Assembly (NCBI GenBank): GCA_913009685.1 | Contig: CAJVXP010000006.1 | Coordinates: 17,345-81,344 of the forward strand | Source: an uncultured Bacteroidota bacterium | GTDB lineage: Bacteria > Bacteroidota > Bacteroidia > Bacteroidales > F082 | DNA: 64,000 nt | Reading direction: 5' to 3' | Shown: in pieces, positions 1 through 64,000 of the stretch | How the letters are laid out: every line of letters starts with the position of its first letter | How positions within the stretch are numbered: the stretch's first letter is position 1 | Notes under the pieces: model-generated | What the model saw: only the letters and a program-made list of their open reading frames with translations | The model's database searches: none | What the model was told of the DNA's origin: nothing | Program-made: the position numbers and the translations under genes

Positions 1-22
1 AATCATAAAAACAAAATAATTT

Positions 23-52
23 TTTGAGCGTAAGGATTATTTTCTAATTTTG
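23..52 (+). promoter_or_regulatory. Bacteroidota-type promoter upstream of lysC leader (TTTG 23-26, TAATTTTG 45-52, 18-nt spacer)
   Basis: Matches TTTG-N18-TAnnTTTG pattern of primary sigma promoters in Bacteroidota. Confidence 0.55.
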
Positions 53-72
53 CATCGGAATTTTAAGAAGAG

Positions 73-144
73 ATGTTAAATACCATTAAAAACAGGAAAC
101 AGTTGAAACGGATGTGTGACCATGACCGGCGATTGTTAATTTAA
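73..144 (+). CDS. Putative lysC leader peptide MLNTIKNRKQLKRMCDHDRRLLI (23 aa)
   Basis: Short ORF between promoter and terminator, purine-rich AAGAAGAG upstream, three AAA Lys codons (88, 97, 106). Confidence 0.35.
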   Translation: MLNTIKNRKQLKRMCDHDRRLLI

Positions 145-170
145 TGGATATCCAGAAAATGAATAAATGC

Positions 171-201
171 AAACCCGGTTATGAAAATGACCGGGTTTTT
201 T
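171..201 (+). terminator. Intrinsic terminator / candidate attenuator in lysC leader
   Basis: AAACCCGGT (171-179) pairs with ACCGGGTTT (190-198), followed by T tract; located 19 nt before lysC ATG. Confidence 0.6.
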
Positions 202-219
202 ATTTTAAAACACAGGAAA

Positions 220-1530
220 ATGAAAGTTTTAAAGTTTGGTGGCACATCAGTCGGATCTGCAAAAAAAATAGAAAAGATCACAGAAATTATTCACGCGCGA
301 ATGCCGGTTTTTGTTATTCTGTCCGCAATGGCAGGGACTACAGATGCGCTGGCAGGGCTGGCAGGGGATGTTACTAACGGACAAAAAGGAACGGCCCGCA
401 AATCGGTTCGGGATTTAAAAAAGGTCTATGGCAGGACTATTACCCGGCTGTTGGGAGATGACGCAAAAGAGGCGCAGTTTTACGCAGATGCCATTTTTAA
501 CGGTATTTCCAATAATATTGAACAATCTCCTTCGGCGAAGATTGAACGGGAGATTTTGTCCTGCGGTGAAAAGCTTTCCACTTTTCTGTTTCATCAGTTG
601 CTGCTGAAAAAAGGCTATTATGCCGTATTGCTTGATGCTACCGTGCTCCTTCCGCTGGGGGCCAACCATGAGCCGGTTATGGATGAGATAAAAAAGCGGT
701 TACAGGTAGAATTTGATAAGCATCCGAAAGCTCAGATATTTATTACACAGGGTTTTGTATGTGGAAATGAACGAGGCGAAGTGGATAATCTCGGGCGTGG
801 CGGCAGCGATTATTCTGCTTCTATTTTTGGCGCTGCTATGGGCGCGGAGGAGATTCAGATATGGACAGACATCGATGGCGTGCAGAATAATGATCCGAGA
901 ATTGTGGAAAACACACGTCCGGTTCGCCATTTGATGTTTGATGAAGCTGCTGAGCTGGCTTATTTCGGTGCAAAAATTCTTCACCCTCTCACCATACTGC
1001 CGGCGCAAAAAGCTAATATCCCTGTTTTGCTGAAAAATACCATGCAGCCGGATGAACCCGGTACCAGAATTGCAGCCAGCCACAGAGGAAAAGGTTTTAA
1101 AGCTGTTGCCGCAAGAGACGAGATTACAGCCATCAAAATAAAATCAAGCAGGATGTTAATGGCTTACGGATTTATCCGCAAAGTCTTTGAGGTTTTTGAA
1201 AAATATAAAACGCCTATTGATATGATAACCACCTCGGAGGTAGCGGTATCAGTTACCATTGACAATTGCAAATATTTATCCGGGATTGTTGAAGAACTTC
1301 AGCAGTTTGGAAAGGTAGAGGTGGAGAATGACAAGACAATTGTAGGCGTGGTGGGACATTTGATAGCGGATGAGCCTGGCTATGCCCGTCAGCTTTTTGG
1401 TGCGCTGGAGGATATCCCCATTCGTATGATTTCTTATGGGGCAAGTCCTCACAACATATCTCTGCTGGTGAATACAGAAGACAAAATCAGAACGCTCCGG
1501 GCATTAAACAGTAAATTGTTTCATAATTAA
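220..1530 (+). CDS. lysC: Aspartate kinase
   Basis: N-term MKVLKFGGTSVGSAKKI, GRGGSDYSA motif, C-terminal ACT-like region; start chosen at internal Met of ORF 181..1530. Confidence 0.93.
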   Translation: MKVLKFGGTSVGSAKKIEKITEIIHARMPVFVILSAMAGTTDALAGLAGDVTNGQKGTARKSVRDLKKVYGRTITRLLGDDAKEAQFYADAIFNGISNNIEQSPSAKIEREILSCGEKLSTFLFHQLLLKKGYYAVLLDATVLLPLGANHEPVMDEIKKRLQVEFDKHPKAQIFITQGFVCGNERGEVDNLGRGGSDYSASIFGAAMGAEEIQIWTDIDGVQNNDPRIVENTRPVRHLMFDEAAELAYFGAKILHPLTILPAQKANIPVLLKNTMQPDEPGTRIAASHRGKGFKAVAARDEITAIKIKSSRMLMAYGFIRKVFEVFEKYKTPIDMITTSEVAVSVTIDNCKYLSGIVEELQQFGKVEVENDKTIVGVVGHLIADEPGYARQLFGALEDIPIRMISYGASPHNISLLVNTEDKIRTLRALNSKLFHN

Positions 1531-1531
1531 G

Positions 1532-2722
1532 ATGTTAGAAATGGAAAATAGAGAATTGGTGCAAATGATGGAAAACCGGGAAACACCGGTATATTTTTAT
1601 GATATGGCGTTGCTCGCTGATACGCTGGACAAAGCAATTGCCAGCGCCGGCCAATATGGATACCGGCTTCATTATGCTATGAAGGCCAACCACAACGGAA
1701 AAATATTGCAAACCATGAGTAGTCGTGGTGTGGGTGCCGATTGTGTGAGTGGAAATGAGGTGAAAGCAGCGCTGGAAAATGGTTTCCTGCCTGGTGATAT
1801 TGTCTTTGCCGGCGTGGGAAAAACCGACCGTGAGATAAAGTTTGCACTTGAAACCGGCATTTTTGCTTTTAATTGTGAGTCGTTACAGGAGGTTGAAATA
1901 ATAAATCAGATGGCAGAAGAAATGGGTGTAAGGGCAGGAATCTTTTTACGACTTAATCCTGATATAGATGCGTATACACACGATAAGATTACAACGGGCA
2001 GAGCAGAAAACAAGTTTGGTTTGCCCATGGGGCAAATGCAAAGTTTTTTGCATCGCCGGAAGGATTTCAATAATATTGAGTGGCTGGGATTGCACTTCCA
2101 TATCGGGTCGCAAATAACGGATATGGTGGTGTTTGAAAATCTTTGTCAGCGAATTAATAAGATCCAGGACTTATTGGAAGACAGTGGAATACTGCTGCCG
2201 CATTTGAATGTGGGTGGAGGTTTGGGAATTGATTATGAAAATTTGGAAACCGGCAGGATAACTGATTTTGAATCGTATTTTGAAACTTTTCATCGCAACC
2301 TTAAGCTCAGAGCAGGACAGCAGTTACATTTTGAACCCGGTCGCTCGCTGGTGGCACAGTCGGGAATATTGTTGTCGCGGGTGCTGTTTACCAAAGCTGG
2401 ACTGGAAAAGCAGTTTGTCATCATCGATGCTTCCATGACGGATCTGCTGCGACCTGCGCTTTACGGAGCTGTACATAAAATCGAAAATCTGAGCCGGCAG
2501 GAGGGAAACAGTACTGTTTATGAGGTGGCCGGTCCGGTTTGCGAATCGTCGGATGTTTTTGCAAAAAATGTTGTGCTCCCACAAACCGGACGGGGAGATA
2601 TCCTTGCCATCTATTCCACCGGCGCCTACGGACAGGTTATGTCGTCAACGTATAATATGCGAAATCCGGCAGAAACAGTTTATAGTGATGAAATTAAGGT
2701 GGCTGTAAAAAAAGCGGGTTAA
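1532..2722 (+). CDS. lysA: Diaminopimelate decarboxylase
   Basis: PLP decarboxylase fold III motifs (YAMKAN, HFHIGSQ, GGGLGIDY, EPGRSLVAQSG); adjacent to lysC. Confidence 0.93.
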   Translation: MLEMENRELVQMMENRETPVYFYDMALLADTLDKAIASAGQYGYRLHYAMKANHNGKILQTMSSRGVGADCVSGNEVKAALENGFLPGDIVFAGVGKTDREIKFALETGIFAFNCESLQEVEIINQMAEEMGVRAGIFLRLNPDIDAYTHDKITTGRAENKFGLPMGQMQSFLHRRKDFNNIEWLGLHFHIGSQITDMVVFENLCQRINKIQDLLEDSGILLPHLNVGGGLGIDYENLETGRITDFESYFETFHRNLKLRAGQQLHFEPGRSLVAQSGILLSRVLFTKAGLEKQFVIIDASMTDLLRPALYGAVHKIENLSRQEGNSTVYEVAGPVCESSDVFAKNVVLPQTGRGDILAIYSTGAYGQVMSSTYNMRNPAETVYSDEIKVAVKKAG

Positions 2723-3628
2723 TTATATTGTGGGCCTGGCAAGGGTGTAATTTCTGTACTCAAACATCCGGTAGCCAAACCTTTTTTCAACAAAGAACAG
2801 CAGTTTATCTTTCAGTTTCATTTTCGAACGGCCGGGATCGTAATTGAATTCCCAATCCTTCCTGGCGATAACCTCTGCCATGTATTTCGGATGTTCGCCT
2901 GTGAAAAGCTCCAGCTTGTCCACCTCGTTGAAATCGAACGGTTTATCGGGGACATGTTTTTCTATCCACTGATTGTTGTGCCAGAACCGGAAGAAAAAGT
3001 GCATTTTGTTGGCAAGCATGTCCGGATGCCTTGCATAAGAGTAATGAAATACAGTGATATCGGTCTTCAAAACGTCGAGTTTTACACCTTTCTCACCTGA
3101 AAGATAATTTTCGTGCGAAGTGTATTTTCTAAATCCCTGGGAATCGCGGTAAGCATAAACCCCGGGGACATTTTTAAAGGCTCTGATTTCGTAACGGTGT
3201 GTTCTTCGCGTATTGCGGATGTGCTGATAATCACCCCAGAAATGCAAAAAAGGCATCAAAAGGCCATCCACATCCTCACGCTGATCAGCTTGTTGAATGT
3301 ATTCGCGAAGGCGGGCCGGAGCTGATTCGTGCAGCACTTCGTCCACCTGCAAATGAATAGCCCAATCGCCGGAAATCTCCGCCAGGCCGAGATTCGACTG
3401 TTGTGCAAAGACTTTTCCTCCTGTCCTCATATTTTGGTCCCACACGGAATCAATAATGCGGATCTTTTCTTCTTTGAGGGCTTCTATGGCTTCCCGCGTT
3501 CCATCGTCCGAATCACCAACGACTACCACCAGCTCATCAACGGCAGGCAGTAGCGACAAAATGGAAGGAATGAACGGATACCCCAGCTTAATTCCGTTCC
3601 TGACGTAAGTAAAGCCACTTATTTTCAT
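2723..3628 (-). CDS. Glycosyltransferase family 2 protein
   Basis: GT-A start SGFTYVRNGIKLGYPFIPSI, GDSDDGT, QVDEVLHE. Confidence 0.75.
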   Translation of the reverse strand: MKISGFTYVRNGIKLGYPFIPSILSLLPAVDELVVVVGDSDDGTREAIEALKEEKIRIIDSVWDQNMRTGGKVFAQQSNLGLAEISGDWAIHLQVDEVLHESAPARLREYIQQADQREDVDGLLMPFLHFWGDYQHIRNTRRTHRYEIRAFKNVPGVYAYRDSQGFRKYTSHENYLSGEKGVKLDVLKTDITVFHYSYARHPDMLANKMHFFFRFWHNNQWIEKHVPDKPFDFNEVDKLELFTGEHPKYMAEVIARKDWEFNYDPGRSKMKLKDKLLFFVEKRFGYRMFEYRNYTLARPTI

Positions 3629-3839
3629 TTATCTCTATTTGTTTCTGTAAAATGATTTTTGCAAAAATAGGAAAATGGTTGTTGTAAACGGGATGTTTTC
3701 CGCTTGATATTCCTGCTGATAGTAACTTTTCTGTTTTTGCCCTTTTAACGTAGTACAACATCTTTTCTTCGGTTTTGATTATCTTTGCCTGAAGAGATGG
3801 TAATTCTCTTGTTGTGAAATCATAAATAAGGCAACTCTT

Positions 3840-6179
3840 TTGAAAACACGAAATCTTGGTTTTCTAATTTTGTTTCTTTTGAGCCTGGCAGGAAATATAC
3901 AGGCACAAAGAGCTGATTCCTTTACGATTAGCGGACAGATAAAGGACGTGAGCACCGGTGAGCTGCTACCCGGAGCCACCATTTATGTTAAGAAGTTGAA
4001 AACTGGTAGTATTTCAAACAGTTACGGATTTTATTCGCTGACGCTGCCCGGGGGAAATTATCAAATCGTTTACTCCTTTGTGGGCTACCAGAGCCGCTCT
4101 TTGGTGTTGAGCCTTACACACGATACGTTGATTAACATTGAAATGGCCGCCGTTTCCAGCCTCCTTCAGGAGGTGGAAATCAAATCGGCATCAGCACACG
4201 AGAATATTCGCTCGGCGCAAATGTCGGTTACTAAAATGAGCATGAGAAATATTGAGGAGATTCCTTCTTTTATGGGAGAGGTAGATTTGGTGAAGGCGCT
4301 GCAACTGCTGCCAGGGGTGAAGTTTGTGGCCGAAGGCTCCTCGGGCATGAGTGTCCGCGGCGGCGGTCCCGACCAAAACCTGATATTGCTTGATGGGGCT
4401 ACTGTGTATAATGCCGGGCACCTGATGGGCTTTTTCTCCGTTTTCAATCCCGATGCCGTGCAGAGTGTCAAACTTTATAAAGGTGATATGCCGGCAGCAT
4501 ACGGTGGCAGACTCTCCTCTTTGGTGGAGGTGAGAATGAAAGAGGGAAATAATAAAGTATTTCACGGGCAGGGCGGAATCGGCTTGATTTCCAGCCGTTT
4601 ACTGTTTGAAGGGCCCATCATTAAAAACAAAGCCTCTTTTATGGTGAGTGGCCGGCGAACCTATGCCGATTTGTTTCTGAAACTCTCGCACAACAAGAAA
4701 CTAAGACAAAACAGACTTTACTTTTATGACCTTAATACCAAACTGAATTTTGCTTTCAATGCAAACAACCACTTCTATCTTTCCGGTTATTTTGGTAAGG
4801 ATGTTTTTAAAAATGATTTCTTTCAAATGGATTGGGGTAATGCAACCGGCACATTTCGCTGGAACCATATTTATAATGAGAAACTTTTTTCCAACATCTC
4901 TTTTGTTGGTAGCCGCTTTAATTACAATCTGGGCCTCGCCGAAGATAATCCACGTGCGTTTTTGTGGCAGTCCGCTTTGACCGATTTCATGGTGAAGGAC
5001 AATTTCGACTGGTTTATCAATCCGCAAAATAAACTGAACTTCGGGTTTTCGGTTATCTATCATGATTTCTTTCCCGGAAAGGTAGCCGGCACGGGAACGG
5101 AGGCAGTAATTGCTGAATATCACCTCCCCGATAATTATGCTTTGGAGAGTGCGATTTATATCAGTAACGAACAAAAAATCGGGAAGTTTACACTGAAATA
5201 CGGATTGCGTCTCTCTGTTTTTAATAATCTGGGGCCAGCCACCATCTTTCATTACGACAAAGGATTTGTGGTAACCGATTCCACGGTTTACTCTTCTAAA
5301 AAAATTTTTAATACCTACCTGGGAATAGAACCCCGTGTGGGGATTGTCTTTCGTCTAAACGAAAGTTCTTCATTAAAAGTCAGTTATGCGCGTAATTTTC
5401 AGTATGTGCAGCAGGCGCAGAATTCTACTGCCGGCAATCCCATGGACATTTGGTTTCCGGCCAATCCCAACATCAAGCCTCAGATTGGCGATCAGGTGGC
5501 TGCCGGTTATTATAAAGATTTCAAAGAAGGAATGTTCTTCTTTTCGGTGGAGTCTTATTATAAATGGATACATAATGCCATCGACTTTAAGGATCATGCC
5601 GAATTATTGCTGAACAAATATCTCGATGGGCAGCTGCGGATAGGCAGAGGTTATAGCTATGGAGTTGAATTTCTGTTGAAGAAAAATTCGGGAAAACTCA
5701 CTGGTTGGGCCAGCTACACCTACTCGCGAAGCATGCGTGTGATTCCGGAAATCAACAAAGGAGAGGCCTATCCTTCACCTTATGACCGCCCAAATGATTT
5801 CTCGCTGACTTTGAGTTACAAGATAAACACGGCACTCCGGGTGGGCATGAGCTGGATTTACCTCACCGGACAACCGGTAACCTTTCCTGTGAGCCGGTTT
5901 CAGTACAGTAACACCATCGTCCCTGTTTATTCGGGCAGAAATACTTACCGTTTGGCCGATTATCACCGGCTGGATTTGTCGCTTATCTGGGATATGCATT
6001 CCAAAAACCCGAAAAAATGTCATCATCAGCTCAACTTTTCCATTTACAATGTGTATAACCGAAAAAATCCGTGGGTTATAAATTTCAGAAACGATCCGGA
6101 GGTTCCCAATTCTACCTATGCCGAAATGACCTATTTGTTTGGAATTGTCCCCACAGTAACCTATAATTTTAAGTTCTGA
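3840..6179 (+). CDS. TonB-dependent receptor with N-terminal carboxypeptidase-like domain
   Basis: Signal peptide, CarboxypepD-like domain (GELLPGATIYVKKLKTGSISNSYGFYSLTLPGG), plug (RGGGPDQNLILLDGATVYN), beta-barrel ending TYNFKF. Confidence 0.9.
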   Translation: MKTRNLGFLILFLLSLAGNIQAQRADSFTISGQIKDVSTGELLPGATIYVKKLKTGSISNSYGFYSLTLPGGNYQIVYSFVGYQSRSLVLSLTHDTLINIEMAAVSSLLQEVEIKSASAHENIRSAQMSVTKMSMRNIEEIPSFMGEVDLVKALQLLPGVKFVAEGSSGMSVRGGGPDQNLILLDGATVYNAGHLMGFFSVFNPDAVQSVKLYKGDMPAAYGGRLSSLVEVRMKEGNNKVFHGQGGIGLISSRLLFEGPIIKNKASFMVSGRRTYADLFLKLSHNKKLRQNRLYFYDLNTKLNFAFNANNHFYLSGYFGKDVFKNDFFQMDWGNATGTFRWNHIYNEKLFSNISFVGSRFNYNLGLAEDNPRAFLWQSALTDFMVKDNFDWFINPQNKLNFGFSVIYHDFFPGKVAGTGTEAVIAEYHLPDNYALESAIYISNEQKIGKFTLKYGLRLSVFNNLGPATIFHYDKGFVVTDSTVYSSKKIFNTYLGIEPRVGIVFRLNESSSLKVSYARNFQYVQQAQNSTAGNPMDIWFPANPNIKPQIGDQVAAGYYKDFKEGMFFFSVESYYKWIHNAIDFKDHAELLLNKYLDGQLRIGRGYSYGVEFLLKKNSGKLTGWASYTYSRSMRVIPEINKGEAYPSPYDRPNDFSLTLSYKINTALRVGMSWIYLTGQPVTFPVSRFQYSNTIVPVYSGRNTYRLADYHRLDLSLIWDMHSKNPKKCHHQLNFSIYNVYNRKNPWVINFRNDPEVPNSTYAEMTYLFGIVPTVTYNFKF

Positions 6180-6180
6180 C

Positions 6181-7053
6181 ATGAAAAAGTTACTCCGAAA
6201 TATCGTTTTTGTCTTGCTGGCTGGCTGGTTGATGGTGTCATGTACCAAAAGGATTGATATTTCGTTAAAGCCGGGAGATGAAACTTTGGTGGTGGAAGGC
6301 TATTTGTTTGGAGGTGACTCTGTTTCCTGGGTACGCCTGACGAAAACCAGCGGATATTTTTCTGATGAGCCACCACCCGTGGTGAGCGGGGCAGAGGTGA
6401 TGGTGAGCCACAAAGAACAACATTTCCGGTTAGAAGAGTCTGCCCGTGAACCCGGCACCTACTTTTTGAATGATACGGCTTTTCATTTGACGGTGGCCGA
6501 TACTTTCAAGCTGGATATTCAGTTGAAAAACCCCGTTGGAAATCATACGCATTTTGAGAGTAGTACTGTGGTGCCTCCACTGCATATTCATGTTGATTCG
6601 CTGGAAATTGAGTATGCGCCGGATATTGAAAGATGGATGATTCATTTTTACGGACAGGATAGTCCCGATAAAGATTATTATCTGTTCAACAGCAGGGTGA
6701 ATGGGAGAATTGTTACGGACAGTATTCTGAAAAAGGCGGTCAGGGAAGATAAGTTTTTCAATGGGCGATATATTTCCGGTGCTCTGGTGCAGGTGTTTAA
6801 CAAAGATGTGCTGGAAATTGGCGATAATTACACGCTGATGGTTTCCAATATTACAAAGGAGTATTACGATTATATGGTCGCCTTGCAGGATGAAGTCGGT
6901 GAGAAAAATCCACTGTTCAGTGGTCCGCCGGCCAACGTGGGCTCCAACATTAGTAATGGTGCACAGGGCTTCTTTACCTCTTTTCTAACTACTTCTTATA
7001 CCGTGAAGATACAGGAGAAAGTAAATGCACAAAAGGTTCGGGATATTAGATAG
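6181..7053 (+). CDS. DUF4249-like lipoprotein
   Basis: Lipobox-like signal (GWLMVSCTKR); immediately downstream of TonB receptor, as is typical of DUF4249 pairs. Confidence 0.7.
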   Translation: MKKLLRNIVFVLLAGWLMVSCTKRIDISLKPGDETLVVEGYLFGGDSVSWVRLTKTSGYFSDEPPPVVSGAEVMVSHKEQHFRLEESAREPGTYFLNDTAFHLTVADTFKLDIQLKNPVGNHTHFESSTVVPPLHIHVDSLEIEYAPDIERWMIHFYGQDSPDKDYYLFNSRVNGRIVTDSILKKAVREDKFFNGRYISGALVQVFNKDVLEIGDNYTLMVSNITKEYYDYMVALQDEVGEKNPLFSGPPANVGSNISNGAQGFFTSFLTTSYTVKIQEKVNAQKVRDIR

Positions 7054-7160
7054 CCAATGAGAAAATATCAAAATGAAATATCCAGTGCAAAGTCGTAAAT
7101 AATTGTAAAGTGCAAAGCGGTTTTGGAATTTTCACTTCTCCGTAGTGGCCTTACAGGCGT

Positions 7161-7216
7161 GACAAAACCAAACAACGAATTATCAGATATTTACAAAATT
7201 ATAACAGATGAGAACC
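7161..7216. repeat. Intergenic repeat copy 1 (GACAAAACCAAACAACGAATTATCAGATATTTACAAAATTATAACAGATGAGAACC)
   Basis: Similar to 43151..43232. Confidence 0.6.
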
Positions 7217-7250
7217 ATTTTGTATTAATGCCAGTTGATATTTTTATTTA

Positions 7251-7281
7251 TTGACTTTTGAACTAATGTTCATTATCTTTG
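7251..7281 (+). promoter_or_regulatory. Promoter with internal palindrome TGAACTAATGTTCA (7259-7272)
   Basis: TTG 7251, TATCTTTG 7274-7281, inverted repeat TGAAC-TAAT-GTTCA between the boxes. Confidence 0.55.
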
Positions 7282-7306
7282 CAATGAATTTTAAAAATTA
7301 AAAACG

Positions 7307-7525
7307 ATGAGTATTTCTGGAAATGACAATATGCCCGGTCTGGGATTGGGTTACGGCGGTGGCCACGGAAGAAATAAAGGCGGTGCTTTTGGTGTTGGCG
7401 GGTACTGTGTCTGCGCCAAATGCGGTGCAAAAGTTCTCCACAAACAGGGGGTGAAATGCACCACGCTAAAATGTCCGAAATGCGGCCACACTATGATCAG
7501 AGAAGAACTGTTGAAAAAATCATGA
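7307..7525 (+). CDS. Small Gly-rich zinc-ribbon protein
   Basis: MPGLGLGYGGGHGRNKGG followed by CxxC...CPKCG motifs. Confidence 0.6.
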   Translation: MSISGNDNMPGLGLGYGGGHGRNKGGAFGVGGYCVCAKCGAKVLHKQGVKCTTLKCPKCGHTMIREELLKKS

Positions 7526-7632
7526 ATCAAGAAAAAGAACAGTATTTTTCCTGTTGAAAGCCAAATGCCCGGTTATTGCCGGCGATTTGGGAGTGAAGGA
7601 GGGCGATATTGTATTAAAGGGATAAATTTGTA

Positions 7633-7681
7633 AAACTTTAGGCACTTTAATTATTTTAGCCACTTCAAACTTTAGGCACTT
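7633..7681. repeat. Direct repeat AAACTTTAGGCACTT x2 (7633-7647, 7667-7681) with a degenerate copy between
   Basis: Exact 15-nt duplication, 34-nt period. Confidence 0.7.
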
Positions 7682-7688
7682 ATATATT

Positions 7689-8621
7689 ATGTACAAATAT
7701 CTTTTTGGTCCGGTACCTTCGCGTCGTCTTGGCATGTCGCTGGGCGTTGACTTGGTTCCACACAAAGTGTGTTCTCTTAACTGTGTTTATTGTGAATGCG
7801 GCCGGACCACGAATCTGACACTCGAAAGAAAAGAATATATTCCTTATGACGAGGTAGTGAAAGAAATTGCGCATTATCTTGAGCACAACCCTGCTCCTGA
7901 TTACATCACTTTTTCAGGTTCTGGTGAGCCTACGCTGAATGTGCGTATCGGTGATGTGTTGCACTTTATCAAAACAAAAAGCAAAACTCCCGTGGCTGTG
8001 CTTACAAACGGCAGTCTGTTTTATGATAAATCGGTGCGTGCCGGGTTGTTAGAGTCCGATGTGGTGCTGCCTTCACTGGATGCGGCGGAAGATTCGGCTT
8101 TTCGCAAAATTAATCGGCCTTTTTATAAACTGGATATACCGGAATACATTCGGGGATTAATCGATTTCAGAAAAGAGTACAAGGGGCAGATTTGGTTAGA
8201 AGTGCTGATTATTCCCGGGCTGAACGACACCAAAGAGAATTTGCAGGCGCTGAAAGAGGCTTTCCTGCAAATACAACCCGAAGAAATACAGCTGAATACG
8301 CTGGATCGTCCGGGTGCTGTGGAAAATATCCGTGCAGCCACACGCAAAGAGTTGCAGGAAATAGTCGGTTTTTGGGATTTGCCACAGGTGAAAATCATCG
8401 CTGCCGCTCCCGACCGGAAAAAAATTGTCTCTTACCGCGATGACATGGAATCGGCCATTCTGGAAACCATCAGGCGTCGTCCCTGTACGCTTGAAGATAT
8501 GCATGAAATTCTCGGACTGCATATCAACGAAATCAACAAGTATCTTGATGTGCTCGAAGACGAACAAAAAATTATTTCGGTACGTGAAAACCGCGGACTG
8601 TTTTACAGAGATGTTCTGTAG
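7689..8621 (+). CDS. Radical SAM protein (COG0731-like Fe-S oxidoreductase)
   Basis: FGPVPSRRLGMSLGVDLVPHKVCSLNCVYCECG; SGSGEPTLN. Confidence 0.85.
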   Translation: MYKYLFGPVPSRRLGMSLGVDLVPHKVCSLNCVYCECGRTTNLTLERKEYIPYDEVVKEIAHYLEHNPAPDYITFSGSGEPTLNVRIGDVLHFIKTKSKTPVAVLTNGSLFYDKSVRAGLLESDVVLPSLDAAEDSAFRKINRPFYKLDIPEYIRGLIDFRKEYKGQIWLEVLIIPGLNDTKENLQALKEAFLQIQPEEIQLNTLDRPGAVENIRAATRKELQEIVGFWDLPQVKIIAAAPDRKKIVSYRDDMESAILETIRRRPCTLEDMHEILGLHINEINKYLDVLEDEQKIISVRENRGLFYRDVL

Positions 8622-8664
8622 ATGGTACCCTAAACTGTTTATCCTTATGCCACTTCCTGTGTTT

Positions 8665-9591
8665 TTAATGGATGTCCAATCCGTTCATCATATAAAGGGA
8701 GTGTTCCAGCGTGGGTAAAATTTCAGTAAGATATTCGTTTACTGCTTTCTGGCTTCCGGGCAGAGTGTAAATTAAGGTTTCATCAATGGTTCCTGCCACT
8801 GCCCGGCTAATGAGAGCATTGGGTTTCTTCATGCCGTATTTCACCCGGATGAGTTCCATTATGCCGGTAATTTCTTTTTGGAGCATGGGTTTTACCACAT
8901 CCGGGGTGATATCCCTTTTCCCGATACCGGTTCCGCCGGTTGTGAAGACAATGTCAAAATGCTTTGCTATAGCGTCCTCCAAAGATTTCTGCAATAATAT
9001 TGCTTCGTCGGGTATGATCAACTTATCAAATTCAAAATGCCGGTTACGGGACAAAAGAAATTCTCCGGTTATCTTTTCAGTCAGTGGTCCGCTTTTGTCT
9101 TCGTACACTCCGTTGCTGGCACGGTCGCTCAGGGTAATAATCTTAATTTTCAGGATACGGGGATGATATTTAAAAAATCTGCCTGGCTTGAGCTCTCCGC
9201 CTTTCAGTACCTTAACAAAGATACCTTCTTTGGGCATGACACAGTTTCCCACTTCACGGAAAATGGCGCAATTGTCACCATGACATTTTTTGCCAATTTG
9301 CGTAACCATGAGTTCGATGTCGCCGGAAACAAATTTGTCGAGAGGTGCGGTTTTATACAATTCCATTCCGCATGTTGAAATATTTTCTGCAAACTCACCG
9401 TATTTGATTTCGCGTTTGGCTTCTGCGGAAAATTTTTCGATGCTTTCCACCCCAAGAAGGCTTACCTGCCTGTGCCACGGACCGGAATGTGCATCTCCGG
9501 GGATTCCGATATCGGTTAATTGAATACTGTCAACAGGCTTTTTTATTGTCCCCTTTTTCTCTGAAATATTTACTGAAGTTACTTCAAACAT
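8665..9591 (-). CDS. Bifunctional MOSC domain / MogA-MoaB-like molybdenum cofactor protein
   Basis: N-term MOSC-like region (GIPGDAHSGPWHRQVSLL...FAENIS), C-term TTGGTGIGKRDITPDVV and LPGSQKAV of MogA/MoaB. Confidence 0.85.
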   Translation of the reverse strand: MFEVTSVNISEKKGTIKKPVDSIQLTDIGIPGDAHSGPWHRQVSLLGVESIEKFSAEAKREIKYGEFAENISTCGMELYKTAPLDKFVSGDIELMVTQIGKKCHGDNCAIFREVGNCVMPKEGIFVKVLKGGELKPGRFFKYHPRILKIKIITLSDRASNGVYEDKSGPLTEKITGEFLLSRNRHFEFDKLIIPDEAILLQKSLEDAIAKHFDIVFTTGGTGIGKRDITPDVVKPMLQKEITGIMELIRVKYGMKKPNALISRAVAGTIDETLIYTLPGSQKAVNEYLTEILPTLEHSLYMMNGLDIH

Positions 9592-9608
9592 TTTTTATCT
9601 GTTTATGT

Positions 9609-10052
9609 TTATTTTTTTATTTTTTCTATCAGGTGAACATTCTCCATGTGCATGACTTTGTCAACAGCTTTGCACATATCGTAAACCGTTAGCAGACCCA
9701 CCTGTACTCCTGTCAGGGCTTCCATCTCCACCCCGGTTTGTCCGATACATTTTGCCATACACGAAACATGAACACCATTTTCCTTTAAAGTGGCTTTTAC
9801 GGCTACTTTGGTTAGCATAATCGGGTGGCAGAGTGGTATTAGTTCGCTGGTTTTCTTGGCCGCTTGTATGCCTGCAATTTCAGAAACTGTCAGCACATCT
9901 CCTTTTTTCATTTGGTTTTCACGAATCAGGGCGACTGTTTCGGTTTGTAAATGGATAAAACCTTCGGCAACAGCCGTACGGGTCTGCTGTGGTTTCCCGG
10001 CAACATCCACCATATTGGCTTTTCCCTTTTCATCGATATGCGTTAGTTTCAT
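9609..10052 (-). CDS. moaC: Cyclic pyranopterin monophosphate synthase
   Basis: [18 protein letters not shown], [33 protein letters not shown]. Confidence 0.95.
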
Positions 10053-10094
10053 GATTTTGGATTTTTATTTTTTCTTTCTTTTATTCCTAAAACA

Positions 10095-10895
10095 CTATCC
10101 TCCAATGCCGTAGAACTTTCCGGATTTGTTTTTTGTTCCGACTCTGGGTTTATTCATCGCCGCCATGTCAAATGCCCGATTAACACTTGTCTCTTTAACA
10201 TTAAATGCCATTTCATTAAACAGACAGGGTTTAATGTCACCGTTGGCAGTAAGCCGCAGTCTGTTACAATTTTTACAATCGCCACCTTTGCCGCCTTCAA
10301 CAATAGAAAACTCACCGGTTTGCAGGTTCATTTGATGAATAAAGCGTATTTGTAAGTCATTTTCTTTACAAAAAGCGGCTACTTCCCGGGCATCGGGCTC
10401 GTTGCTGCTTTTAAAAATCACGCAATTTATCTTGACAGGTTGCAAACCGGCTTCTTTGGCGGCACGTATTCCATCAAAGGCCCTTCGGATATCTCCGCCA
10501 CGGGTAATTTCTTTATAGTGTGATGGAGATATCGTATCCAGACTAATATTTACCCGATTCAGCCCTGCTTCCTTCAACGATTTTGCAAATTGAGCCAATA
10601 AGATTCCGTTGGTTGTCATAGATAAATCGGTTATCCCTTTGATAGAGGCAATCATTCCAACCAAATCAACAATTCCTCTCCTTACCAAAGGTTCTCCACC
10701 CGTAAGCCGTACTTTTGTAACCCCTTTGGCGGCTCCTTTTTTCACAACTGCAATAATCTCTTCAAAAGAAAGAATATCTTTGTGTTGCATGAGTTTAATC
10801 CCTTCTTCCGGCATACAATAAACGCACCTGAGGTTGCAACGGTCAGTAACCGAAATGCGAAGATAGTCCAGTTTCCTGTTATATTGGTCGTACAT
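10095..10895 (-). CDS. moaA: GTP 3',8-cyclase, compact form (266 aa)
   Basis: LRISVTDRCNLRCVYCMPEEG, LTGGEPLVR, CKNCNRLRLTANGDIKPCLF, C-terminal GG. Confidence 0.9.
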   Translation of the reverse strand: MYDQYNRKLDYLRISVTDRCNLRCVYCMPEEGIKLMQHKDILSFEEIIAVVKKGAAKGVTKVRLTGGEPLVRRGIVDLVGMIASIKGITDLSMTTNGILLAQFAKSLKEAGLNRVNISLDTISPSHYKEITRGGDIRRAFDGIRAAKEAGLQPVKINCVIFKSSNEPDAREVAAFCKENDLQIRFIHQMNLQTGEFSIVEGGKGGDCKNCNRLRLTANGDIKPCLFNEMAFNVKETSVNRAFDMAAMNKPRVGTKNKSGKFYGIGG

Positions 10896-12054
10896 CTACA
10901 AAGTCTCCTTTATTTAATTCGGTAACACCGCGTTCCACCACCATAAGTCCATCGGCATAGGATAAAGCGTTGATGTGAGCAGAGCCATGATATTCAACGG
11001 GTTTTACAGTACCGTCGGCAGTGATTTCCACCGGTTCAAATGCTTTTCGTATTGCATTCTTTCGTTTAAAGTCCTGATCAAGAGGTAATTTATACAACTC
11101 AGGGAAATAATGGTTACCCATGATGCCATAAAGTAATGGTTTTATGAGCATATCGAACTGAACAAAGGCAGCAACCGGATTCCCGGGAACTCCGACAAAC
11201 CATTTATCCTTTTTGGTTCCGAAAATGGTTTTTTTGCCCGGCTTGGTGGCTATCCCGTGAAAATGGACATAAAATCCGGCTTCTTCTAAAACTGCCGGAA
11301 CAAAATCGTAATCGCCCATAGAAACGGCCCCCGACATAATTACAAGATCGGCTTTTTCCATAGCTTTGTCAAGTATGGTTTGTACGCTCTCTTTTGTGTC
11401 TTTTGCAATTCCGAGATAGTCAACTGGTAACCCCATTGCTTTTGCCTGTGTTACTATCTGGCAGGCATTGCTGTTTCTGATTTGCGAAAGCGCCGGTTTT
11501 ATGTCCGGTTCTACCAATTCATTCCCGGTAGAGACTATCGCTACACGCGGTTGTTTGTAAACTTTGATGCTAACAGCACCTGCCGAGGCCAACACCGGAA
11601 TATGCTTTTCTTTTATCAGTGTCCCCCTTTTGAGTAACACTTCGTTGGTTTTGATGTCTTCGCCGGTTAAACAAATGTTGGATTTGGTACTTTCTTTGGT
11701 AAAAACAATTTGGCTTTCTCCTACGTTTCTGGTCTGTTCCACCATAATGACGACATCTGCACCTTTTGGAACAGGAGCTCCGGTCATAATCTTTGCGCAT
11801 TGGTTTTTCCCAATAGTTTTTTGGGGCCAGACACCGGCAGGAATCACTTCTACGACATTCAAAACGTTTTTAAGGTCTTCGTTACGGCAGGCATAACCGT
11901 CCATGGCTGACTTGTTAAAAGGTGGCATGGCCATGTCCGACCGGATATCCCCGGCCAAAACCCGGCGTACCGATTGTTCAAAGCCGACAGTCTCGGTGCC
12001 AAGAGTGTGGGCGTTTTCCGTAACGTATTGGTATGCTTCTTCGTAGGGTATCAT
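10879..12054 (-). CDS. moeA: Molybdopterin molybdotransferase
   Basis: MPPFNKSAMDGYA, STGNELVEP, SGAVSMGDYDFVP, GVPGNPVAAFVQFD. Confidence 0.95.
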   Translation of the reverse strand: MIPYEEAYQYVTENAHTLGTETVGFEQSVRRVLAGDIRSDMAMPPFNKSAMDGYACRNEDLKNVLNVVEVIPAGVWPQKTIGKNQCAKIMTGAPVPKGADVVIMVEQTRNVGESQIVFTKESTKSNICLTGEDIKTNEVLLKRGTLIKEKHIPVLASAGAVSIKVYKQPRVAIVSTGNELVEPDIKPALSQIRNSNACQIVTQAKAMGLPVDYLGIAKDTKESVQTILDKAMEKADLVIMSGAVSMGDYDFVPAVLEEAGFYVHFHGIATKPGKKTIFGTKKDKWFVGVPGNPVAAFVQFDMLIKPLLYGIMGNHYFPELYKLPLDQDFKRKNAIRKAFEPVEITADGTVKPVEYHGSAHINALSYADGLMVVERGVTELNKGDFVDVRPI

Positions 12055-12066
12055 TTCACAAATTGT

Positions 12067-12795
12067 TTAAAAAATGAATAATTTTACGCTGGCAACCAAT
12101 AAAACACTTGCCAACAGGATTTTTACTCTATACTGACTAAATTTCACGCTGCTGAAATACGATCCCATGAAGCCACCTGCCAATCCTATGGCGGCCCACA
12201 GCAGGATTTGTGGAACGGGATGAAAGTCCTGATTAAAATAAAGTCCCGTAAGTCCTGCCGTAGAATTCAAAAAGATGAATAATGCTGAGATTCCGGCTGT
12301 TTCCTTAACGTTGGCCCAATGCATCAACAGCAGGATAGGACTCAGGATAATTCCGCCTCCAATGCCAATCATGCCGGAAAAGAAGCCCACAACAGCGCCA
12401 ATGCCGACAGCGAGAAAAAAGGGTGGTGTCTTTGAAGTTTCGTATTCGCCTCTGGGACTAATGACTAACCGGCCAATAGCAATCAGCAAAAAGAGCCCCA
12501 GAATAATTTTATAGACATGGGGGTTGATGAGCATTCTTGCCCCGAGGAAGGCCATAGGGATAGAACCAAGGATAAACGGTAACAGAACACTGAATTTAAA
12601 GTATCCTTTTTTGACGAATGAGTAGAAGGAAATGCCTGCAACAAATAAATTGAGGGTCAAAGCCGATGATTTCATGGTGTACTGCTCAAAGCCGAACAAA
12701 GCCATTAATGCAAGGTACCCGCTTGCACCACCGTGTCCTACCGACGCATACAGCGCAGCAAGGGTAAAGATAGCTACGATAAAAATATAATCCAT
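12067..12795 (-). CDS. Sulfite exporter TauE/SafE family membrane protein
   Basis: Multi-TM, GHGGASGYLAL and GFFSGMIGIGGGIILSPILLL repeats. Confidence 0.85.
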   Translation of the reverse strand: MDYIFIVAIFTLAALYASVGHGGASGYLALMALFGFEQYTMKSSALTLNLFVAGISFYSFVKKGYFKFSVLLPFILGSIPMAFLGARMLINPHVYKIILGLFLLIAIGRLVISPRGEYETSKTPPFFLAVGIGAVVGFFSGMIGIGGGIILSPILLLMHWANVKETAGISALFIFLNSTAGLTGLYFNQDFHPVPQILLWAAIGLAGGFMGSYFSSVKFSQYRVKILLASVLLVASVKLFIF

Positions 12796-12828
12796 TCTGT
12801 GATATATAAAAAATAAAAGCCCCTTCCC

Positions 12829-12969
12829 ATGATTATGAAAAGAGGCATCAAAGCCAATATCTTGTTGCTATTGCTTTTTCTGACTGTCTCCTTTCCAATT
12901 CATCCCGGTTTAACAGGATTCGGGAGGTACAAACATTTCTATTTGAACCCATCGGAGTACTTTTCGTAG
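12829..12969 (+). CDS. Possible 46-aa small secreted peptide or gene remnant
   Basis: MIMKRGIKANILLLLLFLTVSFPIHPGLTGFGRYKHFYLNPSEYFS; signal-peptide-like N-terminus. Confidence 0.25.
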   Translation: MIMKRGIKANILLLLLFLTVSFPIHPGLTGFGRYKHFYLNPSEYFS

Positions 12970-12991
12970 CTTACGCTTTAGCAAAGTACTC
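12955..12991. repeat. Inverted repeat GAGTACTTT...AAAGTACTC
   Basis: Perfect 9-nt arms 12955-12963 and 12983-12991. Confidence 0.6.
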
Positions 12992-13241
12992 TCGGAGTAT
13001 TAAATACAGCTCAAAAGTAGTTAAATATTTATTCTAATACTTTTATTTGTAAATAAAATGATTCTAAATTATAGGCATTCCTAATTTGATTTAATAGAAG
13101 TTGTTCAAAGTTAAACCGGGAATCCCCTTTAACTTTAAACAATTCCATTGATAAGTTGCGGAAAGTTTCATAAAAAAGAAAATTATGCGAGATAAATAAT
13201 AAATTTGCTTTTTGAAAGTTTTCTTTATACTAAATGGATAG

Positions 13242-15770
13242 ATGCAAAAACCCGGCTTTCTTTTTTTTGTTTTATTGCTGATGCTGCTAACGGCTTTCCC
13301 TGCTGTTTTGCTTTCGCAGACGGCTGTTTTAAAGGGATTTGTGGAAAATGAAAAAGGCAAGCCCGCAGAATTGGTGAATGTGCAGCTTGTAGGGACAAAG
13401 CGGGGGATGACAACCAACCAAAAAGGGTTTTTTCAGTTGCAGGTTCCTGCCGGCCGCGATTTGCATATCGCCATTAGTTATATCGGCTATCGCCGGCAGG
13501 ATACTGTGCTGCGGCTGAATCCGGGAGAAGTGAAAATATTGCATTTCCAGCTTCGGAGAATAACGACAAATCTGCCTGGTTTTGTGGTACGTGACCGGCA
13601 GCTGCGTACGGAAAGTATTGTACGGCTGAATCCGCGCGATGCTATGATTGCTCCGGCAGTAGCAGGCGGTGTGGAGAGTTTAATCAAAACCTTGCCTGGT
13701 GTTTCATCCAATAACGAGTTAAGCTCGCAGTATTCGGTGCGGGGCGGGAATTATGACGAGAACTTAGTGTATGTGGATGGCATTGAGATTTACCGGCCTT
13801 TCCTTGTGAACAACGGACAACAAGAAGGCCTTAGCTTTATTAATCCGGCTCTGGTGTCGAGTATCCTGTTCTCAGCAGGTGGTTTTGGTGTGCAGTATGG
13901 TGGTAAGATGTCGTCGGTGCTGGATATCCGCTATTGCCATCCCACGCAGTTTAGCGCCGGAATTTCGCTGAGCTTTCTCGGCGCCGACCTGAATATGGGC
14001 GGAACCGACAAAAGCAAACGGTTTACCTATCTTATAGGTGCGCGTTACAAAACCAACCGTTATTTGTTGGGAAGCCTGGAAACCAAAGGAAATTATCAAC
14101 CTGATTTTACTGATTTTCAAGGGCTTTTTACTTATAAGCTGAACAAAAGGTGGGACGTTTCGCTGCTAACCTATTTTTCATTGAACAAGTATAAGGTGGT
14201 GCCTGCCGACCGGCAAACCGATTTCGGGACGGTACAGCAGAACCTGAGGTTCACGGTCTATTTTGATGGACAGGAAGTGGATAAATACAACATGTTTCAG
14301 TCGGGACTAACCTTCAACTATCATCCGAACAGCAATACCCAACTGCGGTTTATTGCATCTGCATTTCAGACGAATGAGTCGGAGACTTACGATGTACAGG
14401 GGCAGTACTGGATAGGACAGGTGGAGAAAAATCCTGGGCAGAAAAAAGATCATGGCGTGGCGGTGCAGACACTGGGCGTGGGTACCTATCTCGAACATGC
14501 CCGTAACTATTTCAACGCCCGTGTCTTTACATTTTCACATAAAGGCTCTTTGTTATATAATGGTAATCTGTTACGGTGGGGAGCACAGTATCAGTTTCAG
14601 CAGGTGGACGATGCGCTTCATGAATGGGAGCTGAACGATTCGGCCGGCTATTCGTTGCCCAATCCGGTGGATAAGCCCGGAAATCCTAATCCTTCACGCA
14701 GTAATTTGGATTTATACTATTTCGCTCATGCACACAATACACTAAATATTCATCGTGTTTCGGCTTATGTTTCCGACAGGTTGGATTTTCAACTGAAAAA
14801 CAAAAGTCGGCTTTCGCTGACCGCCGGAGTGCGCCTTTATTGGTGGAGTTATGCCAACGAATTTCTAATGAGTCCCCGCGTGAGCCTTGCCTATAAGCCA
14901 TTTGCCTATCCCAATCTTGTTTTTCGCTTTGCTTCGGGTATTTATTATCAGCCGCCTTTTTACCGTGAGATGCGCAACATGGACGGAAGTCTTAACCCCA
15001 ATATCAAATCACAGCGTGCCATTCATTTTATTCTCGGAGGCGATTACCGTTTTCAGGTGTGGAACCGGCCGTATATTTTTACCACGGAAGCGTATTACAA
15101 AAAGCTGGACCATTTAATCCCTTATGAGGTGGATAATTTGCGAATTCGCTATTATGCTAATCTGACAGCCAAAGGCTATGCTGCGGGAATCGATTTTAAA
15201 CTTTACGGCGAGTTTGTGAAAGGAATCGACAGCTGGATTACGCTGTCGTTTATGAAAACGGCTCAGGATGTTTTGGGCGATTATTACTACGATTATTACA
15301 ACGCAGCAGGAGAAAAGCTTCCACCTGGGAAAACCGGTTCAGCAGCAGACAGTGTGAAAGTGGAGCCCGGTTACATTCCGCGGCCTACTGACCGGCGGGT
15401 AAATTTCACCATCTATTTTCAGGATTACATTCCGCATCATAAGCAGTTCAAAGTGCATTTACGCTTGCTGTTCGGAACCGGCCTGCCCTTCGGCCCGCCG
15501 CAGTCGCAGCCTTACCAACAGACGTTGCGCATGCCCCCTTACCGACGGGTAGACATCGGCTTTTCGTGGAATCCGTTAGACAAAAATGTGAAGCGCATAT
15601 CGCATAAAACCGTCAAATCCATGTGGATTAGTCTGGAAGTATTCAACCTTTTCCAGACTTACAACACGGTTTCATACACCTGGATAAAGGATATTTATAA
15701 CCATTCGTTTGCCATTCCCAATTACCTCACCACGAGGCGGGTGAATTTGAAGGTTACGTTTAAGTTTTAG
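13242..15770 (+). CDS. TonB-dependent receptor
   Basis: Signal peptide, carboxypeptidase-like N domain, plug (SVRGGNYDENLVYVDGIEIYRP), barrel ending KVTFKF. Confidence 0.9.
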   Translation: MQKPGFLFFVLLLMLLTAFPAVLLSQTAVLKGFVENEKGKPAELVNVQLVGTKRGMTTNQKGFFQLQVPAGRDLHIAISYIGYRRQDTVLRLNPGEVKILHFQLRRITTNLPGFVVRDRQLRTESIVRLNPRDAMIAPAVAGGVESLIKTLPGVSSNNELSSQYSVRGGNYDENLVYVDGIEIYRPFLVNNGQQEGLSFINPALVSSILFSAGGFGVQYGGKMSSVLDIRYCHPTQFSAGISLSFLGADLNMGGTDKSKRFTYLIGARYKTNRYLLGSLETKGNYQPDFTDFQGLFTYKLNKRWDVSLLTYFSLNKYKVVPADRQTDFGTVQQNLRFTVYFDGQEVDKYNMFQSGLTFNYHPNSNTQLRFIASAFQTNESETYDVQGQYWIGQVEKNPGQKKDHGVAVQTLGVGTYLEHARNYFNARVFTFSHKGSLLYNGNLLRWGAQYQFQQVDDALHEWELNDSAGYSLPNPVDKPGNPNPSRSNLDLYYFAHAHNTLNIHRVSAYVSDRLDFQLKNKSRLSLTAGVRLYWWSYANEFLMSPRVSLAYKPFAYPNLVFRFASGIYYQPPFYREMRNMDGSLNPNIKSQRAIHFILGGDYRFQVWNRPYIFTTEAYYKKLDHLIPYEVDNLRIRYYANLTAKGYAAGIDFKLYGEFVKGIDSWITLSFMKTAQDVLGDYYYDYYNAAGEKLPPGKTGSAADSVKVEPGYIPRPTDRRVNFTIYFQDYIPHHKQFKVHLRLLFGTGLPFGPPQSQPYQQTLRMPPYRRVDIGFSWNPLDKNVKRISHKTVKSMWISLEVFNLFQTYNTVSYTWIKDIYNHSFAIPNYLTTRRVNLKVTFKF

Positions 15771-15966
15771 GAGAAGGGTTCCTTTAGCGGGTACGGCAGT
15801 AGCGGTTTAAATGTTACGTCCTTATTCCCGAAATGCAAACATCTTATTATCAATGTAAATATTATACCGTGTGGGATAACCGGATAGGATAAATTGTATT
15901 TGCAAATGGATTACCTTAAAAAATATTAATTTTATTTAGATTGTATTAAAATAGTGTTTACCTTTG

Positions 15967-16085
15967 CAGTGTAATTTAAGTTTTAAAACAACTTAGAATA
16001 CAGGTTAATTTTTTGGGTTTCCCTCATTCTGAGGGTATTAGGTTAATGTTGAAAAAGCTCCGGTCACCTGACCGGAGCTTTTTCG
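15967..16085 (+). ncRNA. Candidate small RNA with three hairpins
   Basis: -7 box TACCTTTG (15959-15966); hairpins TAAGTT/AACTTA, CCCTCA/TGAGGG, then terminator; no ORF. Confidence 0.5.
16052..16083 (+). terminator. Strong intrinsic terminator
   Basis: AAAAAGCTCCGGTC-ACCT-GACCGGAGCTTTTT. Confidence 0.9.
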
Positions 16086-16196
16086 TTTTTGTGTTGGTAC
16101 CATTTGTCGAACAAAAAGTCGGGCGTTATACTATGAATTATTAACCCCAATAATACCAAATGAATTTCAAAATACGCTGAAAAAAACAGGCTTATC

Positions 16197-17420
16197 TTAT
16201 TCAAAAGTCAGAATAGACTTTTTAATGATTTCCAATGCATGCATAAGTTCCTCTTCAGTGATGACCAGCGGAGGTGCAAAACGAATAATATGATCGTGTG
16301 TGGGTTTTGCCAACAAGCCGTTTTCGGCCATCTTCACGCAGACATCCCATGCTGTTTTTCCACCTTTGGGACGAATAACCACTGCATTAAGTAATCCTTT
16401 TCCCCGGACAGTTTCAATCATATCAGACGGAATTTTTTTTATTTCATCACGGAAAAGCTTGCCGAGTTTTTCGGCCCTTTCTGCCAGCTTTTCTTCCTTA
16501 ACGACTTCAAGAGCAGCGATAGCTACCCGTGCAGCGATGGGATTTCCGCCAAAAGTTGAACCGTGTTCGCCGGGTTTAATGGTTAACATTATCTCATCGT
16601 CAGCGAGAACTGCAGAAATTGGATAAACCCCGCCGGAGAGCGCTTTGCCGAGAATCAACACATCAGGGCGTACACCCTCGTGATCGCAGGCCAGAAGTTT
16701 TCCTGTACGGGCAATACCAGTTTGCACTTCATCGGCAATGAACAGAACATTTTTAGCTTTACACAGGTCATAAGCTTTTTTCAGGTAGCCTTCAGCGGGA
16801 ACCATAACACCGGCTTCTCCCTGAATGGGCTCTACGAGAAAACCTGCCACATTAGGATCTTCCAGCGCTTTTTCCAATGCCGGAATATCGTTGTAAGGAA
16901 TGGTGATAAATCCAGGCGTATAGGGGCCGAAATCATTTCTGGCGTCAGGATCAGTTGACATGGAAATAATCGTAATGGTGCGACCATGGAAATTATCGGC
17001 ACAAACAATTATTTTTGCCTGATTCTCAGGAATTCCTTTTTTGGTATAAGCCCATTTGCGGCATAGTTTAAGAGCGGTTTCATCGCCTTCGGCTCCGGAG
17101 TTCATTGGTAAAATTTTATCGTAGCCGAAATAGTCAGTAACATATTTTTCATAAACTCCCAGCGAATCGTTATAAAAAGCTCTCGAAGTGAGGGTGAGCT
17201 TTTGAGCCTGGTCTGTAAGGGCTTTTACAATTTTAGGATGGCAATGACCCTGATTTATAGCTGAATATGCTGAGAGGAAGTCAAAATATTCCTTTCCTTC
17301 CACATCCCAGACACGGGCGCCTTTCCCTTCGGCTAAAACTACCGAAAGCGGATGGTAATTATGTGCACCATACTTGTCCTCCAGTTCCATGACCGTTTTT
17401 GAAGTGAGTTTTTCTGACAT
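16197..17420 (-). CDS. rocD: Ornithine--oxo-acid transaminase
   Basis: Class III aminotransferase; [41 protein letters not shown]. Confidence 0.9.
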
Positions 17421-17630
17421 GTTCTAATTTTTTAAGTGATTAATTTTTGATACTCTTTGTGAGAATGTGTTTTCTCACTTTTTAAACCGACAAAGGTAGC
17501 TTAATAAAATGCAAATTTGCAAGGCGAAAAGAATAATTCAGGGTTTTACTTAGAAGGTTGCAAAGGTGTTTAATATCAGTATATTTGATATTCAGCTTGC
17601 GGCTTCTGACCATCGGCCTGAAGGTAACAT

Positions 17631-18767
17631 TTACAAAAGATGCCGGAAGGGAAGGAGTAACCATTCAAAAAACTTCTCGATAGGAGGACGTTTTTTCCAC
17701 TGTTTATAGACAAACGGGATGGATGACTTTTGGGTTTCCTTTACGTGCCGGACAACCTGTTCGGAGATTTCTTTCTGGTCCCCAAATAACATAATTTCAA
17801 ACATATAACGGAAACTACGGTAATCGAAATTGGAAGACCCTATGCCAAAAATTTTTTTATCCACAAGAAACAGCTTGGCATGGAGGTTGTTAGGCTCAAA
17901 AAACAGGAAATTTATGCCTCTCTTTGCTAACGGTCCGAGATACTTGTTCCGGAGGATATCCACGAGGTTTACATCCGATTTTTTAGGTAAAAGAATATTA
18001 ATTTTCACCCCTCTTTGGACAGCATCCGTCAGACTTTTGCGAAGCATGGAGCCCGGAAGAAAATATGGTGTTTCTATTTCGATGGTTTCCCTGGCCTGTT
18101 TTATGTAAAATATAAATTTATTGTTGATCTTTTTCTTAGTAATAAGGGGGACATCCCTGATAATCTCAAAGTTTTCATGCTTTACAGGACGTGTGTAATA
18201 AGCCTTACTGAAAATGTAACGATTATAAATCTTATAGTCCTGAAGAAAAAGTTTTTTAAAGACCGGAGTGATTTCACCTTCCATACGCAAAACTGATTCG
18301 CGCCAGTTTAAGTTGTAACCTGTAATGTTTGAGGAGCCTATGTAACTTATTTTGTCATCAATAAGTAATAGTTTCCTGTGGTTTCTCCGGTGGCTCCGGG
18401 TGAAAAAATCAAAATTGTATTTTATCTTTTTAAAAAACCTGACCTCTCCTCCGGCCTGAATAAACTTATCGAAAAAACCGGAGCGTGTATTTCCTGCTCC
18501 CCAGTAATCGATTAGTAGTTTTATCTCCACCCCCCTTTGGGCGGCGTTAGTAAGCTTATCCCTGAAACGTTCACCCATAACATCATTTCCTATACGAAAA
18601 GTCTCCAGACAGATATGTTCCTGCGCTGCATCGATATCATTAAGCATCTCTCCGTAGTAATGCCATGGGTCCGAAAATAACTGATATTTAATTGTTTTGC
18701 TCATTTCAAATGTTTCCTGCTTTCGCTGCATGAAAGTAAGAAGTTTTTTCGGATTGGCAAGCGCCAC
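17631..18767 (-). CDS. Phospholipase D-like / cardiolipin synthase-like protein
   Basis: Two HKD-type motifs (HRRNHRKLLLIDDKISYIGSSN; LHAKLFLVDKKIFGIGSSNFD). Confidence 0.85.
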   Translation of the reverse strand: MALANPKKLLTFMQRKQETFEMSKTIKYQLFSDPWHYYGEMLNDIDAAQEHICLETFRIGNDVMGERFRDKLTNAAQRGVEIKLLIDYWGAGNTRSGFFDKFIQAGGEVRFFKKIKYNFDFFTRSHRRNHRKLLLIDDKISYIGSSNITGYNLNWRESVLRMEGEITPVFKKLFLQDYKIYNRYIFSKAYYTRPVKHENFEIIRDVPLITKKKINNKFIFYIKQARETIEIETPYFLPGSMLRKSLTDAVQRGVKINILLPKKSDVNLVDILRNKYLGPLAKRGINFLFFEPNNLHAKLFLVDKKIFGIGSSNFDYRSFRYMFEIMLFGDQKEISEQVVRHVKETQKSSIPFVYKQWKKRPPIEKFFEWLLLPFRHLL

Positions 18768-18829
18768 AAAAAAATAATGGTAAACAATTAAAAAGGTGTT
18801 ATATCAATAATTCAGAGTCATTGTTGGTA

Positions 18830-20248
18830 TTACTCTTTTACTTTATATTTTTTAACCTCAGCTTTTGCCCGCTTATATAGGATCAGTATTAGTATTAACA
18901 AAATAACTACAAGGACAAGAGTTATGGAAAGTACATGGTATCTTTTCAGTTTCAGCTCTTTGCTACGACTCTCTGCTTTCAAAGCCATGCTTCTCTTCAG
19001 CAGGCTGTCTATTTTGTAGTGTGCTTCCAACTCCGCTATTTGAGCTTTTCCCGGCTTTTCCGATAAAGTATCTCTGCTCTGCTCATACAGGTTATAATAT
19101 TTATCAAAATTTTTGTACTGACCCAGCTCCGCATAACATTTAAAAATACCCCGGTAATTGTTTGTTGTATAATCTTTTAGCCCCACTTTTTTAGAGATGG
19201 CCAAACTTTTTTGAAATTCTTTGAGGGCTTTTTTGTAATAGCCGGCTTCTAACCAGGTGTTGCCCCTGTTTTGGTAAACCATGCTGAGGCCGGTTTTATC
19301 TCCAATCTCCTCAAAAAGTTTTCTGCTTTCATCAAAATATTTGAGTGCCAGCGAAAGATTTCCCATGTGTCCGTACAAGATGCCAATATTACTTTTAACC
19401 AATGCAACTCCTGTCTTGAGTCCCAGCCTTTCTTTTATTTTCAGCACCTTTTCGTATAGTATTTCAGCTTTTTTGTATTCCTTGAAATGGTCATTATAAA
19501 TATCTGCCATGTTGTTTAACACTCTGGAGAGCCGAAGGTCGTTGCCGTCTGTGTTTGTGTAAATATTTTTGGCTTTTCTCAGGTAGTCAAGCGCAGTAGA
19601 AAAATCATTCAGCTGTTTATAAATGATAGAAAGGCTGTTATAAGCCATAGCCATGCCCAGACTGTTGCTTTTTATAGTGAAGTTTTTCAAAGCATGAAAA
19701 TAATTATTTAAAGCTCCCTGATAATTATTCCGGTAGTAATCAATATTTCCCATGTTAATGAGTGATGTAGCCGCTCCCTCCACATTCTTCAGCTCTTCCT
19801 CAATGTTATATGATGCCTTATAATAATAAGCGGCACTGTCAAAGATTGCCCAGCTTTCATATACAAGCCCGATATCATTCAGACAGTTGGATTGTCCTTC
19901 TTTATCCCTGCCCTTTTTGTAATAATGTAGTCCGGCTTTAAAATGATCAAAAGCTTTTTTCATATCGCCCCAATAAAAATAGCTTACGCCCATTGATTTG
20001 CTGGCAAGCCCCATCATGTTGTCATAACCTTCTTTTTGGGATAATTGAAAAGCCTCTTTGTTGTATTTTTTGCTATCGTAAACAGATTTGTCCCGATTTT
20101 GCTCCGACAATTTGATAAGAAGGGAAATCTTTTCTTTGCCATGGGCGCTGTCCAAAGCACGCAGCAAACTATCAGACAATGATGGAGTGAACGCCTGCAA
20201 CATGGCAGGGAGAAAAAGAAACAAACCAATGAAGCGTAGACCTTTCAT
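18830..20248 (-). CDS. Tetratricopeptide-repeat membrane protein, ends after TM and short coil
   Basis: Signal peptide from Met at 20248, multiple TPRs, C-terminal TM ...LVLVVILLILILILYKRAKAEVKKYKVKE. Confidence 0.8.
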   Translation of the reverse strand: MKGLRFIGLFLFLPAMLQAFTPSLSDSLLRALDSAHGKEKISLLIKLSEQNRDKSVYDSKKYNKEAFQLSQKEGYDNMMGLASKSMGVSYFYWGDMKKAFDHFKAGLHYYKKGRDKEGQSNCLNDIGLVYESWAIFDSAAYYYKASYNIEEELKNVEGAATSLINMGNIDYYRNNYQGALNNYFHALKNFTIKSNSLGMAMAYNSLSIIYKQLNDFSTALDYLRKAKNIYTNTDGNDLRLSRVLNNMADIYNDHFKEYKKAEILYEKVLKIKERLGLKTGVALVKSNIGILYGHMGNLSLALKYFDESRKLFEEIGDKTGLSMVYQNRGNTWLEAGYYKKALKEFQKSLAISKKVGLKDYTTNNYRGIFKCYAELGQYKNFDKYYNLYEQSRDTLSEKPGKAQIAELEAHYKIDSLLKRSMALKAESRSKELKLKRYHVLSITLVLVVILLILILILYKRAKAEVKKYKVKE

Positions 20249-20301
20249 CCTTAGCGGCAAAGGTAGGTTTTTTTTGAGAGATGAGATTTGTAATCTAATT
20301 A

Positions 20302-22096
20302 GAGTCTGCTGATTTTCTTTCAGGCAAAGACAGGCAAAAATTGCCGGCTTGGTTGATTGACTTGTGAATTTGGCTGTAAAGATTGTGTTGAAAATATTTT
20401 TACTACCAATATTAACCAAAAACACAGCCATTTGAAAAAAGGCACAAAAAAACCGCCGTATTTCTCGGCAACCTGTAACAATTTGGTTATGTTCATAACA
20501 AAGAAAATAGCATTTACCCATGATTCGGATGTCTCTGGTAACCGGGCTTTTATGTTGTTTAGCCCATATCCGCGTTTTCCTTGTCCGAACTTTGCTTCAA
20601 TGTGGTTCCGCTCTGCTGCTTTCTTGCGTTTTTTATAGCGTTGCTGCGCTGTTTCTTTTGTCTGCTTTACCGGACGGCCCAAAGGCTTTCCGTAAGTTCT
20701 TATCCCTTTCTCTTTCAGGTATTTCCTGTTTTCACGGGTCAAATATATCTGGTCGACAAGTACGGTTTCAGGGTAACACCCGTAAATCCTGTAATAGTTT
20801 TCTACCTGTTTCTTCAAGTCAACGCTTTCATTGTAGGCTTCCCAGCTAAAAGTGTCTATCCTTGTGAAGCCGTTTACTTCGCTTACGTTTATCTTGGAAC
20901 CAAATTCTGTTTTGTTCTTTTCTTTTCCGCGTACAATAGGACGAACATGGGGCTGAAAGATACTAACAATCCGTTGGGCTATCCGGTGTGTCTTGTTACG
21001 GTACATCCACAGCTGCTGTTCGTATACCTTTTTTATGGCTTCTAACAACTGATAGTCCCTCTTTGTGAGTTTTGCTGTTCTTGTTTGTTTGTCGGATAAC
21101 TCCAAATAACGGGCAATGATTTTTAAATCTCTGGCAACATATTGTAATTGGGAACGAAGGCCACGGCGCATTTCCTTTTTGCCTTTTCGTTTCTTTTTGG
21201 CAATATTCAAATATTCTTTCCTGGCTTTCCTCCGGTAGGTCCTGGGCTTTACCTTGTCTGTCTTCGGATTGTACAACAGGTCTATTATCCGCTCAAGGTT
21301 TTCCCTGCTGACATTTAAAAGGTTTAGGTCGGTAGGGTATTTTATCTCCTGGTCGGCCACGGTGGCATCCAGCTTCAATGTTCCACGGTTGGTTTGACCG
21401 GTTTGATCAGAAGTGTTTTTTGAAGTATCGGTCTCCCGGTTTGTTTCCTGTTGTTGTTTTGCCTGGACTTTGTCCTTATGTTTGTTTTCACTTTTATTTC
21501 TGTTTCTGCTGTGATTTTTTCCGCTGTCGTTCTTTTTTATCCTGGCCCGGGATGGCTTGATGGTTTCGGATTTCTCTATGACCAACTCATTAAAAGCTTC
21601 AAACTCTTTTCCCCCAAGACGTTTGCGGATATCCACAAAAAGGCTGGCATCAAACACTGGCTTGGTCGTGAAGCTTTTCAGCCCGCAGAAGTATTGGAGG
21701 TAAACATTTTCCTGAACCATTTCTATGGTACCCTTATCAGAAAGCCTAAACTTATGTTTGATTATCAATGCAGCAATCACTGTCCTGACATCAACGGAGA
21801 ACCTGCCTGTATTGGACTGAAGCTTCCTGCTGTAAACTGTTGCCAGTTCATCCCAAGGTATAACGGCGGCCAGTTTTATCCAGCGGTTTTCCTTGTCCAG
21901 CTCCCTCTCAAAAGGATGTTGGAACAGCTCTATGCTCAACTGGTTTTGTGGCGTGTATTTGATCATAAGTGCACGGGTTTTAATGTAAAATTATGCAAAA
22001 CCGTGCATTTTGACAAGGTTTTTAAGGTTAAGTTATCAACATAATGTGGTGAATATCAGTTGATAAAATGATGTTTTTTAGAAAATCAGCAGACCC
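20302..22096 (-). mobile_element. Complete IS element (IS5/IS1182-like), 1795 bp
   Basis: Ends GAGTCTGCTGATTTTCT (20302) and AGAAAATCAGCAGACCC (22096), one mismatch; TAATTA at 20296-20301 and 22097-22102. Confidence 0.88.
20320..21966 (-). CDS. DDE transposase (IS5/IS1182-like)
   Basis: MIKYTPQNQLSIELFQHPFERELDKENRW..., DUF772-like N domain, C-terminal NHIEAKFGQGKRGYGLNNIKARL. Confidence 0.88.
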   Translation of the reverse strand: MIKYTPQNQLSIELFQHPFERELDKENRWIKLAAVIPWDELATVYSRKLQSNTGRFSVDVRTVIAALIIKHKFRLSDKGTIEMVQENVYLQYFCGLKSFTTKPVFDASLFVDIRKRLGGKEFEAFNELVIEKSETIKPSRARIKKNDSGKNHSRNRNKSENKHKDKVQAKQQQETNRETDTSKNTSDQTGQTNRGTLKLDATVADQEIKYPTDLNLLNVSRENLERIIDLLYNPKTDKVKPRTYRRKARKEYLNIAKKKRKGKKEMRRGLRSQLQYVARDLKIIARYLELSDKQTRTAKLTKRDYQLLEAIKKVYEQQLWMYRNKTHRIAQRIVSIFQPHVRPIVRGKEKNKTEFGSKINVSEVNGFTRIDTFSWEAYNESVDLKKQVENYYRIYGCYPETVLVDQIYLTRENRKYLKEKGIRTYGKPLGRPVKQTKETAQQRYKKRKKAAERNHIEAKFGQGKRGYGLNNIKARLPETSESWVNAIFFVMNITKLLQVAEKYGGFFVPFFKWLCFWLILVVKIFSTQSLQPNSQVNQPSRQFLPVFA

Positions 22097-22219
22097 TAAT
22101 TAATCTCCGGAAATCCCCCCGCAAAGTTGCCATTTTGAGTGCTATCTCCCCTTATCCCCGGTGAAATGGAGAGATGAGGTTTGTGATATTCGCTTATCTT
22201 TGCCAATAAAATTGTTACT

Positions 22220-23095
22220 ATGATTAAATCCATGACCGGTTACGGCAAGTCCGTAATCGCGATTCAACATCAAAAGCTGACGGTGGAAATCCGAACGCTG
22301 AACAGTAAGCAGCTTGATATTAACCTGCGCATTCCTCAGATGTTCAGAGAAAAAGAAATTGAGCTTAGAACCTTTTTGAGAGAGCGGTTACATCGGGGTA
22401 AGGTTGATTTTTCCATTTTCGCGGAGCAATCCGAAAAAGCCGGCGGGCCTGTGTTAAATAAAACGCTTGCCTATCATTATTTTACCCAGCTGAAAGAGTT
22501 TGCCAGTGAAATCGGAAGAGAGGATAAGGAAGATTATCTCGCTATAATTACGCGTCTGCCCGATGTTTTTGCTGTTGCTGAGCAGACGGTTGACAAAAAT
22601 GAATGGGATGTTTTGTTGCAGGCTGTTGCTGATGCTATAAATGAGGTGTCGCAGTTCAGAAGTCATGAAGGAAGCGTGCTTGAAGAAGATTTCCGGCGAC
22701 GTATTGAAATTATTTTGCAGCTTTTGGGAGAGGTGGATAAGTACGAACTGTCGCGCATTGACCGTGTAAGAGAAAGAATTATAAAAAGTCTCAACGAAAA
22801 TCTCTCCGATATGCAATATGATAAAAACCGCTTTGAACAGGAGTTGATTTATTATCTCGAAAAACTGGACGTTACAGAAGAAAAGATTCGTTTGAAAAAA
22901 CACTGCGATTATTTTCTCGAAGTGCTTGGGTCGGAGGAGACCGCAGGCAAAAAGCTCGCTTTTGTTCTTCAGGAAATCGGGCGCGAAATCAATACGCTGG
23001 GTTCCAAAGCCAACGATGCCGATATGCAGAAAATAGTGGTGCTTATGAAGGATGAACTGGAAAAAATTAAGGAACAAATGCTGAATATTTTGTAA
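22220..23095 (+). CDS. YicC family endoribonuclease-like protein
   Basis: MIKSMTGYGK start; C-term EIGREINTLGSKANDADMQKIVVLMKDELEKIKEQ. Confidence 0.93.
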   Translation: MIKSMTGYGKSVIAIQHQKLTVEIRTLNSKQLDINLRIPQMFREKEIELRTFLRERLHRGKVDFSIFAEQSEKAGGPVLNKTLAYHYFTQLKEFASEIGREDKEDYLAIITRLPDVFAVAEQTVDKNEWDVLLQAVADAINEVSQFRSHEGSVLEEDFRRRIEIILQLLGEVDKYELSRIDRVRERIIKSLNENLSDMQYDKNRFEQELIYYLEKLDVTEEKIRLKKHCDYFLEVLGSEETAGKKLAFVLQEIGREINTLGSKANDADMQKIVVLMKDELEKIKEQMLNIL

Positions 23096-23685
23096 TGGCA
23101 TTAATGCAAAATCATAAAAAAGGGAAATTGATTATTTTTTCCGCTCCTTCGGGTTCGGGTAAAACAACGTTGGTACGTTATATCATGGCGCATTTGCCCC
23201 GCCTCTCCTTTTCGGTTTCGGCCACAAGCCGTTTGCCAAGACCCGGAGAAAAAAACGGTGTGGATTACTATTTTATTAGTGCTGATGAGTTTAAGCAAAA
23301 AATAAAAGAAGATGCTTTTGTGGAATGGGAAGAAGTTTATGAAGATCAGTTTTACGGTACCTTGCGTTCGGAAGTTGAGAAAATAAGGGCACGGGGTGAT
23401 TCGGTGGCTTTTGATGTGGATGTGAAAGGTGGTTTAAACATAAAGAAAATTTATGGCGCTGACGCATTAGCGCTGTTTGTGAAACCACCCTCGCTCGCGG
23501 TTCTCGAAGAACGACTTCGCCATCGTTCTACCGAAAGTGAAGAGAGCCTGCGCAAACGGCTCGACAGGGCAGCTTATGAACTCTCTTTTGAGAAACTTTT
23601 TGATAAAGTGTTGGTTAATGATGATTTGGAAAAAGCCCGGAAGGATGCTCTTGAAACAGTACGGGATTTTATTGATAAGGACTAA
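23095..23685 (+). CDS. gmk: Guanylate kinase
   Basis: IFSAPSGSGKTTLVRYIM, SVSATSRLPRPGEKNGVDYYF. Confidence 0.95.
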   Translation: MALMQNHKKGKLIIFSAPSGSGKTTLVRYIMAHLPRLSFSVSATSRLPRPGEKNGVDYYFISADEFKQKIKEDAFVEWEEVYEDQFYGTLRSEVEKIRARGDSVAFDVDVKGGLNIKKIYGADALALFVKPPSLAVLEERLRHRSTESEESLRKRLDRAAYELSFEKLFDKVLVNDDLEKARKDALETVRDFIDKD

Positions 23686-23719
23686 CTTTTCTATCTGTAT
23701 ATAACCAAAAGCCAAAAAA

Positions 23720-24730
23720 ATGAAGAAAGTTGTTTTACCTGCCTATAATAAAAATATTGTCAGGGCATTGAGAAGTCTTCGCGTGGAGGAGTGCGGTTTG
23801 CCTCAACCTTCCGAAGATGAAGTCCTGATTAAAGTGCATGCTGCTCCCTGCAACCCTTCTGATATTGCTTTTTTGATGGGGGGCTACAATATTGTGAAAT
23901 CACTTCCGACGATTCCCGGATTTGAGGGCTCCGGAATTGTTGTGGAAGCCGGTGAGGGAGCAGAAGACCTTATCGACCGTAAAGTAAGTTTTTTTATTCA
24001 GGAAGAAAATTGCGGCAGTTGGTCGGAATATGTCATCTCACACAAGAAAAAAGTTGTTGTTCTTAATGAGAAAATGGATATGGATCAGGCTGCTTGTTTT
24101 GCCATCAATCCTTTTACGGCACGGGGACTGTTAGACATTGCTGTTTTACGTGAAAACCATGCGGTTATTCAGAATGCAGCAGGGGGACAGGTTGCCGCTT
24201 TTGTACGGCAAATGGCGGGCGACATGGGAATTGAAGTTATTGATATCGTCAGGAAGCAGGAAAGCCTTGAACGGCTGAAAAAGGAGGGCGCAAAGCATGT
24301 TTTACTGGAAAATGATTCGCGTTTTGAGGAAAAACTGAAAGAACTTGTCCATAAACTGAATGCCCGGCTGGCATTTGATGCTGTTGGCGGAGCCCTTGCC
24401 GGCCAGATTTTTAGTGCCATGCCGCTCGATGCGGAATTGGTGTCCTACGGCGGTTTGTCAACAAAACATATTTCAGGCGTTGACTCCATGGACTTGATTT
24501 TTAATGATAAAATTATTTCAGGTTTTAATCTTCCGGAGTGGCGTGAGCAGATTGACGACGATTTCTTTGAGGAGATTTCCGTAGAGATGCAGTCCCTCTT
24601 TATCTCTGAAAAATACCAGACAAAAATTCAGGGAAGTATCGGCTTTGATGACATCGCCAGCGGGCTGACCGATTATCTGAGAAATATGAGCGAAGGAAAG
24701 ATGCTGGTGAAGGCTAAAGTTAAAAGTTAA
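23720..24730 (+). CDS. Zinc-binding/quinone oxidoreductase-type alcohol dehydrogenase (MDR family)
   Basis: GroES-like N-term, AAPCNPSDIAFLMGGYN, IQNAAGGQVAAFVRQMA. Confidence 0.85.
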   Translation: MKKVVLPAYNKNIVRALRSLRVEECGLPQPSEDEVLIKVHAAPCNPSDIAFLMGGYNIVKSLPTIPGFEGSGIVVEAGEGAEDLIDRKVSFFIQEENCGSWSEYVISHKKKVVVLNEKMDMDQAACFAINPFTARGLLDIAVLRENHAVIQNAAGGQVAAFVRQMAGDMGIEVIDIVRKQESLERLKKEGAKHVLLENDSRFEEKLKELVHKLNARLAFDAVGGALAGQIFSAMPLDAELVSYGGLSTKHISGVDSMDLIFNDKIISGFNLPEWREQIDDDFFEEISVEMQSLFISEKYQTKIQGSIGFDDIASGLTDYLRNMSEGKMLVKAKVKS

Positions 24731-24767
24731 AAGTTAAAAGTTAAAAGTTAAAAGTTAAAAGTTAAAA
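24719..24767. repeat. Heptanucleotide tandem repeat (GTTAAAA)x7
   Basis: Seven perfect units spanning the stop codon of the upstream ORF and the gap to nadD. Confidence 0.97.
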
Positions 24768-24791
24768 GTGAAATAAGGATACCATTTTTTG

Positions 24792-25379
24792 ATGAAACAG
24801 AAAAAGAAAACCGGATTGCTGTTTGGCTCTTTTAATCCAATACACTCGGGACATCTGATTTTGGCCAATTATATGGCTGAGTTTACTGAATTGGATGAAG
24901 TTTGGTTTGTTGTTTCGCCACAAAATCCGTTGAAAGAAAAAGCAAGTCTGCTTGCCGACATCCATCGCCTGACTTTGGTTCGTATTGCCGTGGAAGACCA
25001 GCCAAAGCTGAAAGTTACCAATATTGAGTTTAAAATGCCCAAACCGTCTTACACCATTGATACTCTGACTTGGTTAAGCGATAAATATCCTGACCGTGAG
25101 TTTGTTATGATTTGTGGTACGGATGTTTTCAGCCATTTTCATAAATGGAAAAATTATCGGGAGATTCTGCATCAATATCAGATGTTTGTTTATCCCCGTC
25201 CGAATTTCGCATTAGGCGATTACGCAAAATATTCGCAAATCCGGCTTTTCGATGCGCCTCTTCTGGAAATTTCCTCCAGCTTTATCCGCAAGGGAATCTT
25301 CGACAAAAAGAATATGTCTTTCTGGATGCCCGAAAATGTTTATCAATATATTTTGGAGATGCATTTCTATGAGAAATAG
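24792..25379 (+). CDS. nadD: Nicotinate-nucleotide adenylyltransferase
   Basis: GLLFGSFNPIHSGHLILANYMAE; SSSFIRKGI. Confidence 0.92.
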   Translation: MKQKKKTGLLFGSFNPIHSGHLILANYMAEFTELDEVWFVVSPQNPLKEKASLLADIHRLTLVRIAVEDQPKLKVTNIEFKMPKPSYTIDTLTWLSDKYPDREFVMICGTDVFSHFHKWKNYREILHQYQMFVYPRPNFALGDYAKYSQIRLFDAPLLEISSSFIRKGIFDKKNMSFWMPENVYQYILEMHFYEK

Positions 25380-25489
25380 CCGGTAACCTGCCCTGCGTAA
25401 AAGCAACCACAGAAAAATGACATTAGTTCCGTCATTCACCCCCCCGAAACAAGAGGGCGTTTTTTGGTTACCGAAATATTGTAGCGCTG

Positions 25490-25774
25490 CTACTGATAAG
25501 GGTCGGTTACGGGAAGCACATAATATTCGCCTGTCCGCGGGTCTTTGTAAAATTTATTGTACCCGTTGATACTTTCAATGTTGGCATCCACCGAACCTTT
25601 AATAAAAACGGTATTATCCACATCTACCGATCCTGTTACCCTAATCGTAGTGTCTGCGATGATTCTTTGCGGGTTAGCCTGCGGAATGATGCCTGCATTT
25701 TGAAAAATGAGAACCCAGATTCCAACGGTGATAAGTGTCAGGGTCAATTTGATAAAGCGTGAATTTATTTCCAT
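25490..25774 (-). CDS. Hypothetical membrane-anchored protein
   Basis: Single N-terminal TM; conserved-looking soluble tail. Confidence 0.55.
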   Translation of the reverse strand: MEINSRFIKLTLTLITVGIWVLIFQNAGIIPQANPQRIIADTTIRVTGSVDVDNTVFIKGSVDANIESINGYNKFYKDPRTGEYYVLPVTDPYQ

Positions 25775-26007
25775 GGTCTTAATCTTTAATTTTCTATGTT
25801 CAAAAATATTCAAAATTTGCAAGGGTTTTCCGGTTTTGTGAAAAAATATAGATATACGGATATTCCGGAATTAACCACTGGAAATCAAAAGGCTTACAAA
25901 TGATGTGTTCCGCTGTATCACCCGAAAAGTTTAATTTATAGTGAGTTTACGATTCTTTCGCTGTTAAAATACTTATATTTGCGTGTAACCAAAAGTACCA
26001 AACAACC

Positions 26008-27084
26008 ATGAAGAAGTTTACATTTATTTTTGTTATCCTCGCACTTTTATGGTCGGGGAGAGCTATGAGCCAAAATGCCCGAAAAGCCAATGGTGTCAAA
26101 CATCTGGAACAGCAAATTAGTAATCTGCAACATAATTTTAATCACCTCGAGAAGGGTATTCAGGACTTGTTGTGGTATCAAAAGGTAGGCGATGTTGCTT
26201 ATATTGACAAGGTTTACATCACGGGACCGCCACGGGCTGTTGTGAAAAATCCTACTGCCATGGGCGCCAAAAATCCGGTAAAATTCTGGAGCTATGTTTT
26301 TATCCCGAAAAATATTGATCCTTCAAAAAAATATCCGCTGCTTGTTTTTCCGCATGGTGGCGTGCATGGCGATTTTACCACCTATTATACGCACATTATC
26401 CGTGAACTGATGACCCAGGGTTATGTGGTTGTGGCGCCGGAGTACCGCGGAAGCACCGGCTATGGCCGTTCGTTTTACCGCTTGATTGATTATGGCGGAC
26501 TTGAGAACGGAGATGTGTTTGCCGCCCGCAACTGGATGCTGAAAAATTATTCCTTTCTTGACCCGAAGCGTGTTGGCATCATTGGCTGGAGCCATGGCGG
26601 AATGATTACCTTAATGAATATTTTCGCACATCCGAAAGCCTACAAAGTAGCATTTGCCGGAAATCCGGTGAGCGATTTGATTGCCCGGATGGGTTATATG
26701 ACACAGAGTTACCGCAATTTGTATTCAGCCGGTTATCATATTGGCAAAACTGCCAATCAGGATGTGGAAGAGTATAAACGGCGTTCGCCGGCCTGGAATG
26801 CGGAGAAACTGGAAACACCTCTGTTGATTCATACCAATACTAACGATGCCGACGTCAACGTGCTGGAAGTGGAACATTTGATTCAGGCTTTAAAAGCTGC
26901 CCATAAAAAATTTGAATACCAGATTTATCAGAATATTCCGGGCGGGCACTCTTTCGATCGTATTGATACGCAAAAGGCACAGAGTATCCGGGTAAAAATT
27001 TATAAGTTTATTGCTCAATATCTGCATCCTGATAACCCCATTAAAACCGTTCGTCAGCTTAAAAAAGCCGCTTACCGGTTTTAA
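26008..27084 (+). CDS. Alpha/beta hydrolase, S9 prolyl oligopeptidase-like
   Basis: Signal peptide, GIIGWSHGGMITL nucleophile elbow, catalytic GGHSFDR. Confidence 0.88.
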   Translation: MKKFTFIFVILALLWSGRAMSQNARKANGVKHLEQQISNLQHNFNHLEKGIQDLLWYQKVGDVAYIDKVYITGPPRAVVKNPTAMGAKNPVKFWSYVFIPKNIDPSKKYPLLVFPHGGVHGDFTTYYTHIIRELMTQGYVVVAPEYRGSTGYGRSFYRLIDYGGLENGDVFAARNWMLKNYSFLDPKRVGIIGWSHGGMITLMNIFAHPKAYKVAFAGNPVSDLIARMGYMTQSYRNLYSAGYHIGKTANQDVEEYKRRSPAWNAEKLETPLLIHTNTNDADVNVLEVEHLIQALKAAHKKFEYQIYQNIPGGHSFDRIDTQKAQSIRVKIYKFIAQYLHPDNPIKTVRQLKKAAYRF

Positions 27085-27225
27085 ACCCCATATTTCTGAT
27101 ATTGGTTTTCCCGGCTCTTTTGACTCCGAAAATTTCCGGAGTATTTTGGAAAAAGGGTCAACGATTTGCCCGGTCCGGAAGAGAGGAAAGTAAAAAGGAC
27201 TATCCGGATTCTGTGTTTTAAGCCA

Positions 27226-27987
27226 TCAGCCTTTAAAGTGCTCCAGCCGGAATTCGCCATTGCTAAATACACCATAAGAAAAATGAGAAATCCAGTCGCC
27301 GAGAATGACCAGCCCGGTTTTCGGGTTTATTTCCGTTATCACGGGCATGTGGCGGTGTCCGAAGACAAAATAATCCACATCTGGAAATTGCCCTGCCATT
27401 TTCAAAGCATACAAGTACAACAGCTCTTTTTCTTTTTCAAAGGAGCCTTCTTCCTCGCCGACATTACTCATTTTTGCCAGCCTGCTTCTTTTTGAGAAAT
27501 AGTTTCCCATCCAGGCACCAACATCCGGATGCAACCAGCGAAAAAGAAACTGATTTGGCTTGAACTCAAAAACGGCTTTCAGAAATTTATAATTTCTGTC
27601 GCCCGGGCCCAGCCCATCACCATGGGCAAGGTAAAAGGTCTTCCCCATCATTTCACGAATCACAGGTTTTCGGTAAATAGTGATGCCGGTTTCCTTTTCC
27701 AGATAATCGAAAGCCCAAAGGTCGTGGTTACCACGAAAGAGGTGAACCGGGATTCCAGCATCTACAATCTCCGCCAGCTTGCCAAGCAGGCGGACAAAAC
27801 CTTTGGGTACTACAGTTTTGTATTCAAACCAGAAGTCGAATACATCGCCCATGAGGAAAATTCCCACAGCATCGTGGCGTACCGTTTCTAACCATCTCAC
27901 CAGTAATTTTTCTCGTTCCAGACTACTGGCATGGTCAGGGATTCCGAGATGGAAATCGGAAACAAAATATATGCTTTTTCTTTTCAA
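27226..27987 (-). CDS. lpxH: UDP-2,3-diacylglucosamine diphosphatase
   Basis: YFVSDFHLGIPD, MGDVFDFWFEY, RGNHDLW, HGDGLGPGDRNYK, GHRHMP. Confidence 0.9.
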   Translation of the reverse strand: MKRKSIYFVSDFHLGIPDHASSLEREKLLVRWLETVRHDAVGIFLMGDVFDFWFEYKTVVPKGFVRLLGKLAEIVDAGIPVHLFRGNHDLWAFDYLEKETGITIYRKPVIREMMGKTFYLAHGDGLGPGDRNYKFLKAVFEFKPNQFLFRWLHPDVGAWMGNYFSKRSRLAKMSNVGEEEGSFEKEKELLYLYALKMAGQFPDVDYFVFGHRHMPVITEINPKTGLVILGDWISHFSYGVFSNGEFRLEHFKG

Positions 27988-27996
27988 TAGTTTGTG

Positions 27997-28806
27997 TTAC
28001 AAGTCTTTAATTACATCTTTAAAGATGGTAATCAGCTTGGGGGTAACCTGTTCTACTGCGGCAAGGACCTCCTGATGCGAAATCTCAATGATTTTTCCTT
28101 TCACCCCCAAATCGGAGATGACCGTTACGGCAAAAACAGGCATGTCCATGTGACGTGCTACAATAACTTCAGGAACGGTTGACATTCCCACGGCATCGGC
28201 ACCGAGACTGCGGATGTAATAATATTCGGACGGAGTCTCGTAGGTTGGACCTGTTGTGCCGGCATAAACGCCGGTCTTGTAATGAATGCCGTGATGGCGA
28301 GCCGCACGGGTGGCCTTACTTAGCAACTTCTTATCGTAAGCTTCACTCATATCCACAAAACGGGGGCCAAGTTCCTCAAAGTTCTGACCGATTAACGGAT
28401 TGGGTAACAAATTGATATGGTCAGTGATAAACATAATGTCTCCTACTTCAAAATCAGGATTTACACCACCACTGGCATTGGAAACAAAAAGGTATTGAAT
28501 GCCCATATGTTTGAAAACCCTAACGGGGAAAGTAACTTCCGACATGGTATAGCCTTCATAATAATGGAAACGCCCCTGCATGGCTAATACTTCCACACCA
28601 TTGAGTGTCCCAAAAATCAATTGTCCTTTGTGCCCTTTTATGGTTGAAACCGGGAAATTGGGTATGTCGGTGTACAATATTTTTTCGCTGACTTCGATAT
28701 CGTTTGCCAGGTCTCCCAAACCGGAACCTAAAATAATGGCTATGCGCGGTTTAATACTTATCTTTGATTGAATGAACCGTGCTGTCTCTTTGATCTTCCC
28801 TAACAT
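27997..28806 (-). CDS. Purine-nucleoside phosphorylase
   Basis: ILGSGLGDLAND, MQGRFHYYEGY, NASGGVNPDFEVGD, GPTYETPSE. Confidence 0.92.
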   Translation of the reverse strand: MLGKIKETARFIQSKISIKPRIAIILGSGLGDLANDIEVSEKILYTDIPNFPVSTIKGHKGQLIFGTLNGVEVLAMQGRFHYYEGYTMSEVTFPVRVFKHMGIQYLFVSNASGGVNPDFEVGDIMFITDHINLLPNPLIGQNFEELGPRFVDMSEAYDKKLLSKATRAARHHGIHYKTGVYAGTTGPTYETPSEYYYIRSLGADAVGMSTVPEVIVARHMDMPVFAVTVISDLGVKGKIIEISHQEVLAAVEQVTPKLITIFKDVIKDL

Positions 28807-29839
28807 AATTGAAAATTTGATCGTTAAACTTCTTTTCATCCTGCCCGTGAAATTTTACCTCAATGGGGAGGTAAATTAGTGGCAGGTCTTCCAGGAAGCG
28901 AAGATAGGGAGAATTTATCAACCGCATGGCATCTTTTTCAGTTGTAACAATCAGCTTTTTTTTGGCAAATTGCCTGTCCCACGTTTTTCTGATGAGCCGG
29001 ATGTCTTTTTTCTTGTATTTGTGGTGGTCGGGAAAATCGATAGTGATCAATTCGCGGCAACGATAACGAAGATAATCTTTTAAAGGATAAGGATTGGCAA
29101 CGCCGGTAAACAAAATGATAACGCTGTAATTTTTATCAAGTTTGACTTTTTCAAATGAGGGGAAACTTACGGGGGCACCATATTTTACATAAGAAAAGTA
29201 AATTTTTTGATATGGCGCAGGATGCAATTTTTCTTCGATTAATCTTCTGACAAGGGGTGAAAGGATTTTTTCCGTTTTAGTAACAATAATTATATCAGCC
29301 CGTTTTGCAGATGCTTTCAGGTCGCGTAACATCCCTGTTGGGAGAAGATAATCGTCGGTGTATAGCCTGCGGTAGTCGGTGAGTAAAAGAGAAAGTCCGG
29401 GTTTTATGTATCTGTGTTGAAAAGCATCATCCAAAATAATGATTTCCGGGGGCTCTTCCATTTTCAAAAGCCTGCTGACACCGTGGCAGCGATCTTTGTC
29501 CACCGCAATACGAATTTTATCGCCGAAGTTTTGTAAATATTGCAATGGTTCATCTCCAATATCCTGAAATGAGCAGGAACTGTTTGCCAAAACAAAGCCT
29601 TTACTTTTCCTTGAGTAACCCCGGCTGAGAATAGCCACCCGAAAATCTTTGATAAGTAAGCGGGTAAGATACTCGGTATGCGGCGTTTTTCCTGTGCCGC
29701 CTATGGTAATATTTCCCACACTGATAATCGGCACATCAAAAGACTCTGATGGCAAAATACCTAAATTGAATAAAAGATGCCTAAAACTTATAACCAATCC
29801 GTACAAAAGCGCGAATGGAAACAACAATATTTTCAGCAT
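28751..29839 (-). CDS. lpxK: Tetraacyldisaccharide 4'-kinase
   Basis: VGNITIGGTGKTPHTEYL; RGYSRKSKGF; IILDDAFQHR. Confidence 0.93.
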   Translation of the reverse strand: MLKILLFPFALLYGLVISFRHLLFNLGILPSESFDVPIISVGNITIGGTGKTPHTEYLTRLLIKDFRVAILSRGYSRKSKGFVLANSSCSFQDIGDEPLQYLQNFGDKIRIAVDKDRCHGVSRLLKMEEPPEIIILDDAFQHRYIKPGLSLLLTDYRRLYTDDYLLPTGMLRDLKASAKRADIIIVTKTEKILSPLVRRLIEEKLHPAPYQKIYFSYVKYGAPVSFPSFEKVKLDKNYSVIILFTGVANPYPLKDYLRYRCRELITIDFPDHHKYKKKDIRLIRKTWDRQFAKKKLIVTTEKDAMRLINSPYLRFLEDLPLIYLPIEVKFHGQDEKKFNDQIFNYVREDQRDSTVHSIKDKY

Positions 29840-29951
29840 GAAGAAGATAAAAATAAATGATCCTTACAATTCTTTAATTTTGTGTAAATTTATAAAAAAT
29901 TTAAAATACAATTTACAAAAAAATAAATTTTTAAAAAAACTTTACATTAAG

Positions 29952-31043
29952 ATGACGATAAATGAATTAAGCCGGTATCTTGAAAATTTTGCTCCGCTTG
30001 CCTTGCAGGAGTCTTACGATAACTCCGGCTTGCTTATAGGATCGCCGGAAAAAGAGGTGGAAAAAGCCCTCATCACATTGGATGTTACTCATGAGGTGAT
30101 GGATGAGGCCATTGCTCTGGGTTTCGGATTGATTATCGCGCATCATCCGTTGATATTTAAAGGATTAAAGCGATTGAGAGGTGGAAACCTTGTGGAAGAT
30201 TTGGTGATTAAAGCCGTAAAAAATGATGTGGCAATTTATGCTATACATACTAATCTCGATAACATCGCTGAAGGCGTAAACGCTCGTCTGGCGCTGCAAC
30301 TCGGGCTGCAAAATACCAGAATACTGTCACCGGCAGGTAAGCTGAAGAAGCTCGTGGTTTTTTGTCCGGAAAGTCATGCGGAAGTGGTCAGAGAGGCTGT
30401 ACTGAATGCCGGCGCCGGGCATATTGGCAATTACAGTCATTGTAGTTACACTACTGCCGGTGAAGGAAGTTTTAAGGCGCTGGAAGGAACACATCCGTTT
30501 GTAGGAAAGCAGGGCGAGATTCATTTTGAGAAAGAGGTGCGTCTCGAAGCTATTGTACCCGAAAGTCTTTTGGATGTCGTTTTACAAGCGATGCTTGTGG
30601 TTCATCCTTACGAGGAAGTGGCTTATGATATTTATACGCTTGAAAATACCGATGCTAACGCAGGTGCCGGTATGTTAGGAGAATTGCCGGAAGCCATGGC
30701 CCCTGCTGACTTTTTGCAACGGGTAAAAAACCGTCTTGGAACACAGGCTCTGCGCCACGGCCTGCTTATCGGCAGAAAAGTGAAAAAGGTCGCTATTTCG
30801 GGCGGTAGCGGTAGTTTTCTTATGGGAAAAGCTTTTGCTTCGGGCGCGGATGCTTTTGTAACAGCTGATTTAAAATATCACGATTTTTTTCACTACCAAA
30901 ACCAAATGATACTAATAGATGCCGGACATTATGAAACAGAACAATTTACTAAAGATTTATTATTTGAATTATTAACCAAAAAATTTCCTAATTTTGCACT
31001 CCAAATTTCAAAATTTAATACAAATCCGGTTTCCTTTTTGTAG
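29952..31043 (+). CDS. Nif3-like dinuclear metal center protein
   Basis: QESYDNSGLLIGSPEKEVEKALITLDVT, IAHHPLIFKG, IYAIHTNLDN. Confidence 0.9.
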   Translation: MTINELSRYLENFAPLALQESYDNSGLLIGSPEKEVEKALITLDVTHEVMDEAIALGFGLIIAHHPLIFKGLKRLRGGNLVEDLVIKAVKNDVAIYAIHTNLDNIAEGVNARLALQLGLQNTRILSPAGKLKKLVVFCPESHAEVVREAVLNAGAGHIGNYSHCSYTTAGEGSFKALEGTHPFVGKQGEIHFEKEVRLEAIVPESLLDVVLQAMLVVHPYEEVAYDIYTLENTDANAGAGMLGELPEAMAPADFLQRVKNRLGTQALRHGLLIGRKVKKVAISGGSGSFLMGKAFASGADAFVTADLKYHDFFHYQNQMILIDAGHYETEQFTKDLLFELLTKKFPNFALQISKFNTNPVSFL

Positions 31044-31064
31044 GTAGTTGAAACATAAGTTATT

Positions 31065-31853
31065 ATGACAAAAAAAATAAAAAATAGCATGCGAGAACAA
31101 GAAGTGAGTGTTGAGCAGAAGCTTACAGCATTATATAGTCTTCAACAGATCGACTCTCAAATTGACAAAATTAAGATTGTAAGAGGCGAACTTCCGTTAG
31201 AAGTGGAAGACCTCGAGGACGAAATTGCCGGTTTGGAAACCAGAATTGCTAATTTCCAGGAAGAGAAAGACAAATTTGAGCAGTTTATCACGGAGAAAAA
31301 TGAGTCCATCATAGAGAGTAATGCGCTGATAAAGAAATATACGGAGCAGCAGATGAATGTCCGAAATAACCGTGAATATGATTCCCTGACCAAAGAGATA
31401 GAGTTTCAGAACCTGGAGATTCAGCTTTCTGAGAAAAAAATTAAAGAAGCCAAATTTCGTATTGATGGTATTGTGGCGGATATGAAAGATGCCAGCGAAA
31501 AGCTGGAAATGCGTCAACAGGACCTTGCGGCAAAAAAGTCTGAGCTTACCGGTATCATTGCCGAGACTGAAAAAGAGGAGGATGATCTGGTTAAGAAATC
31601 ACAGCAGAATGAAGAACTTATCGAAGAGAGATTGCTGACTGCTTATAAACGTATCCGTACAAATGCGCGCAACGGGCTGGCTGTTGTGCAGATAGAAAGG
31701 GATGCCTGTGGCGGATGTTTCAACAAAATTCCACCTCAGCACCAATTAGATATCAAACTGCACAAGAAAATCATTGTGTGTGAATATTGTGGCCGTATTT
31801 TGGTGGACGAAGATATTGCCAAAAAGTATGCACAGGAAAATGAAAAAGAGTAA
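31065..31853 (+). CDS. C4-type zinc ribbon coiled-coil protein
   Basis: Long coiled coil, C-terminal CGGCFNKIPPQ...CEYCGRILVDED. Confidence 0.85.
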   Translation: MTKKIKNSMREQEVSVEQKLTALYSLQQIDSQIDKIKIVRGELPLEVEDLEDEIAGLETRIANFQEEKDKFEQFITEKNESIIESNALIKKYTEQQMNVRNNREYDSLTKEIEFQNLEIQLSEKKIKEAKFRIDGIVADMKDASEKLEMRQQDLAAKKSELTGIIAETEKEEDDLVKKSQQNEELIEERLLTAYKRIRTNARNGLAVVQIERDACGGCFNKIPPQHQLDIKLHKKIIVCEYCGRILVDEDIAKKYAQENEKE

Positions 31854-31968
31854 AAACTAAAGTGTTGTAACATAAGTCGTTTGAAACTTTTGTAACAAAG
31901 AAAAAGCGCAAAAGAACGGGGGAAAAAAGCATAGGCTGTTTCGTTACAATTCCCTAATGTCCGGGGAC

Positions 31969-32502
31969 TTACTCTTTTCCGAGGCGGCTTATAATGGCCT
32001 TGGCTATTAAAAAACTCTCTTCGTTTAATCTGAAAATCAGAGGTCTGTCGAGATTAAATTTGGCGATTATCACCTCAAGCTGATTTTCACGAACGGTGAT
32101 TAAAACAGGAAAATTCTTCTTTATCAGATTGTGAAAAGCAGAATACCAGACTTTTTCTTCCAGTTCAAACCGTCCGATTTCATCTATCACTGCCAGTGTT
32201 CCCTTTCGCCTCATTCCTGATGCAATAATCTCTTTTCCCTGTTTTACGGTTCCGGAAGTGAAAATAAACCTTCCTCCGGCAGCATCTACCGACTGTTGCC
32301 GGTTGCAAAGCGTATAGTCTGTTCTTGTTTGAATATCGACGATACGGAAGCGACTCCGCCTTCCGTTTTGCCATTCGCCAATGGCATAAAAACCGAAAAC
32401 GTCAGGTAATTCCTTTTTCAGATGCCGAACTACTTCCATTACTTTGGTGGTTTTTCCCGCTCCCTGACTGCCGGTGATGATAAATACGCTGGCCTTTTCC
32501 AT
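31969..32502 (-). CDS. THEP1-like nucleoside-triphosphatase
   Basis: Walker A GSQGAGKTTK, LAVIDEIGRFELE. Confidence 0.7.
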   Translation of the reverse strand: MEKASVFIITGSQGAGKTTKVMEVVRHLKKELPDVFGFYAIGEWQNGRRSRFRIVDIQTRTDYTLCNRQQSVDAAGGRFIFTSGTVKQGKEIIASGMRRKGTLAVIDEIGRFELEEKVWYSAFHNLIKKNFPVLITVRENQLEVIIAKFNLDRPLIFRLNEESFLIAKAIISRLGKE

Positions 32503-32604
32503 TTTACAAAGCTATGAATTTGATGGGTTCTCCGATTGTTGGTAATAAAAACTTTAAACCTTTTAAATGCCTGGCATTAGGTTCCGAGTAGTTATATTTG
32601 CAAC

Positions 32605-33477
32605 ATGGTTTACGCAACAAACAGGTTGGCTGAAATAAAAAAGGTTCTGGTGGAAAGACTTTCCGGGATTTATGCCCGGAAGGAGGCGGAAAATTTGGTG
32701 AATATGCTCATCAGGCATTACTATGGGTTATCGCGGGCTATGCAGCAGGTTCAGATTGAAAGAAGGCTTTCCGGGTCGGAAATGCTGGCTATACAAGAGG
32801 CTGTCAAACGTTTGCTGAATTCGGAGCCGATACAATATGTACTGGGGAATGCCGAATTTTACGGCTTACAGATTGAGGTGGGCAGGGGAGTACTCATTCC
32901 GCGTCCCGAAACGGAAGAGCTTGTCGGAAAGATTCTTGAAGATAATTCGGGTGCCGATTTTGAGATTCTCGATATTGGAACCGGCAGCGGATGTATTGCC
33001 CTGGCGTTGAAAAATGTCCTGCCCGGGTGCAATGTAACGGCTATTGATGTTTCTGCCGGCGCTCTTTCTCTGGCCCGCAAAAATGCAAAGAAACTTAATT
33101 TGGATATTGATTTCCGGCAGTGTAATATTCTAAATACCGAAGCATGTTGGTCAACATTGGGCAAAAGCTTTCACATCATAGTGAGCAATCCGCCTTATGT
33201 ATTGCAGAAAGAGAAAAAAGAAATGGCAGACAATGTTTTAAAATATGAGCCTCATTTGGCGCTTTTTGTGGAAGATGCCGACCCTTTGTTATTTTACAGG
33301 AAAATCATGGGCTTTGCCCGTAAAGCGTTGAAACCAGGTGGAAAACTTTATTTGGAAGTCAATGCAAATTATGCCGCTGAAACGGCCTCCTTGTTTGAAA
33401 GGGATATTTTTAATTTCCCTGAAATTTCTGCTGACATCCATGGAAAGTCACGTTTTCTAATCGTCAAAAAGCATTAG
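32605..33477 (+). CDS. prmC: Peptide chain release factor N5-glutamine methyltransferase
   Basis: IPRPETEELV, DIGTGSGCIALAL, NPPYV. Confidence 0.93.
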   Translation: MVYATNRLAEIKKVLVERLSGIYARKEAENLVNMLIRHYYGLSRAMQQVQIERRLSGSEMLAIQEAVKRLLNSEPIQYVLGNAEFYGLQIEVGRGVLIPRPETEELVGKILEDNSGADFEILDIGTGSGCIALALKNVLPGCNVTAIDVSAGALSLARKNAKKLNLDIDFRQCNILNTEACWSTLGKSFHIIVSNPPYVLQKEKKEMADNVLKYEPHLALFVEDADPLLFYRKIMGFARKALKPGGKLYLEVNANYAAETASLFERDIFNFPEISADIHGKSRFLIVKKH

Positions 33478-33490
33478 AAGTCCCCATTAA

Positions 33491-33979
33491 TCATTTGCTG
33501 CTGGTGGCTACATTGAGCCGGGGAAAAAGCTCTTCAAGAAAAGCTTTTGTTTTGTTGTAGATGCCCGGGTTGTTCGATTCGCGTGGTCCTACAATGTTTA
33601 TAACAGATATATCACTGTTTTCGAGAAGGCTTAAAATACCTGTCTCCTGATCTTCCACATTCATGGTGAGATAAATTATATAAGTGGGGATGTTCCGTTT
33701 TTCAGCCTGATCTATGGCAAGAACGGTACCTTTGTCCGGTTTACCGTCCACAAAAACCAGCAATCCCTGACTCTCCTCCACGTTTTTAATTGTACGTTCC
33801 CTGTAACGGGATTCTTTTGTTTCTCTTAAAGGATAGGAAAGGGGTATAATACCGTCTTCAGCTCTTCGTCCTTTGGGGCACCAACCAGAACAGGGTATGT
33901 TATTTTCCAATGCAAAATCCATGGCCGCCCTGTCCACGCCGGTTTGTCCTCCCGAAATGATTTTTAACGATTTGATCAT
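33491..33979 (-). CDS. Putative molybdenum carrier protein family
   Basis: KIISGGQTGVDRAAMDFALENNIPCSGWCPKGRRAEDG. Confidence 0.8.
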   Translation of the reverse strand: MIKSLKIISGGQTGVDRAAMDFALENNIPCSGWCPKGRRAEDGIIPLSYPLRETKESRYRERTIKNVEESQGLLVFVDGKPDKGTVLAIDQAEKRNIPTYIIYLTMNVEDQETGILSLLENSDISVINIVGPRESNNPGIYNKTKAFLEELFPRLNVATSSK

Positions 33980-33982
33980 AAA

Positions 33983-36277
33983 CTACTTACTGTTATTAAC
34001 AAAATCGCGCTGGGCTTTAAACAAATTGACGGCTTGCAATAAAAGATTCTTACTTTCATCCAACAAATTTAGAAATAAAATACTATTTCTGGTGCCAACT
34101 AGTTTCTTTTTAATTCGCTGAATTTGGTTTTTTCTGTTTACTTCAATGTGTCTCAGTGCTTTAGCTTGTTCTGCCAGTAATTCGTTTTGGGTTGAATAAT
34201 CTTCTTTTATAATACTCTCAAGTGTGATCTTCAGCACGGTTTCCATGTGCTCGGACAAATGTCTCAGCTCTTCAATCTGCTCGGGAATCAGCGGCTTGTG
34301 ATTATTATCCACATGTTCCAAAGCAGGGCCGGTAAGGAAAGATATACTGTGTATCATTTCGCGCATATAATCCATAGCCTGTACCAGGAATGAGCCCGAG
34401 TCGATGGACATTTCATCCAGCCGTTCAATGACAACATTGATGTGGTCTTTTACGTATTTGGTTCTAACGGCCATTTCATCGATGGCTTTTTTTGTTTTCT
34501 TTAGCTTTTTTACATCCTCGGTCTCCAGACCGTCTATAGTATGCCGGTATTCACGAATAACTTTTTTAAGATTTCCTGCTACCAGGGCCAGGAAACGTTC
34601 GGAAACATTTTCTTTTGTTACACCGTAAACATCTTCCCCGACTTGCTCATTTTCTTTAACTCTCTTATTATGTACTTTATGAGATCGGTAAACCAAATAA
34701 GCAATCAGCAATAAAAGGCCAAGGATGGCTATATCTCCACCATAATAGAAAAGATAGACCACAATAAAAGCAGCTGTAAAAGCAACAAAAGCAGTTAGAA
34801 ACCAACCCCCAATGACGGAAAAAACACCTGAAATTCTATATACGGCGCTTTCACGATCCCAGGCCTTATCGGAAAGGGATGCCCCCATGGCTACCATAAA
34901 AGTAACGTAAGTTGTAGATAAGGGCAGAGTTAATGAAGTTCCAAGAGCTATTAACAAACTTGCAACCACGAGGGTGACAGATGCTCTGATTAGGTCGAAT
35001 GCCGGGGCATCCTCCTGCCCTTCAACTTCATCCGAATAGGGCTCAAATTGGCGATTAATGGCAATCGAAAGTTTCGCGGGAACAATTCTTTTAAGACCTT
35101 TTGAAAAATTAATAGAAGACCGAACCAGGGTTTTGGAAATTGTTGTTGATTTAAACCGCTCATCTCCGGCGTCCTGACGACTTAGATCTACGGAAGTCTT
35201 GATTACACTTTTAGCCTTTTTAGAAAATGCCAAAGTAAGTACCATAACTAATCCTGCCAGCAAAAGAAATGAAATAGGAGTTGCTACTTTTCCTCCAAGA
35301 GCCAGCATAGGCAAGGTGTTGGGATTGGCACCCGCAGTATGGGCAAATACTTCATAAGCATTATAGCCTGCAATGGGGACCCCGATAAAATTCACCAGGT
35401 CGTTGCCTGCAAAAGCAAGGGCAAGCGAAAAAGTCCCTACCAACACGATTGTCTTTAGAATATTCACTTTAAACAACCAGTTGAGAAGTTGCAAAAACAC
35501 GGTCCACAAAATAAAACTATAAACCATAATTTGCATCGTGTGGGTTTGCATCCAGAGTTTTACATCGGCAGACATAAAGGCAGCACTTTTGGCACCTTTG
35601 ATAACGATGAAGTATGTAATGGCTGTAAAGGCAAGCCCTCCCCACAGACCTCCAAACCATCTCATCCGTTTTTTATAGTTAAAAGAGAAAATAAGTCTTG
35701 CAACATATTGAACTGCTGCTCCCACAATAAACGCCATCGCAACAGAAAATAAGATTCCCGAAATAATGGCGAGAGCCTTGGCAGAGTTAATAAAACTACC
35801 CAGATTTATTGTTTGGTTAATATTTTCAATAAGGTGATGTTCAAAAAGATACTGTTTAAAGGAAGCCATCGCCTCAGGAGTAGCCATAAGTTTTATTGAA
35901 GCCATTCCCACTGCTGCCCCCAGCAATTCAAACACAATGGAAACCGTGGTGGATGTTGGTAAGGCAAAGGTATTAAACGTATCCAGCATGATAATATCGG
36001 TTGTCATTACTGCCAGGAAGATGAGCATGATTTCAGAGAAGTAAAACATCTGAGGATGAAAAATACCCTTTCGGGCCACCTCCATCATTCCACTTGAAAA
36101 AACAGTCCCTACCAGTACACCCAAAGCGGCAACAATGATAATCACTTTAAAAGAAGCTACTTTTGAGCCGACAGCAGAATTCAGAAAGTTTACGGCATCA
36201 TTGCTAACTCCTACAACCAAATCCGAAATGGCCAGCAGAAATAAAACACCAACCAAAATTAGATAGAAAGTTTCCAT
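33983..36277 (-). CDS. PiT-family inorganic phosphate transporter with C-terminal PhoU-like region
   Basis: GVSNDAVNFLNSAVGSKVA, FAGNDLVNFIGVPIAG, ~250-aa helical C-terminal extension. Confidence 0.88.
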   Translation of the reverse strand: METFYLILVGVLFLLAISDLVVGVSNDAVNFLNSAVGSKVASFKVIIIVAALGVLVGTVFSSGMMEVARKGIFHPQMFYFSEIMLIFLAVMTTDIIMLDTFNTFALPTSTTVSIVFELLGAAVGMASIKLMATPEAMASFKQYLFEHHLIENINQTINLGSFINSAKALAIISGILFSVAMAFIVGAAVQYVARLIFSFNYKKRMRWFGGLWGGLAFTAITYFIVIKGAKSAAFMSADVKLWMQTHTMQIMVYSFILWTVFLQLLNWLFKVNILKTIVLVGTFSLALAFAGNDLVNFIGVPIAGYNAYEVFAHTAGANPNTLPMLALGGKVATPISFLLLAGLVMVLTLAFSKKAKSVIKTSVDLSRQDAGDERFKSTTISKTLVRSSINFSKGLKRIVPAKLSIAINRQFEPYSDEVEGQEDAPAFDLIRASVTLVVASLLIALGTSLTLPLSTTYVTFMVAMGASLSDKAWDRESAVYRISGVFSVIGGWFLTAFVAFTAAFIVVYLFYYGGDIAILGLLLLIAYLVYRSHKVHNKRVKENEQVGEDVYGVTKENVSERFLALVAGNLKKVIREYRHTIDGLETEDVKKLKKTKKAIDEMAVRTKYVKDHINVVIERLDEMSIDSGSFLVQAMDYMREMIHSISFLTGPALEHVDNNHKPLIPEQIEELRHLSEHMETVLKITLESIIKEDYSTQNELLAEQAKALRHIEVNRKNQIQRIKKKLVGTRNSILFLNLLDESKNLLLQAVNLFKAQRDFVNNSK

Positions 36278-36435
36278 AGTTTAGAATGCTAATTCATTTT
36301 CAGGCAAAATTAATCTAACCATCTTCTGCTACCGTTGTTTACGATAATAAGTTATTAACCATTATTTTATCTAATAATGTAAAGTGCTTATAATCAGCGG
36401 GCTAATTGTTAATTAATATTCTTTCCTCACTTAAT

Positions 36436-37674
36436 TTATGATTCTATTCTTACATCTAACGCATCGCGCAGGCTATTGCCAAGTGTCATAAATGCCAGTA
36501 CGAGTATCACAATGGCTATTCCGGGGATAATGGCAAGGTAAGCGGAGTCAAGAACGATATAGCTGTAATACTCCTTAATCATGTTTCCCCAGGATGGGAT
36601 GGGGGGCTGAACGCCAATACCCAAGAAACTAAGGCCTGCTTCTATCAGGATGGCTGCTGCAAAATTGGCAGCCGAAATGACGATAACCGGGCTGAGAATA
36701 TTGGGCAGGATGTGGCGCATCATAATGCGGAAATTGGAGTAGCCTAATGCAAATCCTGCTTCCACGTATTCGGATTCCCGAACACTCATCATCTGTCCTC
36801 TGACCACACGGGCCACCTCAACCCACATGGTCAGCCCGACGGCCATAAAAATCTGCCAAAAGCCTTTGCCGAGAGCAAAAGTGATGGCAATCACCAGCAG
36901 CAGGGTGGGAATCGACCATACAACGTTAATGAACCACATGATAAGTTCATCGACTTTCCCTCGGTAAAAACCAGCCATGGAACCCAACAAAATGCCCACC
37001 AATAGCGAAATAGCAACGGAGATAAATCCTACCGAAAGGCTAATTCTTGTTCCCAGCAGCAGACGACTCAGCAGATCTCTGCCAAACTGGTCGGTACCCA
37101 GCCAATACGTTTTGCTTATCAGCTGATCATGTAAAATACGCTCTTTTAATTTTGCTATAGATATCAAATGTCTCTCTCCGTGCAATGTCCGGTATTCAAT
37201 CTTATTCCCTACGATTTTTTGTTTCCCCTCCTTGATGGGAAAAACCACATCGGCAAGGGGGTACGATTTTGTCAGCCCACTACTGTCTTCGTCAAAGATC
37301 TTCACAGTAATCACTCCCTTCTCAAAGTGGTACGAAGTTATGGGTACATAGGTATAGCGATCTTTTCTACCAAGAAATATTTCATGAAAAAAGCTCGCAG
37401 GCAACGGGGCATCATTCTTCCGCACCTTCAATACGATTACCATAAAACCGGGTTTCTGAGTGGCAAGTTCCAGATTCTGCCGGTTAGCGTTGGGTGAGGC
37501 ATCGGGGATGAGGAGATAAGCAAATATTCCAATGAGTAACGCCAGACCAATTACAAACAGCGCTGCCATACCCTGTATGTTTCTTCTGAATTTTTGCCAG
37601 GCAAGATGCGAAAGTGAGCCGGATGAATATTTTTTTTTCTTTTGTGGGAACATCGATTCAAAAGTAAAAAACAA
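36436..37674 (-). CDS. ABC transporter permease, DppC/OppC type
   Basis: LGTDQFGRDLLSRLLLGTRISL; EAGLSFLGIGVQPPIPSWGNMI. Confidence 0.9.
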   Translation of the reverse strand: MFFTFESMFPQKKKKYSSGSLSHLAWQKFRRNIQGMAALFVIGLALLIGIFAYLLIPDASPNANRQNLELATQKPGFMVIVLKVRKNDAPLPASFFHEIFLGRKDRYTYVPITSYHFEKGVITVKIFDEDSSGLTKSYPLADVVFPIKEGKQKIVGNKIEYRTLHGERHLISIAKLKERILHDQLISKTYWLGTDQFGRDLLSRLLLGTRISLSVGFISVAISLLVGILLGSMAGFYRGKVDELIMWFINVVWSIPTLLLVIAITFALGKGFWQIFMAVGLTMWVEVARVVRGQMMSVRESEYVEAGFALGYSNFRIMMRHILPNILSPVIVISAANFAAAILIEAGLSFLGIGVQPPIPSWGNMIKEYYSYIVLDSAYLAIIPGIAIVILVLAFMTLGNSLRDALDVRIES

Positions 37675-37741
37675 AGTGATTGTACAAACTTTTCCTGCGA
37701 TTTTTGCTGTATATTTTTCAGGAATTTTTTTTATTCGGAAC

Positions 37742-37771
37742 TTTGGAAAGTTGAAAATAGTTGTATCTTTG
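37742..37771 (+). promoter_or_regulatory. Promoter of tRNA-His
   Basis: TTTG 37742-37745, TATCTTTG 37764-37771, 18-nt spacer. Confidence 0.65.
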
Positions 37772-37784
37772 CGCCCCTGAAATG

Positions 37785-37858
37785 GTGGATGTAGCTCAGT
37801 TGGTTAGAGCACTGGATTGTGGTTCCAGGGGTCGTGGGTTCAAGTCCCATCTTCCACC
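37785..37858 (+). tRNA. tRNA-His (anticodon GTG)
   Basis: Cloverleaf GTGGATG TA GCTC..GAGC, TTGTGGT anticodon loop, GTGGGTTCAAGTCCCAT T-arm, CTTCCAC acceptor; upstream G can pair with C73 as G-1. Confidence 0.93.
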
Positions 37859-37867
37859 CATTTAAGT

Positions 37868-37896
37868 AAAAAAGCCGGATTTCTTCCGGCTTTTTT
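37868..37896 (+). terminator. Terminator downstream of tRNA-His
   Basis: AAAAAAGCCGGA / TCCGGCTTTTTT. Confidence 0.9.
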
Positions 37897-37928
37897 GTTT
37901 TTGCCAGGTTCCGTTTTGCAGGGTATAC

Positions 37929-37961
37929 AAAATCCCCGAAGGTATAGCCTTCGGGGATTTT
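37929..37961 (-). terminator. Terminator for superoxide reductase gene
   Basis: AAAATCCCCGAAGG / CCTTCGGGGATTTT. Confidence 0.85.
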
Positions 37962-37984
37962 GTGCTTTTGAAAACAGGGGAAAG

Positions 37985-38365
37985 TTATTCCGTAACTTCG
38001 ACAACTACTTCGTCGCTTTGCCACAGTCCGTGTTTGGTGCAAAAAGCCATGGCGGTGAGCCTCATGTTGCGCTTGGGGACGATAAAGAAATCGACTTCAA
38101 CATGACCAGCCTGGTTGCCGAGGGCACCGGCAACAAAGGTTGCTTGTGCCAGGTTGTTTTCTCCATTCCACAATTGAACCCAGGCAATATAATGGTCAAA
38201 ATCGTCAGGATGAGAATATTCGTCACCTAATTTGACGGTTACTTTAAGTTTCTCGCCATTTTTCGCGCTCTTCACACAGTGAATGAATGGAGAATGGCGA
38301 TCTATATAATCTTTTTTTGCGTCGCGGTCGATGGTTGAAATATCGACATATCTGTTAATTTTCAT
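37985..38365 (-). CDS. Class II superoxide reductase (SORL / neelaredoxin-like)
   Basis: RHSPFIHC, DDFDHYIAWVQLW, CTKHGLWQS metal-ligand pattern. Confidence 0.88.
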   Translation of the reverse strand: MKINRYVDISTIDRDAKKDYIDRHSPFIHCVKSAKNGEKLKVTVKLGDEYSHPDDFDHYIAWVQLWNGENNLAQATFVAGALGNQAGHVEVDFFIVPKRNMRLTAMAFCTKHGLWQSDEVVVEVTE

Positions 38366-38433
38366 AGTCTTATAATTTATATTGATTGTTAATTAAGCAA
38401 ATGTATAAAATATTAAATAGCAAAAGTCCTCCC

Positions 38434-39255
38434 TTAATCTTTATTAACAGTTTGGGTGTTTTCTTCCGGTTCCCGGTCTAAACCTAAGTCCGAAGCCAGC
38501 TTTTGTTGTAAAGTGGCTGGTTCAATATTGTGCCGGATGTTTCCGTGTGTACTGTAGGAAATATTTCCGGTTTCTTCAGAAACAACAATAGCAATGGCGT
38601 CGGAAACTTCTGTCAGACCAATGGCGGCTCTATGACGAAGACCTGCATAGCGGGGAAGTTTCTTTTTGGATACGGGGAGAACGCAACCTGCAGCCTTTAT
38701 CCTGTTCTGGGTAATAATCATGGCACCATCGTGCAGCGGGCTGTTTTTGAAGAAGATATTTTCGACCATCGGACTACTGATTTCTGCATCAATCACTATG
38801 CCGGTTTTGACAATCTGCGGAAGCTCATTTTGCCGCGTGATAACAATGAGTGCACCCTGCTTTAAATTGCTCATGTGCTGGCAGGCAACCACCACAGGGT
38901 CCGTGTCTGTTTCATAAGTAGTTTGAAACCAGTTTGTCAGGAAATTAAATCGCCCGCCATATTTGTTTAAAAAGGTTGGGGTTCCCAATGCCAGCAGGAA
39001 TTGTCGTATTTCAGGTTGAAAGATGACAATCAGAGCAATGATTCCCACACTTATGAAAGCTCCTAAAATATCAGAGAGCAACTGCATCTTCAGCAAATCG
39101 GTAACTTTCCATAAAAGCAATATTGCCACAATCCCTAAAAAAATATTTATGGCTGCCGTTCCTTTCAGGAGTTTGTAAAGGGCGAAAAGCAGAATTGCGA
39201 CAAAAAATATGTCAAGCAGGTCAAGGACGCGGATATGAATAAACAGTGTAAGCAA
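38434..39255 (-). CDS. cdaA: Diadenylate cyclase (CdaA-type)
   Basis: Three TMs then DAC domain: NSPLHDGAMII, AGLRHRAAIGLTE. Confidence 0.93.
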   Translation of the reverse strand: MLTLFIHIRVLDLLDIFFVAILLFALYKLLKGTAAINIFLGIVAILLLWKVTDLLKMQLLSDILGAFISVGIIALIVIFQPEIRQFLLALGTPTFLNKYGGRFNFLTNWFQTTYETDTDPVVVACQHMSNLKQGALIVITRQNELPQIVKTGIVIDAEISSPMVENIFFKNSPLHDGAMIITQNRIKAAGCVLPVSKKKLPRYAGLRHRAAIGLTEVSDAIAIVVSEETGNISYSTHGNIRHNIEPATLQQKLASDLGLDREPEENTQTVNKD

Positions 39256-39290
39256 GTTGAATGATTTTTTTCAAAAGTAAAAATAAAATA

Positions 39291-40166
39291 TTATTTGGAA
39301 AACATGCCAAAGTTACGGTAATAATGGATAATGTCAACGACTTCGCGCGCTTCTTTCACATCATGAACGCGCAACAGGTTGGCTCCGTTCAGCAGGGCCA
39401 GCGTGTTGACCACTGTTGTGCCGTTTAGTGCTTCGGAAGGTGTTGTGTTGATGACTTTGTTAATCATGGATTTACGTGAAGCTCCGGCGAGTATCGGCAG
39501 GTCATCAATGCGGGTGGAAGCTATATTATACAAAAGCCGGTAATTGCTTTTCAACGTTTTCCCAAATCCGAAACCCGGGTCAAGGATGATATCTTCCACA
39601 CCGAGCAACCTCAATGCCGCCACTTTCTCTTTGAAAAATTGATAGATGATGTTCTCAATATCTTCTGAAATAGGATGTGTCTGCATGTTTTTAGGTGCGC
39701 CATGAATGTGCATCAGCACGTACGGGACTTTTAAATCGGCAATGGTACGGAACATTTTCCTGTCAAAACTTCCTCCGGAGATGTCGTTTATCATGTGTGC
39801 GCCTGTTTCCACACATTGCCGGGCTACACCGGCATGATACGTGTCGATGGAAAAAACAGCTTCCGGAAATTCTGCGAGCAGTATTTTTAATGGACCAAGT
39901 AGCCGGGACATCTCCACATCTTCACTAATTGGTTCGGCGCCGGGTCGGGTAGAAACAGCCCCCAAATCAATAATATCGGCTCCTTCATCCAGCATTTTGC
40001 GGGTGTGCCCGACCCAATACTCTTCCTGATTGTATTTTCCTCCGTCATAAAACGAATCAGGAGTCAGGTTTAGAACACCCATAATTTTAGGCTTTGAAAA
40101 ATCAAATAATTTTTCTCCTATCCGAATGCTCCTGATTTTTGGAAAAGAAGTATCTTTATTGCCCAT
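39291..40166 (-). CDS. folP: Dihydropteroate synthase
   Basis: IMGVLNLTPDSFYDGG, DLGAVSTRPGAEP, DPGFGFGKT. Confidence 0.95.
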   Translation of the reverse strand: MGNKDTSFPKIRSIRIGEKLFDFSKPKIMGVLNLTPDSFYDGGKYNQEEYWVGHTRKMLDEGADIIDLGAVSTRPGAEPISEDVEMSRLLGPLKILLAEFPEAVFSIDTYHAGVARQCVETGAHMINDISGGSFDRKMFRTIADLKVPYVLMHIHGAPKNMQTHPISEDIENIIYQFFKEKVAALRLLGVEDIILDPGFGFGKTLKSNYRLLYNIASTRIDDLPILAGASRKSMINKVINTTPSEALNGTTVVNTLALLNGANLLRVHDVKEAREVVDIIHYYRNFGMFSK

Positions 40167-40222
40167 TAATTTTGTTTTTTTGCAGACCTATACAAAGGTA
40201 CGAATAATTAGAACAGTAACAC

Positions 40223-40777
40223 ATGAGAGATAAAACATCCAGGCAATTTGAAACCATCATTGAGAAATGTAGTGCGATTTTTGAGAATAAATTGAAAGAT
40301 TACGGCGTGGCCTGGCGAATTTTAAGAACGTCCAGCCTGACCGACCAAATCTATATTAAAGCCAACCGTATCCGGAGTATCCAGCAAAAGGGTGTACAGA
40401 AAGTGGATGAGGGCATTGCGCCAGAGTTTATTGCCATTGTTAATTATTCGTGTATGGCGCTCATCCAGTTGGAGTTGGGCGTGGCCGAAGAGCCCGATTT
40501 GGACAACGAAACTGCTATTGCGCTGTTTAAAAAATATATCGGAAAGTCCCACGATTTGATGATGAATAAAAACCATGATTATGGAGAAGCCTGGCGGAAT
40601 ATGCGTATCTCCTCGCTGACGGATATTATTCTTATGAAGCTGCTGCGGATTAAACAAATTGAAAATAATAAAGGAAAAACCCTTGTGTCCGAAGGCTTGG
40701 ATGCTAATTACTACGACATTATTAATTACTCCGTGTTTGCCCTGATAAAAATATTACTCGAAGGTGAACATGCGTAA
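40223..40777 (+). CDS. DUF1599-like protein with internal duplication
   Basis: Repeated KDYGVAWRILRTSSLTDQIYIKANRI / HDYGEAWRNMRISSLTDIILMKLLRI. Confidence 0.8.
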   Translation: MRDKTSRQFETIIEKCSAIFENKLKDYGVAWRILRTSSLTDQIYIKANRIRSIQQKGVQKVDEGIAPEFIAIVNYSCMALIQLELGVAEEPDLDNETAIALFKKYIGKSHDLMMNKNHDYGEAWRNMRISSLTDIILMKLLRIKQIENNKGKTLVSEGLDANYYDIINYSVFALIKILLEGEHA

Positions 40778-41909
40778 AACAAAGGACATATTTCTCCGCC
40801 TTGTGCCCTTTATCAGAATTTTCCTCGGGCTGGTTTTTATCTTTTCCTCGGTGGTGAAAGGAATTGACCCGCTGGGCACGTCGTATCGTGTTGAGGATTA
40901 TCTGTTGGTTTACGGCTGGACGGCACTGGTGCCTTACGCTTTATGGTTGTCTTTTCTTGTCATCTTCTCGGAGTTCCTGATTGGGTTCGGCTTTCTGTTT
41001 AATGTTTTTATCAGGACAGCTGCCAGAGCCATGCTCATTATGTTGGTTTTTTTTACCGTGGTAACATTTTTGGATGCCTTGTATAATATGGTTCCGGACT
41101 GCGGCTGTTTCGGAGATGCTGTGAAACTAACCAACTGGCAGACTTTCTACAAAAATATTGTCCTGATAATTTTCAATGTCTTTTTTCTGTGGGGAAGCCG
41201 TTTGAAAAACGGAAAACACGCGAAGCCTTTGCTTCAGGCGGCGCTGCTTGTACTTTTCGGCAGTTTGTTTCTTGGGTTTATGTCTTTCAACCTGAACCAC
41301 CTTCCGGTAGTGGATTTTCGTAACTGGAAAACCGGCCGCGATATGACATCGCCTGTGCAGCAGAAAGCCAAAACTTACATAACTTTTCAAAACAGGAAGT
41401 CCGGCGAGAAAAAAGAATTTCTGTTTCCCGATTATCCATGGAAAGATACTGCATGGGTTGCCCGCTGGGAGTTTGTTTCGCGGCGGGTAGTGAAACATCC
41501 TGAAGTGAAAAAGTATAATCTGATTATTGAGGACAGTCTTGGGAATGATGTAACCAAAGCTATTATTGAAAACCCGGGGTATCAGTTTGTTCTGGTTTCG
41601 TTTGATGTGAAGTTGGCGGATGCCAAAGGGATGCAAAAGGCGGCTCTGTTGGCTCGGTTTCTGAAGAAAAAAAGCATTTCGATGGTGCTTATTACAGCTA
41701 CGGAAGGCAGCGCTATGGCGCAGTTTGAAAAACAATCTGACCTGAATATTCCGGTTTTCCGGGCAGACGAAACTGATCTGAAAGCCATGATTCGCTCCAA
41801 TCCAGGATTGCTTTTGTTACACCACGGGGTTGTCCTTAAGAAATGGCATTATCATGATTTTCCTGTTGGAAAAGAAGTAGAAAAATATTTAATTTCACCG
41901 GCACAATAG
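40770..41909 (+). CDS. DoxX-like membrane protein with thioredoxin-like C-terminal region
   Basis: Four TMs, RIFLGLVFIFSSVVKGIDPLGTSYR, VPDCGCFGDAVKLTNWQTF. Confidence 0.8.
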   Translation: MRKTKDIFLRLVPFIRIFLGLVFIFSSVVKGIDPLGTSYRVEDYLLVYGWTALVPYALWLSFLVIFSEFLIGFGFLFNVFIRTAARAMLIMLVFFTVVTFLDALYNMVPDCGCFGDAVKLTNWQTFYKNIVLIIFNVFFLWGSRLKNGKHAKPLLQAALLVLFGSLFLGFMSFNLNHLPVVDFRNWKTGRDMTSPVQQKAKTYITFQNRKSGEKKEFLFPDYPWKDTAWVARWEFVSRRVVKHPEVKKYNLIIEDSLGNDVTKAIIENPGYQFVLVSFDVKLADAKGMQKAALLARFLKKKSISMVLITATEGSAMAQFEKQSDLNIPVFRADETDLKAMIRSNPGLLLLHHGVVLKKWHYHDFPVGKEVEKYLISPAQ

Positions 41910-41913
41910 CATT

Positions 41914-42993
41914 ATGTTTTACTACATTTTAAAGCGGCTTTTTTATGGTATCCTTGTCCTTTGGGGTGTGGTAACACTGGTGTTTTTGCTTTTCAACATC
42001 CTGCCTGGCGATGCCTCGCGTATGATGTTAGGGCAAAGGGCAGACATATCTTCTGTGGAAGCTATAAAAAAAGACCTCGGACTGGATAAACCGCTCTATA
42101 TCCAATATTTGAATTTCCTCAACGACCTCTCTCCGGTCTCTTTACATAATGCGGATAATCCAAAGAGTTACTGGTATTTAAACCGTCATAAATATCCCTC
42201 CGCCCATATTCTGATCCGGCTTAAACACGATGTGTTGGTGCTGAAACCACCGTATCTGCGGCGGTCGTACCAGAGTAAGCGCGATGTGTCAGCCATTATC
42301 GCCGAAGCTTTTCCTAAAACTTTACTTCTTGCTACCGCCGCCATACTGATGGCCGTTTTTTTTGGGGTTCTGCTGGGGATTCCGGCGGCGTTGTATAAGG
42401 ACAGACTTTATGACCGGTTTATGATGGTTTTTTCCTCTTTGGGGATGTCGGTACCTTCGTTTTTTGCGGCTATTCTTATTGCCTGGCTTTTTGGTTTTGT
42501 TTGGGAAAAATATACCGGACTTCCCATGTTTGGCAGCCTTTATTCTGTGGACAGTTACACCGGAGAGGTTTACCTTAGTCTGAGAAATTTGATTTTGCCT
42601 GCCGTTACTCTTGGTATCCGTCCGCTGGCCATAGTGATTAGCCTCACGCGGAGTGCTTTGCTCGAAGAGCTTTCAAAAGATTATATCCGGACAGCTTATG
42701 CCAAAGGCCTCACCCCGGCAAGGGTTGTTTTTCGTCATGCCATGCGTAATGCCATGAATCCGGTCATAACTGCCATTACCGGTTGGTTTGCTTCTCTGCT
42801 GGCAGGCGCTGTTTTCGTGGAATACGTCTTCGACTGGAAAGGCATCGGCCTGGTGATTGTGGATGCACTGGAAAAATATGACCTGCCCGTCATTATGGGG
42901 ACGGTTCTGTTTATTGCCGTTATTCTCATTCTGACCAATATCCTGGTCGATATTATTTATGCGCTTCTTGATCCGCGCGTGAGACTGGGATAA
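41914..42993 (+). CDS. ABC transporter permease, DppB/OppB type
   Basis: ILKRLFYGILVLWGVVTLVFLLFNILPGD; YIRTAYAKGLTPARVVFRHAMRNAMNPV. Confidence 0.9.
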   Translation: MFYYILKRLFYGILVLWGVVTLVFLLFNILPGDASRMMLGQRADISSVEAIKKDLGLDKPLYIQYLNFLNDLSPVSLHNADNPKSYWYLNRHKYPSAHILIRLKHDVLVLKPPYLRRSYQSKRDVSAIIAEAFPKTLLLATAAILMAVFFGVLLGIPAALYKDRLYDRFMMVFSSLGMSVPSFFAAILIAWLFGFVWEKYTGLPMFGSLYSVDSYTGEVYLSLRNLILPAVTLGIRPLAIVISLTRSALLEELSKDYIRTAYAKGLTPARVVFRHAMRNAMNPVITAITGWFASLLAGAVFVEYVFDWKGIGLVIVDALEKYDLPVIMGTVLFIAVILILTNILVDIIYALLDPRVRLG

Positions 42994-43011
42994 AGCCAAA
43001 GCGCCAACTTG

Positions 43012-43090
43012 TCTCGTTTCAAACGGGAGGAGAATGATTATGTAGCTCCGGCAGGAGCGAAATATAGTAGCCCGGTGCGATAGCGCCGGG
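43012..43090. repeat. GC-rich multi-hairpin intergenic element
   Basis: CTCGTTT/AAACGGGAG; GCTCC-ggca-GGAGC (43045-43058); CCCGG/CCGGG (43071-43090). Confidence 0.5.
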
Positions 43091-43150
43091 TAAAAAAATA
43101 AAGAGAAGTTAGTTTTGACGCAGTTTTTGCCCGAAGGATGCAAAAATTGT

Positions 43151-43232
43151 GACAAAACCAAGTAACAGAAAATCAGATATTTAGGGTCTGCTGAAAAACA
43201 CTCTGTTACATAATTATAAACAGATGAAAACC
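43151..43232. repeat. Intergenic repeat copy 2, with ~24-nt insert GGGTCTGCTGAAAAACACTCTGTT
   Basis: Flanks match 7161..7216. Confidence 0.6.
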
Positions 43233-44081
43233 TTTGTCGGTTTTCATGGAGAAAGCCAGCTTTTTATCAAATGGTTGAATGGCAGGGCAGCAAAGCGGAT
43301 GCGGACTTACAAAAATCTCCTCTTCATGACTTCCGTCATTTCTTATGCTTGAGATAGAAAATGTTTTGCCTCTAACCGAGACAAAAATAATCCGCCAACC
43401 ATCGGAACTCCAGCAAATCCTTCCCCGAACATCATCTTTTACGGTTTTCAGTAACTCGCCGTACCAGTTGATGATTTTCAGTTTAGTCCGGTCGTCGTTG
43501 CTGACAAGGTAAGCAATCTTTTTCCCATCCGGTGAAAAAACCGGGAAGCTGCAATCATCGCTTTCGCTGGTAAGCCGGTTGAGGTTGTCGTAAACGAAGT
43601 CATAACTGAAGATTTGCCATTTTTGGCTGCGGTCATCGAACCCCGAAAAGACCACGAGATGCCGCGATGGGGTAAAAGAGGCTTCCCGGCAGGCAATTTC
43701 CCGGGGGATGAGGTTGTGTTCTTTTCCCGTTTTCAAACTCAGATAGCAGAGCCGGAAGCCATTGTTGCGGTCGGCATCATAAACAATGGCCTCTTTGCCC
43801 GGAACCCAAACCGGATGTTGCTCGTCCGATAAGTCTGTCGTCAGCGCAACAACCATGTCTTTTGCCGGATTATACAGGAAGATATTCTGTTTCCCTTTCT
43901 TTCCGGACTGAAACACCATCCTGCCATCTCCCGACCAGGAGGGAAACATTTGGCTGCCGGATAAAATCAGTTGCTGTAAACGATGCGCCTGCAAAAGCTG
44001 CTGAGACAAAAGAGATGCCGGTGAGAAAAGCAATGTAAAACCAAAAATGAAAAAAAACACTCTTCTTTTGCCTCTGCTCAT
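43206..44081 (-). CDS. TolB/WD40-like beta-propeller (PD40) protein
   Basis: Signal peptide; repeats MFPSWSGDGRMVFQS, CSFPVFSPDGKKIAYLV, GRICWSSDGWRIIFV. Confidence 0.8.
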   Translation of the reverse strand: MSRGKRRVFFFIFGFTLLFSPASLLSQQLLQAHRLQQLILSGSQMFPSWSGDGRMVFQSGKKGKQNIFLYNPAKDMVVALTTDLSDEQHPVWVPGKEAIVYDADRNNGFRLCYLSLKTGKEHNLIPREIACREASFTPSRHLVVFSGFDDRSQKWQIFSYDFVYDNLNRLTSESDDCSFPVFSPDGKKIAYLVSNDDRTKLKIINWYGELLKTVKDDVRGRICWSSDGWRIIFVSVRGKTFSISSIRNDGSHEEEIFVSPHPLCCPAIQPFDKKLAFSMKTDKGFHLFIIM

Positions 44082-44335
44082 GATCTATCTCGTATAAAAC
44101 CGGTGTGCAAAAATAAAAAAGTCTTCCTTCCCCCGGGTTTTATGCTTTATTTAGTCCTTTTTTTCTCTTTATCAGACTTTTACTTTTATCTGGTATTGGC
44201 CTGTTTATAAGTTTTTTTGAAACAAGTAATCTTTATTTGTTAAAAACTGAACAATATTTTGTATGTTTGTTGAGAATCAAAAAAATGCTGCTGTAAGAAG
44301 GTAGCTATTCATTTAATTAATGAAAATAATTATAC

Positions 44336-44539
44336 ATGGGAAGACCGCCAACAAGACCTAAGAAATTAAGGGACGGATTTTATATAGAAGTGAGAAATAA
44401 AGGTTCCAAAACAGGGATTAAAATTGTCAGGAATAGCAAAGAAGAGATGCTGAAAGCCATAAAAGACTATTCTAAAACTAAAGATGTTATTGTCCTGGGT
44501 GAATCCAAAAACGGAAAATGGGTTGAACAACCCAAGTAA
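44336..44539 (+). CDS. Small basic hypothetical protein (67 aa)
   Basis: Intact ORF MGRPPTRPKKLRDGFYIEVRNKGSKTGIKI...GESKNGKWVEQPK in its own intergenic space. Confidence 0.65.
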   Translation: MGRPPTRPKKLRDGFYIEVRNKGSKTGIKIVRNSKEEMLKAIKDYSKTKDVIVLGESKNGKWVEQPK

Positions 44540-44764
44540 TAATACCGTTATAGCCAAAATAATTTTTTACTCTGATACCCTCTTGTACAAGAGGTGTGGA
44601 TAGATTTTAGCTGAACTTCTTTTTATGGTGGCTTTTGCCACCCGTCTGTGTTGAGTGGGGCTGGCAATAACGGGAGCCGGAGTATAATCTGTTTGTTCCG
44701 ATGTGCGGATGTCTGCAGCAATCATCAAAACCTGGCGTTGTTGAAAGCGATAAATTTGACGCAA

Positions 44765-46000
44765 ATGAAACATTCACGCATCTATATTGCCCTTCCGGTA
44801 CTGAACGAATCATTGCAACTTCCCCGGTTCCAGCAGTCATTAGACAGACAGGATTTTACTGATTTTGAGCTGGTTGCGTGTGTTAACCAATATGATGACT
44901 GGTGGCAGGATCCGGACAAAAGAGTACAATGTGAGGATAATCTCAAAAGTTTGGCTTTTCTGAGGCAACCGCAAAAATTTCCTGTAAATATTATCGATAA
45001 AAGTTTGCCGGGCAGAGGCTGGCAACACAAAAAAGGTGGCGTGGGGCGTGCCCGAAAGACAATTATGGATACGATTGCCGCTGATGCCAACGACCACGAT
45101 ATTATTGTCAGCATGGATGCGGATACCGATTATCCACCAGATTATCTTGCCGTTATTGCAGAGTATTTCCGGACACATCCGGATCATCTCGGCCTCACCC
45201 TGCCCTATTTTCATGTACAAACCAAGAATGAAGAGAACAACCGGCTGATGATTCGTTATGAAATGTATATGCGTTATTATGCTTTGAACATGATACGTAT
45301 CGGTAATCCCTATCGTTTTACTGCGCTGGGGTCGGCTATGGCTTTTCCGGTTTGGGCGTATCGCAGGGTAGGAGGGCTTACTCCCGTTTTAAGTGGCGAA
45401 GACTTCTATTTTCTGCAAAAGCTGGTGAAAAGCGGCATTATCGGTTATTTTGCTCCGACAACAGCATATCCTTCTTCCCGTCTTTCGGCCCGTGTGAACT
45501 TCGGTACCGGCCCGGCATTAATAAAAGGACGCACCGGCAATTGGGACTCTTATCCATTTTTTCCCTCCGGACTTTTTGACCTCGTTGCAGAGACCTTTCG
45601 CCTGTTCCCCATGCTTTTTGAACATGATATTTCCACACCCATGGACGGTTTCCTAAAAGAGACTTTCAAAACGACAAATGTTTGGGGTCCTTTGCGTGAT
45701 AATTATAAAGACCGTCGGAATTTTGTCCGGGCTTGCATAAGTAAAGTCGATGGGTTGCGGATTCTTCAGTTTTTAAAAAAGAATTATTCCGGAGACGGTA
45801 AAAATCTTCTGCCTTTAACAGCATTTATTCAGGCGCATTCTCCTTTTCCTGTTTCTGATGAAGATTTGGCTGCGCTGCAGGAAAAAGGATTTGAGAAAGC
45901 TGAATTGAAAATCCTGGCCCGCCTGCGTGAGATGTTTTTTCTTTGGGAAAACCGGGCGCGCATGGAAAAAACATCCCCAAATTCAGGTTTTCCTGCGTAG
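44765..46000 (+). CDS. Glycosyltransferase family 2 protein
   Basis: IYIALPVLNESLQLPRFQQSL, DIIVSMDADTDYPPDYL; start at MKHSRIYIA. Confidence 0.8.
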   Translation: MKHSRIYIALPVLNESLQLPRFQQSLDRQDFTDFELVACVNQYDDWWQDPDKRVQCEDNLKSLAFLRQPQKFPVNIIDKSLPGRGWQHKKGGVGRARKTIMDTIAADANDHDIIVSMDADTDYPPDYLAVIAEYFRTHPDHLGLTLPYFHVQTKNEENNRLMIRYEMYMRYYALNMIRIGNPYRFTALGSAMAFPVWAYRRVGGLTPVLSGEDFYFLQKLVKSGIIGYFAPTTAYPSSRLSARVNFGTGPALIKGRTGNWDSYPFFPSGLFDLVAETFRLFPMLFEHDISTPMDGFLKETFKTTNVWGPLRDNYKDRRNFVRACISKVDGLRILQFLKKNYSGDGKNLLPLTAFIQAHSPFPVSDEDLAALQEKGFEKAELKILARLREMFFLWENRARMEKTSPNSGFPA

Positions 46001-46018
46001 TACATGCCCCAATACAAT

Positions 46019-47513
46019 TTATCTCTTTCCGAAAGTTGCTTTGGAGCATGCCCCGTTTTTATAACTCATACAGCTGCCCTTTTCCAGGTTGAAGCGTACC
46101 GCGAAAAAAAAGTCCATTCCGGTAAGGTTACCAATACCGAGGAAAGTCCCCAGCTTTTCTGTCCCGACAGTTAGAGAATAAAATCGCAAAGTAGCTCCTA
46201 TCCGGATTTTCTCATAATTGTAAACCGTAACGGGAAGGCTGGCTCCGAAGATTCTCGTTTCGTGGAATAACTGCCAAAATTGGCGGCAGCCTGGCCGACT
46301 TAAGCCGGAAGCGTAAAGGCTGCAAAAAGTAGGCTCCCAAATAGAAATTGCCTTCAAAGTGATAATCATACTGAATACTAAGGGTAGTGGGCAGACTCAT
46401 ATACAGGGTAGTATCCTTTAACGAAGTATTCGGATCTCCATAAAACACATCACTTAGCATTCTCATTGTGCTGTTGATACTTCTGCTTTGTACGGTGTCA
46501 AACCTCTGCCAGTTTGCCGTACGGTTATTAAATTGGTGAACTTGTGTGTGATGTTTAAACTTAATACCCCCAATATCCATAATGGAAACACCAAATTTGT
46601 AAACATAATCGGCATACGGTTTTGCACAAAGCCTCTTTTCTCCCGGTTTGGTGAAGGTTTTGAGACGGGTATATAAAAAGCCCGCATCAAGTCCCAGCCC
46701 GTGCCCTTTAAAAACAGGGTTAAAATTCGATTTGTCATAGTTGTTGTAATCTACGGGCAGTGCAAACCCAATGTCCCCATCATAATTTTTGATATCAAGT
46801 ACTCTGGAATCCGGCACGGAAAATTTCAGATTTCTGCTGGTAATGTATGCTCCGGCCACACCGAACAGGTATTTCACTCCAACACCGAGAGAAAATTTTG
46901 TGTTCCCGCGGTCAATGAGGTCATAAGCATAGTTGAGGTTGATTTCTGCCCAGCTTAAAGAGGAGATACCAAAGTTGCTGTCATCGAAACTATTGTGCAG
47001 CAGTAAGGGGTCGGAAAGCCTGCCATGGGAAGCTGCAAGTTGATATGGGATGTTTATGCCGGTGCTGACAGACCGCATCGAAACACCCAATGCAAATGCC
47101 TGCCTGCCTGTCTGCACCATGACGGAAGGTCCCTGAACTCTGGAGATGACGGCAAAATTCTTTGTGTTGTGGTTTTCGTATGCGACTAAATATACATTCG
47201 AATTCCGGGAAGCACTGGTTCGGGCCATGCGTACCAAATCCCAAAAGCCGGTACTGTCTTTGCCAATATATCCTATGTTGTTTTCCGTAAAGATATCTGC
47301 AGTAATCAGATTGACATCAAGATAAACTTTTGAGTTGGTCAGAAAAGCAGGATTAAGCATGGCTCCGGCGGAACCGTTGTAATTATCAAAACCCAGACCC
47401 AACATTTGCTGTGAAAAGATATTTTGTCCCGAAAGGAAAAGAAGGCTAATCAAAATATATTTAAAAATACAGGTTGTTGCAATTTTCCTATACGGCAATA
47501 TTATCCTTATCAT
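46019..47513 (-). pseudogene. DUF5723-like outer-membrane protein, frameshifted near 46255-46265
   Basis: 433-aa ORF loses barrel character after PPILAVIPR; continuation ETRIFGASLPVTVYNYEKIRIGATLRFYSL in the ORF 46019..46369. Confidence 0.7.
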
Positions 47514-47668
47514 AAACGGGTAAGTTTTGAATAAATGGAAAGTTCGTTCTATTTTCGTTTAACTAAAACAGCAAAAGTAAAAAATCATTGCTTTATCTGC
47601 CGGACGAATTGCTTTTTTTGCCGTAGTTGTCGCAGATATTAATCATTTGGATTGTTTACTTTCGCAAA

Positions 47669-48604
47669 ATGATAGAAAAAAATGTGGACATGGTTACAAT
47701 TCTGGGGAGTACGGCTACCGGAAAAACACGTCTTGCTGCCTTGCTGGCCGAAAAAACCGGAGGCGAGATTATCAGCGCCGACTCGCGCCAGGTCTATCGC
47801 GGCATGGATATCGGAACGGGAAAGGATTTGGAAGATTATTTCGTGAATGGCAAACAAATTCCTTTGCATCTGGTGAATATTGCCGACCCGGGAACGGAAT
47901 ATAATGTCTATGCCTTTCAGAACGATTTTCTTTCTGCTTATGCTGACATTAAAAAACGGGGATATCTGCCGATTTTGTGCGGAGGGTCAGGACTTTATCT
48001 TGATGCCGTTCTTAACGGTTACCGGTTTCAAAAGGTACCGGAGAACACGGCTTTACGTGAAAAGCTTAACGCATTATCTGATTTAGAACTGATAGAATTG
48101 CTGAAGCGTTACGGAGCGCTGCACAATACCACTGACATCACCGACCGCAAACGCACAATTCGCGCCATCGAAATAAATGAATTTGAAAAAGCGCATCCCG
48201 CTAAGGGGGAATCTCCAAAGATCGATTCAGTGAACTTCGGTATTGCTTTTCCCCGCGATGTTGTGCGGCAGCGAATTACCCAAAGGCTGAAAACCCGTCT
48301 CGAAAACGGAATGATTGAAGAGGTACAAGATTTGCTTGACAAAGGGCTGACCCCGCAGCAATTGATTTTTTATGGTTTGGAATATCGTTTTGTAACCCAG
48401 TACCTTACGGGAGAAATACCCTATGATGAAATGTTCTCAAAACTGAATACGGCTATCCACCAGTTTTCCAAACGGCAAATGACCTGGTTTCGGCGTATGG
48501 AGAAAAGGGGTGTTGTCATCCATTGGATTGATGGACAACTGGAGGAAGCGGAAAGACTCAATGTTTGCCTAACCATTCTAAATGATTATCCACACGTCGG
48601 ATAA
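47669..48604 (+). CDS. miaA: tRNA dimethylallyltransferase
   Basis: ILGSTATGKTRLAALLAEK, ISADSRQVYRGMDIGTGK, KRQMTWFRR. Confidence 0.95.
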   Translation: MIEKNVDMVTILGSTATGKTRLAALLAEKTGGEIISADSRQVYRGMDIGTGKDLEDYFVNGKQIPLHLVNIADPGTEYNVYAFQNDFLSAYADIKKRGYLPILCGGSGLYLDAVLNGYRFQKVPENTALREKLNALSDLELIELLKRYGALHNTTDITDRKRTIRAIEINEFEKAHPAKGESPKIDSVNFGIAFPRDVVRQRITQRLKTRLENGMIEEVQDLLDKGLTPQQLIFYGLEYRFVTQYLTGEIPYDEMFSKLNTAIHQFSKRQMTWFRRMEKRGVVIHWIDGQLEEAERLNVCLTILNDYPHVG

Positions 48605-48631
48605 TTTTTACAGAACCCGATGACTCCGTTT

Positions 48632-49156
48632 TCAGGGAACGCTTGTAACTAATTCTTCAATTTTAAGCAAAAGAAGTAGCTTATCAAGGTCGATAGTCTC
48701 TTCTCCGGAAAGTATAATGGTATTTTCATCCTCTTCCTGCAGCATGCCGCATTTAAAATGACTTTCCCAAATGTATTCCAAATACCAGTCGGGCTCTTTT
48801 CCCCATCGCAGGTCCTTGGATTTTCTTCGCCAGAAAGTCTCTTTGCTGATGGTCAGAAAGATTTTTTTATCATAATGGTTGTAAATATGTTTATCGCAAA
48901 AGGAGAACAGCCCTTCTGCAATCACAATGTCGTTTTCTTCGCGTCCTTTTAAAATGTGACGATAGTATCTTGCCAAATCGATGGATTCGGGTACTTCCCA
49001 GTCCACGTGACCGTTTATGCGGGGGATTTCAAATGTGGGGCGGGCAAAGTCATCCTGACACAAAACAGATATCCGGAGTGCACTCAGTTTCTCTTTCAGT
49101 CGGGTCGCAAGTGTGGTCTTACCGGCGTTGCTCACTCCTCCAATTCCAATGATCAT
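48632..49156 (-). CDS. P-loop nucleoside kinase-like protein (uridine/nicotinamide riboside kinase-like)
   Basis: IGIGGVSNAGKTTLATRLKEKL, CQDDFARP. Confidence 0.7.
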   Translation of the reverse strand: MIIGIGGVSNAGKTTLATRLKEKLSALRISVLCQDDFARPTFEIPRINGHVDWEVPESIDLARYYRHILKGREENDIVIAEGLFSFCDKHIYNHYDKKIFLTISKETFWRRKSKDLRWGKEPDWYLEYIWESHFKCGMLQEEDENTIILSGEETIDLDKLLLLLKIEELVTSVP

Positions 49157-49202
49157 ATAGATGCTTGCTTGTAATGCTGAATTTTTGGCGAAAATAAAAA
49201 TA

Positions 49203-50699
49203 TTATTTTAACTTTTTACTTTGACCGGGAACAAATTGATAGGCGCCGAGGTCGGGAGCCTGTCCGCGGGGATTTCCAGGCAGGTCGTACGGCGCAGCCG
49301 CACTAATGGCCGGGTCGCCTTTGCCAATGGCCGGTGATAACGTGTCAAGGCGATAATCCCGGTTCTCAATATCCATAAATTTCGGATCCTCGTTTTTGAT
49401 GATTTGGTTGAAATAAGCAGGATTGTTCATTTTTAAACGGGTTTTCACCAGACAATGGTCGAGAAAATAAGCAGAGTCGGCACCGGCAACCATGGCTGTA
49501 CTAAATTCGTTGTCGTTGTATCCGTAAATAATACTGTTTCCCAGCGTGAAATGCATGGGGGCCGGGACAGGCTGGTTGTTGGTGTCGGGCAGAAAATTGG
49601 TAAGCATAACAGCCGGATTGTTCCGGATGGAATATGGCCAGTAATTGGCCAGCGTGCTCTGGATAAAATGGTAATTGCCGCCGCCGGTAAGCGCGAGACA
49701 ATAACCACCGCAGTTGGCAACCACCAGATTTTTGGCATTAATATTATAATCTTTGCTGAGGATTCCTGCTCCGTTCATATTTTCAATCACAACATTTTCA
49801 AGCAAGAGCTTGTTTTCGGTTTTCTGAAAAAACGATTCGGCCTGAATACCGACAAATCCGTTTTTGATGACGGCATTTTTTATCACATCGTCGCTGCCGG
49901 CCGGACCTTCCATTATCCAGATACGATCCCACTGACCTGGAAGTTCGGCATAATCGGTTTCTAACCTGTCACCCTGAAAAATTACAGGTTGTTCTCTTGT
50001 CCCGGAAACGGTAAGCTTTCCGTTGGCATATACCCAGAGTCCCGAATTTTTATGAAAATATATTTTTGTCCCTGCGGTAATATTCAGGCTGCCGTAAGAA
50101 TTGATAACGGCAAATCCGTAAATCACAATTGGCTTTTTATCAGTCCACTGCACATTTTCGAGGCTGTCGGCTACAATTTTGTACGAAGGGAATCCGGGCG
50201 TATGATGGTCAGCCAGTATGTAATGCGCATTTTTTCCCCAGGCTATTAATTTGATACTCTGCTCATGGCCGTTGGTATTAAAAAGCAACCGGTCTTCTAC
50301 CACAAACGGGTTGGCTGCATTGTTGGGATCGATGGTTACGCGGGCAAAGATAAAAAGACTGTCGCCACCACGAATTTCCACATTCCGCTTGTCGAAAGTG
50401 GCCTCACCGTCCACATTGATACGGAAATCCGATACTGCTCCTTTTTCTAACCGGATATCGGAGATTCTTATCTTCGAACTCCCCCAATTATAAACTTTCA
50501 ACCGGTGTGTGGCGGAACCCAGCGACGTGAATACCGTATCGAAAATGATGGAATCATTGGAAAAAGCCAGCTTGAAATCGGGGTTTGTGTTAAGAATGTC
50601 TTTCTTACATGCGGTCAACATCAGAATACCGGAAAGGAGAAGAAGAAGTCCTGACCGGACTGTTGTTGTAAAAGGATTTATTTTGAATAAAGGTTTCAA
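49203..50699 (-). CDS. Lipoprotein with right-handed beta-helix-like repeats
   Basis: Lipobox GILMLTACKKD; Pectate-lyase-like repeat region; C-term PRGQAPDLGAYQFVPG. Confidence 0.7.
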   Translation of the reverse strand: MKPLFKINPFTTTVRSGLLLLLSGILMLTACKKDILNTNPDFKLAFSNDSIIFDTVFTSLGSATHRLKVYNWGSSKIRISDIRLEKGAVSDFRINVDGEATFDKRNVEIRGGDSLFIFARVTIDPNNAANPFVVEDRLLFNTNGHEQSIKLIAWGKNAHYILADHHTPGFPSYKIVADSLENVQWTDKKPIVIYGFAVINSYGSLNITAGTKIYFHKNSGLWVYANGKLTVSGTREQPVIFQGDRLETDYAELPGQWDRIWIMEGPAGSDDVIKNAVIKNGFVGIQAESFFQKTENKLLLENVVIENMNGAGILSKDYNINAKNLVVANCGGYCLALTGGGNYHFIQSTLANYWPYSIRNNPAVMLTNFLPDTNNQPVPAPMHFTLGNSIIYGYNDNEFSTAMVAGADSAYFLDHCLVKTRLKMNNPAYFNQIIKNEDPKFMDIENRDYRLDTLSPAIGKGDPAISAAAPYDLPGNPRGQAPDLGAYQFVPGQSKKLK

Positions 50700-50864
50700 T
50701 GAAAAATTTGCTTTAAGTTATTGCAAAGATAGAGAACAATTCTAATGACGACAACCTATATCGATGCCTGAAACAAGTTGACCCTTTTTAACAAAAAATA
50801 ATTGACAATAAACGGTGTTTTGCCAGGGTAAAGAATAAACACTAAAAGTTCTGCAGAATAATTT

Positions 50865-52721
50865 CTATGCTACTTTTCCATCTACCACATCCTCTTCAAA
50901 TCGCAGGTTGTTGATAATAAATTCCTGCCTTTGAGGCGTATTTTTACCCATATAAAAAGCCAGAGTTTCCGCCACGGAAGATTCCCTTTTTAGGATGACC
51001 GGGTCGAGACGCATGCTTTTGCCAATAAAGTATTTAAACTCTCCGGGTGAAATTTCTCCCAGCCCTTTGAAGCGGGTAATCTCCGGATGTGGTTTTAGCT
51101 TTGCGATGGCCTTAATGCGCTCTTCATCCGAGTAGCAGTAAAGAGTCTCTTTCTTGTTCCTGACACGAAATAATGGGGTTTGCAAGATATGCAGATGACC
51201 CGTTTTCACCAGATCCGGATAAAACTGCAGAAAAAAGGTTAGGAGCAACAGACGAATGTGCATGCCGTCAACATCCGCATCGGTTGCCACCACAATATTG
51301 TTATAACGCAGGTTCTCAAGACTTTCATCAATATTCAAAGCAGCCTGCAAAAGGTTAAACTCCTCATTTTGGTAAACAATCTTTTTGCTTAGCCCGTAAC
51401 TGTTCAATGGTTTCCCTTTGAGGCTGAAAACAGCCTGGGTTTGTACATCGCGCGATTTGGTGATAGAGCCGCTGGCAGAATCACCCTCGGTGATAAACAA
51501 TGTGGACTCTAATCTTTTTTCATGGTTTGAGTTAAGATGAACACGGCAGTCACGCAGCTTTTTGTTGTGCAAACTGGCTTTTTTCACACTTTCCCGAGCC
51601 AGCTTTTTAATGCCGGCCATATCTTTACGTTCTTTTTCCGATTGCAGGATTTTCCTGTAGAGCTCCTCGGCAGTTTTGGAATGAATGTGCAAATAGTTAT
51701 CTAAGTTACGTTTGATAATATCGCTGACATAATTACGCACGGTTTGTCCGCCCGGCTCCAAATATTGCGAGCCCAGTTTGGTTTTGGTCTGCGATTCGAA
51801 AACAGGCTCCTGAACTTTTATGCTAAGGGTGGCAACCAACGAAGTACGTATGTCACTCGTTTCAAAATCTTTCTTGTAAAATTCACGGATGGTCTTTACA
51901 AGTGCTTCTCTGAAAGCGCTTTGGTGCGTTCCTCCCTGGGTGGTGTGCTGCCCGTTTACGAAAGAGTAGTACTCCTCGCTATAAGAACGTGAGCTGTGCG
52001 AAAAAGCACATTCAAAATCGTCTTCCCTGATGTGAATGATAGGATAGTGAAGTGGCCCGTTACCGTTAATATTGTGCTCAAGCAAATCAAGAAGCCCGTT
52101 TTTGGCTTGCAAACGCTGCCCGTTGAAAATGATAGTAAGCCCGTTGTTAAGAAAAACATAATTCCACAGTTTCTCCTCCACATATTCAAAGATATAACGA
52201 ATGTTTCCGAAAATGTCCTCGTCAGGAATAAAACTTATAATGGTTCCCTGCTTTAAATCAGTAGGCTGAATCCCCCCATCTTTTACCAGCTTACCGCAAT
52301 GGTATTCTACAATTTTCGTTTTCCCATCTCTGATGGATTGTGTCTCGAAAAAGCTGGACAAAGCATTTACTGCTTTGGCGCCGACACCGTTGAGTCCCAC
52401 AGTTTTCTTAAAGATCTTGGAATCATATTTTGCGCCTGTATTTATCTGACTTACACAAGCTTTCACTTTCCCCAATGGCATGCCGCGACCATAGTCACGA
52501 ACAGTAACCATCTTTTCATTGATAGTAACTTCAATTACTTTACCGTGTCCCATGACATACTCGTCAATGGAGTTGTCCATCACCTCTTTCAGTAAGACAT
52601 AAATTCCATCATCCGGCGAACTGCCATCTCCCAGTTTACCGATATACATTCCCGGCCTGAGCCTGATGTGTTCTTTCCAGTCAAGAGATCTTATGCTGTC
52701 ATCATTGTATTCTGCAGACAT
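50865..52721 (-). CDS. parE: DNA topoisomerase IV subunit B
   Basis: GHKL ATPase [49 protein letters not shown]. Confidence 0.93.
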
Positions 52722-52900
52722 TTTTCTGAATTTGCTGCAAAAATAGAGGAATGACTAAAGAAAACAACGTCCGGACGAAATAGTTTTTAAACATCGTTTG
52801 TTGAAAACATTGAGATAATAAGGGATTAGGAAGGATTTCTCAAAAAAAAGCCACTGCTCAAACTGTCAGGGCTTTTATTTGAACGGGCGGTTCTCAAACC

Positions 52901-53357
52901 CTATTTTTCCTCTTTGGTGCTGATGCCAAATACCAGATATAAAGGGCAAAAACTTATAAATGCTGTCAGAAAAGGAACCAATGCAATGAGTCCCCACCAG
53001 CTTTTGTAGTAACCTGAGTTCGATATAAGATTTATCTCACAGAAAGCCAATAGCATATCAGATTTGTTGCTAAAAATCATGAAGTTATAGCGGGTTATAT
53101 CAAGTGATTTTTAGTGCAAAGATGGTGTGCTATTGGCTTTTCCACTAGTAAATTTCGATAATTAGCCCATATACTTCCTCAAATTTACTCGAATTATCCC
53201 GATAGTACTTCATAAATTTGAGTTGTCTATGAACTAATTATCTGAAACTGTGAGCAAAGCTTATATCGAACTCAGGTTAGTAATAACCCGGTGCGGCAAT
53301 CACAATACCCAAAATAATCCGGATAATTTTGTCTGTACTTCCAATATTCTGTTTCAT
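52901..53357 (-). pseudogene. DUF2892 (YgaP-like) small membrane protein gene interrupted by a 266-bp element
   Basis: MKQNIGSTDKIIRIILGIVIAAPGY (53357-53283) + YYKSWWGLIALVPFLTAFISFCPLYLVFGISTKEEK (53011-52901) join in frame. Confidence 0.85.
53012..53277. mobile_element. MITE-like non-coding element with 18-bp perfect TIRs and 5-bp TSD (TAGTA)
   Basis: ACCTGAGTTCGATATAAG at 53012-53029, reverse complement at 53260-53277; TAGTA at 53007-53011 and 53278-53282; no ORF. Confidence 0.9.
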
Positions 53358-53421
53358 AGTGATATGTTTATAAATTTAAGGCGAAAATATATTGGAAAAC
53401 ATAGAATATTGGTGATAAAAG

Positions 53422-54057
53422 TTACATTGGTGCCAAAATTTCAATTTTAGACCGGTAATTAATAATTTTGCCATCCCTCTCCAGCTGTTTTAATAACCGG
53501 GAAATCACTTCTCTCGCTGTTCCCAGCTCATCGGCCAGATGCTGATGGGTTGTGTGAATGGTATTCTCACCGGCTTTTTTCTGTTTTTGTTTTAAATGCT
53601 GAATTAGTCTGAAATCCATAGTTTTAAAAGCAATGGAGTCAATAAAAAGTATCAGCTCATTAAAACGGTTGTGAAAAAGCAGAAGAAGAAAATCGTTAAA
53701 CTGGGGATAACGATAATGCAAATCTTTTATGATATCGACAGGTATAGCAAGCATTTTTGTTTCCATTTCTGTTTCGGCATAGGCCACACTTTTTGTCCGG
53801 TTAAGTCCCGCCGCAATAGAAAGTGCACAGCTTTCGCCCGGGTTGATGTAATAAAGCAAAATTTCTTTTCCCGATTCGTCCTGACGCATGACTCTTATCC
53901 TTCCTTCAAACACCAGCGGAACTACCTTGATGTACTTATCTTCCTCAAGGACTTTGGTGTGTGCCGGAACGGTAATGAATTGGCTTCTATCCATCAGTTC
54001 ATCTACCAGACTCTTGTCATAAAAAATCTTTCTCAAAAAGCGATAAATTGTGTCCAT
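53422..54057 (-). CDS. Crp/Fnr family transcriptional regulator
   Basis: cNMP-binding fold, INPGESCALSIAAGL, C-term HTH HQHLADELGTAREVISRLLKQLERDG. Confidence 0.92.
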   Translation of the reverse strand: MDTIYRFLRKIFYDKSLVDELMDRSQFITVPAHTKVLEEDKYIKVVPLVFEGRIRVMRQDESGKEILLYYINPGESCALSIAAGLNRTKSVAYAETEMETKMLAIPVDIIKDLHYRYPQFNDFLLLLFHNRFNELILFIDSIAFKTMDFRLIQHLKQKQKKAGENTIHTTHQHLADELGTAREVISRLLKQLERDGKIINYRSKIEILAPM

Positions 54058-54326
54058 ATACTTCAGGTTTTTTTCAAAAGTAATTATAATTTCTATATTC
54101 CTTATTTAAGGTATTGAATACTTCATAGGAAGTATTCCGCAAAAATAGTCTGTTAGCCGGAGCAGCATGTTACACAATTGTGGCAAAAACTTATATAATT
54201 TTCGGTTCATCACAAATAATGAGGATACTTGCTGATGCAAGTTAAAAGATTTTCAGTTTAACTTTAGGGGACTTCTAATAATTCATTCGCTAATTCCTGC
54301 TATTTTTGCCGTAAATTGAAACGCAA

Positions 54327-55391
54327 ATGGAACTGGAAAAGAGGATACGGGCTTTTGTACGGTTGGGGAGCGCACTGAGAGAGGTTTTCGGTGAGGAAGA
54401 GGCCTCCTTTACCCCGGCTGAAACGGCAAAAATGGAGCTGCTGCGTAAAGAAGCGGATGAAACTGCTTTTTATAATGCGTGGTTTACCAAAGATTTTGTT
54501 TACAGGGCTTTGCTGGCGCTGGGAGAAAGTATGCGGGAAGAGAAACTGCGAAAATGGTTGTCGGCTTACAATTTTGCCCCGGAGGCAATTTTTCAGCCGA
54601 AGACGGTGGGGGTAGTCATGGCGGGAAATGTGCCGGCAGTAGGTTTTCACGATTTTTTAAGTGTGCTTATAAGTGGCCATCGTATCCTGGCACGGCTCTC
54701 TTCGGATGACAAGAAACTGTTGCCGGCTATGGCAGAGGTGTTGATGGCCATTGCCCCTGAATTCAGTAATTACATCACATTTACCGAAGGGCAATTAAAA
54801 GCTTTTGATGCCATTATTGCCACCGGCAGTAACAATACTTCACGCTATTTTGAGTACTATTTCGGGAAATATCCAAATATCATCCGCAAAAACAGAAATG
54901 GTGTTGCTGTCCTTACGGGAAACGAAACGGAAGAGCAGCTGAAAGCTCTTGCTGCGGATGTTTTTCTTTATTTCGGGCTGGGTTGCCGGAATGTTGCCAA
55001 GTTGTTTGTTCCCGAAAACTATGTTTTTGAACCACTGTTGAAAGTTTTTGATGAATGGAAACAGGTAAACGAAAATCATAAGTATTTTAACAATTACGAA
55101 TACAACAAAGCCATTTTTCTTGTGAATGGCCACACGCACTTTGATACGGGCAATCTGTTGATAGTGGAGGATGATAAATTTGCTTCGCCGGTGAGTGTTT
55201 TGCATTATGAATATTATTCCGGTCCGGTTGCTTTGCGAAACTATTTAATGGCGAATAATACGCTGATACAATGTGTTGTTTCTGAGGCTGATTTTTTTAA
55301 AGATACTGTGCCTGTGGGAGAAAGCCAGTCGCCGGAGCTATGGAATTATGCCGATGGTGTGGATACGATGGCTTTTTTGCAAAGACTTTAA
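54327..55391 (+). CDS. Acyl-CoA reductase (LuxC-like)
   Basis: VGVVMAGNVPAVGFHDFLSVLISGH, FGLGCRNVAKLFVPENY. Confidence 0.85.
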   Translation: MELEKRIRAFVRLGSALREVFGEEEASFTPAETAKMELLRKEADETAFYNAWFTKDFVYRALLALGESMREEKLRKWLSAYNFAPEAIFQPKTVGVVMAGNVPAVGFHDFLSVLISGHRILARLSSDDKKLLPAMAEVLMAIAPEFSNYITFTEGQLKAFDAIIATGSNNTSRYFEYYFGKYPNIIRKNRNGVAVLTGNETEEQLKALAADVFLYFGLGCRNVAKLFVPENYVFEPLLKVFDEWKQVNENHKYFNNYEYNKAIFLVNGHTHFDTGNLLIVEDDKFASPVSVLHYEYYSGPVALRNYLMANNTLIQCVVSEADFFKDTVPVGESQSPELWNYADGVDTMAFLQRL

Positions 55392-55464
55392 ACAACTTCA
55401 TAGCATAGTTTGTTATACTTCGGAAACCGTTTTGGGAAAAAGCAGAAAAAATCTCTGTAAAAAA

Positions 55465-55496
55465 TTTGGATATTAATGGGGAATAAGATATTTTTG
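55465..55496 (+). promoter_or_regulatory. Promoter of rpmE2
   Basis: TTTG 55465-55468, TATTTTTG 55489-55496, 20-nt spacer. Confidence 0.65.
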
Positions 55497-55531
55497 CACC
55501 CCCAAAATTGATAGGAAAAAAACAAAGAAAA

Positions 55532-55795
55532 ATGAAAAAAGATATTCATCCTAAGAATTACAGACTGGTTGTTTTTAAAGACATGTCTAACGACTACGCT
55601 TTTATCACCCGCTCAACTGTTAATACCAAAGACACCATTAAATGGGAAGATGGTAACGAATATCCTTTGGTGAAACTGGAAATTTCAAACAAGTCGCATC
55701 CCTTTTTCACCGGGAAAATGAAACTGGTGGATACAGCAGGCCGTGTGGATAAATTCCGCAACCGTTACAAAAAGTTTCAGGAAAAGAAACAATAA
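55532..55795 (+). CDS. rpmE2: 50S ribosomal protein L31 type B
   Basis: [51 protein letters not shown]; no zinc CxxC. Confidence 0.95.
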
Positions 55796-55936
55796 TCAGG
55801 AAAAGGTTTAGCATTAAGCCCTTGTCGGTTCCGGCAGGGGTTTTTGGTTTGAAATTGCCTGAGAATAATATCGATTTTCTTTTGCCGGAATTTTTTTTCG
55901 CCGTATCTTAGCCCTTTTACAAAACCTTGGAGTTTT

Positions 55937-57115
55937 ATGAATTATATCCTTTTTGATGGTGTGGTTCAGGACAATCTGCTGCCTTTCACCTTTACCCGGC
56001 CTGTAGCGGATATCAGGCTGGGAATTACCACTATTCGCGAAAAATGGGAATATTTTCTCAAACAAAAAACCTCTTCTTTCACGCGCGACTATCTTGCGGA
56101 AAAGTTTCCCATCGTAGCAAGGGGAGAGAATATTTTGATTAACGCTTCCGTTTTACCCGATAAAGATTTGGCTGAGCAGGTCATAAGCCTTAAGGAAGGA
56201 ATGGCGCTGGTACATGGCGATTTGATGATTGCCATGTCAGTACATGCTGAAGATATTGAAAAAATGGATGACGTTGAGCATGAAGTTGTGGAGGTAAACC
56301 GGGAGATCAGGCAACTGCAGCACGTTTGGGAAATCTTCTCTATGAACAACAATACCATCAAGGATGATTTTTTACGGTTGACTGCCGGCCGGAAATCACG
56401 GCCTCTCAGCAAAACAAACTTCGTGCAGGGTGATGTGTCAGATATTTTTGTTGAAGATGGTGCGCAGGTAGAATTTGCTTTTTTGAATGCCAACGATGGA
56501 CCAATTTATATCGGAAAAGATGCCGTTATCATGGAAGGTGCCAAAATTCGCGGGCCTTTCGCTCTGTGTGCTCACGCCACGGTGAAAATGGATGCCAAAA
56601 TTTATGGAGGAACTACCATTGGCCCTTACTGTAAAGTGGGAGGGGAGATAAGTAATTCGGTTATTTTCGGATACTCCAACAAAGGACACGACGGTTTTCT
56701 TGGCAATTCCGTACTGGGCGAATGGTGTAATCTCGGGGCGGATACCAACGTTTCCAATCTGAAAAATACTTATGATTCGGTGAAACTCTGGTCGTATGTT
56801 TCGGGGCATTTTGAAAATACCGGGGAGCAATTTTGCGGACTGATGATGGGCGACCACTCCAAAACAGGTATTAACACCATGTTTAATACCGGAACTGTAG
56901 TGGGCGTAAATGCCAATATTTTTGGAGATGGCTACCAGCGTAATTTCATTCCTTCTTTTTCGTGGGGAGGTAAACCGGGCTTGACACATTACAACCTGCC
57001 AAAGGCTTTCAAAGTGGCCGAAGCTGTCTTTGCCCGCCGCGGCAAGCTTTTCGATGAAATGGAAAAGAAGATATTGACACATATTTACGAAATGACTTAC
57101 GACAAGCGCCGGTAG
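55937..57115 (+). CDS. GlmU-like sugar nucleotidyltransferase family protein
   Basis: N-term YILFDGVVQDNLLPFTFTRPVADIRLGI; left-handed beta-helix hexapeptide repeats. Confidence 0.85.
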   Translation: MNYILFDGVVQDNLLPFTFTRPVADIRLGITTIREKWEYFLKQKTSSFTRDYLAEKFPIVARGENILINASVLPDKDLAEQVISLKEGMALVHGDLMIAMSVHAEDIEKMDDVEHEVVEVNREIRQLQHVWEIFSMNNNTIKDDFLRLTAGRKSRPLSKTNFVQGDVSDIFVEDGAQVEFAFLNANDGPIYIGKDAVIMEGAKIRGPFALCAHATVKMDAKIYGGTTIGPYCKVGGEISNSVIFGYSNKGHDGFLGNSVLGEWCNLGADTNVSNLKNTYDSVKLWSYVSGHFENTGEQFCGLMMGDHSKTGINTMFNTGTVVGVNANIFGDGYQRNFIPSFSWGGKPGLTHYNLPKAFKVAEAVFARRGKLFDEMEKKILTHIYEMTYDKRR

Positions 57116-57297
57116 CAAATGTTTTGTTCTGCCAAAATACGTTGGCTTTATCTGTGGTACGGTCATTGCCTTTTTTTGTAGTATTAGGGTGCACAAGACT
57201 TTTTTGGAATTATAAACCAGCGCGTTAAGGTGCTGTAAAAAATGTTTTTCGATGGGCTGCCCCATTAGACTGACAAATTGACTGAGAGGAAATTTTT

Positions 57298-59748
57298 ATG
57301 AAAGATATATTTGCATTGCAGGATATTATGAATGGCGATACTGAATTTTTCCCGCTTTTATCTCCTGAGGATGAGAAAATAATGAATGAGGAGGAAATTC
57401 CTGCGGAGTTGCCTGTTTTGCCGGTGCGAAACACTGTTTTGTTTCCGGGCGTGGTCATTCCCATTACTGCCGGAAGAGATAAAAGCATTAAACTGATTCG
57501 GGATGCTTATCAGGGGAGTAAAATTATCGGCGTTGTGGCGCAGAAAGATGCTGAAACCGAAGATCCTAAAGAAGCTGATTTGCATAAGGTGGGAACCGTG
57601 GCGCGAATCATTAAAATCCTGCAAATGCCTGATGGGAACACCACGGCTATCATTCAGGGAAAGAGGAGATTTACCATTGAAGAAATGTTACGGGAAGAGC
57701 CTTACTTTGTTGCACGTGTAAGAAGCCTCGACACGGGTAAAAATCCTCCCCGGCACGAAATGTTTCATGCGCTGATTTCCTCGATCAGAGATCTTGCGGT
57801 TCAGATTATCGAAAAATCACCGGTTATTCCTTCAGAAGCCGCTTTTGCTATCAACAACATCGAAAGCTCTGTTTTTCTGGTGAATTTTGTTTCTTCCAAC
57901 CTGAACGTGGAAAACAAACAGAAGCAGGAACTGCTGGAAATGACGAATCTTGAAGAACGTGCCAACAAAGTGCTGGAACTGCTTACCAAAGAGCTGCAGG
58001 TGTTGGAGCTGAAAAATCAAATTCAGACAAAGGTGAAAGTCGATTTGGACAAGCAGCAACGCGACTATCTTCTAAACCAGCAACTGAAAACCATTCAGGA
58101 AGAGCTGGGCGGCGGGCCTCATGACCAGGATATTCAGCGTTTGCAGGATAAGGCAGCCAAAAAAAACTGGCCGGAAGAGGTGGACGAAAGTTTTGAAGAA
58201 GAACTGTCGCGGCTGCAGCGTATGAATCCTAATGCTGCCGAGTACTCCATTCAAATGAACTACCTTGAGTTTCTAGTGGATCTGCCATGGAATTCGTTTA
58301 CCAAAGATAATCTTGACCTGAAGCGGGCACAGCGGATTTTGGACAAAGATCATTATGGTCTGGAAAAAATTAAAGAACGTATCATTGAATATCTCGCTGT
58401 GCTGAAGCTGAAAAACGACATGAAAGCGCCTATTCTGTGCTTTGTAGGCCCTCCCGGCGTTGGGAAAACATCGCTGGGACGTTCTGTCGCCCGCGCTTTG
58501 GGAAGGAAATATATCCGTATGTCGCTGGGTGGACTACGTGATGAGTCGGAACTGCGGGGACACCGGAAGACGTACATTGGCGCCATGCCGGGAAGGATTC
58601 TGCAAAACCTGAAGAAAGCACAATCTTCTAATCCGGTATTTATGCTGGACGAAATTGACAAAGTTAGCGGCAACAATTACAGCGGTGATCCACAGGCGGC
58701 ATTGCTCGAAGTTCTCGACCCGGAACAGAATAACACTTTCTACGATAATTATCTCGAACTGGATTACGACCTCTCGAAGGTGATGTTTATTGCTACGGCC
58801 AACAACTTGTCGGGTGTTCATCCTGCACTGATTGATCGTATGGAGATTATTGAGCTGAGCGGATATCTGCTGGAAGAGAAAGTGGAGATAGCCCGCAAAC
58901 ACCTTATTCACAAACAATTTGAAGAAAATGGTATTAAGAAGAGCCAGCTCAGCTTTCCTAAAAAAACACTCGAAACCATTATTGACAAATATACGCGTGA
59001 AGCCGGCGTGCGTTGGCTGGAAAAACAAATTGCCAAAGTCATTCGTAACCGTGCCAAATTCATTGCCATGGGCGAAGATTATGACCCCAAAGTGAAACCT
59101 GAAGCTTTAACGGAAATCCTTGGGAAGCCGCGTTTCTCACGCGATAAACTGGTTTCCAATGAGGTAGCCGGTGTAGTAACCGGATTGGCATGGACGCGGG
59201 TAGGCGGCGAGATATTATTTGTGGAAGTGAGTCTGAGCAAAGGCGATGGTCGCCATTTGAAGCTGACCGGAAACCTCGGTGATGTAATGAAAGAATCAGC
59301 TTCGCTGGCGTATGAATATCTCAGGGCACATGCTGCTTACGTGGATTTGGATCCGGATATTTTCAGCAAATGGAATGTGCATATTCATGTCCCGGAAGGG
59401 GCAACGCCAAAAGACGGACCTTCTGCCGGAGTAACCATGCTTACGGCGCTGGCTTCTGCTTTTACCCATCGCAGGGTGAAGCCGTATCTGGCTATGACAG
59501 GCGAAATTACCCTGCGCGGGAAAGTGCTGCCTGTGGGCGGAATTAAGGAAAAAATTCTGGCGGCCAAACGTGCAAAGATTAAAACTATCCTGCTTTCCCG
59601 TGAAAATGAGAATGACATTGCTGAAATCCCGGAGAAATATATCGAAGGGTTGCAGTTTGTTTACGTTGATAATATGCTGGAGGTGCTCAACTTTGCTTTG
59701 ATGAAGGAAACGGTAGTTGACTCCTGGAAAGAAAGTGCTAAGCAATAG
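57298..59748 (+). CDS. lon: ATP-dependent protease La
   Basis: [23 protein letters not shown], catalytic [28 protein letters not shown]. Confidence 0.97.
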
Positions 59749-59773
59749 AATGTAAGCCTGATTTTTAAAGTAG

Positions 59774-59812
59774 AAAAGGCACTGTCTCTCATGCAGAAAC
59801 AGTGCCTTTTCT
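59774..59812. terminator. Bidirectional terminator after lon
   Basis: AAAAGGCACTGT / ACAGTGCCTTTT. Confidence 0.85.
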
Positions 59813-59833
59813 AAAAGAAAAATATTTTCCTGA

Positions 59834-60292
59834 TTACTTTACAGCTCTCCTGAAGATATAGCGTGTGATGAAGATTCCCCGGCCGTCATCTTTTCCTGCA
59901 TCACTTTCCACACCACTGGTCACAAAAGCAAGCTCCCATCCTTCATCAATAACTTTGTTGATTGTGGAGGTAATCAGCGCATCGTTTGATGCGATGTTCT
60001 GGAAATTAATTCCGACGCCACTGTAAAAGTTCAACAATTTTGTTTCAGCAAAATTACTCACTTTCGCATTGCTGCGTTTCACCTCTTTTTGATGACTCTT
60101 TTTCCCATTAGTTCGCTGGGTGGTAAAGTTAGCAGCATTGGTTTCATCTTTTGTTTCAATAATACGCGATCTGCCCATTCCCATAGGCACAATAGATTCC
60201 ACGCTGGTGATAACCTTGTACTCATACTTTTTTTGCGGGAAAACCATCAGGGCAATAAACATAAAGATAATGGTAAATGTAATCTTTTTCAT
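59834..60292 (-). CDS. Hypothetical secreted protein
   Basis: Signal peptide; YEYKVITSVES start, DEGWELAFVTSG (DUF4177-like pattern). Confidence 0.6.
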   Translation of the reverse strand: MKKITFTIIFMFIALMVFPQKKYEYKVITSVESIVPMGMGRSRIIETKDETNAANFTTQRTNGKKSHQKEVKRSNAKVSNFAETKLLNFYSGVGINFQNIASNDALITSTINKVIDEGWELAFVTSGVESDAGKDDGRGIFITRYIFRRAVK

Positions 60293-60386
60293 AAGGCCCA
60301 GACTTTTAGTTGGTTAATAATAACCACCAAAAATAAGAATAATTTTCCGGCTTGTACACTCCGTTTTAAGCGTCCACGCTAAAGTG

Positions 60387-61616
60387 CTATTTTAGCATAC
60401 CTTTTACCTCATTTAAACTGCCATCCGTTTTTACCGGTTTTAGCTGTAGGATTTTTACAATAAGCGGATAAATATCAACGTTTTTGAAGCTTTTTTGCTT
60501 ATAGTCTTTTTTAAAAGCCGGGCCTGCGGCATAGAAGATAGCATGCATGGCTCTCCATCGGTTATCATAACCATGGGTTCCGTTTCCGTGTCCAATGTGC
60601 CACGACCAGTAAATACTCCAGTTGGAATCGGCAACAACAGTCAAATCATGTGTTCGGATGTTGGTTCCGTAATGGAGGCGGGCGGGCAGGCTGTCGTGTT
60701 TCCACACCCTGATGTGTTGCACTTTTTTAAGCTTTTCATAGACTGTTTTTAGTTTTCCGGGCTTCACCCCCAAATTATAAACCGGATTACCACCATCCAT
60801 ATATTGCAAATTGGCCGTGTCAATATAATGATCCAAAATGACTTCCCTGTCATTGGAAATAGGTCCCATGCCATGGTCAGAGGTAACAATAAAGTTTAAT
60901 TTATTGTATATGGGGAGTTTACGCATGGCCGTAAAGAATTTCCCAAGCCATTGGTCAAGTTGTTCCACCATGGCTTTAATTTGCGGACTGCCGGGGCCGT
61001 AATGGTGTCCGTAACCATCCGGCTCGGGATAATACCATAGAATGAGGTGCGGGCGGACAGAATCGGGAAAAGAGAGCCAGCGAACAAGGCTGTCAATTCT
61101 TGAGGTAAAAGGGAGTGTATGATTGTAACGATACCAGATATCCGGACGAACACCTTCGATGGCAGCTTCGGAGCCAACCCAGAAGAGTGTGGCAGCACGC
61201 ACTCCTTGTTTTTGGGCCGTAACCCAGATGGGCTCGCCACCATAGAAAATGCCGTTACCCACCGACGCACGGTCAGAAATACTGTATTTCTTACCTAAAT
61301 CTGTTGCATAGAACGAGTTAAGTACAATGCCGTGGTGGTCGGGATACAAACCGGTGGCTATACTGTAATGGTTTGGAAATGTTTTCGTTGGAAAACTGGG
61401 AATCATTTCTGCAAACACACCTGCCTTTTTCAACGAATCCAACACGGGAGTATGGGCATTCTTTGTGTAATCCCATCGGAAACCATCGAGCGAAAGCATG
61501 ACCAGGTAAGGTTTTCGGGAATCCTTATCGGTTTTTACCGTTTTCTTACAGGAAGACAGGATAATCAACCCAAAGATAAATAGTATCAGCAGGCCAAGGG
61601 GTAAACTTTTTCGCAT
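60387..61616 (-). CDS. Ectonucleotide pyrophosphatase/phosphodiesterase-like lipoprotein
   Basis: Lipobox LSSCKK; LSLDGFRWDY, FPTKTFPNHYSIATGLYPDHHGI, TSDHGMG, GTHGYDN. Confidence 0.9.
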   Translation of the reverse strand: MRKSLPLGLLILFIFGLIILSSCKKTVKTDKDSRKPYLVMLSLDGFRWDYTKNAHTPVLDSLKKAGVFAEMIPSFPTKTFPNHYSIATGLYPDHHGIVLNSFYATDLGKKYSISDRASVGNGIFYGGEPIWVTAQKQGVRAATLFWVGSEAAIEGVRPDIWYRYNHTLPFTSRIDSLVRWLSFPDSVRPHLILWYYPEPDGYGHHYGPGSPQIKAMVEQLDQWLGKFFTAMRKLPIYNKLNFIVTSDHGMGPISNDREVILDHYIDTANLQYMDGGNPVYNLGVKPGKLKTVYEKLKKVQHIRVWKHDSLPARLHYGTNIRTHDLTVVADSNWSIYWSWHIGHGNGTHGYDNRWRAMHAIFYAAGPAFKKDYKQKSFKNVDIYPLIVKILQLKPVKTDGSLNEVKGMLK

Positions 61617-61654
61617 GTCAGTTTTTGTTTAAAAAATTTGATTAAAGATACAAA

Positions 61655-61686
61655 AAAAAAGCCTCTTCCTGAGAAGAGGCTTTTTT
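61655..61686. terminator. Bidirectional terminator
   Basis: AAAAAAGCCTCTTC-CTGA-GAAGAGGCTTTTTT. Confidence 0.9.
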
Positions 61687-61703
61687 GAGAGCAAAAGGAG
61701 TTC

Positions 61704-64000
61704 TTAAAATCTAACTTTTAGTGAGAAGTTCATGTTGCGACCCCAGCTCCAGAAGCCTTTTCTGAATACGTGCGAGCTGGTAGTACTGCTGTATTTGTCC
61801 TGAGCTTCAATCAGGGTAATGTTATTGGTAACGTTATAAACATTCCAGTTAAAGTAGGAATCCATTCCGGCAATTTTGAAACTCCATCCGAGACGCATAT
61901 CCAACATTCCATAATTAGGAAGCTTGAAAGCTTGTGTTCTGTCATTGGGATTTTTACGTGTTTCAGGCGTAAATTGTGCGTAAAGGTTGGCGTAATAACG
62001 GTAATATGCACCAAGAGTAACTTTCCGGGTAATATGGAATGATCCGTTAGCACCATAAGAAGTCTGCGGCTGATTACCGATCTTCAGGTCTTTGGTATAA
62101 ATAGTTCCTGTACCAATTTCCTGATGCGTCTGGTCATCGTAAAGAGTAGCAGAGGCATCGTCACCATATTTCCAGTTGCCGAGGTTAATCATCCCACCAA
62201 GACGCATCCAGCGGGAGGCATCCCAGTTACCTTCAATTTCAATACCTGTATGAATCTCTTTCAGGTCAGACATGAAAGCATTAACAGTCCGGCCGGTGGT
62301 TGCCCTGAAACTTGTCAGCTGAGAAATGCTAGACCAAACAGTGTAATAGCCATTAATTCTGGCAGTGAATTTGGGCGCCTTGTAAACATAGCCTGCCTCA
62401 GCAGCTGTAATTTTCTCATTCTTCAGATGAGTGTTTACGGTGTTCATGTAATTGAGGAACATAAACCGGAAGAAAGGTACGCGGGAGTAAAGTCCACCGT
62501 TAACGAAGAAGTTACTTCTTTCGGAAATATTAAAGTTGGCACCGGCCTTCAGGTCATAACCAGAATTGGAAAGAGTCTTACTGCGTTCACCAACACCGGG
62601 AGTATAATCGTAGTAATCAACACGGGTGTTCCACGTATTTGAGAAAGTACCGGCAACAAAAGCGTTGAAAATACCTTTGGTATATTCCAACTGTGCAAAC
62701 ATACCGGTATAAGTAACAATACCATCATTCCAGTAAGCAACTTTATCGCCTACTTTTCTTATGCCAAAAGCACGATCAGACCAGTAATCGCCACCAAGGA
62801 GATCTCTTACCTCACGGTAGTGCTCACCTTTGTAATGACGCATGTCAATACCGGCGGTCAGTGTCAGCATGTCGCTGAAGTTGTAATTCAATGTGGACAG
62901 TAAACCGTACCATTTATGGCTATTGACCGAGTTACGGATAATGTGCTGTGAACGTGCCATGAAAACGGTATCACCCCTTTTAATTGTATAGGCACCAAGA
63001 GAGCGTGCGTTAGCTTCATCGATATTGCTGGCATTGTAACTGGCCAAAGCATCCCAGTCGTATTGACCGCTGGCTGTCATCGGGGGCTCATATTTATAAT
63101 AGTGGCCATTGGCATTATATCCTAAGGGGCCGGATCCGCCACCTCTTCCAAAGGAATAGTAAGCAGAAGTAGCAAGATGACCTTTTTCGTTGATCTTCCA
63201 GTACCAGTTCAAAGCTGCTTGCGGTTTGTGGTAATAGTTAACGCGTTCATTCAGCAGTTCGCCACCACGCCATCCCCAGTTTTCGTTGTATTTGGGGCCG
63301 TATTTATCAAACATCTTCTGTGTAAGCATGTAATAACCATTTCTCTGGCCGTGTTGCTGCGGAGCACCAATCAGGGTAAAAACCAACTGATTGTTTTTAT
63401 TGATCTTCTGAGAAACGGACAGGAAGTAAGACCATGCTTTTACCCATGTAGCAGAGATATATCCGGGGCCTTGTGTGTGTGAACCCACAAAAGTAATAGA
63501 AGTTCCGGATTTCAGAAGCCCGGAGGAGAGTGACAGCATCTCTTTTGTACGACCATAATCTGTCATGGAAAACTGGAGAGATCCGCCTTTTTTCATGTCA
63601 GTGGTTTTGGTGATAATGTTGATAGTACCACCAACTGAATTAATGGCTAATTTGGAAGCCCCCAAACCACGCTGAATCTGAATGGTGCGTACAGCATCAC
63701 CCAGACCTGCCCAGTTTGACCAGTAAACCCATCCGTTTTCCATGTCGTTAACGGGGATACCATTGATCAAAACAGCAACATTCCTTTGGTCAAAACCACG
63801 AACATTAATACGGGAATCACCATATCCACCACCGGTTGGGGTAGCATACACGTTCGGTGTATTACTCAGGACTTCAGGTAAATCCTGGCTGCCCAAATTA
63901 TCGGCAATTGATTTGGCATTAAGGGTGGTAACAGCCACAGGCGTTTTCCTGTCAATGGCGACGGAAGCCAGCACGTTGACTTCCTGCAAGCCGATAGCAG
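61704..64000 (-). CDS. TonB-dependent receptor (N-terminus beyond window)
   Basis: Plug (VLSNTPNVYATPTGGGYGDSRINVRGFDQRNVAVLINGIPVNDMENGWVYWSNWAGL), barrel ending FSLKVRF; open reading frame runs off the window. Confidence 0.92.
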   Translation of the reverse strand, partial: AIGLQEVNVLASVAIDRKTPVAVTTLNAKSIADNLGSQDLPEVLSNTPNVYATPTGGGYGDSRINVRGFDQRNVAVLINGIPVNDMENGWVYWSNWAGLGDAVRTIQIQRGLGASKLAINSVGGTINIITKTTDMKKGGSLQFSMTDYGRTKEMLSLSSGLLKSGTSITFVGSHTQGPGYISATWVKAWSYFLSVSQKINKNNQLVFTLIGAPQQHGQRNGYYMLTQKMFDKYGPKYNENWGWRGGELLNERVNYYHKPQAALNWYWKINEKGHLATSAYYSFGRGGGSGPLGYNANGHYYKYEPPMTASGQYDWDALASYNASNIDEANARSLGAYTIKRGDTVFMARSQHIIRNSVNSHKWYGLLSTLNYNFSDMLTLTAGIDMRHYKGEHYREVRDLLGGDYWSDRAFGIRKVGDKVAYWNDGIVTYTGMFAQLEYTKGIFNAFVAGTFSNTWNTRVDYYDYTPGVGERSKTLSNSGYDLKAGANFNISERSNFFVNGGLYSRVPFFRFMFLNYMNTVNTHLKNEKITAAEAGYVYKAPKFTARINGYYTVWSSISQLTSFRATTGRTVNAFMSDLKEIHTGIEIEGNWDASRWMRLGGMINLGNWKYGDDASATLYDDQTHQEIGTGTIYTKDLKIGNQPQTSYGANGSFHITRKVTLGAYYRYYANLYAQFTPETRKNPNDRTQAFKLPNYGMLDMRLGWSFKIAGMDSYFNWNVYNVTNNITLIEAQDKYSSTTSSHVFRKGFWSWGRNMNFSLKVRF

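Follow-up and report, generated by a model that had tools for sequence, protein, structure and literature searches.

Bacterial MITEs are usually regarded as dead transposon scraps, and a REPIN is a pair of inverted REP hairpins. Several described systems resemble the element reported here in part. MITECca01, an IS982-family MITE of Cardinium, is likewise a gene-less sequence of about 240 bp with IS982-type ends, present in many copies in a member of the Bacteroidota, but it has been presented as a derivative of its parental IS, without a reported structured core, and it is this description that sets it apart (PMC9769881). Transcripts of NEMIS/Correia and ERIC elements, which are also MITEs, form long stem-loops that act on mRNA processing or stability; these elements have a single stem-loop made from their paired ends and no internal arms (PMC2229807), whereas ours contains two facing copies of a hairpin with strand polarity. 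The CIR elements of Caulobacter do share two long hairpin arms and a linker and are the exception among repeat elements that otherwise lack arms, although terminal inverted repeats are not reported for them (PMC2229807). The present element has perfect 18-bp terminal repeats, together with a paired terminal stem, DDE-type duplications and homologous arms, and we therefore rejected membership of the CIR group. Because CIR is stated to be the sole two-armed exception, this combination of features falls outside the kinds reviewed in PMC2229807. REPs are 20 to 40 bp long and carry GTAG or CGTC tags (PMC3733652). REPINs resemble our element in being pairs of inverted hairpins, but they are short palindromes with no target duplications, in contrast to hairpins of about 95 nt inside DDE-type ends with 5-bp duplications, and we rejected this membership as well. 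In the literature searched, no relevant paper contained the element's exact end or core sequences.

The element lies in a 64,000-nucleotide stretch of DNA from an uncultured Bacteroidota bacterium, the whole of which we refer to as the window. Its parts, and the gene that it interrupts, are as follows.

52877 to 53338, minus strand: YgaP-like_TM gene split by the element (outer limits approximate; 61 aa with the flanks joined)
53007 to 53011, no strand: target site duplication TAGTA, left copy
53012 to 53277, plus strand: whole mobile element, gene-less, 266 bp
53012 to 53029, plus strand: left terminal inverted repeat, ACCTGAGTTCGATATAAG, the same as the end of IS982 copies in G027
53043 to 53140, plus strand: arm 1, hairpin module H, selected on the top strand
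53153 to 53247, minus strand: arm 2, second copy of hairpin module H, inverted, selected on the bottom strand
53260 to 53277, minus strand: right terminal inverted repeat, ACCTGAGTTCGATATAAG inverted
53278 to 53282, no strand: target site duplication TAGTA, right copy

The initial annotation had called this sequence a MITE-like element without an ORF that could fold as a single strand into a three-way shape, and both parts of that description held. The repeats that it named (the terminal inverted repeats, the target site duplication and the inner and outer stems of both arms) were all exact and in place, no reading frame of 60 aa lies within the element's limits, and copies are dispersed. When 276 nt were folded as a single strand, the DNA and RNA predictions agreed on a terminal stem plus two arms, at −65.4 kcal/mol (z −13.9) and −111 kcal/mol (z −13.5), respectively, and none of 200 shuffles reached the fold energy. 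The arms are longer than had been listed, about 98 nt for arm 1 and 95 nt for arm 2, and each contains conserved internal loops. Searching the Rfam covariance models matched no family, the only hit being a miRNA model at E 0.49 and 24 bits against a cut-off of 140. We rejected arm 2 as an intrinsic terminator, since it lacks a U-tract, and a kissing interaction between the two apical loops, judged by eye, received no support from the second element type described below.

When the element is deleted together with one TAGTA, the flanks form a continuous minus-strand frame of 61 aa that matches Pfam YgaP-like_TM, and a homologue of this gene is present in 11 of 11 other genomes of the genus (near full-length in 10). 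Since all of these relatives have kept the gene, the insertion is, judged by this comparison, recent and gene-breaking. Insertion sites in general were only mildly informative: among 50 examined, 21 were tandem, 12 convergent, 5 divergent and 4 in frame.

The element is not a single-copy sequence. A second full copy in the same genome, at C41, differs by one substitution and has its own duplication, TGATA, and the genome also holds a 77% copy at C18 and a partial copy at C9. We searched for the ends of the 266-bp element in 17 genomes and found the autonomous IS that the initial annotation had expected to share them. In G019, a 1041-bp element has the same ends (94% identity with those of our element) flanking an IS982-family transposase (NF033520, 272 bits), although its own flanks are without duplication, and in G027 the identical 18-bp end (18/18 bp) adjoins the transposase stop codon. 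Of 53 distinct elements that share these ends, 25 are flanked by identical 5-bp duplications, mostly TNNTA. AC ends (5'-AC) and direct repeats of variable length have been described for IS982 elements (PMC7335449), and the ACC ends and 5-bp duplication of our element agree with both properties. Given that the element's 18-bp end is found unchanged on IS982 copies of a related genome, an IS982-family transposase is most likely what mobilises the element. No IS982 transposase was found in the element's own genome (88% complete), and its genus yielded one weak fragment only; in the plasmids searched, the element was unmatched and IS982 relatives appeared at 60-80% identity only.

Similarity to IS982 is limited to the terminal ~19 bp, the core sharing only isolated 11-15-mers and no credible similarity, so the element is not a simple deletion derivative, as had been suspected from its elaborate interior. 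Many MITEs have only their ends in common with their mobiliser, and the mismatch of the core therefore lowers the case for a deletion derivative and not that for mobilisation by IS982. Complete arms are probably not needed for movement, because derivatives that lack them, one of 53 bp (duplication TATTA) and others of 111-112 bp at two sites with different duplications, have perfect target duplications. This runs counter to the suggestion that the structure serves as a necessary transposition substrate. Elsewhere, G039, from another family, carries about 220 copies of the IS982-type end (L098-L104, L149, L150), in elements that include forms of about 295 bp and shorter 111-112-bp derivatives. 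On viral contigs, a 1386-bp pair of IS982-like ends (L373:9824-11209) was rejected as a candidate because its interior is a DNA methyltransferase gene, and another pair of such ends lies 163 bp apart at L376:4223-4385; the H hairpin was found at neither locus.

Relatives of the element are present in its own genus and family; elsewhere in the order they were found in eleven further families, two of which gave weak matches (16 of 295 genomes). A pattern scan combined with covariance models added Draconibacterium, Prolixibacteraceae, Marinifilum and Flavobacteriaceae MAGs, and also a Chlorobiota MAG and the gammaproteobacterium Parashewanella. The scan of the genome contig collection returned 82 matches where about 8 were expected by chance, given the pattern and the size of the collection, and the matches in Rhizobium, Leptolyngbya and Cloacimonadota were rejected for want of a covariance-model match. 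At the Parashewanella locus L322, the pattern had missed a second element that has paired arms and a TATA duplication, and the Parashewanella match is thus not a selection artefact. In a phylum-wide sample of 396 genomes, matches occurred in the element's own genome only, so the family is patchy. Length is 258-269 bp in 22 of 34 clusters (clusters under 80% identity), and the H core occurs between end types other than those of IS982, with further end types in G157, the Chlorobiota MAG and Parashewanella.

Compensatory changes were the expected mark of stems that matter, and they were abundant. Among close relatives (n=21), 34 of 85 pairs had changed on both sides with pairing kept, and among distant elements (49 arm matches, one arm), 29 of 32 pairs had compensatory changes. 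In the distant arm alignment, 92% of cells were paired, as against 66% when shuffled and at most 48% when slid, although this figure leans towards structure, the alignment having been fitted to the model and a few of its rows being complementary-strand or arm 1 matches. The stems on either side of the internal loops vary, but the loops themselves remain constant. From these patterns, far above those of the shuffled and slid controls, we conclude that the structure is evidently under selection, as the initial annotation had proposed. One copy, in G008 (L084:299-576), has acquired an extra 13-bp palindrome at the tip of arm 2, where a hairpin is kept.

We then compared the arms with each other. 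In the window copy, arm 1 can be aligned with the reverse complement of arm 2 along most of its length, and a model made from arm 1 only recovers arm 2 from the opposite strand of many elements (E 1e-5 to 1e-9). By this homology, the arms represent a single hairpin of about 95 nt, H, present in two inverted copies. To count strand polarity, elements were folded on both strands with G.U forbidden, common pairs were kept and in-stem mismatches were tallied; G.T and A.C are one event read from opposite strands, and equal numbers are therefore expected if selection acts on the double strand. Across the 34 clusters under 80% identity, arm 1 had 54 GT and 6 AC mismatches on the top strand, arm 2 showed the reverse (GT 4, AC 28), and the terminal stem, which serves as an internal control, was near equal (GT 19, AC 12). 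Signs by cluster were 23:1 for arm 1, 17:1 for arm 2 and 10:5 for the terminal stem, and polarity by alignment column was 23:1 and 23:2 for the two arms, although clusters and columns have ancestry in common, so the p values are too small. Opposite signs, together with a neutral internal control, are hard to explain in other ways. In addition, RNA folding of 52 arms favoured H over its complement in 49, by about 10 kcal/mol. By its mismatches, each arm is under selection as a hairpin of one strand, the strand that reads inward from its own end, and the opposite bias argues for a hairpin read inward, as RNA or ssDNA, from either end.

With confidence a little better than even, we favour an IS982-mobilised MITE whose facing H copies act as cis RNA hairpins in read-through transcripts. 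An IS982-family DDE transposase would move the non-autonomous element in trans through its 18-bp ends, as the ends and duplications suggest, and the core between those ends, two inverted ~95-nt copies of H, is not IS982-derived. Selection keeps the base pairing of H on one strand, the top in arm 1 and the bottom in arm 2, as the compensation and the G.T/A.C bias indicate. Because the two copies face each other, transcripts entering from either side would make H first, and the design would work in both insertion orientations. H would most likely function in transcripts that read through from the gene or operon that was invaded. A host factor may bind or cleave it there, the nearest precedent being an RNase-type processing site, or H may act on the passing RNA polymerase; either way, it would control or soften the effect of the insertion. 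We infer this role on transcripts from precedent, mRNA processing or stability being a target of other bacterial MITEs (PMC2229807).

It is possible, though we find it doubtful, that H instead works as ssDNA, recognised on whichever strand is single by a hairpin-binding protein such as a HUH/REP-type enzyme or a replication-priming factor. This reading predicts the same strand polarity, places one H on each strand near that strand's 5' end, and agrees with the finding that, under DNA parameters too, H is more stable than the complementary sequence (42 of 46 arms). However, DDE-type ends and duplications require no ssDNA step, and among the non-canonical pairs of H, G.T and G.A predominate, G.G is infrequent and G.T runs such as GGG/TTT occur, all of which is better suited to RNA; because of this dominance of G.T and G.A, we prefer inward RNA over ssDNA.

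Template switching can yield double changes in long imperfect palindromes, and neutral quasipalindrome correction, in which replication copies one half of a hairpin onto the other without selection, could have produced the apparent compensation. We regard this as very improbable, since under such a process the internal loops, constant here, would be expected to disappear, and no G.T/A.C polarity that reverses between the arms should remain. Very improbable, too, is an ordinary MITE, a decayed IS982 with palindromes from chance inverted duplication and no role. Such an origin would account for the IS982-type ends, the duplications, the copy number and the derivatives without complete arms, but the covariation and strand bias already weigh against it, and it sits poorly with a match to IS982 confined to the ends, conserved internal loops amid strong covariation, near-constant length, and a core found with other ends and in other phyla. 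Least credible is the single folded three-way-junction RNA raised in the initial annotation: although a full-length fold occurs in nearly all copies, and two large arms in 31 of 39 representatives, one RNA should show the same strand bias in both arms, and the opposite bias argues against it.

Among distant bacteria the letters of the hairpin have changed but its folded shape has not, which suggests a role as RNA rather than junk. If H does act in read-through transcripts, the elements may form, as we tentatively propose, a distinct class of non-coding mobile element, in which a core of near-constant size with two facing functional RNA hairpins has taken up the ends of several transposase systems, spread between phyla and acts on transcripts entering from either side. 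Here a MITE core that does not derive from its mobiliser is maintained by base-pair compensation, with opposite strand polarity in its halves, and recurs between different ends in elements of Bacteroidota, of a Chlorobiota MAG and of a gammaproteobacterium. The role of such a core becomes directly testable by comparing disrupted and compensatory mutants, and a conserved hairpin is added that matches no Rfam family.

The same genome contains copies of a second element type, which has arm 2 in common with the 266-bp element but a different end type, GGGGACTTCTAATAATT, with 4-bp duplications such as TTAA. No transposase for the GGGGACTTCTAATAATT ends was found in the places examined: a 1.56-kb pair of these ends at C3 was rejected as an autonomous element, its interior being an ordinary gene; G014 held only elements of ~122 bp; and viral contigs held two isolated ends. 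A 425-bp element of the second type, at L005:1458-1882, has an extra hairpin in the arm 1 region, so the core can grow. In the window, a lone second-type end, AGGGGACTTCTAATAATT, lies at 54266-54283, just upstream of a gene at 54327, and is probably a relic.
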